Shown piece after piece: positions 1-64,000 of a DNA stretch of 64,000 nt; the first letter of the stretch is position 1, and every line of letters starts with the position of its first letter. Made by a program: the position numbers and the translations under genes. The stretch is taken from NCBI RefSeq assembly GCF_021917145.1, contig NW_025814038.1, positions 447,045 to 511,044 on the forward strand, read 5' to 3'. This DNA is from Hypomesus transpacificus (lineage: Eukaryota; Chordata; Actinopteri; Osmeriformes; Osmeridae). The notes below the pieces were generated by a model. The model was not told the origin of the DNA. It searched no databases and worked only from the letters and a program-made list of their open reading frames with translations.

Positions 1-867
1 GAATCCTGAATCTGGACATTTATGGAATTTTCTAAATATCCAACTAATGGACAATATTTCCCTGTCTGTATTAAGTGCCTGCTTGTAATGTCATAAGTGT
101 AATAAATTAATCATTATCTTCCCTTTTACTCTTTTTATTTAAAACATTTTAAATCTTATGTCAATGAAATTCAGAGAAATGTAAATATAATTCTTTAATT
201 TCACACTTGAGAAGGGTGATAATGGCTGTTGATGATGAATAAAAAATGTAACATAAATGTAATGCTACCTTTAACAAGGCACATACACAATAAGGCTCGT
301 GAAGACAGATGGGATTTCCCTGATCTGATTGGCCTCATCCCTCTACCTCAAGGCTCTCATTACCATAGATAAAGTGTACTAAATCTGTCAGGACTGTTTA
401 ACTCGTTTGAATATTTATTTCTCCACTGGCGCATTTTTTTTTTAAGCCACAAGTTTACACTATAGAGTCTATACACGATACCCTACGTTTTTTTTTTTTT
501 TTTAAGCGACCTCATCCGCCTGTCATTCTTGACATGCGCAATACAAACTGAAATCTGACCACAACCGGGACAGACACGGCGCGCTGGCAGTGGGACCGCA
601 ATAGGAACCGGCCTATTGTAGGCTATCATAGCAACTTTAACAAATCATACTAACAAAAATGTTAGAAGCTACTAGAAAAACGACAATTGCATTTGTTAAT
701 ACTGAGATGAAGATCACTAAATATAGATATTGATCAAGTTATTAGAGCGAAAGTCAAAAGTTTTCTTCCAAGGGAAGGAAGTTTGTTGTGACGAAGGAAA
801 TAGAATAGGAAAGTCGGGAGGGACTGCGGTAGGCGGATAGTGCCTTGGTACCGGATAGACATCGACC
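1..867 (+). promoter_or_regulatory. 5' flank and presumed promoter/5' UTR of rilpl1
   Basis: No open reading frame or recognisable gene is visible here. The stretch is AT-rich up to about 500, with short T runs at 427-444 and 490-503, and becomes more GC-rich from about 540. The rilpl1 start codon follows at 868. The transcription start cannot be placed from sequence alone, so the promoter label is positional inference. Confidence 0.35.
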
Positions 868-8411
<7,544 letters not shown>

Positions 8412-10271
8412 TCATCCTGGGCAGCGCTTGATGAGGTCACTCTAAACACCCTTCCTGTCACACCCCAGTCCATCACTTAAAGCACTCTAATCCCCAGCTT
8501 GTGCTTACCTGCTCCATCCAGTACCCGGGCAGGGTGAGACGAGGAGATCATGTTTTTGGTGACGGGACTTTGGGGACCTGTGGTCTGGGACAGCTTGAAG
8601 GAGACTCATTAAAAATGCATTTGATCTTTATTTATCCCAAAGTGAAACCCAAGTGGACTGTTCAGAATAGAGCGATGGGGAACGCAGGCTCCAAATGGCA
8701 GGAGGATCGTAAGTGTGTGATTGGCCAAGAGATAGGTTAGCAAACGCGGTGAGGAGAGTTCAGGAAGTTCAGGAAGTGGAATACAGGAAGCTTATTTTCG
8801 GAGACAAATCCTGTCAGAGAAGGTTTCAGTGACAGAAAAGACGTAGATACATTTTTCACTTTGACATTTGTATTGGTAATATTGATAATGAGGTATGGAC
8901 TTGATGTATTCCCTGGTCCCACAGACCTTGTGGTAAGATAGTGACTCCAGGCAGCTTTGGGGCATTGTTGCTCAGCCCCTTGTTCACCAGCATTGGCAGG
9001 TTTTGTACTCTTTGTCGTTTTGGCACTGATGTGAAGGCTTTTAAACAAATTGATAACACGAGTAACTGAAATTTGCACATTAATTGGTTGTGTGAGATGT
9101 TTTTAAATTAAAATCCTGACACTACCAAGGAAATCCGTGCCAAGGTCCGTGCCAAGGTCTACTGGTAACATGGCACTTTTTTCCAAACATTTCCTCATTG
9201 TCCTCAGTTAAACATGTACATCGGGCCCTGTTGGTAGAAATCAGCGCAGCCAGTGTATTTAATTCACACAAAAAACGTCCTAAAAACAATGGTTTTCACT
9301 TGGCAGACACATTGTAAAAAAAATTCTTAATGAAGTATTATTCTGGCTTTGTTGTGCCTTTTCATGGATGACTAGCTCATGTTAAAACACAAACAACAGT
9401 ATGATTGCCAGGCAGTTAAGGGGTTGTAGTAAAGTGCAAGTTCATTAAACCCTCCTGTCCACTCACCTCATGTAACATCCTAGATAAAGCAAAATGATCA
9501 ACAATTGTTTTGTGTTTCACTTTTAAACTTAGGTTGCAGTCAATGATGGAAAGCTGTTGAGATGGTGTAACTTTGACTCGTATCACTCAACACTTCAGTC
9601 TGAGGCGATATCTTTTAGATGTTTTAAGATCCTTCAGCCTCAAATAGGGCAAACGAAAAGCACTGGTGCCGTTACTTTGACAATAACTGTTAAGTTATGT
9701 ATTTCCTGATGCAAGATACTCGTATTAAAGGTTCTAAATGAATACTGAAGGGGTTCAAAGGGAGCAGGTTTACTGATGTGTTGAATTCTGTCAGATAGTA
9801 AATTCTATTTAAAGGGAAGTATTTGGATTTTATGGGGTGAATTTGTAATCTGATAAAACTGTTTTGCCCTGTTTTATCCTGTGGTTAAAAACCACATGAC
9901 TACTCAGCGCCTAACCTAAGTTTTGGTATAATTATAATGTATAACATTATAAGTTTTAACATACAGTGTGCAAAAATTCCTGCTTAATAAACATAAAGAA
10001 TTGCCTGATCCAGAATATAATGTGTTCACCATTACGCCACATAATGTGCAGTGTTGTATGTTTCCTGACTTGTGTAATGAAATTACACGACTGCAGAGTA
10101 AAACGGTCTTTATTCTGATCACAAAAATAAAGGTTACGACAAGAGTATACCACACACAAACTAACGATGAAACTCTTCTGGATTCCTTCAACTTATAAAA
10201 GGTGTTTAGGTGACCAACCAACAAAATGTGTTTCCACCCAATGTGATTCAGCAATCTCAGAACTCAGGTGT
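8412..10271. other. 3' UTRs of convergent rilpl1 (+) and snrnp35 (-)
   Basis: There is no coding sequence between the two stop codons. Candidate rilpl1 poly(A) signals are ATTAAA at 9724-9729 and AATAAA at 9986-9991. A candidate snrnp35 signal on the minus strand is AATAAA, read as TTTATT at 10109-10114. If the distal signals are used, the two transcripts end close together, tail to tail. Open frames near 8737-9080 and 9916-10254 look non-coding. Confidence 0.5.
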
Positions 10272-11048
10272 TCATCTCCTGTCCCTTGTTCTGTATGTGT
10301 TCAGGTGTCTCTTGTCATCCCTCCCTCTGTCATCCCTCCCTCTATCATGGCTCAAATCTTTTCTTTCTCTGTGGTACTCTCTGTCTCTCGTTTTCTCGTG
10401 GTCATTTCTTCTGCCTCTATTTGCCCGGTCAGTGTCTCTCTCGTGGCTTGAGGAGAAATCATTCCCCCCTCGCTGACGAACTTCCCGGTCTCTTTCCCAC
10501 TCTCTCCCACCGTCTGCCCAGTCCTGGTTCATTGGGACGCCCACCAGATTTATCGGTTTGCGGAAAGGTCTGTCTTTTCCACCAAACCGCAACTGTCCAG
10601 ACTCTTTTTTCCCTCCCTGTCCTCCTCCAAATCGTCGGGGTATCCATCCTTTGAGAGTTCTTTCCTGCTCGAAGTCCACGAACAAATCATTTTGGTCAAC
10701 CACCAATTTGTTGGCCTCTCTCCTTGCCCTAACAAGAGACCGTTCTTCTTTGTACTCAACGAAAGCATATCCCTTGGAAAAGCCGGTCACAATGTCCCTC
10801 ACAAGGCGGAGCCGATTGATGTCGCCGTACTTTGAGAATACGTCACGTAACTTTTCCTCCGTTGTTTGTGGGTTCAAGCGGGAAACGAACAGTGTAAGAA
10901 GGGGATCTCCCAGCACACCTTTATTGGGCTTGTATCGGGAAAACATCGCCCTCCATACAGCCCGGTCATGGGGTTCCAAGTCTGTCCCATCGATGCTACC
11001 TGCTTTTAGCGGGTCGTACACCTTCGCTATTGGGCTCCAATCGTTCAT
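10272..11048 (-). CDS. snrnp35: U11/U12 small nuclear ribonucleoprotein 35 kDa protein
   Basis: This is a subunit of the U11 snRNP and U11/U12 di-snRNP, which recognises 5' splice sites of U12-type introns in the nucleus. The CDS is one uninterrupted exon of 258 codons (human about 246). The N-terminus MNDWSPIAKVYDPLKAGSID is typical of the family. A single RRM spans about residues 51-129, with RNP2 as LFVSRL (53-58) and RNP1 as KGYAFVEY (92-99). Residues after about 195 form an Arg/Asp/Glu-rich tail rather than a classical RS domain, as expected. It lies tail to tail with rilpl1 and directly downstream of kmt5a on the same strand. The start codon at 11048 is the first in a conserved context, and an extended N-terminus is unlikely. 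Confidence 0.95.
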   Translation of the reverse strand: MNDWSPIAKVYDPLKAGSIDGTDLEPHDRAVWRAMFSRYKPNKGVLGDPLLTLFVSRLNPQTTEEKLRDVFSKYGDINRLRLVRDIVTGFSKGYAFVEYKEERSLVRARREANKLVVDQNDLFVDFEQERTLKGWIPRRFGGGQGGKKESGQLRFGGKDRPFRKPINLVGVPMNQDWADGGREWERDREVRQRGGNDFSSSHERDTDRANRGRRNDHEKTRDREYHRERKDLSHDRGRDDRGRDDKRHLNTYRTRDRR

Positions 11049-12219
11049 ATTAGTCAGTCGGAAGTTACGTGTTTTAACAACGTACTGCCTCCGCAGTGTA
11101 GAAAGAACAGGTCAAGTCTAAATTAGACGTCTTAACAGTTTGAAATAACATTGACCATGAACGCTTAAAGAGTTCCTGTCGACGCCAGAGATTGTTCTCA
11201 AATATGTGCATCAATGCAAACAGGCCGTGTCAAAATGTGGCTGTACACAAGGTTCCGTTAATCTCGAGGTGGTGCATCAATTAAATCTCTCCGTCTGGCT
11301 CTGTAAGCGTTAGCCACTACCAGAGCTGGTTTAAGGATTTATTAGACATTCTCTGCCACTAAGGTCGTAATTAAATGGGTCCTACTTCTGGACATTCTGT
11401 AATAAGGTCAGGGTCTGCCCACGATATTTTTGAAAACTTACAAACAAGCAAACCATTCGACTACTCTGCATTTTTGGAACAGCATCGACTTAAGTTTAGG
11501 TTAAAACCAGATTCCGAACAGGATGCTTTTGCATAAAACAGGTTTATTCAACAATGTCTTCACCCAAGCAAAGTGACTTATTCAAACACTTTCACATGGA
11601 GCATTTGGTTGTGGTCAAGTGACCGCTTCGTATGTTTAAGAGGTACAGATTTGTTCAAGTTTATAAAACACCCCACACAGCATGGCATTAGGGTAACATT
11701 TTAAATAGTGTGTTTCAATGTTTGGAATCACATTCCAGTTTTACAGAACCATTTGAAGAGGGCCCATAGTTTGCATCTCATAGTTTTGTTTTCTGCATGA
11801 ACAAGAGGGTCTCTGGTGCCATAAATATAATTATTGCTAAGCAACTAACTGTCACACAACCAATTAAGAAAAACATTGTATAAAAATGCAGAACATTATA
11901 ACTACTATCTGCATGCCATGGAAGCACTCTACTGATAATACAAAATATACAAAAGAGATGTGGTGGAAAACACTAGCATGTTTTATATACTGATAAATAT
12001 ATATTAAAAGTATTGATGTCTTCAATCTAGATGTGTTTGTCATTATATCCCCCCGAAAAACATTTGTATACACCCCTACACGCGCACACAAACTACCCCC
12101 CCCGCCCCACTTAATAAATTGTTACACATTCTGATGCTAAGGCAAATTCTTTTTACATTAAAAAAAAAAATCTATTAAGAAATAACAGCTTTTCCCTTTT
12201 CTTTGAGCCGATCTCTCCA
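11049..12219 (-). other. kmt5a 3' UTR and snrnp35 upstream region
   Basis: No coding sequence is seen. On the minus strand a poly(A) signal for kmt5a (AATAAA, read as TTTATT at 11543-11548) gives a 3' UTR of about 680 nt. The rest, about 11049-11520, is then the promoter and 5' UTR of snrnp35. In human, RILPL2 lies between these two genes, and no part of it is visible here. Confidence 0.5.
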
Positions 12220-14754
12220 TCAATGTTTGAGCCACGGGTGTGCAGCGATGGAGGCTTTGCTGCGGTCCCCGTAGTCGTACTGCAGCTCTTCTCCCTCGTC
12301 GATGTCTCGAGATGCTACAAGGATGAGGTGAGGTATGCCGTTGATGTCATGGAGTTTGGTTTGACAGTTGCCCAGTTTACTGTGGTTGATCAGCCTGCCC
12401 ATGCGACCCGTCTCTTTTGTGGCATCAATGCTAGACGAAAGGATACAAAAAAAAAAAAAAAAAAAAAACACGACAAAGCTTGTAGCGTATTCTTCTAAAT
12501 GGAAAGATGACAAACCCTATAGCTCAGTCCTAACTTGAAAGCAACCAATGTAAACAGACTGTATATGAAAAGCACTGTTGTCCGGCCTACCAGTATGTTT
12601 TGCACAGGTACTGGAAGTAGTACATATAGCAGCCGGTGGCGGGGTTTTGAGCGTACTCCATCTCTCTTTGCTTGGCATCTGTGATTTCCAGCAGGTCGCC
12701 ATGGTACTCAACCACAAACTGGCCTTTCTGGAAACTCTGAGTTGCAAATACTCCTCTTCCCTTCCCCTCTATATGCTGAACCTGTAACAAAAAACGAGAC
12801 TCATATTACATTTAGTCATTTAGCAGACGCTCTTATCCAGAGCGACTTACAGTAAGTACAGGGACATTCCCCCCGAGGCAAGTAGGGTGAAGTGGCTTGC
12901 CCAAGGACACAACGTCATTTGGCTCAGCCGGGAATTGAACTGGCGACCTTCAGATTACTAGTCCGATTCCCCATCGCTCAGCCACCCGACTCCCTGGTAT
13001 TAGATGTCAGAGCACACAGGTGACAGTTATGGAGAAATGACAAGCATGACATGCCACGTAAGACTGTACCTCCATTCCTTCCTCTATCCCATTTGTGATT
13101 AGATCATCAATGTGTTTCTTTTGTTCACACTGGCAAGGAAAAACAAAGAAAGAGAGAAAACTGTATAATACTTGCATGATACACTTCTGATACCAACATT
13201 TCCTAAACAATGAAGCATAGCCACGTATATTTAATATAATAATCAGAAATATATACATTTTGTTAATTGAACTGTTTTCTTTTTGTTCATTTGTTGTGAT
13301 TAGTTTGAATTTAAACAAGATAAGTATTGCTGGGAAAACATGCATTATAAATTAAATTGACTCCAATCCTACCTTCAGCTCTGCTTTACATTTCCTGGAG
13401 CTTCGTCTTATAGGATAGTAGTCAGTTACTTTACGGTTTTGTGAATTCTCTGCACTGTAAAGAAATGAGGAAAATGTAATCAAAAACTTTTTTTTTTTTC
13501 TTCTTTAAAAAAATAAATAATTTACCAAACTGCTAGTTATGCTCAATGTGCCTACTTTCTGAACGCAGGCTTCTTCCCTTTGACCCTAGGTCGGATGCCT
13601 CTTCTGTACTTGTTGAGGTGAGCGGAGTTGTTGGCGAGGAATGGGTTGTGAATGACGTTGTTGCTGGGTGGAGGAGAGAGATCGTCTGGGGAACGAAGGC
13701 AAGCTGGAGGGTAGTGATGCTGAGAAGAGGCAAGGTCTCCTGTCCAGCAAGGAGGGTGCTGACTGTGACAACCTTCCCTCTCAGTCAGAGTCAAAACACA
13801 GGTATCCGAGTTAGCTGGGTTAAGTCTCCTGGCTGTAGGAAACATAAAAAACAGACAGTTATAATACACACATACCCTGGATAGATAAGTCATAGGGAAA
13901 TATTTTGACATGCCCTGAACATGAACTTACCATCTCCTGGCTTTGATGTGTCATTTTGCAGAGAACATCTTCCAGGACACTTTCCTTCTTGAGTTAGTTT
14001 TATTGTCATCTCATCATGGACAGGTGACTTTGACTTGCTGGGGCTTAAAAGGGTGATGGAATGGCCACATACAATGTCCTGTGATATAAGGGGCAAGATG
14101 GACAACATAATCATATAGAGGCTAGAGACTATGTTTAGTCCGTTAATATGGTTAGTATCGTTGTATAACATTTCCAGTAAGATTTGCATCCCAAGAGTTG
14201 ATTAGATCACTGCTTGCGTTCGGTCGGGGAGATCCGTCAGAGAGTGTCCCTCTGACTCTTCTGGCTAACTTTGCCGACAATTGCTGAATCTGTTGGTTAA
14301 CGTTTTCCATCTTGATTTGTATTACGATTCGTTATGGCCTACATTATGGCTCACTGGCTAACCTACGCTAGCTAGCACACAGCTTGTCACGTTGCATTTC
14401 ATTATGAGACTCTAATACTAGTTTGCTAAATGGCGATCATGTATTGTGCACAACCACTAAAACAACACCGTGTTTGTACTGTAGCTCGATAGTCATCTAG
14501 CTAACTTTAGCAAATCATATATTAATAGGTTAGGTTCATAGGCTAGGCTACCTAGCAAGCTGGCTAGTTCCTTCTTTCTGTTTAGCCTGGCTAGCAGGTA
14601 GCGTTAGTGCTAAATGTGTCCAAATTTGGTAGTTTTTGCTAACGACCTACGTAGCTCTAGATTTTTGGGGGCATATCTTCAACATGTGGGTTTAAACATC
14701 AGCGAATTTTAATGCAATTTTAAAGCCGCACATTGGCGAACTTACCCCGTTCAT
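12220..14754 (-). CDS. kmt5a: histone H4-K20 monomethyltransferase KMT5A (SETD8/PR-Set7), 7 coding exons
   Basis: KMT5A monomethylates histone H4 lysine 20 in the nucleus. Coding exons in transcription order: 14754-14746, 14078-13931, 13832-13556, 13454-13373, 13129-13070, 12781-12591 and 12430-12220, all in frame, about 325 residues. The C-terminal SET domain shows the NHS motif at 271-273 (GRLINHSKLGNCQTK) and YDYGD at 307-311, and ends SIAAHPWLKH. Exon 4 encodes NRKVTDYYPIRRSSRK, which matches the PCNA-dependent degron core (TD followed by two aromatics, then basic residues) used by CRL4-Cdt2 in this family. The first coding exon is only nine bases (Met-Asn-Gly then a GTAAG donor). I chose it because it joins in phase to a conserved-looking exon 2, but an upstream or alternative start is possible. 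It is transcribed divergently from sbno1. Confidence 0.9.
12808..12994 (-). mobile_element. SINE, UnaL2-type tail, in kmt5a intron 5 (copy 1)
   Basis: The element is sense to kmt5a. The minus strand reads a tRNA-like head with a B-box-like GTTCAATTCCCGG, a body with CACTTCACCCTACTTGCC, and a tail with the hairpin CGCTCTGGATAAGAGCG followed by CTAAATGACTAAATG. Its 3' end lies 26 nt upstream of the acceptor of kmt5a exon 6. Confidence 0.88.
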
Positions 14755-16039
14755 TTCGGACTTCTTTTTCCTTTTTAATATTTGGGTCCACTCTGCAGTG
14801 AAACAATGATGTCCAACAAGGTGGTCTATCTCCCCTGTTTCACGCAGTATGGTCATCCCACCACCCTCTCCCCAAGAGTACCTTTCGATTCCCCGGTTGG
14901 ATTGATTCTCTAGCTTACTGTCGTTGGTCTATTTGTTTTAGCGTCGAAATTATTTTAAAGGGGGAGGCATTTAAATTTTAAATGCTGTTGTACACTAGAA
15001 CAGCAGTTCCATCACAATGTCGGTAGGCGGTGCTGTAACTGACCTGGAACAGTCGTTGATCTTCCAAATGGTCATCATCATTAATCACTTTTGCATGAAT
15101 CAAACAAGATTATAACTATGTTAAATGTGATATGGTTAGAATTGCTTAACAATGGTTGTGTCATTCATGCATTCATGATAAGGATCTTGCGAATAAATAC
15201 AATTGTATTTTCTCGCGTGCTTTTCATAAACTTTCCGAACAGTTTCAACCTTTTGGCTCGTGTGACCAAATAAAATTGATAAAAAGTTTATCTAGCTCTA
15301 TTTAAAATGAACGGAATTTCTTAAGATAAATTATCCTTATATTTTTTATAATTATTCTAAAGGTTCGTGACTGCAAAATGGATTAAATTACATCAATTTG
15401 CAGTGGCCACTCCATCTGCAAACACTCTTTAAGCTCTGTTCAGGACATGCTAGACTTGTCTTTAGTAGGCTACTTATCCACAGCATTGATATACCTTACA
15501 ACTTTGTTTTTCGTTTACAAAAAAGACTTCACAATGTGTGTATTGCTTCTAAAATATGTGCTTATTCATATCGTGACCTTGATTCGCATGGATGCCTTTG
15601 CATCCATGCGAATGTAACAACAGCCAATCAAACTTAATATTTCGACATAAAAGTGTCTTGCTACTGCATGACACTGACACAAAGTATTGTATTTTCTTAA
15701 GAATTCAAACCATGGCTTTCTCAACCTTATTTCTCTAACAGTAAAGTATCTGCCAAGCATCATCACAGGATACGTTCTTCACCTAAAAAAAAGTAGCGGG
15801 CGTCATTTCCTGCGAACGAGCAAACATTGTCACGTGATATAGGTTTAGCGCTCTGTTTCTCGAATCTGTAAGGTTGACAAATATACTTGAAATGTCAACT
15901 TTGTTATCGTTATCGTTTGCTTTACGCAAATGGACACTCGATGCTATCTCGAAGAGCGATTTTCATCGATTATCAGCGAGGAATTCGAATCTAAAAATTC
16001 CAGTCTTTGTATTGAGCGTCACGTGATCTACTCGCAGCT
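14755..16039. promoter_or_regulatory. divergent kmt5a/sbno1 intergenic promoter region
   Basis: No coding sequence. The kmt5a 5' UTR begins left of this span (about 14.76-14.9 kb, minus strand) and the sbno1 5' exon starts near 16.05 kb on plus. The segment is AT-rich between 15.0 and 15.7 kb. The short palindrome GCATGGATGC...GCATCCATGC sits at about 15587-15612. The two start regions are about 1.2 kb apart, as in the divergent human pair. CACGTGA appears at 15831 and 16020, but factor binding is not established by sequence. Confidence 0.4.
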
Positions 16040-16142
16040 GGTGTTTGGTAAATATGGCGAAAGGTGGTTAGAACACAGCGGATCGAAGAGGGTGACATAC
16101 CCCTAAACCACTGCGACAATTGTGACAGTCGTTTACTGTCAA
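16040..16142 (+). other. sbno1: putative 5' UTR exon 1 of sbno1
   Basis: A donor (GTGAGT at 16143) follows a GC-richer segment just upstream of the first sbno1 intron. The coding start is in the next exon at 19739. A short upstream open frame, Met-Ala-Lys-Gly-Gly-stop, begins at about 16054. The 5' boundary is a guess because no transcript evidence is available. Confidence 0.4.
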
Positions 16143-16823
16143 GTGAGTATTACTGATTGGTAATAATGTCTGGGATCGTCACAGGAATGTTCCGAGATCA
16201 TTGAGATTTCATTCAAAGCCGTGTGGCGTTGTTGGTTGTGAAACATTTGTTTGTTGTTTTCAGACTAGCAGTGAGGTAGCGTTGCTAGCCAGCCAACTTA
16301 GCACTCTCTAGCTAGCAAGCTAGTTAGCCCAATGCTAACGTAACGTAAGCAACGTAACGGCGGATTAACGTTACGTTGTGCTAGCTACAATGTGAAAGCA
16401 TAACACAGCTGACATTAATATAATTGTTATAAAGTAACAGATGTAACTTTAGGTTCTTCACAGATAATCTCAACTATAAAATCAGTCTGTGGCATTAGCT
16501 AAGTGTATAGTATAATATTTCTAGACTCATCCACGCCTAGTAGGAATGGATATCACTGAATGTTGTGACCGTCGTCAACAGAAACCGATGGTGCTTACTA
16601 GTGTGATTAGGCAGTAACAACGCTGTGTGTTCTTTGCTAAACCAGGTAGAATTCAAGTGGTTTACCAGTAAATGGCAGTGGCTACTCTTCGCTTGCTAGT
16701 TAAGTAGACAACGCGCGAGTTAGCGAACGAACCACATCTCACTTTGCTAGCTTTGTAGCAAGCTAACGAAACCTTTGCTAGTTTCGATCCTCCTGACCAG
16801 ACCACATGTGGACATGGAGAGGC

Positions 16824-18837
16824 AGCTAAATCTTTTTTTGCGTTTTGGACGTCCATATGGACGTCCATAGACTGACGGCGATGGCTGCTGATCTTTGCAT
16901 GGATGGACGGACGGCGATGCTGTTCAGAGTGCCGTCCATAGAGGGAGCAGATATTTTGGACGGCGTCATAGCCGTCCATATGGACGGCGATGCTGTTCAG
17001 AGTGCCGTCCATAGAGGGAGCAGATATTTTGGACGGCGATGGATTAGCAGGGACGTCCCTCGTGCCGTCCATAGAGGGAGCAGATATTTTGGACGGCGTC
17101 ATAGCCGCCCATATGGACGGCGATGCTGTTCAGAGTGCCGTCCATAGAGGGAGCATATATTTTGGACGGCGATGGATTGAATGTTTAGCAGGCTGTTGAG
17201 CTAACAGAACTGCCGAAGGCTACCATAGCATGTAGCTAGCTACATTAACTTTGGATGACTCAATCTTTTGTCAAGTTAATTTGTATGAATTGCATGTTAG
17301 TGCAATATTTACGCCTTTATTCTGTTTTTTTTACATAATCAGCAGTATGGTCTCATGACAATATAGACTTGAAAAACAATATGTTATGGTTTGGGTTTGC
17401 CTATAGGCTACATTTATTTTAATTATTTCGAGAATTGTTAATAAAGACTCATTTAAAAGGTTAACATTTGGAGTGTTAGGCCCATAGGCTATTACGTTTT
17501 GCATTTGTCTCCGCTCAAAGTGGTTCGTGCGCAACATTGGAGCTACTGACTGGTGGCTCCAAATCCACCCATAAAACACTTTAAACTGACGGCTTAAAAG
17601 ACCTAAAGGGCAATGTATTTCATAGGGTCATAACACAATGTTAAAATCTTAATTGAGTCTTTATTAACAATTCTCGAAATAATTAAAATATATGTAGCCT
17701 ATATCTAGGCAAACCCTAACCATAACATATTGTTTTTCAAGTCTGTATTGTCATGAGATTATATTGTTGATTGGCCTACTTTTGTATGTTAAAAATAAAA
17801 TAAAGGCGTAAATATATAGCCTTCACTTAAATGCAATTAATACAAAATAACGTGACAAAACTTATTGAGTCATCCACGGTTGCTGTAGCTACATTCATGG
17901 TAGCCTTTGACGGCTTTGGTTTGGCTCAACACATCGTATTGTGTTTTGCATTGGTCTCCGCTCCAAGCGAGTGTTTGTTGTTTTGCGTTTATCTCCGTGC
18001 GCAAAGTTCGTGCGCAAGATTGGAGCTACTGACTGGTGGCTTCAAATCCACCCATAAAACACTTTAAACTGACGGTTTAAAAGACCTAAATGGCAATGTA
18101 TTTCATAGGGTCATAACACAATGTTAACCTTTTAAATGAGTCTTTATTAACAATTCTCGAAATAATTAAAATAAATGTAGCCTATAGGCAAACCCAAACC
18201 ATAACATATTGTTTTTCAAGTCTATATTGTCATGAGATCATACTGCTGATTATGTAAAAAAAACAGAATAAAGGCGTAAATATTGCACTAACATGCAATT
18301 CATACAAATTAACTTGACAAAAGATAGAGTCATCCAAAGTTAATGTAGCTAGCTACATGCTATGGTAGCCTTCGGCAGTTCTGTTAGCTCAACAGCCTGC
18401 TAAACATTCAATCCATCGCCGTCCAAAATATATGCTCCCTCTATGGACGGTACTCTGAACAGCATCGCCGTCCATATGGACGGCTATGATGCCGTCCAAA
18501 ATATCTGCTCCCTCTATGGACGGCACGAGGGACGTCCCTGCTAATCCATCGCCGTCCAAAATATCTGCTCCCTCTATGGACGGCACTCTGAACAGCATCG
18601 CCGTCCATATGGACGGCTATGACGCCGTCCAAAATATCTGCTCCCTCTATGGACGGCACTCTGAACAGCATCGCCGTCCATATGGACGGCTATGACGCCG
18701 TCCAAAATATCTGCTCCCTCTATGGACGGCACTCTGAACAGCATCGCCGTCCGTCCATCCATGCAAAGATCAGCAGCCATCGCCGTCAGTCTATGGACGT
18801 CCATATGGACGTCCAAAACGCAAAAAAAGATTTAGCT
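16824..18837. mobile_element. 2 kb fold-back element with long terminal inverted repeats and GTCC/GGAC subrepeats
   Basis: The ends are exact inverted copies beginning AGCTAAATCTTTTTTTGCG. The left arm (16824 to about 17470) and right arm (about 18118 to 18837) are near-perfect reverse complements of about 650-720 bp. The outer part of each arm is a tandem array of 52- and 75-bp units containing CCGTCCATAGAGGGAGCAG and the palindrome GCCGTCCATATGGACGGC. The left arm has four units and the right five. The central 650 bp carries degenerate direct copies of the arm interior; about 17530-17645 recurs at 18007-18124. Open frames here (MLFRVPSIEGADILDG and similar) are translations of the repeat. 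There is no transposase. Because the ends are palindromic, AGCT or TA target duplications cannot be told apart. It lies in sbno1 intron 1. Confidence 0.85.
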
Positions 18838-19738
18838 CCTACTGTGGCTAGGACTAGCCCAGCTAACATATAGCATGGCTTAACCGGTTAGCCGTAACGA
18901 TGCGTTAGCAAATTCGTGTAAGTGTTAGCCATTTAACTAGCCAGCTGTAGACCTAGCGCAGCCTTAAGATTTGCAGTTGTGTATTAACCGTAGTTGGTGC
19001 CTAGTGGTTTCAATAGTTAAATGAGAGCATACCTATGCCAAACCCATAATTACCAGTTATCTCTGACAATTTGTTAGAGGGCATTCTAACAAGTTAGGTA
19101 CACGTTGTACCGTTTGACATTATACTCTGTAGTTGTGAACGACGTCAGTCCAGGAAGTTGGAAATAGCAAGGTAGTGCAAACACGTGCAATGGTCTGGGT
19201 CACATTGCAACTTGTAGGCTAGTTCAAGATCAGATAACTGGATTTTAAGTTACCAGACCACTCACTGCCTGATCGACACTAATATGTACGACTACATCAT
19301 CTACTCTTAGGACTACATTCCATAAACAAAACAGTTGTAAGTGTAATTACTCCTATAGTTACGAACAACTTATCTGTGGAATGTTTTGTCACATACTTTG
19401 CAAGTTCGTGCTCCGTTAATTTCCGACGTTGAAAAATTCAGATATGTTCAATCCTAAAAGGTATTCATGCGTGAAGTGTGAAAAGGCTCAAAATGAGAAA
19501 TTATTGTTCGTTTCACACATTGGGCTGCCATGTGTCTTGAGGAAGTTATGCTAATAATGCATTGCGTATCTATGAAAATCTAGCCTAGCCTGTTTTCATG
19601 CAGTCGTCTTTAACGTTTACACGTAGAAAATCTCTCCTTTGAATTGTTTAGATGTTAGAAAGACATAAACAACATTGTAAGTAGTTATCAATACTCTCTT
19701 GGTGTCAATAGCGAGTTAATAATATTTGTCTCGTGCAG
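18838..19738 (+). other. rest of sbno1 intron 1
   Basis: AT-rich unique DNA with no gene seen. It ends in the acceptor TCGTGCAG at 19731-19738. Confidence 0.5.
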
Positions 19739-22700
19739 ATGATGGATCCTGGACAGGATTTACTCCTTGCTGCTTTGAGCGAGAGCGGCATCTGCGCAAA
19801 CGATCTGTTCGACTTTGAACCTCAGGATGCGGCCCAGTCCTCTCCCCTCCAGCAGGTAAAAAGTCCGCAGGTGATGCATCAGTCACATGGCCACTTTTGC
19901 CACTTAAGGGGGGGGGGGGGGGGGGGTAGTAGTAAACAGCCAGTTTGTACAAGCGTTTGATTCAAATCGTTACTTGGTTAAGTTGAAACTGCATTATTGT
20001 TCTTGCTGGTGAACATGCTCACAAAAGTTTCTATTTGTTTTCCAGTCCATCTCCATTAATGCCCTGGATGTTGGTTTGGGGGCCGAGGCAGTGGGAGCTG
20101 TTAGAACAGAGACGTCACTTCAACCTACTCACACAGTCACCATAAGGGTAACGTCACCTACTCACAGTCACCATAAGGCAGCTGTTGTCAGTGTGATCCG
20201 CCACTGCCCCCCGTAGTGGTCCCCGACGGCCACAAGTAAATTATTGCGACATACAACTCAGAACGAAGAAAACAGTCAGTAGTAGCCTATTAAAATGGGC
20301 TACACACGTTCCGCATTCTGACATCGCAGCCTGTGCACGGTTTGAGAGCCTCTCTGGTTGTAGAGGGAGTTCTCCCCTCCCAAATAGAGTTGGTTGGGTC
20401 CATAGCCTGTCTTTTCTAAAAGGTTTTCTCAGATAGGCTACCGATTGCTGGGCCGGGCGGCCCAACCGTAACAATAGGCGTCAGGGAGGGCCGGAGTGAT
20501 GGCATCACTAGATAAGGTTTTACCAATTGAAAAAAAGGCTGTTTATTTGACATAAATCTCCCAAAACTATTTTGTGCTCAAATAATGACCAAACATTTTG
20601 TGTCGAAATCCCTATCTTCATCACATCAAACCCATATGTCCTAGGTTTGGGCTAGAATATTTACAACGTCTGGCTCCGTGCCTGATTAACGCTCGGATCG
20701 TTAAGCAGTCTCTAAACGTGTATTCTTTTCTTAGCGGAAATTAAAATTAAAGAAATTAAAATTAGCAGAAGAGCCTACATTATCCGTTATAAAATCATGT
20801 GCCGCTTACAATAGTATGGCACCAGGTCTGGAAGCATGTTGTTCTGGGGATATAGCCTACTCTCTAGTTAGACGGTCCGCAAGTTTTTATTTATTGGCCA
20901 AGTGGTCCCTGGTCTGAAAAAGTTTGAGAAACACATCACCTACTCACAGTCACCATAAGGGTAACATCACCTACTGACAGTCACCATAAGGGTAACGTCA
21001 CCTACTGACAGTCACCATAAGGGTAACGTCACCTACTGACAGTCACCATAAGGGTAACATCGCCTACTCACAGTCACCATAAGGGTAACGTCACCTACTG
21101 ACAGTCACCATAAGGGTAACGTCACCTACTGACAGTCACCATAAGGGTAACGTCACCTACTGACAGTCACCATAAGGGTAACGTCACCTACTGACAGTCA
21201 CCATAAGGGTAACGTCACCTACTGACAGTCACCATAAGGGTAACATCGCCTACTCACAGTCACCATAAGGGGAACATCACCTACTGACAGTCACCATAAG
21301 GGTAACGTCACCTACTGACAGTCACCATAAGGGTAACATCGCCTACTCACAGTCACCATAAGGGGAACATCACCTACTGACAGTCACCATAAGGGTAACA
21401 TCACCGTGGCTCATTGTTTAGGGATGTAATTTATTGACATCCTAGCCCAATTCGATTTTTGTATGAGCTCCAACTTTTTCATCACAAATGTTAAACAACT
21501 AGTTGTTGCTCGGTATCTATACAACTGTCTGAGAGTTGCCAAACTAAATGTAGTTGTATACAATGACACATTATTTGACCATTACTTTAACTTGCCTTAT
21601 AACATTGGTTTGATTATATTTACATTTAGTCATTTAGCAGACGCTCTTACAGTAAGTACAGTGACATTCCCCCTGAGGCAAGTAGGGTGAAGTGCCTTGC
21701 CCAAGGACACAACGTCATTTGGCGCAGCCGGGAATCGAACTGGCGACCTTTAAATTACTAGCCCGATTCCCTAACAGCTCAGCCACCTGACTCCTTATTG
21801 ACTCTGGACTCATTCCCTATTTCAACGTCCTCTTTACAGCACAAGCCCCAGCCCTCAACCACTACATTTGTCTTAAATCAACTGAATCAGTTGCCATCTC
21901 TGGGAACGGTTGTCGTGACCAAACCGTCGACCACAAGCACCCCCAGACACACCATCACCGTAACCAAGGTGGTTCACACCACCCCGTCAGCCCTGCATGG
22001 CTCCACGTCAACCTCCAGCTCCTCCATGCCTCGCCCCTCCATGGTGCCCAGCAGAGAGCAGGTCAGTCAGTCTGCCAGGGTCTGGGGGCTACCACAAGTT
22101 GTTCAATTACATGTTGATTCTATGATCATTTCTGTAGTAAAAAAACGATGTATTTAAAATTAAACTATAAAGAATATGCTAATAAAGTCAGTCACCTGTG
22201 ATTTCATTAACATTAAGTGAGCAGCTAGGCATGTGTTTGAACTTTCTTTTTCATCCTTCAAAAAAATGCACGTGTTTGGGGCGTGTCACTTCCTGCCTGT
22301 CTTCTCTGGGACGCGTCACTTCCTGCCTGTCTTCTCGTCTGGGGCGTGTCAGATCCAGCTGAAGGACCTGCTGAGGCAGAGCGGGGTGAAGAGCAGCAGC
22401 CTGGTGGAGCTGATGAAGCTCAAGCCTCCGCCCGACATAGCCCAGCCCGTCGCCACTGCAACGTCCACGGGAACCAGTGAGTCGCGAGGCCACGCCTACC
22501 CCCCCCCCATCTCCTCCTTTCTGTTCCCCGCTTTATGTTCAAAAGGATCTCTTGAATTGTAAGGGTGGCTTCTATGACGGGGGATGGAAAAAGCGCGGAG
22601 TCCGTCCAGAGCTGGTCGTGGTCTCGATTTGTCCGTTGATCCTCTCTAGAGTAGTAGGGATGGTTCATGGAATCACAGATCTGAGACTCCCCATATTCTA

Positions 22701-25700
22701 ATATGCCTCTGGGAGTTGGCCAAACATGTTTTTCTAATCGGCAAATATTGTTTCTTATGATTCACTGACCCTTGATTACACATGCTTTCATCCTCGCAGA
22801 AATAATTCTGGTCACGACAAAGATGATCACTAAACCAGGTATGGACAGGCTCCAGATAGGGGCAGGGATGGTCAATGATGAGGTGTTTCACAGGGTGAAC
22901 CGTTAAGGCTGGAAATGGATATTTAAACTTGTCTGGGTATTCCACATTCAAAGCATTCTTGTCATTTGTTAACGTCACATATTAGCTATGCTTGGTCTTG
23001 CTTAGGATGCATTTGTATTTTGATGTGAATGTATAAATAATCTGAGAAATGTAACAAATTCCCTTTTCTCCCTTTGAGAATCAGAGGATGATCTCTTTGT
23101 GGAGTTGGCAAAAGATTAGCCCCTAATTCATCGTGCGTCCTAATCTCAGACGGTTCCCGCTCGCCTCCTCCTGCTCTCTGATAAGGCCTGTGTCCTCTCT
23201 CGCCCCCCTCTAGCGGAACTGAACAACGGGGTGAAAAAGGAGGCGATGATGGGCCGAGACATGGCGCGAATCTGGGTGAATGAAGACGCGAAGGGGCGGA
23301 GCTTCTCCCCGACCCTCGTGAGTGTCTCCGCCCCAGGGCCGCGCTCGCTCCAGCCACGGCCGACGGATCTCATTCACTGACAGGCAGACTCGAGGTGGTG
23401 CAGCCGACCCCCAAGCTCATTCCCTCCGGCTTCGCTTTGTGTTTTATGTAGAAACTACCCGGGATGAAAGAGGAGGACGAGCCCGAGGAGGAGGATGAGG
23501 AAGAGCTGGGTCACGCTGAGACGTACGCAGAGTACATGCCCATGAAATGTAAGGCTGCTCCGCTAGACAACTCGCCATGTGGGGGCTTTTAAAATGCTTC
23601 ATCTCTGACTGTCAGATGGCTGAGCGGTTAGGGAGTCGGGCTATTAATCAGAAGGTCGTTGGTTCGATTCCCGGCCGTGCCAAATGACGTTGTGTCCTTG
23701 GGCAAGGCACTTCACCCTACTTGCCTCGGGGGAGAATGTCCCTGTACTTACTTGTAAGTCGCTCTGGATAAGAGCGTCTGCTAAATGACTAAATGTAAGT
23801 ATGTCTGACTGACGGCCGTGTGTGTGTGTCCAGTGAGGATCGGCCTGAGGCATCCGGACCCTGTGGTGGAGACCAGCTCCCTGTCCAGCGTGAACCCTCC
23901 CAACGTGTGGTACCGCCTCTCCATCCCAGAGGAGACCATCGACCGAGGCTGGCTCTCTGCTCTGCAGCTGGAGGCCGTCACGTACGCTGCCCAGGTAACG
24001 CTCCGCAAAGCTCCGGAGAAGGACCCAACTCTGGGATTCTCTTCCTTTTTATTTCCCCTCCGAGGGTTCAGGTGCGGTTACGTGGAGCCTTCTGTGACAT
24101 TGCTTGTCAAAAGAAATAACATTAGATCTCTGTTGACAAGTTTAGCTGCTAAATGTTCAGCCGCTTCTAATGTGGACAGTTCTTCATACTCGTCGAGTTA
24201 AGGGATAATGTTACTTTACAAAGCCGTTACAAGGCAGATTTAAAAAAAAAAAAAAAAAAAAATCTTTAAATCTTCTCTTGTACCCGTAGCAACACGAGAC
24301 ATTCCTGCCCAATGGGGATCGAGCGTCGTATCTCATTGGCGACGGAGCTGGCGTGGGGAAGGGCAGGACCATTGCTGGGATCATCTACGAGAACTACCTC
24401 CTAGGCAGGAAGAGGTCACTCTGGTAAACAGAAGATCTTTCTAGAACCGCTCGCCCTGTTGCTGGAAGACACGGGGATCTCAAAACGTTACTTTTAGACG
24501 AGTGAGTTCTGATTCGTAGCCGGTCTGTTCGTTCGACAGGTTCAGTGTTTCCAACGACCTGAAGTACGACGCTGAGAGGGATCTGAGAGATATCGGAGCG
24601 AAGAACATCCAGGTCCATTCACTGAATAAGGTAAAGGAGCAGGAAATGACCCGGTCCATTCACTAAATAAAGGCAAAGGAGCAGGAAATGACCCAATCCA
24701 TTCACAAAATAAAGGCAAAGGAGCAGGAAATGACCCAGTCCATTCACTGAATAAGGCAAAGGAGCAGGAAATGACCCGGTCCATTCACTAAATAAAGGCA
24801 AAGGAGCAGGAAATGACCCACAGCTGGTCCCCTGCTTCTGCAGCTGGTCTTGAATCCCCCTTCTTCTTCCTCTCTTGAGTTTTTATTTCTGGTCTCCTCA
24901 GTTCAAGTATGGGAAGATCTCCTCCAAACACAATGGGAGCGTGAAGAAGGGGGTGATCTTCGCCACCTATTCGTCCCTCATCGGGGAGAGCCAGTCTGGG
25001 GGAAAGTATAAGACCAGGTTCAAACAGCTCCTCCACTGGTGTGGGGAGGACTTTGACGGAGTTGTATCCTTAAATGGAATTTAAGAGAAGTTATATGTAT
25101 TATTTCTTCCTTATATCTTTGTATTTTATTATATATATTTTGACCATTTATTGTACTTTTAATACTTTTTTATATATGATTTAATTATTTATTTGAGTGT
25201 ATCAGTGACAGAATAATTATCCAGAACTATGTATTCCTTTTTCTTTAACCCAACACCTGTAAGATTGTCTATGATGAGTGTCACAAAGCCAAAAATGTGT
25301 GTCCAATCGGGTCGTCCAAGCCCACTAAGACTGGCCTGGCAGTCCTGGAGCTGCAAAACAAACTTCCCAAAGCACGCGTGGTGTATGCCAGCGCCACAGG
25401 TAAGGATCAGGCCTCAGCACCATCACAGTTCACCTGTGGAGACGGGACAGAATCAGAACTGGTTTTAATCACCATGAAAGTTTGCACAGACAAGGAATTA
25501 GCTTTGGTAGGAAGGTGCAAACATTAGCATAAACATATAGGAATCTTAAATGCAAATATGAGGACTAACTATTTCTAAGGGTACATAACTAGCAGTAATT
25601 AAGTGGAATTAGAATGAAGTAAAATGTACAATAAAATATAAAATATACGCTGTCTCAACACTGTGCGTCTGGCCTTCCAGGGGCTTCTGAGCCTCGCAAC

Positions 25701-28700
25701 ATGGCCTACATGAACCGTCTGGGCATCTGGGGGGAGGGAACGCCCTTCAAAGAATTCAGCAACTTCATCCAGGCTGTGGAGCGCAGGTGAGAGGATCTAC
25801 TGCCGTTTCATCTTTCGAGGTGTTTTTTAGGGCTTTTAGCAAAAACATTTGTTCATTTGTGGCTAAAGGCGTAGGAAGGAACTTGGAATCGGAACCCTTT
25901 TGGATAGCGACAACAAGTAAAAATCTAATGGAGTCGATCTCGCCCCCCCCCCCCCCCCCCCCCCCCTTGCGTTCACAGAGGTGTCGGTGCCATGGAGATA
26001 GTTGCCATGGATATGAAGCTGCGGGGCATGTACATCGCGAGGCAGCTGAGCTTCACCGGAGTGACGTTCAAGATTGAGGAAGTTCCGCTGACGCAGCATT
26101 ACATCAAGATGTACAACAAGTCCGTGCGTCTGGTGAGGGACCCTGCTGACCACGCCCTCAGGGGCGGGTCTATTCTTCTGTCCACTCCTCGTCAGATTAT
26201 CCTGCCGTAGCTCCAGATTATAGCAACATCCCTTGAATTATGTCTATCGATCCGTCCTAACGCATCGAAAACTCCTGGTGGTATGATTTGACAGTGCAAA
26301 ATACCTTATCAGATTGTCCTACCAGTCTAAAATAAACAGGTAGGATGATTTTACAGCGTGACAAAAAAATGAGGCTAAACGTCAATGACTGGTAGGACAA
26401 TCTGACTGCGGTGGATGAACTGGTCAGGACACTGACACGCTTCACCCCCCGGAGCCCACCGCTCTGCTGCCGTCAGCTGATCAGTGCCCGTGTGTGTTCC
26501 ATTTATCCATTTAGTCATTTAGCAGACGCTCCTATCCAGAGCAACTTACAGTAAGTAGGGTGAAGTGCCTTGCCAAAGGACACAGTCATTTGGCACGGCC
26601 GGAAATCGAACCAGCGACCTTCTGATTACTAGCCCGATTCCATAACTGCTCAGCTATCTGACGCTCGTGTGTGTTTCAGTGGGTGAGCGCACGCGAGAAA
26701 TTCCAGCAGGCGGCTAACCTGATGGACGCCGAGCAGCGCATGAAGAAGTCCATGTGGGGCCAGTTCTGGTCAGCCCACCAGCGCTTCTTCAAGTACCTCT
26801 GCATCGCCTCCAAGGTCCGTAGGGTGGTGCAGCTGGCCAGGGAGGAGGTGAAGAACGGCAAGGTGAGACGTCTGATCCTCATCTCTGGATGTGACAGCCA
26901 GGGGGCGGAGCTTTCCTTATACACGTCCCACCAACTGTTTGAAAACAGCAAATCTCCCCCCCCCCCCCACCCCCTCACTTCATAAAAAAAAAATATATAT
27001 ATTTAACTGCCGAATCTTCACTTATTAGAAAAAACTGCCCCCCCTCACATTTGAAAACAGACCTCCGCCCCTGGTTCCAGCTGTAGCGTGCTCGTACCGT
27101 AAGGTGCTGTGTATCGTGTGTGTGATAGTGTGGGGGTGTGTCTGCAGTGTGTGGTCATCGGGCTGCAGTCCACAGGAGAGGCTCGGACTCTGGAGGCCCT
27201 GGAGGAGGGAGGCGGAGAGCTCAACGACTTTGTGTCCACAGCCAAGTGAGTCCCCCGGCGCAACCATAGCAACACGCCGCTTTCTGGCACAACCATAGCA
27301 ACACGCCGCTTTCTGGCACAACCATAGCAACACGCCGCTTTCTGGCACAACCATAGCAACACGCCGCTTTCTGGCACAACCATAGCAACACGCCGCTTTC
27401 TGGCACAACCATAGCAACACGCCGCTTTCTGGCGCAACCATAGCAACACACCGCTTTCTGGCGCAACCATAGCAACACGCCGCTTTCTGGCGCAACCATA
27501 GCAACACGCCGCTTTCTGGCGCAACCATAGCAACACGCCGCTTTCTGGCTGCACAAAACACAAGGTCAGACTGGGCACTGAAATTCTGAGGACAAGACGA
27601 CGCAAAGCAACCTGTTATAACATATAAGTACTCAGAACAGAGAGTACACCTATGACTAGCTCAAATATAATAAACCTCCTAGCCGTGCTGCTTTGTGGAA
27701 GCACGCGGTCCTGGGAATGTGGTTTGACGGAGCGTTTCTTGTCTGTTTCTCCAGAGGCGTGCTGCAGTCTCTGGTTGAGAAGCACTTCCCGGCTCCAGAC
27801 AGGCAGAAGCTGTTCAGCCTACTGGGGATAGACCTCTCGGCCAAGAAGACCCCCTCTCCCATCGAGACCACAGCGGTGCAGAAGGGCAAGAAGAGGAAAG
27901 GTAGGCTGTCCATGTGGATCTCTCACTGCAGAGTAAGATCTTTCACGCGTATCCCTCACATGTTTTCATCCATTGAGTCTGCTTTATATCTCAATGTCAA
28001 CCAAAGACCCATCATGAGTCTTGTTGTATGCGGGCGTCACTGGACATGCAGAAAAATGAGAGAGAGAGAGAGGGAGGCGGCTTGATAGATGTCATGTGTC
28101 CCTCCCTCCTGACCAGGTCCAGGTGCGGAGGTGAGGAAGCAGGTGAAGAAGCCTCGCAGGTCGGGGGGGCTGTCCGGCAGCAGCTCAGACGACAGCCAAT
28201 CGGAAGAGTCGGAGAAAGAGGCGGAGAGCGACGACAGCTTCAAGTCGGTCAGCTCAGGGGAGGACGATGACGACTTTAACCCCTTCAGGGACGAGTCCAG
28301 CGAGGACGAGGAAGATGGTGAGGCGCTGTCACGCACTCCTGTCCCCCCTCCTCCCTATCCCCTCCTCCCTATCCCCTCCTCCTTCTCCTCTCCCCTCCTC
28401 CCTCTCTCCTCAACGTTCAATCACGCATGGTCAACGGGACCCGTTGCGAGCGCAGGAGACATTACATGACCTCGTAGGTGACCTTGTATCCCCCCCCCCT
28501 TCTCTCAATCTTCCAGATCCCTGGCTCATCAGAAAAGAGCCCAAAAAGGGCAAAGAGAAGAAAAGCAAGAAGAAGAAGAAGAAGAAAAGCATCGACCCAG
28601 ACTCTATCCACAGCGCCCTGCTGGCCTCCGGCCTCGGCTCAAACAGGCCTGCCTTCACTGCCCCGGCTGTGAAGACCCCCAGCACGCCCGCCACAGGTAA

Positions 28701-31700
28701 GAGGCACAGCGCCCACCACCCACGGGAGTTCACACGCCGTCACAGCCCCCCCCTGGGGTAGTAGGAGAGAGCTAACTTCCTGCTCTCCACAGTGAAGGTG
28801 GAGAGAGCTAACTTCCTGCTCTCCACAGTGAAGGCAGAGAGAGCTAACTTCCTGCTCTCCACAGTGAAGGCGGAGAGCGAGGACGGCTGCGTGACGAGCC
28901 AGGACGCGGTGGAGGACGCCCAGCACATGAAGAAGGATCTCCTGGACCAGCTGGAGAAGCTGGCTGCTGACCTGCCCCCCAACACCCTGGACGAACTCAT
29001 CGACGAGCTGGGGGGGCCGGAGAACGTGGCCGAGGTACCCACCGCCCCGGGGCTCCCTGCTCACGCTCTCCATGTTGATATTTAATCAGTATTTTACTCA
29101 TATTCTGTGTGTGAGCATTAGCCATATGCAATGGAAGGTCATATTTATTTGATTTGAAGACTTATCTTTTTATTGTTTGGATGTTTCACGGTTTATAATT
29201 TGTTAAATATATCATCCATAGTTGATGATGACAGTTAGCCAGCCGCCAGCCGTGTCCAGAGTTCCAGTAAACATCCCCCCCCTCCCTCTATCCCTCCCGT
29301 GTCTCAGATGACGGGTCGTAAAGGCCGGGTGGTCAGCAACGACGACGGCAGCATCTCCTACGAGTCTCGCTCGGAGCTGGACGTCCCCGTGGAGATCCTC
29401 AACCTCACAGAGAAGCAGAGGTTCATGGACGGAGAGAAGGTAGGGCTGGCGTCCTCCCCCCGGACTGCTTAGGTGCTCCTACAGGCGTGTGGGAGTGTGG
29501 TACCTCTCCAGTCCTCCACACGTCATGGAAACATCTCGTTCTCTTTCCCCTCCTCCTCCAGAACATTGCCATCATCTCGGAGGCGGCCAGCTCTGGGATC
29601 TCCCTGCAGGCTGACAGGCGGGTCAAGAACCAGCGGCGCCGAGTCCACATGACCCTGGAGCTGCCCTGGAGTGCGGACCGAGCCATCCAGCAGTTTGGTT
29701 AGTAGAGACCTCAAAGTCCCAACGTTTGGGTTTAGCTCGTGGGATCTGTAGCACTTTGCGACGGTCGTATTCGAGTCTAGCCCGGGTTCTGTCCTGCATG
29801 TCTTCCCCTCTCTCTCTCTGCCTTTCCTGTCACACTTTACTTACAACTGTCCAATAAATCACATAGCCCTTCAAAATACATTGTGTGTGTATATACTGAC
29901 TCCTACTTTGGTCTAATATCCTCTTTGCCCCACAGGGAGAACCCACCGGTCGAATCAAGTCACCGCTCCAGAGTATGTCTTCCTGATATCCGAGCTGGCA
30001 GGAGAGCAGAGGTTTGCATCCATCGTGGCCAAAAGACTGGAGAGCTTGGTAAGATGAATGATCACTCGGGAGTTAGAACAACCTCCACACGAGGCCATCT
30101 TAATGTTTGTCTTATCTTCGGGGCATTGTGACCCTTCCACGTGTTGTGACAACTTGACCTCATACAAAAATAAAGTGAAGAATTTTCTTTTAACCGTCGG
30201 GCTGTCTTTCACCCCCCACAGCTCAAATGTTAAAAGAAAATGCTTTTTATTTGTTTTTTGTATTGGGTAAAGTTGTCGCAGCACAACGATGGGTCGTTGT
30301 GAACCTTTGGGTTTATTGTGACCCGAAGGCAGCTCAAGGGTTAATGTTTTTCAAAGCGGGTGAACTTTGCTAAATGCTTTGTGTGTCCCATCCAAATGTT
30401 TCTGTGGAACAGGGAGCCCTCACTCATGGAGACCGAAGAGCCACTGAAACTAGAGACCTGAGCAGGTTCAACTTTGACAACAAAGTAAGGACACTGGGTG
30501 TGTGCGTGTGCATGCATTGGCATGTCTGTCTCAGGAGTCTAACTTTAATCTCAACCTTTCCCCCTCCCCTCCTCCTCCTTGTTCTGTCACAGTATGGCAG
30601 AAATGCTCTGGAAATAGTGATGAAGTCCATTGTAAACCTCGACTCTCCGCTGGTCTCTCCACCTGCTGACTTTGACGGGGATTTCTTCAAAGGTATGAAT
30701 CACTGGATTTTCCCTTCCTGGTTGTGAATAGTTGGATCTGTTTCCTTGTTTGAGTTTCCCAAGTTGGCCCATGAGTGTGATTGACACCAGGGAGGGAGGG
30801 GAATTAAAAGATTGCAGGCTTCTTTTAAAAAAAATTGTTTTATGTCTACCGGGTAAAACTAATATAAAAACATTTTTTTTCAGAAATTTGCAACGGACTC
30901 ATAGGTGTTGGGCTGATAAATGTGGAAGACAGATCCAGAATCCTGTCATTAGATAAAGGTGAGCACATGCAACACATTTCTCTGTCTCTCTCTCTCTGTG
31001 TGTCTCTCTCTCGCTCTCTCTGTCTATCTCTCTTTCTCACACTTCACTTAAAAACTGTCAAATAAAGCAAGTAAAATGTGAAAAATTTAGATTTAAAAAA
31101 ATAGATAAATTGTTGTTGTCACATAACTTAACCGTGTCTGCCCTCCTAACTGTCCCGCCCTCAGGTGAGGAGTTTCCAAACAGGTATGAAAAGTGCTTTT
31201 TAATTGTACATATCTGATGCCACGCCTGTGTCTCTCTTCTCCTTGTCAGACTACAACAACATCGGGAAGTTCCTGAACCGGATCCTGGGTATGGAGGTGC
31301 AGCAGCAGAACGCCTTGTTCCAGTACTTTTCCGACACGCTGGGGGCCGTTATACTGGACGCCAAGAAGAACGGCCGATACGACATGGGGATCCTGGGTAC
31401 GACGGGAGCCTGACCGGTTCACCTCAACGTTATGAACTTTCTGGAATTGTAGATATCTGTAGATATCTGCAGATATGTGTTGCTGCCGTCTACAGTGCAC
31501 AGACCATGCCCTTCTTAAACCATGCCTCTTTTCTCTCTCTCACTCTCTCTCACTCTATCGCTCTGTCTCTCACACACACACACACACACACACACACAGA
31601 TTTGGGTTCTGGGGATGAGAAGGTGAGGAAGGTAGAGGCCAAGAAGTTCCTAACCCCAGGCTACTCCACGTCAGGACACGTCGAGCTGTACACGGTACAC

Positions 31701-33195
31701 AAACTCTCCGTCACGAAGAATAAAGGACAGAAATGCCACCAAAAATGACGAACCGTACCTAACCCCTCCACACTCTTCTCTCCTCAGGTGAGTGTGGAGA
31801 GAGGTATGTCCTGGGAGGAAGCCACCCACGCCTGGGCAGACCAGAGCGGAGCCGACGACGGCTTCTATGTGCAGGTAGGAAGGAAACGATTCACAGGGCG
31901 CCTATAAATTGATAACCTTTCAAACGATTTCCCCCCCCTGTGTGTATACTCTGTGACGTGTCTTTGAGTGCTTCGAAAAAAGCTATGCAAGTCTAAAATA
32001 GTATAAAATATATCTCCACACACTTTTATTTTATTTCATTTGTAACTTTAGTACAGTTTTCTGATAAATCATAAAAGATTGTGTGGGTGTGGTCCTCAGG
32101 TGAGGAACAACAAGAAGACGGCCATCTTGGTAAAGGAGGTGAACACCAAGAAGAGACTGTTCCTGGTGTACAGGCCCAACACCGGAAAACAGCTCAAACT
32201 GGAGACCTACATTGACATCAAGAAGAAGTGTAAAAAGGTCTCACTGCAGTTTTAAACTCACAAAATCAAAAGCCTATCGAGAATACTTGATGGAACCTAC
32301 AGTTTTGTATGTTTCTATGTGGGTTGGTGAATTTAGAAATGGTTTTGTTGGCCCTGTGGCTCATGATGTTCGGCTTTGGACAGGTCTTGTCGGATGACGC
32401 CAAGCAGCATTGGATAGACCAGTACAAGTCTTCCGCAAAGATCTGCTCTCACGCTTATTGGTGAGTTTGACTCCAATCCAACACTCAAGTTCAAATCTTT
32501 TATTGTAAGATGCACAGAACAACACAGGGTCAGACTGGGCACTGAAATTCTTAGGACAAGACAACGCAAGGCAACCTGGCATAACATGACATGGAGCCCA
32601 AACTAGAGAGGCGCTACACATATAACAACCGCTGCGTCAACCATCACGCGTCATGTGTTGATTCGTCTCTCGTGCGTTCCGAGTCTCACGTGGTCGTCTT
32701 CTTCTGCTGTCGTGTCCAGGCGAGGGAACTGCAGGAAGGCGTCCGTGGGCCTGCAGTGTGAGATAGGGCTGAGGTGCAGGACGTACTACGTGCTGTGTGG
32801 CTCGGTGCTCAGCGTGTGGACCAAGGTGGAGGGGGTCCTGGCGTCTGTGAGCGGCACCAACGTCAAGATGCAAATCGTTCGTCTCAGGACGGAGGACGGA
32901 CAGAGGATAGTAGGTGAGTGGAACACCCGAGCCATGGTTCCGCACGGCGTGTGTTGTCACTTCCTTGTCTTGGGACCTCCGGCAGCAAGGTTCCGTTTTT
33001 TTTTTTTTTATGGGGGGAAAAAAAATAATAATTCCTTCCCTGTCCTGTCCAGGTCTTATCATTCCAGCAAACTGCGTGTCCCCCCTGACCAACATCCTGT
33101 CGTCCTCCGACCAATCCCAGCAGCTGGCAGTCCAGCAGCAGCAGAAGTGGCAACAGCTCCACCCTCAGAGTCTGAGCCACGTCGCCAACACATAG
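19739..33195 (+). CDS. sbno1: Strawberry notch homologue 1, 32 coding exons
   Basis: SBNO1 is a nuclear SF2 helicase-like regulator, the orthologue of Drosophila strawberry notch, linked to Notch-dependent transcription. Exons: 19739-19855, 20046-20147, 21840-22061, 22353-22476, 23214-23317, 23452-23548, 23834-23994, 24290-24423, 24540-24630, 24902-25063, 25264-25399, 25681-25786, 25979-26132, 26680-26862, 27148-27245, 27755-27900, 28117-28317, 28517-28696, 28865-29034, 29308-29439, 29562-29697, 29936-30048, 30413-30484, 30593-30692, 30884-30958, 31250-31396, 31600-31694, 31788-31874, 32100-32237, 32384-32460, 32720-32913, 33053-33195. Every join keeps frame, giving 1398 residues (human about 1393). 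Walker A is GAGVGKGR (328-335), motif II is DECH (442-445), and motif VI is QQFGRTHR (983-990). Acidic and lysine-rich linkers lie at about 712-840. The C-terminal domain ends [14 protein letters not shown]. In exon numbers used elsewhere, the 5' UTR exon is 1, so the first coding exon is 2. Confidence 0.96.
20148..20186 (+). repeat. first copy of the 31-bp donor-derived repeat after sbno1 exon 3
   Basis: Directly after exon 3 the sequence repeats the last bases of the exon (CCTACTCACAGTCACCATAAGG). This copy is separated from the main array at 20930 by an inserted block of about 750 bp. Confidence 0.75.
20187..20935. mobile_element. probable hAT-like DNA transposon fragment inside the 31-bp array
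   Basis: A block of about 750 bp interrupts the 31-bp tandem array. Its right end (CTGAAAAAGTTTGAGAAACAC, read on the other strand as a CTCAAACTTTTTCAG type end) resembles hAT/Charlie termini. The left end is less clear, with CAGTGTGATCCGCCACTG near 20188-20205. There is no transposase frame. The interior contains GTAGTGGTCCCCGACGG and, near the right end, GGTCCCTGGTCTG. Confidence 0.45.
20930..21406. repeat. 31-bp minisatellite built from the sbno1 exon 3 donor
   Basis: About 15 head-to-tail copies of CCTACTGACAGTCACCATAAGGGTAACGT-type units with a period of 31 bp. Each unit reproduces the 3' end of exon 3 and its donor (AAGG then GTAAC). Variants alternate between AACGTCACC and AACATCGCC. 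Confidence 0.9.
21621..21794 (-). mobile_element. SINE, UnaL2-type family, sbno1 intron 3 (copy 2)
   Basis: Antisense to sbno1. It has the same body as the other copies, but the tail hairpin is deleted (GACGCTCTTACAGTAAG). Its head ends 45 nt before the acceptor of the next exon (21840). Confidence 0.85.
23614..23798 (+). mobile_element. SINE, UnaL2-type family, sbno1 intron 7 (copy 3)
   Basis: Sense to sbno1 and nearly full length. The head has GATGGCTGAGCGGTTAGG (A-box region) and GGTTCGATTCCCGG (B box). The tail hairpin CGCTCTGGATAAGAGCG is followed by CTAAATGACTAAATGTAA. It ends 35 nt before the exon starting at 23834. Confidence 0.9.
24613..24821 (+). repeat. 41-42 bp tandem duplication of an sbno1 exon end plus donor
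   Basis: Five copies of TCCATTCACTGAATAAGG followed by AAAGGAGCAGGAAATGACCC. Copy 1 is the true 3' end of the exon 24540-24630 with its GTAAAG donor. In copies 2-5 the donor position reads GCAAAG. Confidence 0.9.
25943..25966. repeat. poly(C) run upstream of an sbno1 acceptor
   Basis: A run of about 24 C lies 12 bp before the AG at 25977-25978 and forms the polypyrimidine tract of the exon starting at 25979. Run length in the assembly may be unreliable. Confidence 0.8.
26501..26664 (-). mobile_element. SINE, UnaL2-type family, sbno1 intron 14 (copy 4)
   Basis: Antisense to sbno1. Its head (with CTATCTGACG) ends only 15 nt before the acceptor of exon 26680-26862, so the branch point almost certainly lies inside the element. 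It is slightly truncated within the body relative to the other copies. Confidence 0.88.
27259..27548. repeat. 29-bp minisatellite in sbno1 intron 16
   Basis: Ten tandem copies of CAACCATAGCAACACGCCGC plus TTTCTGGCA or TTTCTGGCG, starting 13 bp after the donor of exon 27148-27245. The open minus frames with [17 protein letters not shown] repeats are artefacts of the 29-bp period. Confidence 0.92.
28768..28876 (+). repeat. sbno1: 36-bp triplicated acceptor at the sbno1 exon starting 28865
   Basis: Three tandem copies of GAGAGCTAACTTCCTGCTCT followed by CCACAGTGAAGG. They place identical 3' splice sites before 28793, 28829 and 28865. The 36-bp period is 12 codons and no stop intervenes, so each site gives an in-frame product. 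I use the last one, which gives the human-like length. Confidence 0.9.
31563..31599 (+). repeat. (CA)n acceptor tract in sbno1
   Basis: A CA run ends in the acceptor CAG at 31597-31599, so a purine-interrupted repeat replaces the usual polypyrimidine tract for the exon starting at 31600. Confidence 0.75.
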
Positions 33196-34745
33196 CCTGG
33201 GGCCGGGGGCCTTCGCGCAGCACCAGGGGGTCACCCAGGCCCCACGGCTCCCACCGTCTTCGAGTTCACGTCCCACCCCCCCTCCAAGGGGGTTCGACGA
33301 CTCCGCCGCACAGAGGGCTGTGGTTGCAGCTAGCCACCCTTCCAACTGCTCCCTCGCTTCCTGGGGAGGGGCCCTCGCTAGTGCTGTGGCACTTTTTTTT
33401 AAGATGCGACGCAGCGGTAGTCAAGAGGAAACCGTTTCAGGGTTTCTGCCCAAAGATGAGTGTGTTTTTTTTCACCTGGAGGAGTTTACTCTCTGTCTTG
33501 CTGGACCATGATTCAAGAACTGGGTGGGGGAGGTGGGGGTAAGGGTTGGGGGGGGGGGGGGGGGGAGAATGCAAGTCAGAGTGATGGGAAAGGCGTGAGG
33601 AATAATGCCTAAGGTTGTACTGTTACCTCCCTTGGCTGTGAGCTCTATTTAAACAGCGCCCTGTGTTGTCTGTATGTGACCTCCATGAAGACTTCCTTCT
33701 CTATTAGAAGGCTCGAACGTCTGTTTTGTGACGGAACCCAGGACCGGTCCTCAGGGGTTAGTCTTGACCGACAGTGACCCTTTCTTTAAACAAATACACT
33801 GACATTCGCAAAATGTCTACCCAAAATGCATGATCGTTCCCCCAAACGCTTTCTTTTTTCTTTTTCTGGCAGATTTTATTGTCTTGTTCATTTCGGGCCA
33901 TCAAAACTGAAGTGCATCCAACGTTTTGTGTAATCTACCTACTTGTGTGTGGTAGTTCCTCAAAGCCTTTAAAACTAGCTTGTGTCTCAGAGCTTTTGTG
34001 CAACTTCCTCCCATAGAAGGTCAAATTGATGGTGTTTAGCCTCCTGAATATGTGGCTTAATATATATATAAAAAAAAAAAACCACTTTAACCACCATAGA
34101 CTTTTTTTGTGACCCACTCCAAGCTGTTAACAGGCTTGACCTTGCATGGTTTCAACTCATTCACTTCCTTTTAAATTATTACCCCTGTGCTCCTAAAAAG
34201 GATTCTGGGAAGGATAGTTGTTGGATACTAAGTATCAGAGTTTGTTCAACTGTTGAGAATCAATCCTTTTTTAATAAAATAACCAGTTTTCCTTGGCTGA
34301 ATATACATCTGCACTGGTAGGGCTCTACTATTACTGATGTTTGATGGACAGCAAATCATTCAAAGTAAACTGGAATGTCCGTTTGAAATAAATCGCTCGG
34401 TGTGGCTTGGTCTCCTTGGTACTTATCATCTTCTGTTTCATTCATGTCAGCTGTGATGTGCGGGGGCAAAAATGCATTCTGAAAAGTTATTCTGGGTTAT
34501 GAGTGCAGTTACATGTCATGTCAAACTGTTAAGATGCTTCTTTGCTATACCAATGTGTATAGAGTTGTATATTGAAATGAGAACCAATTTTGCTTAGTTT
34601 GTTGAAACACTTGAAGGAAAGTGACGTGTCATACTTGCACTACTGACTGATTTGTTGTACAAAGGAATCTGCATTGTATGATTTGAACGAGGGCAAGATT
34701 TCTACCTCTTGCATATGACCAATAAATCCTAAAGAAATTTGAATT
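33196..34745 (+). other. sbno1: sbno1 3' UTR
   Basis: Non-coding after the stop at 33193-33195. A poly(G) run lies at about 33550-33566. Candidate poly(A) signals are AATAAA near 34274 and, best placed, AATAAA at 34721-34726, which would end the transcript near 34745. Confidence 0.6.
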
Positions 34746-35676
34746 GCTGTCTGACTTGAATCTTTAAATACTTAATGCAATGTGTGAGTTAACAGACCAG
34801 TCTCCATTGGGTATTTAAGAGTATGGCTGCTCAAGTAACTATTTACTTCAGTATACATTAAAGGTCCTGATTATGAACGCAGTGATTGGGCTATAGAAGA
34901 AGTCCCTGTATTTGGCTGCTTGTCCACCAGTGGTCAACCGTGACTGCGTCCTGTCCCGCCGGGCCACTTATCAGCACGGACCTAAGACAACACAGCTCCA
35001 CTGGGGGTAAAACAATTTATAAACCTCCGCAAACGGATTTCTCAGGCCACATGCCATGCACTGACGTTTTGTAACGGATTAAATCGATTATCATCTGCCA
35101 AACTGAAGTAGGACTAAATGGTGAATGAGGCAACAATGGATGCGACTCCACAGACAAAGACAGGTATTTAAAAATATACTATCCCTTGTCCTGGTAAATG
35201 TGGAAATAACAAAAGCTCCGAGTATGTTGGAACAAAGCTTGCCAAACTGTAATGTTTGGTAGACAATGTTTACAATTTTTATAATCTTCATGTCTGCAGT
35301 TTTCTCACTTGTGTATCTTCTTCGATGAGCATCATTGTGTATCAACCTAAAAGTTTCCCATGTGCTCAGCTAAGTCCTAATCTATCTATGTCCACCACAT
35401 ACCCTCAAATATATCTTCAATATTGAAGTTAATTGTTGTTTTGTTCATTTAATGTGACAAACAGCGCTTTCCGTACTTTACTTTTGATTCCTAAAGGAAA
35501 GGAACGTTTTTAACCATTTTATGACAAAATATCCTGAATGGACAGTTGTAGTGATAGAATGCATTGTGGGTGTCAATATAAAGTGACGGCCATATTTGCC
35601 GGTGCCGCTGCTGTAAACAAAAAGTGAGACAGACGCTTCACTGAATTTCGGGTCATTTTTATTTCTTTAATTTACA
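34746..35676 (+). promoter_or_regulatory. sbno1-cdk2ap1 intergenic region and cdk2ap1 5' UTR/promoter
   Basis: No open frame looks like a gene. GCGGTAACGG-type GC enrichment is absent, and the DNA is AT-rich apart from CGGTGCCGCTGCTG near 35600. The cdk2ap1 start codon follows at 35677 or 35689. Confidence 0.4.
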
Positions 35677-36895
35677 ATGTCTTTGGGAATGTCTTATAAA
35701 CCCAATGTCCATCAGCACATTCCAGGAACTTCCGGGAGTCAGGGTAAGGAAAAAATATCGGTTAAAAACTGAAGCATCCATCCGTTTTTGTCGAATGTTA
35801 AATTCGGGGTCTCGGTGAATACCTGGAGAAAGACCGTGTCTGTAGTTTTTGTCCAGTTATATATATAGGGTCAGATCCTGGGAGCTAGGCTAATTCATAT
35901 CCGCCATTATTACTAATGTAAAAAACCCCGCATTTGTTCTACATCGGCAAATCAAGGTCGCGGATTTGAAAATCCTTCTTTTCCGTAAACGATGGCTGGT
36001 TGTTCTTTGTCCGAATCCAGCCGGGAGGGTGCCGTTACATTGTGACAAAAATGTATCACTTTGGCTTCTTAAGTCAGCCCTGTTCCGTTTCCTCCATGGT
36101 AGTCCCCTCGCGCAGAGCTGTTGATTGATCTGCCAGGGTTTTCTGTTATGCCCCATCGAGGACATCTAGTGTTTGACAGGGTTTATTGCATTGTAACAAC
36201 GTGCCCTGAGTCCTAACGTGAGCAGTTGGTTAAAAAAAAGAAAAAAACGTTTTGATTGATTCATTTCCACTTTAAAATAACTTTTTCGATGTGTTTTTCC
36301 TCGTGTTTTTCATCAGTTGGAAACATCCAGTCTCCCTCAGCAAACCTTGCAACTCTACAGTCTTACCGACCCCTCGTGAATGACTATGGACCACCCTCCT
36401 TGGGGTTTTCACAGGTAAACAATATTTTAACAAAAACACTCATACACCCAAAATTATTTTTGACGTGTCAAGCGGGATGACAAGCCTGTGGTTCTGACAG
36501 GGCTCAAGCGGAAGTCAAGTGCCTCAGAGTAAATATGCAGAGCTGTTGGCTATCATCGAGGAACTGGGGAAGGAGATCAGACCGACATACGCAGGGAGTA
36601 AGAGCGCCATGGAGAGACTAAAACGAGGTGTGTGAACATATGTCAACATCCTACTCATTTCACCCCACACACACATCAGGTCACGATAACGTAGGCCTAT
36701 ATGGCACTGCTAAATAGAACGAATAAATGCCTGTTTACTAACCCCATGGATTGCATGTATTCTATACTGACACAGTTACTTGTGCTGAGTTATCATTTGA
36801 GGAATGTTTTTTTTCTTTCTCCTTAAGGTATTATCCATGCGAGGGGATTGGTGCGTGAATGCTTGGCAGAGACGGAGAGGAACGCTAGGTCCTAG
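35677..36895 (+). CDS. cdk2ap1: CDK2-associated protein 1 (DOC-1), 4 exons
   Basis: CDK2AP1 is a small nuclear protein that binds CDK2 and is a subunit of the NuRD chromatin-remodelling complex. Exons: 35677-35743, 36317-36414, 36501-36627 and 36828-36895 (stop TAG 36893-36895). All joins are in frame. Two in-frame ATGs exist. The one at 35689 (MSYKPN) gives 115 residues, the human length, and is my preferred start. The one at 35677 adds Met-Ser-Leu-Gly and gives 119. The N-terminal third is diverged and Ser/Gly-rich. The C-terminal part from [20 protein letters not shown] to the end [15 protein letters not shown] appears identical to the mammalian protein and forms the dimerising helical domain. 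It sits between sbno1 and mphosph9 as in human, without MTRFR beside it. Confidence 0.95.
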
Positions 36896-37900
36896 TTAAG
36901 GCAGCGCGCCCCTCTCTGAAAGAAAGTGTCTCTATCCTTAAAAATAAGAAGAAAAAAAGGAACCTGTTGCATGGTATTTACATGAAATATTTCCCCCTTT
37001 TGAGACACGATACGAATACGGGGTGGATAAAGAAACACAGGAAAAACGCGGTTGTGATGCTGAGATGTGACTTGTAAAGATGAGGAACGAAGCGTTCTAG
37101 AATCTAAAGTATTTGGATTGTTTTTTTAATTTTTATTTTCTCCAACTGTCTCCCACTTCCGGGATTGGTTTCTTCACTCCATATTTAAAACATAGTCAGT
37201 TATGCATGTAAACAGGCCCACGCGGCCCGTGGTTTATTGTAAACACTGCATGGCTTGTACAGAGCTTGCCTATAGGACGGATACTCTTTTGATAGACCAA
37301 ATTTGGCCTGATTTTCAGATCCTTATAACACTGGTTGGTTGGGAAGTGAATGACTAAAATGTGCCAAAATGCATCGGTTTAGTCACGTTCAGATTGTTTT
37401 TGGTAGTTATAATGAAAATGCTGTTACTTGCATCTTTGTATGTATTTATTACTCAGTGTAATAAATTGTATTTTCAATACATTTGTCATTGTAGATTTGT
37501 AAACAAATATGGGTTTTGTCAAGACTATCTGGAAATGAATCATATTTTCACATACCCCAAAAATGGGAAAAGTTTATGATTTGTCAATTTGATGAAAAGC
37601 TACTAAAGGTTAGTAGAATATAAATAGTTTTTACTATATCAGTCATATTAAAACTTGTGGTAGGAACCAGAGAGAATTAAGACAAATTCATGTTATTATA
37701 TTTTTACAGAAAAAGTAGATAGTTTTTCCCTTTCAAGAGCGAATCAGAGAAGGAGCCGTTTCAACAATTACAACCACTCACTACCCTTCAACACAGAACC
37801 AAAACGTGCCAAAGAGAACACTGCCCAATCAGATAACAGGTTTCAATTCCTACTCATCCAATGAGACATTGCGTAACGTTTGGCAGTTGACGAGGCGGAG
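36896..37900 (+). other. cdk2ap1 3' UTR and mphosph9 promoter side
   Basis: No coding sequence. AATAAA at about 37460 is a likely cdk2ap1 poly(A) signal. The stretch is AT-rich and ends near the mphosph9 5' exon. Human MTRFR (C12orf65) would fall here and is not seen. Confidence 0.5.
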
Positions 37901-37974
37901 GTTGGTTCTGCAGTGCTAGTCTAGCTAGCTGCAGTACTGAATGTGACTGTTGATAGCCAGTTAGTCCTGGAAAT

Positions 37975-38937
37975 ATGGGTGAAGTAATGCTTCAAGTTTA
38001 CCGGTGAGTCGCTACGCATTTCTGTTTATTAGTCACTGCTATGCACGGTGGAACTGTGTATGCTTGTTATTTCACGAAGAAGTATCCGTACACAACGCAC
38101 ACGTATGGCTACTGTGTAGACTAGCTAATTCTCTGGAAATCCAACCAGATTGAGATGTTTTCAAACCTGTTTGTTCACCTCACACAGCATCTAGCTGTTA
38201 GCTGGCTAACTTGCTGAATTAGCTACGAGACCCAGGCTTATATTTAGCTAACTAACTAATCAGATAGGGTAACATCTGTTACGGCGCTGGGCCAGCAATC
38301 TGATCAATCAAAGATATCCTGCTGTCCAGATCGGCGAGCTAGCGTTTTACTAGCTTGTTGTGAGTCTGGATATTTATGTTTCAAGTTCTGCATCCTTTGC
38401 CTACATGCTTTAGATGTAGTGCACGCGTTGACAGATCATCTTTACAACACGGTTCACGGTGCCCTTGTGAGCTTGTGTTTTTAAACAGGAAGGTCTTTTA
38501 GCCGTTTGATTCTGACTGTATTTTAGGTTATTTGACGATAACGGTAGCAGTCGGATCAATCCTTGGCATACGGTTGACCACAGAGTCGGGAATCAGGATG
38601 ATATGTTGTAGAATGTCATTATTTAGCTCTAGATTTCGTAACGATTTAGCATCCAAATTTTCTCTGGCTTTTGGCTTTGCTTTTCATATTTACATCTAGC
38701 CATTTAGCAGACGCTCTTATCCAGAGCAACTTACAGTAAGTACAGGGACATTCCCCCAAGGCAAGAAGGGTGAAGTGCCTTACCCATAGACACGTCATTT
38801 TTGTCACAGCCAAGAACCGGCAACCTTCTGATTACAAGCCCGATTTCCTAACCGCTCAGCCACCTGACTCCCAATATTTTAACCCTGACCTGTTCCCATC
38901 CAGTTATCAAGCTGTCCCCCAGTGCGTGGGCCCTTAA
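37975..38937 (+). promoter_or_regulatory. mphosph9: spliced upstream ORF in the mphosph9 5' UTR
   Basis: The first exon contains ATG at 37975 (MGEVMLQVY, then a GTGAGT donor at 38004). Spliced to the exon starting at 38904, it reads 20 codons to TAA at 38935-38937, two bases before the main ATG at 38940. A minimal ATG-TGA lies just upstream at about 37941. The arrangement would make main-frame translation depend on leaky scanning or reinitiation. Alternatively exon 1 differs and the first exon is only UTR. Confidence 0.55.
38691..38871 (-). mobile_element. SINE, UnaL2-type family, mphosph9 intron 1 (copy 5)
   Basis: Antisense to mphosph9. The tail hairpin is present, read as GCTCTTATCCAGAGC on plus. 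The head ends 32 nt before the acceptor of the exon starting at 38904. Confidence 0.88.
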
Positions 38938-38939
38938 GC

Positions 38940-39208
38940 ATGTCCACAGATGACAGTATATCTGAGGACGTGTCCAGCTCGGGGGCCTTGAGCCACTGCC
39001 ACGTTGACGCCAATGGAGACGAGGGGAAGGAGAGCGAGGCCTCGCTGGTGTCCTCGGAGGGGACCTCGGCCTCGGGGCTGGCCGGGCCGGAGGATGGACA
39101 CACCCACACCTCGCAGACCACGGTCGGCGCTGTGGAGAGCCGATCCAGGACCATCACGTCGGCGTGCAGTATCCCCCAGAAGATCAGGTGTGGAAACACG
39201 ACTCTGCA

Positions 39209-39247
<39 letters not shown>

Positions 39248-42200
39248 ATGTCTGACCCACCACCCATCCAGACCCTACGCGGATCTGACAGACTGATTGC
39301 TTGTGTGTCTGTGTCTGTCTGTGTGTGTGTCTCTGTCTGTGTATTTGTGTGTCTTTGTCTCTGTTTGTCTGTGTGTCTCTGTCTGTGTGTGTGTCTGTGT
39401 GTGTGTGTGTCTCTCTGTCTGTGTGTGTGTCTCTGTGCGTGTGTGTGTAATCTTGCTTGTGTGTGGTTAGGAGCCTGTGTCTGAGCACGGAGGAGGCGTT
39501 CGGGCAGGGCCGGAGCCTGCCCTTCATCAACCCCAGCTCTCTGGAGACCCTTAGGGCTCTGGTGAAGGAGATCCAGAGCAGCGGGGAGACAGACCCTGAG
39601 ATGTGGAAGGACTGTGAGGTGAGACCTCCACGTTACAGAAAACATCTGTCTTTATATGTCTCTCTGCCTGGGAACTGTAAGTCTGCCTACGGTGTTGGCA
39701 GTTTAGCGTTGTCGCTAGATTTAGCGACTTGTAACCTTTCTTAGTGACCCACCAAAAATTATCTGCCGACTTTCTGCTGCTTTGGAAATCTCAGTTTTAG
39801 TTGTTGAGCACCAGTCAAAGAAAGCCCCCCCCCCCCCCCCCCACGTCGTTTTGAGTGCTGAGTGTTGGGGGTTATGTTGAGGGGAGTTGGCGTGGCCCCT
39901 GAGCCTCATCTACAGCGTGTTGGGCTCATCTGCAGCGTGTTGGGCTCATCTACAGCGTGTTAGGTTCTTCTGCAGCGTATTGGGCTCATCTGCAGCGTGT
40001 TGGGCAGCCGTCAGCCTCGATTCTGGGCTGTCGCGTTTGCTTTCTCTGTGGATCTCAACTGACAACGGAACATCCCCACCCCCACCGCTCCAACACACAC
40101 ACACACACCTCTACAGCACACACACACCACTACAGCACACACACACACACAGGTCCCAGACGACACGCACCACACCACTCTCCAGCTGATCTTTACAGAC
40201 ACGAGAGATGATTTGCAGAGAACCGTCAGCTGTAATTCAGTGTGCCACCTTGCCTCACAGACAGAGTTAATGCTGGGTAGCTAGCAATAATGCAGGGTTT
40301 CCCGCAGCACTTTTCAGTTAAGGCGGCAGCCTAAGCAACACTCGCCTGCCGCCTTAACTACCTCGTCAAAAAACAAAAATGTTTTAATTTAATGTTAATA
40401 GCGATATCCGCCGCTGTCCAGTTTTCTCCCTTCCATTCCAAACCGTGACCAACGCCAATCTCCCTTCTCTTCCCCACATAGCTGTGGGTCGTTCATACAG
40501 TTCTCCTAATCGTGATTGGTCAAATGTACTGGCTAGAGGTTGTATGTTTGCTATCCACTCCCTCGTGTCTTTGAAGCACATCCTTCGCCATATGTGGATC
40601 ACAGCTTCTTCCTTTGGCACACACACACAGATTGGTCCCTGATTGAGTCCCCTGCTTGATATGATGATATGAAACCATTCCTTCCCTATAGAATGCGTTT
40701 GTTGGAATCATAAAAGAATCATGTTGAAGATGATTCCTACTCTTGTTTGAACAGGGCCGATGGCTGCACTTGTTTCAGCTGGTGGAGAAACAATACCAGG
40801 AGCAGATCCTAGCTCAACAAGAGCAGTACCAGTGCCAAATACAGGTATGTTGGCTTGCTGTGGAAACGCCGTTTATGTTAGTCATAATTCATCTTGATGT
40901 GATTTAAAGCAGTATTTCTCAACCCTGTCCTCAGGGACCCCCTGTCCTGCATGGTTTAGATGTTTCCCTGCTCCCAACACAAATTCACTTTATTGAAGCT
41001 CAACAGAAGCCTGTTAACGACCATTCATTCGAATCAGGCGTGTTGGAGCAGGGAACCATCTAAAACATGTAGGACAGGGGGTCCCTGACGACCAGGGTTG
41101 GGAAACACAGATTTATAGAGTTATAGCACAGTGACAAACACAAGGCATCTCCTCCATTTCCAGCTGATCCAGGATGAGATCAAAGCCTTGGTCCAGCTCC
41201 AGCACCGCTCCTCCACCCCCTTCAGCGTCCTCACACAGGAGCACCATCACAGGCCCACGTCCCATCCCCCAACCCCCCCCGCGGACCTCGACAACGGGAC
41301 CTACCGCCTGGCCGCGCCCCCCTCCCTGAGCTCCACGTCTCCTTCCCCCCCGCCCCCGGGCCGGGCGGCGGGGAACCCAGGGGAGAGTGCTGATGCGCGG
41401 GCAGCCACGGTGCTGAGCAGTGGGTATGGGACCCTGTCTGCCTGGGAGACTGGGCCAGACCTGGAGGACCCTGGCTGTCAGGAGAGCTCTCCCAAAGACA
41501 GGACGCCTAAAGAGGGCGCAGGCTCACTCGGCGTTTTGGCTGCCCAGCACGGATCCCCCAGGTAATGTCCAGCAAAACATCCAGTTGAAATACACCCTCT
41601 GTGACTCTGTGAACCACACAAATAACATTAGATTTATTTGCTTATCAGGAGCTCCAGCCAACCTCTAACCTCCTGGGCCCAGAGACAGAAACTCAGGGCC
41701 AAGAAGAGTAAGCCAGGGCCAGGCCAGCCCTCCTCCCAGCCCTCCCCCCAGCCCTCCCCCCAGCCCCTGGAGCAGCTGGCCAGCCCCGCACACAGCCCCC
41801 TGGATCACACTGACCTCCAGGACCAGGTGAACACAACCACAACAGCTCCAATCTGCTGTGTTTGCTGCTGTAACGGCCTGCTTTATCTGATTACTCTGCC
41901 TTGCTCTACTGGTTAAGCTACCCGACTCCGTCTCCCATACAAACACACAGGGTTGAACATATGGCAGATATGTAAACAAACAAGTGTTTGTGCGTTGGTT
42001 TTTCATTGGTGGAGTCTAATGGTTGTTGTGGTCGTTGCACCTCTGCTTTGGGGTTTGTTTGGGTGGGTTCCAGCATCGATCGGCTGCTCCGTCAACAAAC
42101 TCATTTCCCCTGGGGAGAAGTGACAGTCTCCTGTCTGAGGCCTCAGGTAAACACACACTCACACACACACACACATGCACCCACAATCAATCACACACAC

Positions 42201-45200
42201 ACATCCATCAACAATGAAACACTCTCACACTCCCTCCCTGCTATTAGCTGTCGTATGACTGCAGATTCGATCACTGTGTGTGTGTGTCTGGCACAAGCTC
42301 CCCACCCCCTCCCTCTCAGCCCTGCCCAGTCTGAATGCTGAGGGGTGTACGGTGTCACCATACACCTCAGCTGTTTAAACAGTAACGAGGGACCTTGTCG
42401 GCGCTGGTCGCCTGTTCTTCCTCGTCCCTCAGGCCTGACGTACTGGCGGCTGGACGAGAGCGACCTCTACCGCCCCCTACCTGACAGCTTCGACAGCGGC
42501 GCCTACCTCCTGCTGCACGAGGCCTCCATGAGCGTGGTAGGTGATGACAAGTAGCCCTGCTGAGAGAGACAGCAGGGCGGAGAGACACCAGCCTGCAGCT
42601 AGGCTCTAGGGACAGTACCTTGGAGAAGAACAACATGGATGTCTCTCTGTGTGTGTGTGTGCGTGTCCCAGACCCCCCCAGAGGAGGAGGAGCCTAAACT
42701 GTCTCTGAGAGAGATCTACCAGAGCAAGCAGAGAGAGTCCAAACACTGTGACTGGGACGGCTCTGTCACTCCCAGTCCCATGTCTCCACAGGTAACACAC
42801 ACAGACACTCCCATGTCTCCACAGGTAACACACACACACACCCCCAGTCCCATGTCTCCACAGGTAACACACACACCCAGTCCCATGTCTCCACAGGTAA
42901 CACACACACACACCCCTCATCAGTGCATCAACCTCTAGATGTTTCCTGGTGTTTGTGCAGGTGTTAACCCTGGACCCCACGGTCCACGTGCGGCAGTCGG
43001 ACCGCACCTCGGGCTTCACCTCCCCCTCCCACTTCAGCAGCCCCTCCTTCCCCGCGCCCCCCCATCAGGGCTACCCCGGCACCCCCGACAGCATGGCAGA
43101 CACCGCCAGCCAATCCGGAGACACCGACTGCACCTCCAACGCGTCCAGCCTGTCCGCTCCCCTGCCGACCCCAGCCAAAGGGCACCCTCCCTGGGAATCA
43201 CCCCTCCCGGGCGACCCGTCCACCTCCCAGTCCCAGCATCGGGCTCCTGCGAGCGGCCAGCCGCCCGGGGCCAGGGCCCCTCTCGCCAGCGAGGAGGAGG
43301 GAAGTCGCACACACGCCGCCGGCTCCTCCAGGCTGAGCCCATGGTCGAGGGACGCTCACACGCCGCCCGGCGTCGGCTCGCAGGGGGCCGGGCGCTCTGC
43401 CGTGGAGAGGGCGGCGTCGCTGGAGGATCCCGTGGTCGTCTCCCTGTGAGTGGGGGCACGCACCGGCAGGAGCGGGCGTTTTCTATCGCTACCTGTCGTG
43501 GGTTTTTTTGTAGAAGAATGTCTTTAAGAAGAATATGGCTTTGAAACAAGAATGCAGCTATGCGTTTTTGTGAGCGTGTTGTCTTCTTCTCCCCTCCTCA
43601 CCTGTATTTCTGGTTGCTCCGCCCCCTCTCTCTCCCTCCCCCCCCAGGTTGAGGCAGAACCTGAGAGAGAAGCACTCGAGGCACGTGGCCGACCTGAAGG
43701 CCTACTACGAGGCGGAGATCCGAGCCTTGAGAGACCAGCTCAGCCTGAGAGACCTGCCCCAGGACCTGGAGAAGAGCAACCTGGCCCTCCAGCACAGGTG
43801 TGTGTCTGCGGGTGTGTATGTGTGTGTCTTCAGGGGGGGTGTCTGCAGTGGAGGGGGTGTGTGTGCTAAGGTCTAACCCCCGCCCTCCCTGACTACTGAA
43901 CTTGTGTGCAGGTGTGATCATTTGGAGAGAGCTCTGACTCAAGCCAGGAGCTGCATTCAGGAGCTGGAAAATAACAACTGCATCCTGGAGAAGAAACTGG
44001 TACTGTCCCCTCACCCCTTCTCTCAGCCTTCAGACACACCGTGTGTGTGTGTGTCCCTAAACTTGCCGTCCCTCTCCAGGCCGACTGGCCGGAGCGCTAC
44101 GCGGTGGCGGGCGCCATGGTGACAGCCCTGCAGCAGCGGTTGGAGGAGAGCAAGCGTACGGGCGGCGAGAAGGAGGCCCAAGCCGCCCGCGTCCGGGCCC
44201 GCGTGCGGCAGCTGGAGGAGGAGGCCCAGAGGGCCTGCGGGGAGGCCGGCGAGAAGGAGGCCAGGAGGGAGAGGGAGTACAACATGCTGCAGGATGTGAG
44301 GCCCGCCGTCTGAGGGGGAGGGGGGAGAGAGAGGAGGGAGGGAGGGAGAGGGAGTACAACATGCTGCAGGATGTGAGGCCCACCGTCTGAGGGGGAGGGG
44401 GGAGAGAGAGGAAGGAGGGAGGGAGAGGGAGTACAACATGCTGCAGGATGTGAGGCCCGCCGTCTGAGGGGGAGGGGGGAGAGAGAGGAGGGAGGGAGGG
44501 AGAGGGAGTACAACATGCTGCAGGATGTGAGGCCCGCCGTCTGAGGGGGAGGGGGGAGAGAGAGGAGGGAGGGAGGGAGTCTGGGGGTGTGTGTGTGTCA
44601 GTAGCTAACGGTACTGTGTGTTTCTGTCCTCCCAGCTCCTGGGGGAATACGACTCTCTGAGGAAAGACCACGAGGGGGTGAAGGTAATTATTCTCCTCTT
44701 CTCTATTCTGTCGTTTCCGCTCCTCCGTTTTCAGCCTCATTTCGAGTTCAAATGTTCAATTCTTGCTCCGTAGGACAATTTGGTGTCGACGGAGAACAAG
44801 CTCTTTGATGCCAATGAGCAGATATCGGACCTGAAGAGGTAAGCACCTCCCCTTCCCCTTTTAGGACTACAGCTTTTCCAGGACGACGGCCAGAGAGACC
44901 AAACGTCGCCATGACTCCTGCCCCTGGACAGCTGTTAAGTGACTGGAGCACTCCTGCAACCCGTCTGAGAAGGCTCTGCTTGACTGCGTCTTTTAGGGAC
45001 GTTTCATCACATCTGTAGTCTTTGGAAGTGACGGTTTTGAATTGAGAGAGTGCGTGTGTGTGTGTACGCATGTGTGTGTATTTCTCCTCAGGGTGATCTC
45101 TAAGCTGGAGTCTCAGGTGAAACAGCTGGAGCATGAGAACCAGGCGAGGATGCGCTTCGCTCCCCACAGCCACACACAGCCCTCGGGAGCTGGGTACGTA

Positions 45201-48200
45201 CTCAGAACACACCCCTCCACCAGAGCTGGAGGCCCTGCCTGGGCTACACTGCCTGGGCTACACTGCCTGGGCTACACTGCCTGGGCCACACTGCCTGGGT
45301 CACACTGCCTGGGTCACACTGCCTGGGCTACACTGCCTGGGCCACACTGCCTGGGTCACACTGCCTGGGTCACACTGCCTGGGCTACACTGCCTGGGCCA
45401 CACTGCCTGGGTCACACTGCCTGGGTCACACTGCCTGGGCTACACTGCCTGGGTCACACTGCCTGGATCACACTGCCTGGGTCACACTGCCTGGGCTACA
45501 CTGCCTGGATCACACTGCCTGGATCACACTGCCTGGGCTACACTGCCTGGGTCACACTGCCTGGATCACACTGCCTGGGTCACACTGCCTGGGCTACACT
45601 GCCTGGGCCACACTGCCTGGGTCACACTGCCTGGGTCACACTGCCTGGGCTACACTGCCTGGGTCACACTGCCTGGATCACACTGCCTGGGTCACACTGC
45701 CTGGGCTACACTGCCTGGATCACACTGCCTGGATCACACTGCCTGGGCTACACTGCCTGGGTCACACTGCCTGGATCACACTGCCTGGGTCACACTGCCT
45801 GGGCTACACTGCCTGGGCTACACTGCCTGGGTCACACTGCCTGGGCCACACTGCCTGGGTCACACTGCCTGGGCCACACTGCCTGGATCACACTGCCTGG
45901 GTCACACTGTAGCGTAGGAGAGATTATGTTTCCTTACTAAGAATGGAACCAGTTTAAAGTATTTGATAATTTCACATTTTAAAATTTGAAACGAGTTGTT
46001 GTGCTTTTCTGTCGACTGTCCAGGCTGTACCACCACCCCGACCTGCTGCTGTCACCAAGCAAACACTTGAGAGAGCCAGAGAACACCTATAGGAGGTCAT
46101 CTGCTTCTCAGTCAGACCAATCAAACGGCAGCAGGAAGTCCACTGGTCCTCAAAGTGACCAATCCAATGGCTACAGGAAGTCAACCCACCTTCAAACTGA
46201 CCAATCCGGTTGTGATGGCTCTATGAACAACTATTTCACCTCTGACAGTCGGAGGTAGCATTGTTTGATAACTCTTTTAGATCAAGGTGCTTGCAATAAT
46301 CATTAGTGAATAGGTATGTCGGAAAGCTTTTATAAGATGCTTTTTAACATTTAATATGTGTTTAGACTTACTCATTTACGCTAACTACACGCACCTACAT
46401 TGAAAGTGTCACCTGTTGTCTCTAAACCTTTCCGTACGGATAAAACCTATATGATGTCGATATGTTATGGATGTTCGACTGTTGTCTCCCCTGTTCTCCA
46501 GGTGTCCCACTCCCCCAGAACGAGAGCAGGGCCAGGGCCCGGAGCAGGGGGCTGGCCTGAGAGAGCCAGGCAGGAGGGACGGGCCCCTGACCCCTGTGAT
46601 GAGGGCCCTCATCGAGCTGGAGGAGACCAGGGCTACGGAGAGCAGGGCCCCCTGTAAGAACAGCTCCTCCCTCTCCCACAGTAGGACTCGGTCATCTGCT
46701 CACCTCTACCCTCCTCTGTCGCGTCCCACATCGGGGGCCCAAACCTCAATTTTGGATCTTTTTAGAGGGTTTAGTTTGTGTTTGTTGGATCGGTTTTGTC
46801 TCGCTAACGTTGCTTCTCTGTGTGTGTGTGTGTGTGTCTCCTGCAGGGCTGGCCAATGGGAGGCCCACTGTTGGCTTTGTGGAGCGGAGCCGCATCGAGT
46901 CTGTTCAGGAAAGGGGCAGGGCTGTACCTGCAGGGGGTGTGGCTGGACCTGAGAGAGGTGGAGCTGGACCTGAGAGATGCGGGGCTGGACCCGAGAGGGG
47001 CGGAGCCAGACCTGAGAGGGGCGGGCCTGGGCCCGAGAGGGGCGGGCCTGGGCCCGAGAGGGGCGGAGCTGGACCTGCGAGGCGTGTCGTGGGAGGAGCA
47101 GCTCTGCTGAGGGCCCAGAGGAGTCTGTCTCCAGAGGGCCACAGGTCCTCCTCCCTGCCTCCCCAAGGCCAACACACCTTCCCCCCATCCACCCCCAGTA
47201 CGTACCCTCCCTCCCAGCGCTCTTCAGCCTTGGTCCTCAGGGCCCCCACTGTCCTGCATGTTCCAGATGTTTCCCTGCTCCAGCACACCTGATTCAAATG
47301 AAGGGGAGTTGTCAGGTTTCTGCAGAACTTGATAACAACGGTGAGGGAGTCGGGCTAGTAATCAGAAGGTTACCGGATCGATTCCCCGCCGGGTCAAATG
47401 ATGTTGTGTCCTTGGGCAAGGCACTTCACCCTACTTGCCTCGGGGAGAATGTCCCTGTACTTACTGTAAGTCGCTCTGGATAAGAGCGTCTGCTAATTGA
47501 CTAAATGTAAATGTAAATATTCATTTAAACCAGGCGTGTTGGAGCTGGGAAACATCTGGAACATGCCATTGAGGACCAGGGTTGAAGACCACTGGTTTAG
47601 GCCCCTACAATATTAAAGCCGTGCTGCTGATTTTCTGCAGTCGTCTTTCCATGCTGTCGTAAGGCAGAACCGGGATGTTGTTAAACCCCAGATATCTGTC
47701 TTCTGTTTCAGCCAAAAGAGAGACTCTGATCAAGCCTCTGTCGGCTAAGTCCAGTCCCAAACGCTGTCCCACAGAGAACTTCTCAACTGCCTTTGGTCAA
47801 CCGCTACCACGACAACAATACCTGCACAACAGGCAAGCCTAACAGGATTCATAGGCATTGTACACTGCAAAAACTGAGTGATAATCTTGTTTTTACGTTT
47901 TTTATCTAGTTGGACCTCTTGTATGAGTTGTTTATCTAGTGACTTGATGAAAGATGCATAATGAAGTGACATTTTCTTACTGTCCTGGCAGCAACATATA
48001 CTTGTTTTAAGCTTAAGCAAGCTCATGGCTAATATTTTTGGGCACTTAACATGCCTTATCAAATGTATGTTTGCAGTGTAATTCTCTGGCACTGGAGCTG
48101 AATCCATGCCATCCTAATTATTCTGCTCACTGTTAATCACTGGTGTTGTCACGCCAAATAGTGTCCTAGGGCCAAATAGTGTCCTACCTGACGTCACAAT

Positions 48201-50169
48201 GCCGTTCCAAAGCAAGGACGCGTCCGTCGCTATGCCGACCTTAAATTCCTGACATTCCTGAGATGGCTGCGCGTGCAGGGAGAATACTATTTTTCGACAA
48301 GAAAATGTACCAACTAGCTCAACATAGAAGGCAGTTGTTTAATAGCCTTTGTAATATTTTTTTAAATAACATCTCGAGCCGATGACGGTCCAAAACTGTG
48401 TGAGAGCGAGCCTGAGGAATTTAGAAGCGACTACCTAGCAACCAGAATAGCAACCAGGATAGTTTCCCGCTGCTGGCACGCGCAGCCATCTCAGGAATGT
48501 CAGGAATTTAAGGTCGGCATAGCGACGGACGCGTCCTTGCTTCGGAACGGCATTGTGACGTCAGGTAGGACACTATTTGGCCCTAGGACACTATTTGGCG
48601 TGACAGCGTCTCTCCTCAAACACGAACGACTGTGGCCCACTTTGACTGCAGCATCTGATAACTCTGCCCTCCTGTGCCCTCTACAACTCGGCTCTGATAT
48701 AAAGTGTGTACCCTGCACTGTCAGTAACCTCAAACCTGATTGGTTGCCGGTCTAACTCGGTAGGTTTGACGTGCCATTAGACCAGAGACGCCATTCGTTC
48801 CACAGTGCCAGCCCCAGGAAGAGACTGCACTTCACAGCGCTTGACAGACAGGAAGGTACCGTCCACAACTGTCACGTGACAGGAAACACTCTGCAAAATG
48901 TATCCCATAATACTACTGATACTAATACCAGTCGCGAGTGATAAACCAGCTGATCTGCTGTCTTCCCTCCGCAGCCTCCCAGCAGTCGTGTGTGCCGGCC
49001 GACTCCTCTGAGGGTGTGGACCCAGGGGAGGGTGGCCCCCGGCTGGGCTGGGTGGAGCTGGGGCCAGGGGGAGCTGCTCCAGACCTCCAGGACTCCAGGG
49101 AGGAGGCCGCCCTGTCTCTCCAGCCCAGGCTGCACTCACTGGCTGATGCCGAAAGGCTGTTCGACGAGCTCACGCAGGAGAAACAGCAGGTGAGATGGGC
49201 TGACGGTCCATCCACAGGTGTGGAAGTAGTCCGAGGTATTAAACGGAGGGGTGTGTGGTGGTGGGGGGGGTGATGCTTTAGAAACACCCAACCTTCCAGC
49301 TTTAATAGCCAGCTGTGCCACAAGTCATCTCTATAATCCTTACCAGACCTGTTATGCAACAGACATTGTTGTTTTTTTAGCTACTGCCGAGGTCTATTTT
49401 TAGGGGTGGGTGGAAGGGGAGATCATGTTGTGTTCTGTGTCCTTTTAAAAAGCCAACAGGCACGCACACATGCAGTCTGCTTCATCAGTTCCAGCATGAC
49501 CAATCTATCAAAGCTGGGAAAGGGCTTCGGTAATGTGTTGGTCCATTGATATCTGTAATATTTGTGTGTTGTGAACTCATTGATTGATTGGTGTGTGTTG
49601 GCAGATTGAGTCTGCTCTGAGCCGGATGCCCGGGGCTGGGGGGAGAGTGAGTCTACAGACCAGGTTAGATGAGGTGAGTTCGACGTGTCCCCGTCCCCCT
49701 CACTCGACGACCAATCACAATCCAGTAAATAACCTATAATGGAATCCATGAATTCTTGATTTTCCGAGTTCGGAGAAAAACGAGTCGATGGCCAGGGCAT
49801 GTGTGGATGGGTGGATGTGTGGAGCCGTTAGGGATGTGGTTGTGGCTCAGGAGGTAGAGAGGGTCATCTACTAACCACTGGGTTGGTGGTTTGATTCCCG
49901 GCTGCTGCGGTCCATGTGGCAAGGTGTGTGTGAGAGGCTGAAAGTGAGAAGCTGAACGAGAGGCAAAACATGTGAAGCTCTTTGAGTAGCCTTAAGGTAG
50001 AAAACTGCTATGTAAGTGCAGTCCGTTCACCATCAGAGCTGTTGTTTATTGTGTGTTTCTTACCCAGGTGGCCTTAGAGAACCGTCTGGAGAGAGTAAAC
50101 CGTGATCTGGGCTCCATCCGCATGACTCTGAAGAGGTTCCATATACTGCGATCCTCCGTCAATATATAG
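38940..50169 (+). CDS. mphosph9: M-phase phosphoprotein 9, 23 coding exons
   Basis: MPHOSPH9 is a coiled-coil protein of the distal centriole that helps keep the CP110-CEP97 cap in place and so restrains cilium formation. Exons: 38940-39187 (exon begins 38904), 39471-39618, 40755-40844, 41164-41561, 41649-41826, 42074-42146, 42433-42536, 42672-42791, 42961-43445, 43648-43797, 43912-43999, 44080-44295, 44636-44683, 44774-44838, 45092-45193, 46024-46254, 46502-46653, 46847-47197, 47712-47832, 48764-48855, 48975-49189, 49605-49673, 50068-50169. The total is about 1281 residues and every join is in frame. Conserved blocks: [59 protein letters not shown] (start of the central coiled coil); [20 protein letters not shown]; and the C-terminus [20 protein letters not shown]. 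Exon 47712-47832 ends in a GC donor. Exon 46847-47197 holds a [12 protein letters not shown]-type repeat. Exons elsewhere are counted with the 5' UTR exon as 1. Confidence 0.94.
39211..39247. repeat. poly(C) run, mphosph9 intron 2
   Basis: About 37 consecutive C, 23 bp after the donor of the exon ending 39187. Length may be unreliable in assembly. Confidence 0.85.
39300..39455. repeat. (TG/TCTG)n tract, mphosph9 intron 2
   Basis: Mixed TGTG and TCTGTCTG simple sequence. Open frames on both strands are composition artefacts. Confidence 0.85.
39899..40010. repeat. 21-bp minisatellite, mphosph9 intron 3
   Basis: Five copies of GCTCATCTGCAGCGTGTTGG with CTACAG/CTGCAG variants. Several copies contain a CTGCAG acceptor-like core, but no exon follows. 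A poly(C) run lies upstream at about 39826-39842. Confidence 0.8.
40910..41110. mobile_element. hAT-type MITE with 8-bp target duplication, mphosph9 intron 4
   Basis: Imperfect terminal inverted repeats (CAGTATTTCTCAACCCTG and the complement of GGTTGGGAAACACAG) enclose 201 bp with the inner inverted pair GGGACCCCCTGTCCTGCATG. Flanks ATTTAAAG (40902-40909) and ATTTATAG (41111-41118) match at 7 of 8 bases, as expected of a hAT target site. There is no coding capacity. Confidence 0.75.
42777..42908 (+). repeat. mphosph9: serially duplicated splice donors after mphosph9 exon 42672-42791
   Basis: Four copies of CCCATGTCTCCACAGGTAAC place identical GTAACA donors at 42792, 42825, 42864 and 42897. 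The spacings 33, 39 and 33 bp are all multiples of three, and the frame stays open ([10 protein letters not shown] repeats). Each donor therefore gives an in-frame product differing by 11-35 residues. I used the first. Confidence 0.9.
44252..44577 (+). repeat. 77-bp tandem duplication of an mphosph9 exon end plus donor
   Basis: Four copies with a period of exactly 77 bp, each containing GAGTACAACATGCTGCAGGA then TGTGAGG. The first is the real end of exon 44080-44295. Pseudo-donors lie at 44373, 44450 and 44527. An in-frame TGA follows the first donor, so read-through would truncate the protein. Confidence 0.92.
45232..45909. repeat. 14-bp minisatellite, mphosph9 intron 16
   Basis: About 48 copies of CACTGCCTGGGYYA (variants CTA, CCA, TCA, ATCA) start within 40 bp of the donor at 45194. 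A longer block of about 200 bp with the same variant order occurs twice. Open frames with repeated GHTAWATLP are artefacts. Confidence 0.93.
47215..47594. mobile_element. hAT-type MITE (second copy) split by a SINE, mphosph9 intron 19
   Basis: Left half 47215-47339 (CAGCGCTCTTCAGCCTTGGT onward) and right half 47520-47594 (ending GGTTGAAGACCACTG) are the two ends of the same family as 40910-41110. Inner arms CTGTCCTGCATGTTCCAGAT and GGAACATGCCATTGAGGACC are inverted. No clear target duplication remains. Confidence 0.75.
47340..47519 (+). mobile_element. SINE, UnaL2-type family, nested in the MITE (copy 6)
   Basis: 5'-truncated: it begins within the head at GGTGAGGGAGTCGGGC and lacks the A box. 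Body and hairpin tail CGCTCTGGATAAGAGCG are complete, ending in AATGTAAATGTAAAT. Confidence 0.88.
48148..48604. mobile_element. 457-bp MITE with about 129-bp terminal inverted repeats, mphosph9 intron 20
   Basis: The left arm (48148-48276, starting GTCACGCCAAATAGTGTCC) and right arm (48475-48604, ending TTTGGCGTGAC) are near-perfect reverse complements. Each arm contains CCTGACGTCACAATGCCGTT and a short direct repeat CCAAATAGTGTCCTA. The central 200 bp is unrelated AT-rich DNA. Flanks show no obvious target duplication, and there is no transposase frame. Confidence 0.85.
49836..50036 (+). mobile_element. tRNA-derived SINE of a different family, mphosph9 intron 23
   Basis: A-box-like GTGGCTCAGGAGGTAGAG and B-box-like GTTTGATTCCCGG are followed by a body ending GAAAACTGCTATGTAAGTGC AGTCCGTTCACC. 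The tail differs from the UnaL2-type copies. It ends about 30 bp before the acceptor of the last exon (50068). Confidence 0.7.
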
Positions 50170-51055
50170 CAACATCCTTTGTTCCTTTGGATGATGTAGA
50201 TATCGCAGTTTTGTGGCTTAGTTTTTTTACAGAGCACTGATAGTATTTCTTCTCCTACATTTCTCTGCATCATAGGCCGCTTTTACTCGGAATTCTTTTT
50301 TAACTTGTAATACTCGGGGATATTTTTGTAATGCGTTTGAGAGATCACAAATTTTGAAGTATATTTTTAGTATGCAGATTTGTACATTTGTTTACTTTTT
50401 TAGTAACAAAAATATGAATATTACATGTTTACTTGTTATTTTCAGGTAAATAATGTCGATTTTGAATAGTTAGGGATCTATATGAAAGGCAGATATTCTA
50501 TCCAGCATAGGCCCTCTGGAGGGAGTCACTGACCTTTTGTGAGTTGTTGTCCATTTCAAAAGATCGTTTTAAATGATCACGTTTGTTCTATTCTTTGTAC
50601 ATCACATCATCTTTGTGATTAATGATGTACTTTTAGTCCCATAACATTACTTGACTTTTTCAAAGAAAATGTGTATTTGAATTTTATTGTCTTTTGCATC
50701 TGTAATTTATACCTTTTAATCTCATTCTAAACATTCCATCTTTCTGTTAATCCATGATGTTGTGATTGCACCAGTGTTAAACCACCCAATGGGCACATGC
50801 AAATACAATAATAATAAGGAAGCCAGCACACCTTTACTATACTACACAACAGTAAATACACGTACCTTGAAACATACTTGTAAGTCTTGGGCCCAACATT
50901 GTATTGCAATGCATGGAATTTATAGCTGGACTGTTTTCTTTCTATTGCCTTGCAGTTTTCTAGAAGTCTTCAGTGACCTACAGTACCTGACATGATGTTC
51001 ACCGGTATTACAAATTTATTGTTATTCTAATACACAATAAAACACTGCTTTCAGA
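50170..51055 (+). other. mphosph9: mphosph9 3' UTR
   Basis: Non-coding and AT-rich after the stop at 50167-50169. AATAAA at about 51036 (context CACAATAAAACAC) is the best poly(A) signal. Confidence 0.6.
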
Positions 51056-51359
51056 CTATGGAATGAATTATAGGATAGTCTGTGTCATATTGATTGATCA
51101 ACATTTTTTCTTTTTTTGTGATTACCTAGTCCAACCGCTTGGAGGTGCCCATTCTCAAGCCGACTGAGGTATCGGGTACGGAGTAAAAGTAAATTATGAT
51201 AAGAATGGGCTCGGCTTCTGAGAAAATTACGGTTATCAAGCTGTACGTCATAACAAGCAAAGTATTGGGTAGTATTTAGCTTTACCTAATCAGAACAGAA
51301 AACGACGTGTACACAGTGCGCGGAAAGATACATGCTCACATTTTTTTAAACGACAGCGG

Positions 51360-51687
51360 TGTGCACAGCTTGCAAAGGTAATGTAGGCTACGGTTTTCCT
51401 CATCTGTAAATGGACGCGAGTAAATATCTTAATAGTCGGTCTTATTGCTAAATATGCAAAGGAACTTCACTGCAGCAATTGACATTTAGTGAATATCGCT
51501 GCCTTTGCTATGAGGCATGTCGTTAATTATGAAAACAACAGAGTCCCAGGTCCCTTACGACGTGAACACAGATCTCAGTTTAATTGCGGAGTGAGTTGCA
51601 TTTTAAACGCAGCAGCAGCATATAATAACGGTAGTCCAGAATTCATCGGAAACCCAGCTGGACAACATATCTGTCACCTCTGCAGGT
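51360..51687 (+). other. candidate 5' UTR exon of the next gene (by synteny pitpnm2)
   Basis: A segment with a strong donor (CTCTGCAG then GTGAGT at 51688) follows the mphosph9 end on the same strand. Human synteny predicts PITPNM2 here. No coding start of that protein is visible. The 5' limit and even the exon itself are inference. Confidence 0.3.
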
Positions 51688-52807
51688 GAGTTTGGCTTGG
51701 ATTGCTGTGAAACCGAGGGTGCTGTGAGGAGGACTGCGATGTGGCCTGGGTGAAGCTACGTTAGAACTGAAAATATCTAGTTGTCATAAATGTAACAAGC
51801 ATGATGATTTAGGCGTCTTATGTGTTGATAATGGAATGATCTGGCTGCAGTCTTGCACTAGTTGTAACTGGTGGCATTGCTGACATATTGCTGCAAGTCT
51901 TGACTGCATGAATATTACGCCAGTTTATACCCGCACTGTTGACAATAACACGAATACTCTTGTTAGTCCAGTAAGAATGAATTCAAGCATGTAGCCGAAC
52001 TGTCTGACCCAGGCGTGTGTGTATGTATTAGGGTAGCCTAATTACATTTAGACGATTGTATCAGCCTATTTGTTTCCCATTTTGGTGTTATTTGCAAAGT
52101 TGCTGTGACTCATATAGCCTGGTTCCGTAGGGGGTCTAAAGTAATTACCAACTGTCAGTAGGGAGCGATATTCCCGCAGGAGAGGGCTGCGTTCCAGTCC
52201 TGTTAAAAGTGTTTGTGCGTTCGTGTGCGTGTGTGTGCGTGTGTGAGAGAGAGAGAGAGAGAGTCTGTGTGAAAGAGAGAGAGAGTCTATGTGACAGCAT
52301 GCATTGACATGCACTAAAACAATGAATAAAATGGTTGTTTAAACGTGTAGTTAGTCTCACCCCCATTTCCTCTTCATCCATGCTTGAGATGGTTTTAATG
52401 CACCCCTTATCTAATCATCAATATAGTTTATTAATGTGTTCACTTAGCAGGGGAAATCTGAACCTTCCACCTCTTGATCTGCTAGCAAATGCTCTAACCA
52501 CTGTGCTTGACCAGCCTGTGTTCAGTGTGGTTCATCCAAACTTGGTGGTTAAACCCAGCATCTGGCTCCAACCAACCAAGCATTTTAAGAATAGACTTCT
52601 AAACGAGCAGTCTATATGATTGGCATATGTTTCGACAGCCACGAATGAAGACATAGTTCTCCTGTATCTGGTTATCAGGCCAAAATGATTAGGTTTGCAT
52701 TTAATGAATGCTGTTAGGAAGCAGCCAGTGCAGAAAGAATGAGTCATGGTATTGATTACCGCCTCCTCCTTCGCTTGCTCTTTCTCGATCCCTCGTTCCC
52801 TCCATGC

Positions 52808-52882
52808 TCCATCTCTCTCTCTCTCTCTCTCTCTGTCTCTGTCTCTGTCTCTGTCTCTCTGTCTCTCTGTCTCTCTCTCTCT
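52808..52882. repeat. (CT)n/(CTGT)n tract
   Basis: CT and CTGTCT simple sequence, about 75 bp. Confidence 0.85.
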
Positions 52883-53261
52883 TCCTTCCTGTCCCACCCT
52901 TTGTCTTCCCGTCTGACCCCGTCTTTGACTACCTCTCATCTCCTTTTCCACTCCTTCTCTGTCCGTTTACCCATTCACACGCTCTTAATGAACTGTTCAT
53001 GTATTCATGTACCTATTGAATGCTATTTATGTGCCCATTCATATACCTATTTGAATACCTGTTCATGGACATATTCATATACTATTCATGGATCTTTTTG
53101 TATACATAATCCTAAACCATGTACGCACCCATTTGTATATTACCTATTTATATACTGGTCATGTACCCATTTATGTACTATTCATGTACCTATGAAGAAA
53201 GGATGGCACACTACTGTCGACAGAGAGCTGGAGTTGAACAGAGTGGTAGATGGAACGAGAG

Positions 53262-53560
53262 ATAATTGGAGAGATAGAGAGAGAGATAGAGAGGGAGAGA
53301 GAGATGTAGGATGAGGTATAATGGATAGAGACAGTGAAGAAAGGTTGTTGAGGGAAGAGGAGAGAGACAGAGAGTGAGAGGGAGGGAGAGAGTGATAGAG
53401 AGGGAGAAAGAGAGAGGGAGGGAGAGAGTGATAGAGAGGGAGAGAGTGAGAGGGAGAGAGTGATAAAGAGGGTGAGAGAGTGATAGAGAGAGATAGAGAG
53501 CGAGGGGGGGGAGAGTTGTAGAGAGAGGGGGGAGAGAGAGTGATAGAGAGAGATCAGCAC
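53262..53560. repeat. GA-rich imperfect repeat
   Basis: GAGA with GATAGA and GAGGGA variants over about 300 bp, with a short non-repetitive stretch at about 53307-53356. A purine-only plus strand through most of it. Confidence 0.8.
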
Positions 53561-54125
53561 ACAGCAGCCTAGCGATAACGACGTGACTCAGTCAGCTCCA
53601 CGGCCCAGAGGAGGGAGAGGATGTCATGGGGGGGGGCTACGTCACCACAGAGTGGGGGTTCTATTTTTAGCAGGGTAAACAGAGGGATTCCAGTCCAGTG
53701 AGCATGGCTCCCAGTCTGGGTGGATGCGCTGGTGGTTGGCCTGATGTCTGGAGATACTCGGAGGTGTTGTGAATGAATGACTGTTCCATTCAAGGGTTTT
53801 ATCTTCCCGTCGAGCCTCGACTCCCTCCGTCCCACGCTCTGGTTTCCTCGCCGCTCGCCATCGGAATCACTTAACTTGCTCGAGAAACGGTATTTCTGTC
53901 TGGTTCAACGTTTAGCGTGAACGAAAATCCATCTTTAGCAGGCAGGGCTGGTCTCCTCTCCCCTCCTGTCCTCTCCCCTCCTCACCAGGGCGATCAAGGT
54001 CAGCCGGTCTTAACGATGAAGAGAATCTCACCAGCCTCGTTCACGTTACCTTCATTACAGCACTCACTCTGATTACGAGTCCCTCGCTTTGTTCAGACTC
54101 ACTGAGGTGTGCCATCCTCATCACC

Positions 54126-54192
<67 letters not shown>
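54126..54192. repeat. (CA)n microsatellite
   Basis: About 33 CA units with one CAGA interruption. Confidence 0.88.
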
Positions 54193-54193
<1 letters not shown>

Positions 54194-54735
54194 ACCAACC
54201 CTTCCATCCATGTTATTAAGATTTTGCCTTCTGTCACTCTCTCCCACCAATGCCTATTTACCTACAATGCTGGAGGTATGCGAGGTGCTGGTCGAGAAGG
54301 TGTGTGTGTGTGAGTAAGTGTGGCTACAAATGCTAGCGAGTGTGTGTGTGTGTGTGCACATACGGTTGTATATGACAGTGTGTTTGTCTAGTGATAGGCG
54401 CATGGGCAACACCCTCCCAGAAAAAGTCTCTCTCTCTCCGTCAGGCGTTATTAATGGAAGCAATCATCAGATGGACCATTGGTCTTAATAGATGCTTAAT
54501 CTTGGTGACAAATGACCGTGGGGGAAGGGGTCCGTTGTGACGGGAGACTGGCCCACGGGAACTGTGCTGTGTCACCCACGCTGGGCTGGGCTAGGCCAGG
54601 GGTGGCTGTATATTAGCCAGCCTCAGCGCCCTGGAGGGGAGCCAGACAGTAATGGTATTGGACCACGCGTGGAACTCAGGGTTCTGGAGCTTTCCCTCAT
54701 CTCCAGGGGTTTGATTAACGGTGGTGCCTGCCTCT

Positions 54736-55093
<358 letters not shown>

Positions 55094-56348
55094 TACTTAT
55101 TCTCACACTGAAATGTGTCTGGATGGTGTAGGAGGAGCTTGTTGTTTCTCAGCCTGGCAACCCGTCTGAGCAAAGGACAGAAACCGTGTTAGCAGAACTG
55201 AAACTCTGGACAAGAGCAGACTAACAGAAACCCTAGTCATAGTCCCAACACGAGAGGGTAACCACAGCTACCACTGGGTTACCATGGTAATATCGTCTTC
55301 CTGTCTGGTTCCTGTCTGATTGTACATGAGAAATGAGGCACGTTCACCATGTCACAACACTGATTCTTTGACCAAAGTAGCAAGAAATCGACTCACAGTT
55401 TAGTCTCAAGGTTCCTCGTTCCCTGTACAGTATTATCATGGTTAGCAACATTTCACGTCTTTGGGCACGGTGCATTAGGAGGAGGGGTCATGAGGGGTCA
55501 TGAGAGGAGAGACGATGCCCTTTGATTTGTCGACTCATCTGTCACCACTTGGCGTAGGCAGAATCTCTGCCGTGTTTGAGTGAGAAACGGACACCTCGTC
55601 TTCTCTCCTCGAAGGACTCTGAAAGCCGCTGACTTTGGACTGTCCTCTGTCCGTCCCTCTGACCTGCAGTGGTCGGGAGACAAACGACAGCCTGTGTAGG
55701 TGTGTGTGGGTGTGTGTAGGTGTGGTGTGTGTAGGTGTGCGTAGGTGTGTGTAGGTGTGCGTAGGTGTGTGTAGGTGTGATCCCCTCCCGCCTGCTAACT
55801 TCCTCTCAGTCGTTCACTCACAGGAAACCTGGTGTGGAACACACACGCAGACACACACACACACGCATCACCACGAATCAACGACCGTAGCAGCAATCTG
55901 TATGTGTCAGCGCGGGAGCTGTGCTTCCTACACAGTCACTGTGAAGACGGATCCAGATCTAGATCTAGAGAGCTAGACTAAGAGTCTCTCCGTGGTTATT
56001 TTGGTTTTAGGTCAGTGTGAAATGTTCCACAGTTGTCATTGCCTTGCTGGTGCCGTCTGTGAGAGCCGTAGTGAGACGGTGAACTGACAGTCATCCACTG
56101 CCCCCCCCCCCCCCCCCCCCTCCAGCAGCTGCTGTAACCCACCACCTTCAAACATTTGCATTCGTTTCCATAAACATTTTCATAAGCAGGAAAACAAAGG
56201 GCCAGTGAACTAGTTCTGGGCTGAGGATGACACGCCCGCTCCTAGTAGAAGATGACGTGTAGGGGGCCGTGAAACTGGACACCTGCCTGCAGGCCACCTC
56301 CATGGTCTGCTGCTGTCCCCACGGTCACATTTCAACATCCAAACGGGT

Positions 56349-56536
56349 CAGATGGCTGAGCGGTTAGGGAATCGGACTATTAATCAGACGGTTGCCGGTT
56401 CGATTCCCGGCCGTGCAAAATTACTTTGTGTCCTTGGGCAAGGCACTTCACCCTTCTTGCCTTGGGGGGAATGTCCCTGTACTTACTGTAAGTCACTCTG
56501 GATAAGAGCGTCTGCTAAAATGACTTAATGTAAATA
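56349..56536 (+). mobile_element. SINE, UnaL2-type family (copy 7)
   Basis: Head with GATGGCTGAGCGGTTAGGGA, B box GGTTCGATTCCCGG, tail hairpin CACTCTGGATAAGAGCG (one stem mismatch) and TAAATG tail. Confidence 0.9.
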
Positions 56537-57697
56537 CTTCAGTCTGTTTGACGTCTGGCGTGTTGTTGTGTGTGGACCTGCTGTATATTCTGAGGAGAGA
56601 GTCGCCATCTTTCTTTGTTCCAGCCATGTACACTCCTGCTCAGCAGCTACTGTGAGACTCTCCTTCTCTCTCCTCCATCCAGGAAATCGGAGCTTTTCCA
56701 ATCCAAAGCCCTGCAGCGAGCTTGATATGAACCAGACTGAGTCAGGGGGAGAAATCGATGCCTCCTCTCATCGTCGTGTTCTTTCCCGGTGCTTCTTTAA
56801 CGGTCGCGAGCGCAGGCGGGCAGAGAAGTGGGAGAGGACAGGGGCCGAGTGGGTCTCCGGGGCGACTGATTATCTAAGGGTCCCGTCTTTGCGGAAGGGG
56901 CACTCGTGATTTATAGGCGACGTTTAAGGAACGAGAGAGGAGAATATTCTGAAGCATGTTATGACACCTTCACTCCCCTGCCCTCAACCTCCCCCCACCC
57001 CCACCCCACTGCCCTCACCCCCACCCTCACCCATCACGACACAAACATGCACGCACACACACAAACACTAAAACCACACACCCCTTGCACAAAAGAAACA
57101 CCACACACACACACACACGCCCACCTTCTGTATCCTCAGCCCCCTGCTTCTACCAGAGGAGCTATAAATAGCCCAGCTTCTCTCATCATCCAGTCTCCAC
57201 GTCATGGGCACGTTCTCTCCCATTCGCTCCCCGCGGCCCACCTAGACCCCCCCCCCCCCCCCCCTCTCTCTCCCAGGCCCACATTTATGTAGTGACGTTG
57301 GAGTTGTGTCAGATGATCGCATCAGAGCTTGGGGGTTCCAATTTTAGTCCCTGTGCCAGAGAGAGTGGAAAATCTGTCAGTCTTCCTCCATACAGGAATC
57401 CTCATGCAGTCGGAATGTCCATTCTGGTGTGTTCTGTTGGGATTCCGTTCTGTGACAGAGTCGTGCTTTTTAAAGTGATGTTGAACAGATAACGCAAGTG
57501 TATGGTGAAATGTGAAATAGTGATGCAAACTGGGAAAAAAGCAGAAGGTAACTCAAGTCTGTCATCATGACAAATCTGTTTTGTTGGCATGAGCTGTTCC
57601 GTCGTACGTGATTATGGATCTCTATGAGTTCACACCTCAAGAACGATTGACGTTCACTGTTAATACTTACTAACAAGCTGCTGTTCTTTCTTCCCAG

Positions 57698-57739
57698 GTA
57701 TTGAACCGAGGCTACTGAATCTGTAACAATGGAATACAG
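57698..57739 (+). other. candidate small 5' exon of the downstream gene
   Basis: 42 bp flanked by a good acceptor (CTTTCTTCCCAG) and donor (GTAAGC). It contains ATG GAA TAC AG before the donor, so it is either the last UTR exon or the start of coding. The residues do not match a PITPNM2 N-terminus I recognise. Confidence 0.35.
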
Positions 57740-58398
57740 GTAAGCAATGACAACTTGTGATTTGCTACTGTGCGTACAAATGCTATAAATATTTCTATGG
57801 CCGTAGTACCTAGCTTTTGAGCCCAGAGTAACATTGGCCTGGCTCAGAGCAGACTGCCCAACCGTTGCAATTTCAACTGTTTGGTGACAGCAAACAGTGG
57901 AGGATGAAAGCCTAACTAACAACAGTGATAGGGCACTGCTTACTCAATGGATTCCCCCTCAGAATCAATACTCCCCCCTGGTCTCCACCAGGAACTGCTT
58001 TTCCAGCTTTAGCATCTTTAATCCTGTCCGGGTAGCTCAAGCCCCTCCCCTGCCCCACCTCTGCTAGCTTTTAGCTAGCCTGGGAGCTGACGTTTGGCCT
58101 TAGCGGGAAAAGAGTGTGCTAAGCTAGCCCTGTGTGACTGAACGAGAGGCCCGGAGCCAGCCTGAGAGCATGACGTCTGCTGTTTCCTATACTCTTGACT
58201 GTGGGATTGGCTGTGATCAAAACAAGATGGCCACGGGGGATGGGGGGGGGGGGGGGCGAAACGGCAGAGATCTTAGCAGCAGACATTGATGTTCCACACC
58301 TGTGCTCATTTTAACCGGCTGTCATTTAGGTCTGTAACAGACTGCAGAGGCTGCTGGCTGATTCTGTTAGCAGAGCCCTGTTGATGGGAGGATAAAGT

Positions 58399-58510
58399 GG
58401 GTGTGTTTGTGCGTGTGTGTGTGTGTGCGTGGGTGTGTGTGTGTGTCTGTGTGTGTACGTGTGTGTGTGTGTCTGTGTGTGTGTGTGTCTGTGTGTGTAC
58501 GTGTGTGTAC
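58399..58510. repeat. (GT)n/(GTCT)n tract
   Basis: About 110 bp of GTGTGT with GTGTGTGTCTGTGTGTGTAC blocks. Confidence 0.85.
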
Positions 58511-59564
58511 TAGGTGGAGGACCTGTCAACAAGCCATTTCATTCTCCCTCTGTGTCTGCTTGTCCCTGCAGCTTGCAGATAAAACAAAGAAGGAGAGGGA
58601 GAGAGGAAACAGTGTTGTGTTGTGGCTGTGAATGACAAAACTTCCCTCTCTATGATGAGGCTTTCCAGAAGTTTCCGTAACCGTTGATAGGCAAGTGAAG
58701 GCTCCTCAAAAGACATTTTCTGATTTGTGTGAGTGGTTGTGATTGTGTGTGACACAACGCCATAGCTCCAGAAAAAAAAGCTTAACCCTGAGATGATATA
58801 ATCTCAGACAAGATGACAGATGAAATTCTTCACAATGTGTGTGTGGCAAATATAGTGAAACTGTGCCACGCCAAACCGCGAAAAACAGGAAAGATTACGT
58901 CACTCTGAGATCTTTTCGAGACGTTCTATTTTCATCCCTCACAGTTGAATGTGCAGTAATTGCTCACCCAGAATGTTTTGGTCCTTGCAGTCCTGAGATA
59001 TTTTTAAACCCCCACACTCACCAAGTCGTGTGCAGTCAAAAAGACACTGCCTTCATAAATCAGTACACATCAGGTCACAGTTTGAAGAACAGGACTCAGT
59101 GTATCAGGACAATCTTCATATACTCACAAGCTTGATATTGTCGGCTGTAAGTACTAGTTGACATTAATGTGCGTCATTTTGGGGGGGATTTATTGATTGA
59201 GAAATCTGCAAAAACTGAATTCCTTCCAATTCGTTAAAAGAAACACATTTGTCCTTTGATCTGGTAGTCAAAACGAACGTGCCTGATGGAGGCTTACGTA
59301 TTCAAATGATGCTGACGAAGACACCAGGGCTGGACTGGTGACCTTAACACCCTGCTGGTAGTCATGGAACAATCCTCTGTTCTTCCCTGGCCCAGCTCGG
59401 ACACTAAACCCATCTATTGGAAGCTCTCTATATATTTTGCATGATATTAGTATAACAAGTAGAGACTATTTAAAGCACAACGCAGGTGTCAAACATTTTG
59501 GTAGCTTTTGTTTTTGTACGTTGTGATTGATAATCGTGACAAAGAAAGAGGATAGATGAGAAGG

Positions 59565-59670
59565 AGGAGAGAGAGAGGGAGGGAGAGAAAGAGGGAAAGA
59601 GAGAGAGAGGGAGTGCGAGAGGGAGAGAGAGAGGGAGTGAGAGAGGGAGAAAGAGAAAGAGAGAGAAAAG
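59565..59670. repeat. GAGA/GGGA purine tract
   Basis: About 105 bp of GAGAGAGGGA units, purine-only on plus except for a few GTG/GCG interruptions. Confidence 0.8.
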
Positions 59671-60455
59671 GAATGGCGAAGTGCAGCAGCGTTGATTAAC
59701 CAGTGGGCCGTCCTTTGGTCTTGCTGCATCATAACGGGCTCCACCAATCAGGACACGGCCTCATACGTCTCCATGGTAACTGGGCTTCCTTGGTCCAGAA
59801 GAGGTGGAGACAGAGAGGAAGAAGAAAAAAAAAAAAAAAAAAAAAGGGGGAGGAAGGGAGAGAATTTATGCCGTCTCTTAGTTCTTCCTGTGACAATATC
59901 CCAGCATAGTCCTGTGTGGTGCTGCGCGACAGCGCTCAGTTCTGCCGTGATCTCAGACTCAGCCAGCAGACACAGTTAGCTGCAGCCCAGGCTGGCCTGG
60001 AGGATGCCAAACAGCAGGTCCTTCTTTAGAAGCTGGGACCCGGACCAGAGATGGACCTCCACACCTTGGTCTCTGGACCTGTTGACTAAGCTGAGACACT
60101 GCTAGCTTCAGAAAGGTAAACCTTTCCCTGCTTTCCCCGTTTAGAGCGTAGATCTCCTTTCTTGCTCTGCTGTTCTCAAATCCCAAGGCTGTGATTGAAG
60201 GCGTCATTGGGGTGCTGTCTTACCAGGTACCTGTTCAGCTCTGTCACATCGCTGTTGGCCAGACAGGAGAGGAGACAACTGCAGACCATCGAGATGCCTC
60301 CCAGGGTTTCTAAGAGTGTAGACCGGACGGGAGACGACTGTAGACTATCGAGATCCTTCCCAGGGTTTCTGCTGGTGAAGGCTGGCTTTCCGATCTGGCT
60401 TTGCATCCGTGTGCTAAGCTGGAAAGGATCTGGTTTTCTGAATCAGGCAGAGTGC

Positions 60456-60642
60456 ATGGGAGTGGCTGAGGGGTTAGCGAATCGGGCTATTAATCGGAAG
60501 GTTGCCGGTTTGATTCCCGGCCGTGCAAAATTACATTGTGTCCTTGGGAAAGGCACTTCACCCTACTTGCCTCCGGGGGGAATGTCACTGTACTAACTGT
60601 AAGTCGCTCTGGATAAGAGCGTCTGCTAAATGACTAAAATGT
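60456..60642 (+). mobile_element. SINE, UnaL2-type family (copy 8)
   Basis: Head AGTGGCTGAGGGGTTAGCG, B-box-like GGTTTGATTCCCGG, tail hairpin CGCTCTGGATAAGAGCG, then CTAAATGACTAAAATG. Confidence 0.9.
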
Positions 60643-60784
60643 GTAAGAATGTGTTTTTAGTATGTGTGTGTTTCTGGTGTAGGGCTGCCTGGGGGTTTAG
60701 TGACGAAACACAGCCTCCGTGGTGGGTCGTATCGGCCCGGACTCGTGATCGTTATGCTGTTCGTCCTCATCAGGCAGCTTGCAT

Positions 60785-60945
60785 GAGGGTGAGGGGAGGA
60801 TGAGGGTGAGGGGGGGGGGGGGTGAGGGTGAGGGGGAGGGATGAGGGTGAGGGGGGGGGGTGAGGGTAAGGGGGGGGGGGATGAGGGTGAGGGGGGGGGG
60901 GTGAGGGTGAGGGGGGGGGGATGAGGGTGAGGGGGGGATGAGGTG
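60785..60945 (+). repeat. G-run minisatellite GATGAGGGTGAGGGG(G)n
   Basis: About eight copies of GATGAGGGTGAG or GGTGAG followed by G runs of 7-12. Many runs of four or more G on the plus strand could form G-quadruplexes. Confidence 0.88.
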
Positions 60946-61040
60946 ACGGTCGTGGATGTGAATCCCGATGTGAGTCCTGATCCTCTGTAGCGGTAGAGCT
61001 GTTGGTGTTGGTGCTCCTGAGACCAGCCTGGTGGTGATCA

Positions 61041-61184
61041 AGGGTTAGGGTTAGGGTTAGGGTTACCGCTGAATAAGCACCATGATGAAAGGGTTAGGGT
61101 TAGGGTTAGGGTAAGTGGTTAGGGTTAGGGTTAGGGTTAGGGTTAGTGGTTAGGGTTACCGCTGAATAAGCACCATGATGAAAG
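61041..61184 (+). repeat. interstitial telomeric repeat (TTAGGG)n with duplicated linker
   Basis: Three clusters of GGGTTA (about four, three and five to six units) are present. Two are followed by the same linker, TTACCGCTGAATAAGCACC ATGATGAAAG, at about 61062 and 61154. GGGTAAGTGG and GGTTAGTGG variants break the array. Confidence 0.93.
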
Positions 61185-62720
61185 CCAGAGCAGGAGACAG
61201 CCAGTGTGCCCGGGGGGGATTCAGACCGTGGGGACAGAGAGTGGATGAAAGTCTGCCAGGTCTACTTCAAGATGGTATCCTGAGACCAACATGGTTATTC
61301 AGGAATAGCAGTCTGTGGACATTACTGGACGTTGTTCTGGCTGTTGTTGTTGGACGTGTCAGGGATGTGCAGAACTTAAGTGGGATTCCTCCATAATGCA
61401 TGTCTATTTTACCCAGGTCTACTAGGTTAGGGAACTGTCCGTCAGTATAGCTGAGGTTGATGGCTTCTGGCAGGGATACGCTTTGGTATTTCAACTGACG
61501 ACTGCAGTAGACACCCCAAAAGTAATTAGAAGTGTGGAGCGCAGCCGTTTGAATCCCCTGGAGAGAAAAAAAAGACGCTGAATTGAAAAGCCTTTACCTC
61601 ACAAGTTGACAAAGTGCTCCCCTTTTTGACTCCACCGGAAGATGTAATTGAAGTCGGCCGCTCACTGCCAAGTCAGAGACCAGCATTTTTAATGTGTTTG
61701 TTTCCTGGCTAAGTGCTCAGGCTTATTACGTGAAACTTGAATATCAGCCGCTGTTGCTTGGCTTGGCTTGCATCTGCATCCGCAATATAATACCCATAGC
61801 GCAAAAACAATACCCACAGCGGACAATATAATACGCATGGCAAAAAAATACAATACCCAAAGTGTAGGCTCTATGTTACTCTTGGAGTGGTGCACTTTAT
61901 CTTGTCTGTCTTTTTAATCAATGCTGTCTTTCAGGAGAGATGTGAAACATTTATAAGTTGACGGGAGACCAAAACTTAATGGCGTTAGTTATTCCACTCC
62001 TAGTGTTAGCTGAGTGTGAGTTTCCGGGGGATAAACTGTAAATCCATTCAATATTGTTGGCATTTGTTTTTGGCACAGAACCTTGGCACACAAACGGTGT
62101 TATTTTTCTCTCCGTCATCTCAGCTGATTGTACTGTAGGCTATGTTACATTTTCGTCGACTTGTGCTAACGTTATTTCAGCTTTGGTTAGGTGTTAGGTG
62201 TACTAAGCCGTTTGATGTTGAGTCTTAAATAGCCAGCGCTAGTAGTAGTCTTGTTGCTATATTTGAGGCACTGATTCACAGTCGGAAGCTAGGCTGTAGG
62301 CATGCTCATCATGTGTCGATCTCTCCCCATCTCACATCTGGCAAGCTGAGGGATTATTGACTATATATAGAAGTCTTTTTGAGGGTCAAGGTCTCATTTT
62401 TAACAGGAGTCAGTGACGAAGGCCTCTCAGTGACACCGGAGCAAGGTGTCCATTCCACAACTGTAATTGCGTTGTGTCTAACTCACCACCTCTGAGAATG
62501 ACACTGTTTGCCTCAGACAGGATTTAGTACTACAGTCAGTGTTGAGATATTTGATGTATGCTCCAAACGTGATGCTTTATCATAATTTCAGTTAAATACT
62601 CTCACGTATACCTTTAACAGATGGCATTGCCATACATTTTTAACGATCAGTTCGAGATGATTCCGAGAAGGAGGAACCGTTGGGCAGTAACAGGAAAAGT
62701 TCTAAGATGATGACATCTCA

Positions 62721-62820
62721 NNNNNNNNNNNNNNNNNNNNNNNNNNNNNNNNNNNNNNNNNNNNNNNNNNNNNNNNNNNNNNNNNNNNNNNNNNNNNNNN
62801 NNNNNNNNNNNNNNNNNNNN
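62721..62820. other. assembly gap (100 N)
   Basis: Exactly 100 N, the usual placeholder for a gap of unknown size. Confidence 0.99.
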
Positions 62821-63415
62821 CTCAGGATCTGGGGCGGCTTCCCGTCGTCTGAAGGAGCAGTCCAAAGAGGGCATCATCACGTTAGCATTCCTCCCACCTT
62901 GTATCTCCTCCTTCAACACCGCAGACCTCCCAGCTCGGCTGGACATGCTCCTCTGCCGTGGTCCTGCTTGACGCATCCCTGCATTTGCATTTTCCGACAC
63001 GTCGCTGCCAAAAAACGCCCAGCCGGTCATGCATGAAACACACACACATGCACATATCCTGTTCTTGCTGAAATGCAAACACGTTCATTTAAGCAAAACT
63101 AAGCAGCCACACACACATACAGTGAAGCTGTGGAAATCGGCGTCAACGTTTTCTGTGTAGAAAGTGGAGGGTCAGATGGTACTCCTAGTGTGTGTAGATT
63201 AGTTATGTTTCTGTTTCCATAAATGGAAATCAAATCGTATGATAAATAAAAAATATCACTGCTATATATTCTATGATAACTCTATAAAAAACCAACTGAT
63301 GATATGAACGTCTTTTAATGAGTGTGTCTTTTTGTGCAAATAAAAAGGACAATAAAATGTGAAACGTAAAAATTGGCCAAGTTCAACGATATCAATCGAT
63401 TGTCAGCATTCCTGA
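62821..63415. other. unique AT-rich DNA after the gap
   Basis: No gene seen. Open frames crossing the gap contain only unknown residues and cannot be trusted. Confidence 0.5.
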
Positions 63416-63417
63416 AA

Positions 63418-63469
63418 CACACACACACACACACACACACACATGCTCACACACACACACACACATATG

Positions 63470-63500
<31 letters not shown>

Positions 63501-63504
63501 ATGC

Positions 63505-63569
<65 letters not shown>

Positions 63570-63571
63570 CT

Positions 63572-63602
<31 letters not shown>

Positions 63603-63662
63603 GCTTACACACACACACACACACACACATATGCTTACACACACACACACACACACATATGC

Positions 63663-63702
<40 letters not shown>

Positions 63703-63704
63703 GC

Positions 63705-63750
<46 letters not shown>
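63418..63750. repeat. long (CA)n microsatellite with periodic ATATGCTT/ATGCTC interruptions
   Basis: About 330 bp of CA with interruptions CATATGCTTACAC (five or more) and CATGCTCACAC (two), a higher-order pattern suggesting block duplication. Confidence 0.9.
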
Positions 63751-63752
<2 letters not shown>

Positions 63753-64000
63753 ATGCAGACCTGACTTGTGTTCGAACTTTTTTTGTCCTTCCTTTTCCTC
63801 GATAAGAGCTTTGCCTCCACGGCTGGAGGAGGGGCGGACCTGTGTCTGCTTTCTGTCTGCAAACTCTACTTGTATGTTCGTGTGTGTGTGCGCGTGTGTT
63901 TGTGTATTTTTTGTGTGTGTTTTTGAGTGTACTGACAGGGGGAATAATAAAAGCCATATCTGCATTTCCATAAATCAGAGGAGTAAATTTGCCCTCTCAG
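63751..64000. other. window end, no gene seen
   Basis: Short GT-rich stretch near 63880-63920, otherwise unique. Nothing supportable. Confidence 0.5.

Follow-up and report, generated by a model that had tools for sequence, protein, structure and literature searches.

A 2-kb fold-back element beside sbno1 in Hypomesus transpacificus, very probably a copy of a young, non-autonomous DNA transposon family

A 64-kb stretch of the Hypomesus transpacificus genome, referred to here as the window, carries a long hairpin-forming element that very probably belongs to a young family of non-autonomous fold-back DNA transposons. Dispersed insertions of this family are bordered by 8-bp target-site duplications (TSDs), as produced by cut-and-paste transposases. 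Comparison of the copies reveals repeat arrays that vary by whole units, copies that are near-identical, and a central loop that occurs in both orientations.

Self-comparison of the 64-kb window identifies 16824-18837 as a near-perfect inverted repeat with a left arm of 645 bp (16824-17468) and a right arm of 718 bp (18120-18837), which bears out the preliminary description of a 2-kb fold-back with nested palindromes, namely GGACGGC/GCCGTCC. From outside to inside, each arm consists of a T-run end, the palindrome GGACGTCCATATGGACGTCC, an array of hairpin units, and an array-free inner arm of ~290 bp. The hairpin units are bordered by GGACGGC and GCCGTCC and show two repeat periods, 73 bp and 133 bp. 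Both motifs are found 14 times in 16824-18837, compared to only two (GGACGGC) and three (GCCGTCC) occurrences in the remaining 64-kb window; GGACGTCC is found six times in the element and once in the remainder, and the palindrome GCCGTCCATATGGACGGC is also present in the element. The arms had been said to differ by one 75-bp unit: a single unit does set them apart, but it measures 73 bp, lies in the right arm, and is accompanied by five substitutions. The centre (17469-18119) contains the additional direct arm copies reported earlier, in diverged form, with 181 nt and 67 nt matching the right inner arm at 95% and 93%, respectively; a gapped alignment between centre and inner arm spans 443 columns, 83% alike, and the direct copies are older. 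The rest of the 64-kb window gave zero matches to the element at E up to 0.1. The inverted arms occupy the extent first proposed, 16824..18837, but the transposon itself extends beyond them by 7 bp at either end (16817-18844), yielding the following features.

16817-18844, plus strand: complete 2028-bp fold-back element, with end A on the left and end B on the right, its limits set against the other 58 complete copies
16809-16816, unstranded: left flanking 8-mer TGGACATG, the expected TSD site, matching the right 8-mer at 5/8 positions (flank comparison)
16817-16827, plus strand: end A, GAGAGGCAGCT, common to the A ends of the family
16824-17178, plus strand: A-arm array of GGACGGC/GCCGTCC hairpin units
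17179-17468, plus strand: inner A arm, without motif array
17469-18119, unstranded: loop or core with diverged direct inner-arm copies (17496-17931 versus 17980-18394), its orientation differing among copies
18120-18409, minus strand: inner B arm, repeating the inner A arm in inverted orientation
18410-18837, minus strand: B-arm array, longer than the A-arm array by one 73-bp unit
18834-18844, minus strand: end B, CAGTAGGAGCT on this strand (family comparison)
18845-18852, unstranded: right flanking 8-mer TGGCTAGG, no clean duplication

A search of the 437-Mb assembly returned 316 exact matches to the 18-bp palindrome and 217 matches to a terminal 24-mer with up to two mismatches, at least 100 of them exact (all 100 matches listed are exact, and exact ones apparently come first), while the controls gave 0 in both cases. 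End B extended by 15 further bases had 115 matches with up to three mismatches. Searching the genome for terminal sequence and subrepeat, as had been proposed, thus uncovers more than 100 dispersed copies, and a single-copy hairpin locus is rejected. A scan of viral contigs for the 18-bp palindrome found it in two, approximately the level estimated for chance. Copies were fetched in listing order, together with selected outliers, and their flanks were aligned. Fifty-nine copies are complete; L010, L053, L054, L056, L057, L060, L063, and L064 have no complete end pair and stand outside this set, and in L063, an LTR-type element with 372-bp repeats 99.7% alike sits within the family copy, at about 425-5771. 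The alignment of flanked copies defines asymmetric 11-bp ends, A = GAGAGGCAGCT and B = CAGTAGGAGCT, which differ in their last bases; older ends of the family read GCGTYATGGACG, with the pattern AATCTTTTTTTGCGT[C/T]ATGGACGTCC.

Directly outside ends A and B, an 8-bp TSD agreeing at seven or more positions is found in 57 of the 59 complete copies (55 perfect and two at 7/8), whereas 7/8 was attained in just three of 472 control comparisons with shifted positions. Where a copy allowed more than one pairing of ends, the pairing with the best TSD was used, and the count is slightly favored as a result; without that choice, 43 of 47 rows have a TSD, and the four misses are L014, the window copy, L033 (where a duplicated end hides the TSD), and a second, inner row of L046. 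The true exceptions among the 59 are L014, which has two A ends, and the window copy, flanked by TGGACATG and TGGCTAGG. The composition of the 57 TSDs is weakly biased to nAnnnnTn (0.45 at both sites), with a slight central TA and no more than 0.16 bit per position; the TSD consensus of hAT transposons is nTnnnnAn or nnnTAnnn.

Palindromes are difficult to assemble, and the poor TSD of the window copy (5/8) could be taken as a sign that the element is an assembly artefact. This explanation is extremely unlikely: two copies elsewhere, L018 and L037, have the same 2028-bp length and the same array lengths, are flanked by perfect TSDs, and cluster with the window copy in the tree (support 93/86). 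The nearest relatives of the window copy in the tree of interiors are less than 1% away, so three mutations within a single 8-mer would be surprising. Its mismatched flanks more likely stem from repair or recombination, as has been proposed for chimeric Galileo copies, which have non-matching flanks in a family whose arms change length through tandem repeats and deletion (PMC3573991, available text). We read the element near sbno1 as an ordinary insertion that lacks a clean duplication at its flanks.

A domain search placed the SET exons of kmt5a to the left of the element (12223-12805, minus strand) and plus-strand sbno1 exons to its right, with AAA_34 at 25249 and Helicase_C_4 at 31204. This is presumably the gene order expected from synteny, and no large rearrangement is implied. 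The element ends ~0.9 kb upstream of a putative start codon near 19739, in an exon that we take to belong to sbno1. A CpG-dense bin at 15751-16000 (observed/expected 1.7) gives a weak hint as to an sbno1 first exon or 5' UTR intron, and a location of the element within sbno1 intron 1 is plausible. The window also contains six UnaL2 LINE 3'-end structures recognized by Rfam (at 12810, 23741, 26509, 38694, 47453, and 60586), minisatellites with 14-66-bp units (5552-6274, 20933-21405, 27257-27549, and 45235-45909), and two blocks of short interstitial telomere-like (TTAGGG)n sequence at 61041-61158.

Upon RNA folding, nearly the whole arms are paired on either strand (MFE -1468 and -1458 kcal/mol, values that stand without a shuffled control). 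Arms of ~650 bp would thus pair almost completely, and the nearness of sbno1 might permit transcription, two points in favor of a hairpin RNA gene giving long dsRNA or small RNAs. We regard such a gene as very improbable: the hairpin shape is shared across a family of more than 100 dispersed copies, and a search of the element against Rfam gave no family at or above its gathering score.

Complete copies of the transposon family range from 72 to 2846 bp. In the 1955-bp class, six of eight copies fall within 0.15% of the majority sequence, in a comparison that left out L014, also of that length; the outliers are L043 (0.6%) and L013 (18%, with an inverted centre). Likewise, four copies at different loci (L007, L022, L052, and L069) have interiors that are identical in the compared columns (at most 1235), which indicates very recent movement. 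At the lower limit of size, L047 (210-281) comprises 72 bp in which the two ends are joined into a near-perfect hairpin between perfect TSDs, AGGTAAGC; it is either the smallest mobile form or a copy that lost its loop after insertion. Extra ends also occur: the B end is duplicated in tandem in L033 (31 bp) and L046 (44 bp), and in L068, a 43-bp B-to-A mini unit adjoins a full copy. L014 (403-2353), with two A ends and no TSD, is probably a recombinant. In L062, L064, L065, and L067, an interior of ~780-1320 bp is unrelated to the window copy and to one another, and none of 10 ORFs from these unique interiors had a Pfam match above the curated cut-off, with two matches below it. The interior of L065 has 364 bp in common with L060, and that of L064 matches L010 at 81-86%. 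Close to L060, an unpaired copy, a THAP-like peptide was followed up and discarded, its ORF having no Pfam match at E up to 5; the underlying DNA recurs in part in L061, outside the element copy, and hence is probably another repeat.

The core between the arms is oriented one way in 44 of the 59 complete copies, inverted in 13, and absent in two; an earlier count of 55 copies gave 42, 12, and one, respectively. Once L014 is set aside, because two A ends leave its orientation undefined, 12 inverted loops remain among the 56 A/B copies with a core. All inverted-loop copies other than L014 retain both ends and the TSD. A tree was built from 51 interiors, 10 of them inverted (including L014), after dropping from the 55 the copies L021, L035, and L050, which lack an anchor, and L047, which lacks a core; L055, L066, L076, and L077 are outside both the 55-copy count and the tree and enter the count of 59. 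Parsimony needs eight orientation changes on this tree, most forks of which are poorly supported, and at least three are forced by its well-supported branches. As few as eight changes were sufficient in 109 of 500 shuffled labellings, so the inverted copies hardly cluster. On the tree, the inverted L067 groups with the unflipped L023, L040, and L045, from which it does not differ in the compared columns. Loop inversion suggests recombination between the arms, and part of the inversions could be assembly errors at palindromes.

The two arms within one copy are 0.49% apart on average (41 copies), and opposite arms of different copies are 0.68% apart; none of 5000 permutations gave a value as low as that within copies. 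Ten copies have a short indel common to both arms. A arms of different copies are 0.43% apart, and B arms are 0.84% apart. Homogenisation of arms at the scale of the single copy nevertheless does not appear strong, given that A arms are closer between copies than the arms are within a copy. Shared ancestry within subfamilies accounts for part of the within-copy similarity.

Transposons of the Tc1/mariner and piggyBac groups duplicate TA or TTAA at their targets. Neither group fits the family: its duplications are 8 bp long and directly adjoin ends A and B, and the TA and AGCT further in belong to the element itself. The flanked copies that reveal this also dismiss the idea, based on the window only, of an AGCT or TA TSD. 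A TSD of 8 bp is usual for hAT transposons and is likewise found in Zisupton (PMC12730594, in the text available), and the family has TSDs of this length. We consider a transposase of the hAT type, acting in trans, the likeliest partner, with about an even chance of being the right one, and rank it above KDZ/Zisupton on grounds of abundance, with 766 first-look hAT candidates in the assembly, 150 of which were scored with PF05699. Of the 115 B ends, 98 were compared with these 150, and no match came within 16 kb; more generally, no scored hAT (150 of 766), P-like, or KDZ match is less than 14 kb from the compared B ends. The B ends closest to a scored hAT match and to a P-like match each belong to a complete copy, of 614 and 1956 bp, respectively, with a TSD of its own. 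In five fetched hAT loci, on stretches that may stop before the transposon ends, A and B were found only with three to four mismatches in 16, which is the chance level.

A KDZ/Zisupton transposase, rather than hAT, as the enzyme that moves the family is a less probable, minority reading. It would fit the 8-bp TSD of Zisupton (PMC12730594) and is represented in the genome by 17 PF18758 matches (all 61 candidates scored), several with near-equal scores. One KDZ (Zisupton-type) element exceeds 12 kb and is present in two copies, L078+L081 and L079+L080, that are 98-99.7% alike; inside its left boundary, short hairpin motifs, TTTCGTGA/TCACGAAA, cluster in the first 140 bases of both, a subterminal style similar to that of the fold-back family. 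However, among the 99 listed ends, even the one closest to any of the 17 matches is 119,633 bp away, and none of the 17 falls between ends A and B. The KDZ element differs from the family in its motif and its end sequence, in a comparison that covered its left part and stopped short of its right end and TSD, and ends A and B were absent from this one element. A P-superfamily, Galileo-like transposase is a distinctly unlikely mover. Galileo has long repetitive terminal inverted repeats (TIRs) with several sites bound by THAP domains (PMC3688188, available text), and the genome contains 24 PF21787 matches to a P-like RNase H (all 28 candidates scored), but the Galileo TSD is 7 bp (PMC3573991, available text) as opposed to 8 bp in the family. 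None of the 24 matches lies between ends A and B, and the nearest, separated from a B end by 14,639 bp, lies outside the complete 1956-bp copy with its own TSD.

By its shape, the family is assigned to the fold-back elements, and no superfamily is claimed: the window element is largely made of long inverted arms with internal subrepeats, and the family is dispersed and mobile, with TSDs in 57 of 59 copies. Long inverted arms with subrepeats also make up most of Tetris and FB (Drosophila) and Tm1 (nematodes), all with many gene-less copies in the accounts available. Tc4 of C. elegans and TU of the sea urchin belong to the same class, sharing long, subrepeat-bearing inverted arms and many copies without genes. 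These five fold-back elements differ from the family in sequence and host and apparently also in TSD length, and the arrays described here alternate inverted hairpin units.

The fold-back shape occurs across different superfamilies (PMC3688188, available text). Galileo, a Drosophila element of the P superfamily, resembles the family in its long, internally repetitive TIRs and varying arm length, but, in the text available, it combines a 7-bp TSD with a P-type transposase, whereas the family has 8-bp TSDs, palindromic GGACGGC, and asymmetric 11-bp ends. Similarly, Hermes and other hAT elements share the 8-bp TSD (PMC12730594) and subterminal repeats (PMC10368747) with the family, while no hAT partner was found among the 150 scored of 766 candidates. 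Several BED domains of Hermes bind left-end subterminal repeats, two of which form a quasi-palindrome, and, in the available text, only the left end is bound by BED domains in the complex (PMC10368747); arrays are instead present in both arms of the family, extending 142-688 bp from the end to the inner arm where measured. Zisupton/KDZ has 8-bp TSDs (PMC12730594) and, in the element found here, a cluster of hairpin motifs inside the left boundary, but differs in motif, ends, and size (over 12 kb).

The preliminary description had proposed an undescribed, non-autonomous family with dense subterminal repeats, and more than 100 dispersed copies with defined ends and TSDs (57/59) agree with it. 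Its non-autonomous character is in keeping with the coding content of the window copy, in which four tested ORFs have no Pfam domain at E up to 1. In the literature searched, no title or abstract opening describes the family, and none contains the exact end or palindrome sequences; repeat databases were outside that search, and the family may be catalogued in one such as Repbase.

In the mechanism that we propose, a transposase encoded elsewhere and acting in trans would bind the palindromic GGACGGC/GGACGTCC arrays and make 8-bp staggered cuts at ends A and B. The arrays are, by analogy with Galileo and Hermes, probably its binding sites. The long, near-identical arms would recombine with, or template the repair of, each other, which could alter the number of units, flip the loop, and generate A/A copies such as L014. 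A bolder reading, which we hold only tentatively, is that of a still-moving vertebrate fold-back family whose arrays may serve as multi-site docking platforms for an undescribed transposase with 8-bp TSDs, perhaps of the KDZ/Zisupton type, and whose arms recombine readily enough to flip the loop between near-identical copies, the element evolving as its arms exchange sequence by self-templating.

Dispersed as more than 100 copies, many of very recent origin, and with known ends, TSDs, array lengths, and loop orientation, the family offers a natural experiment on how repetitive TIRs originate, change, and invert, and a system for testing the transposase partner and the worth of binding-site arrays. 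Palindromes of this kind are also recombination hotspots and possible sources of long dsRNA near genes.
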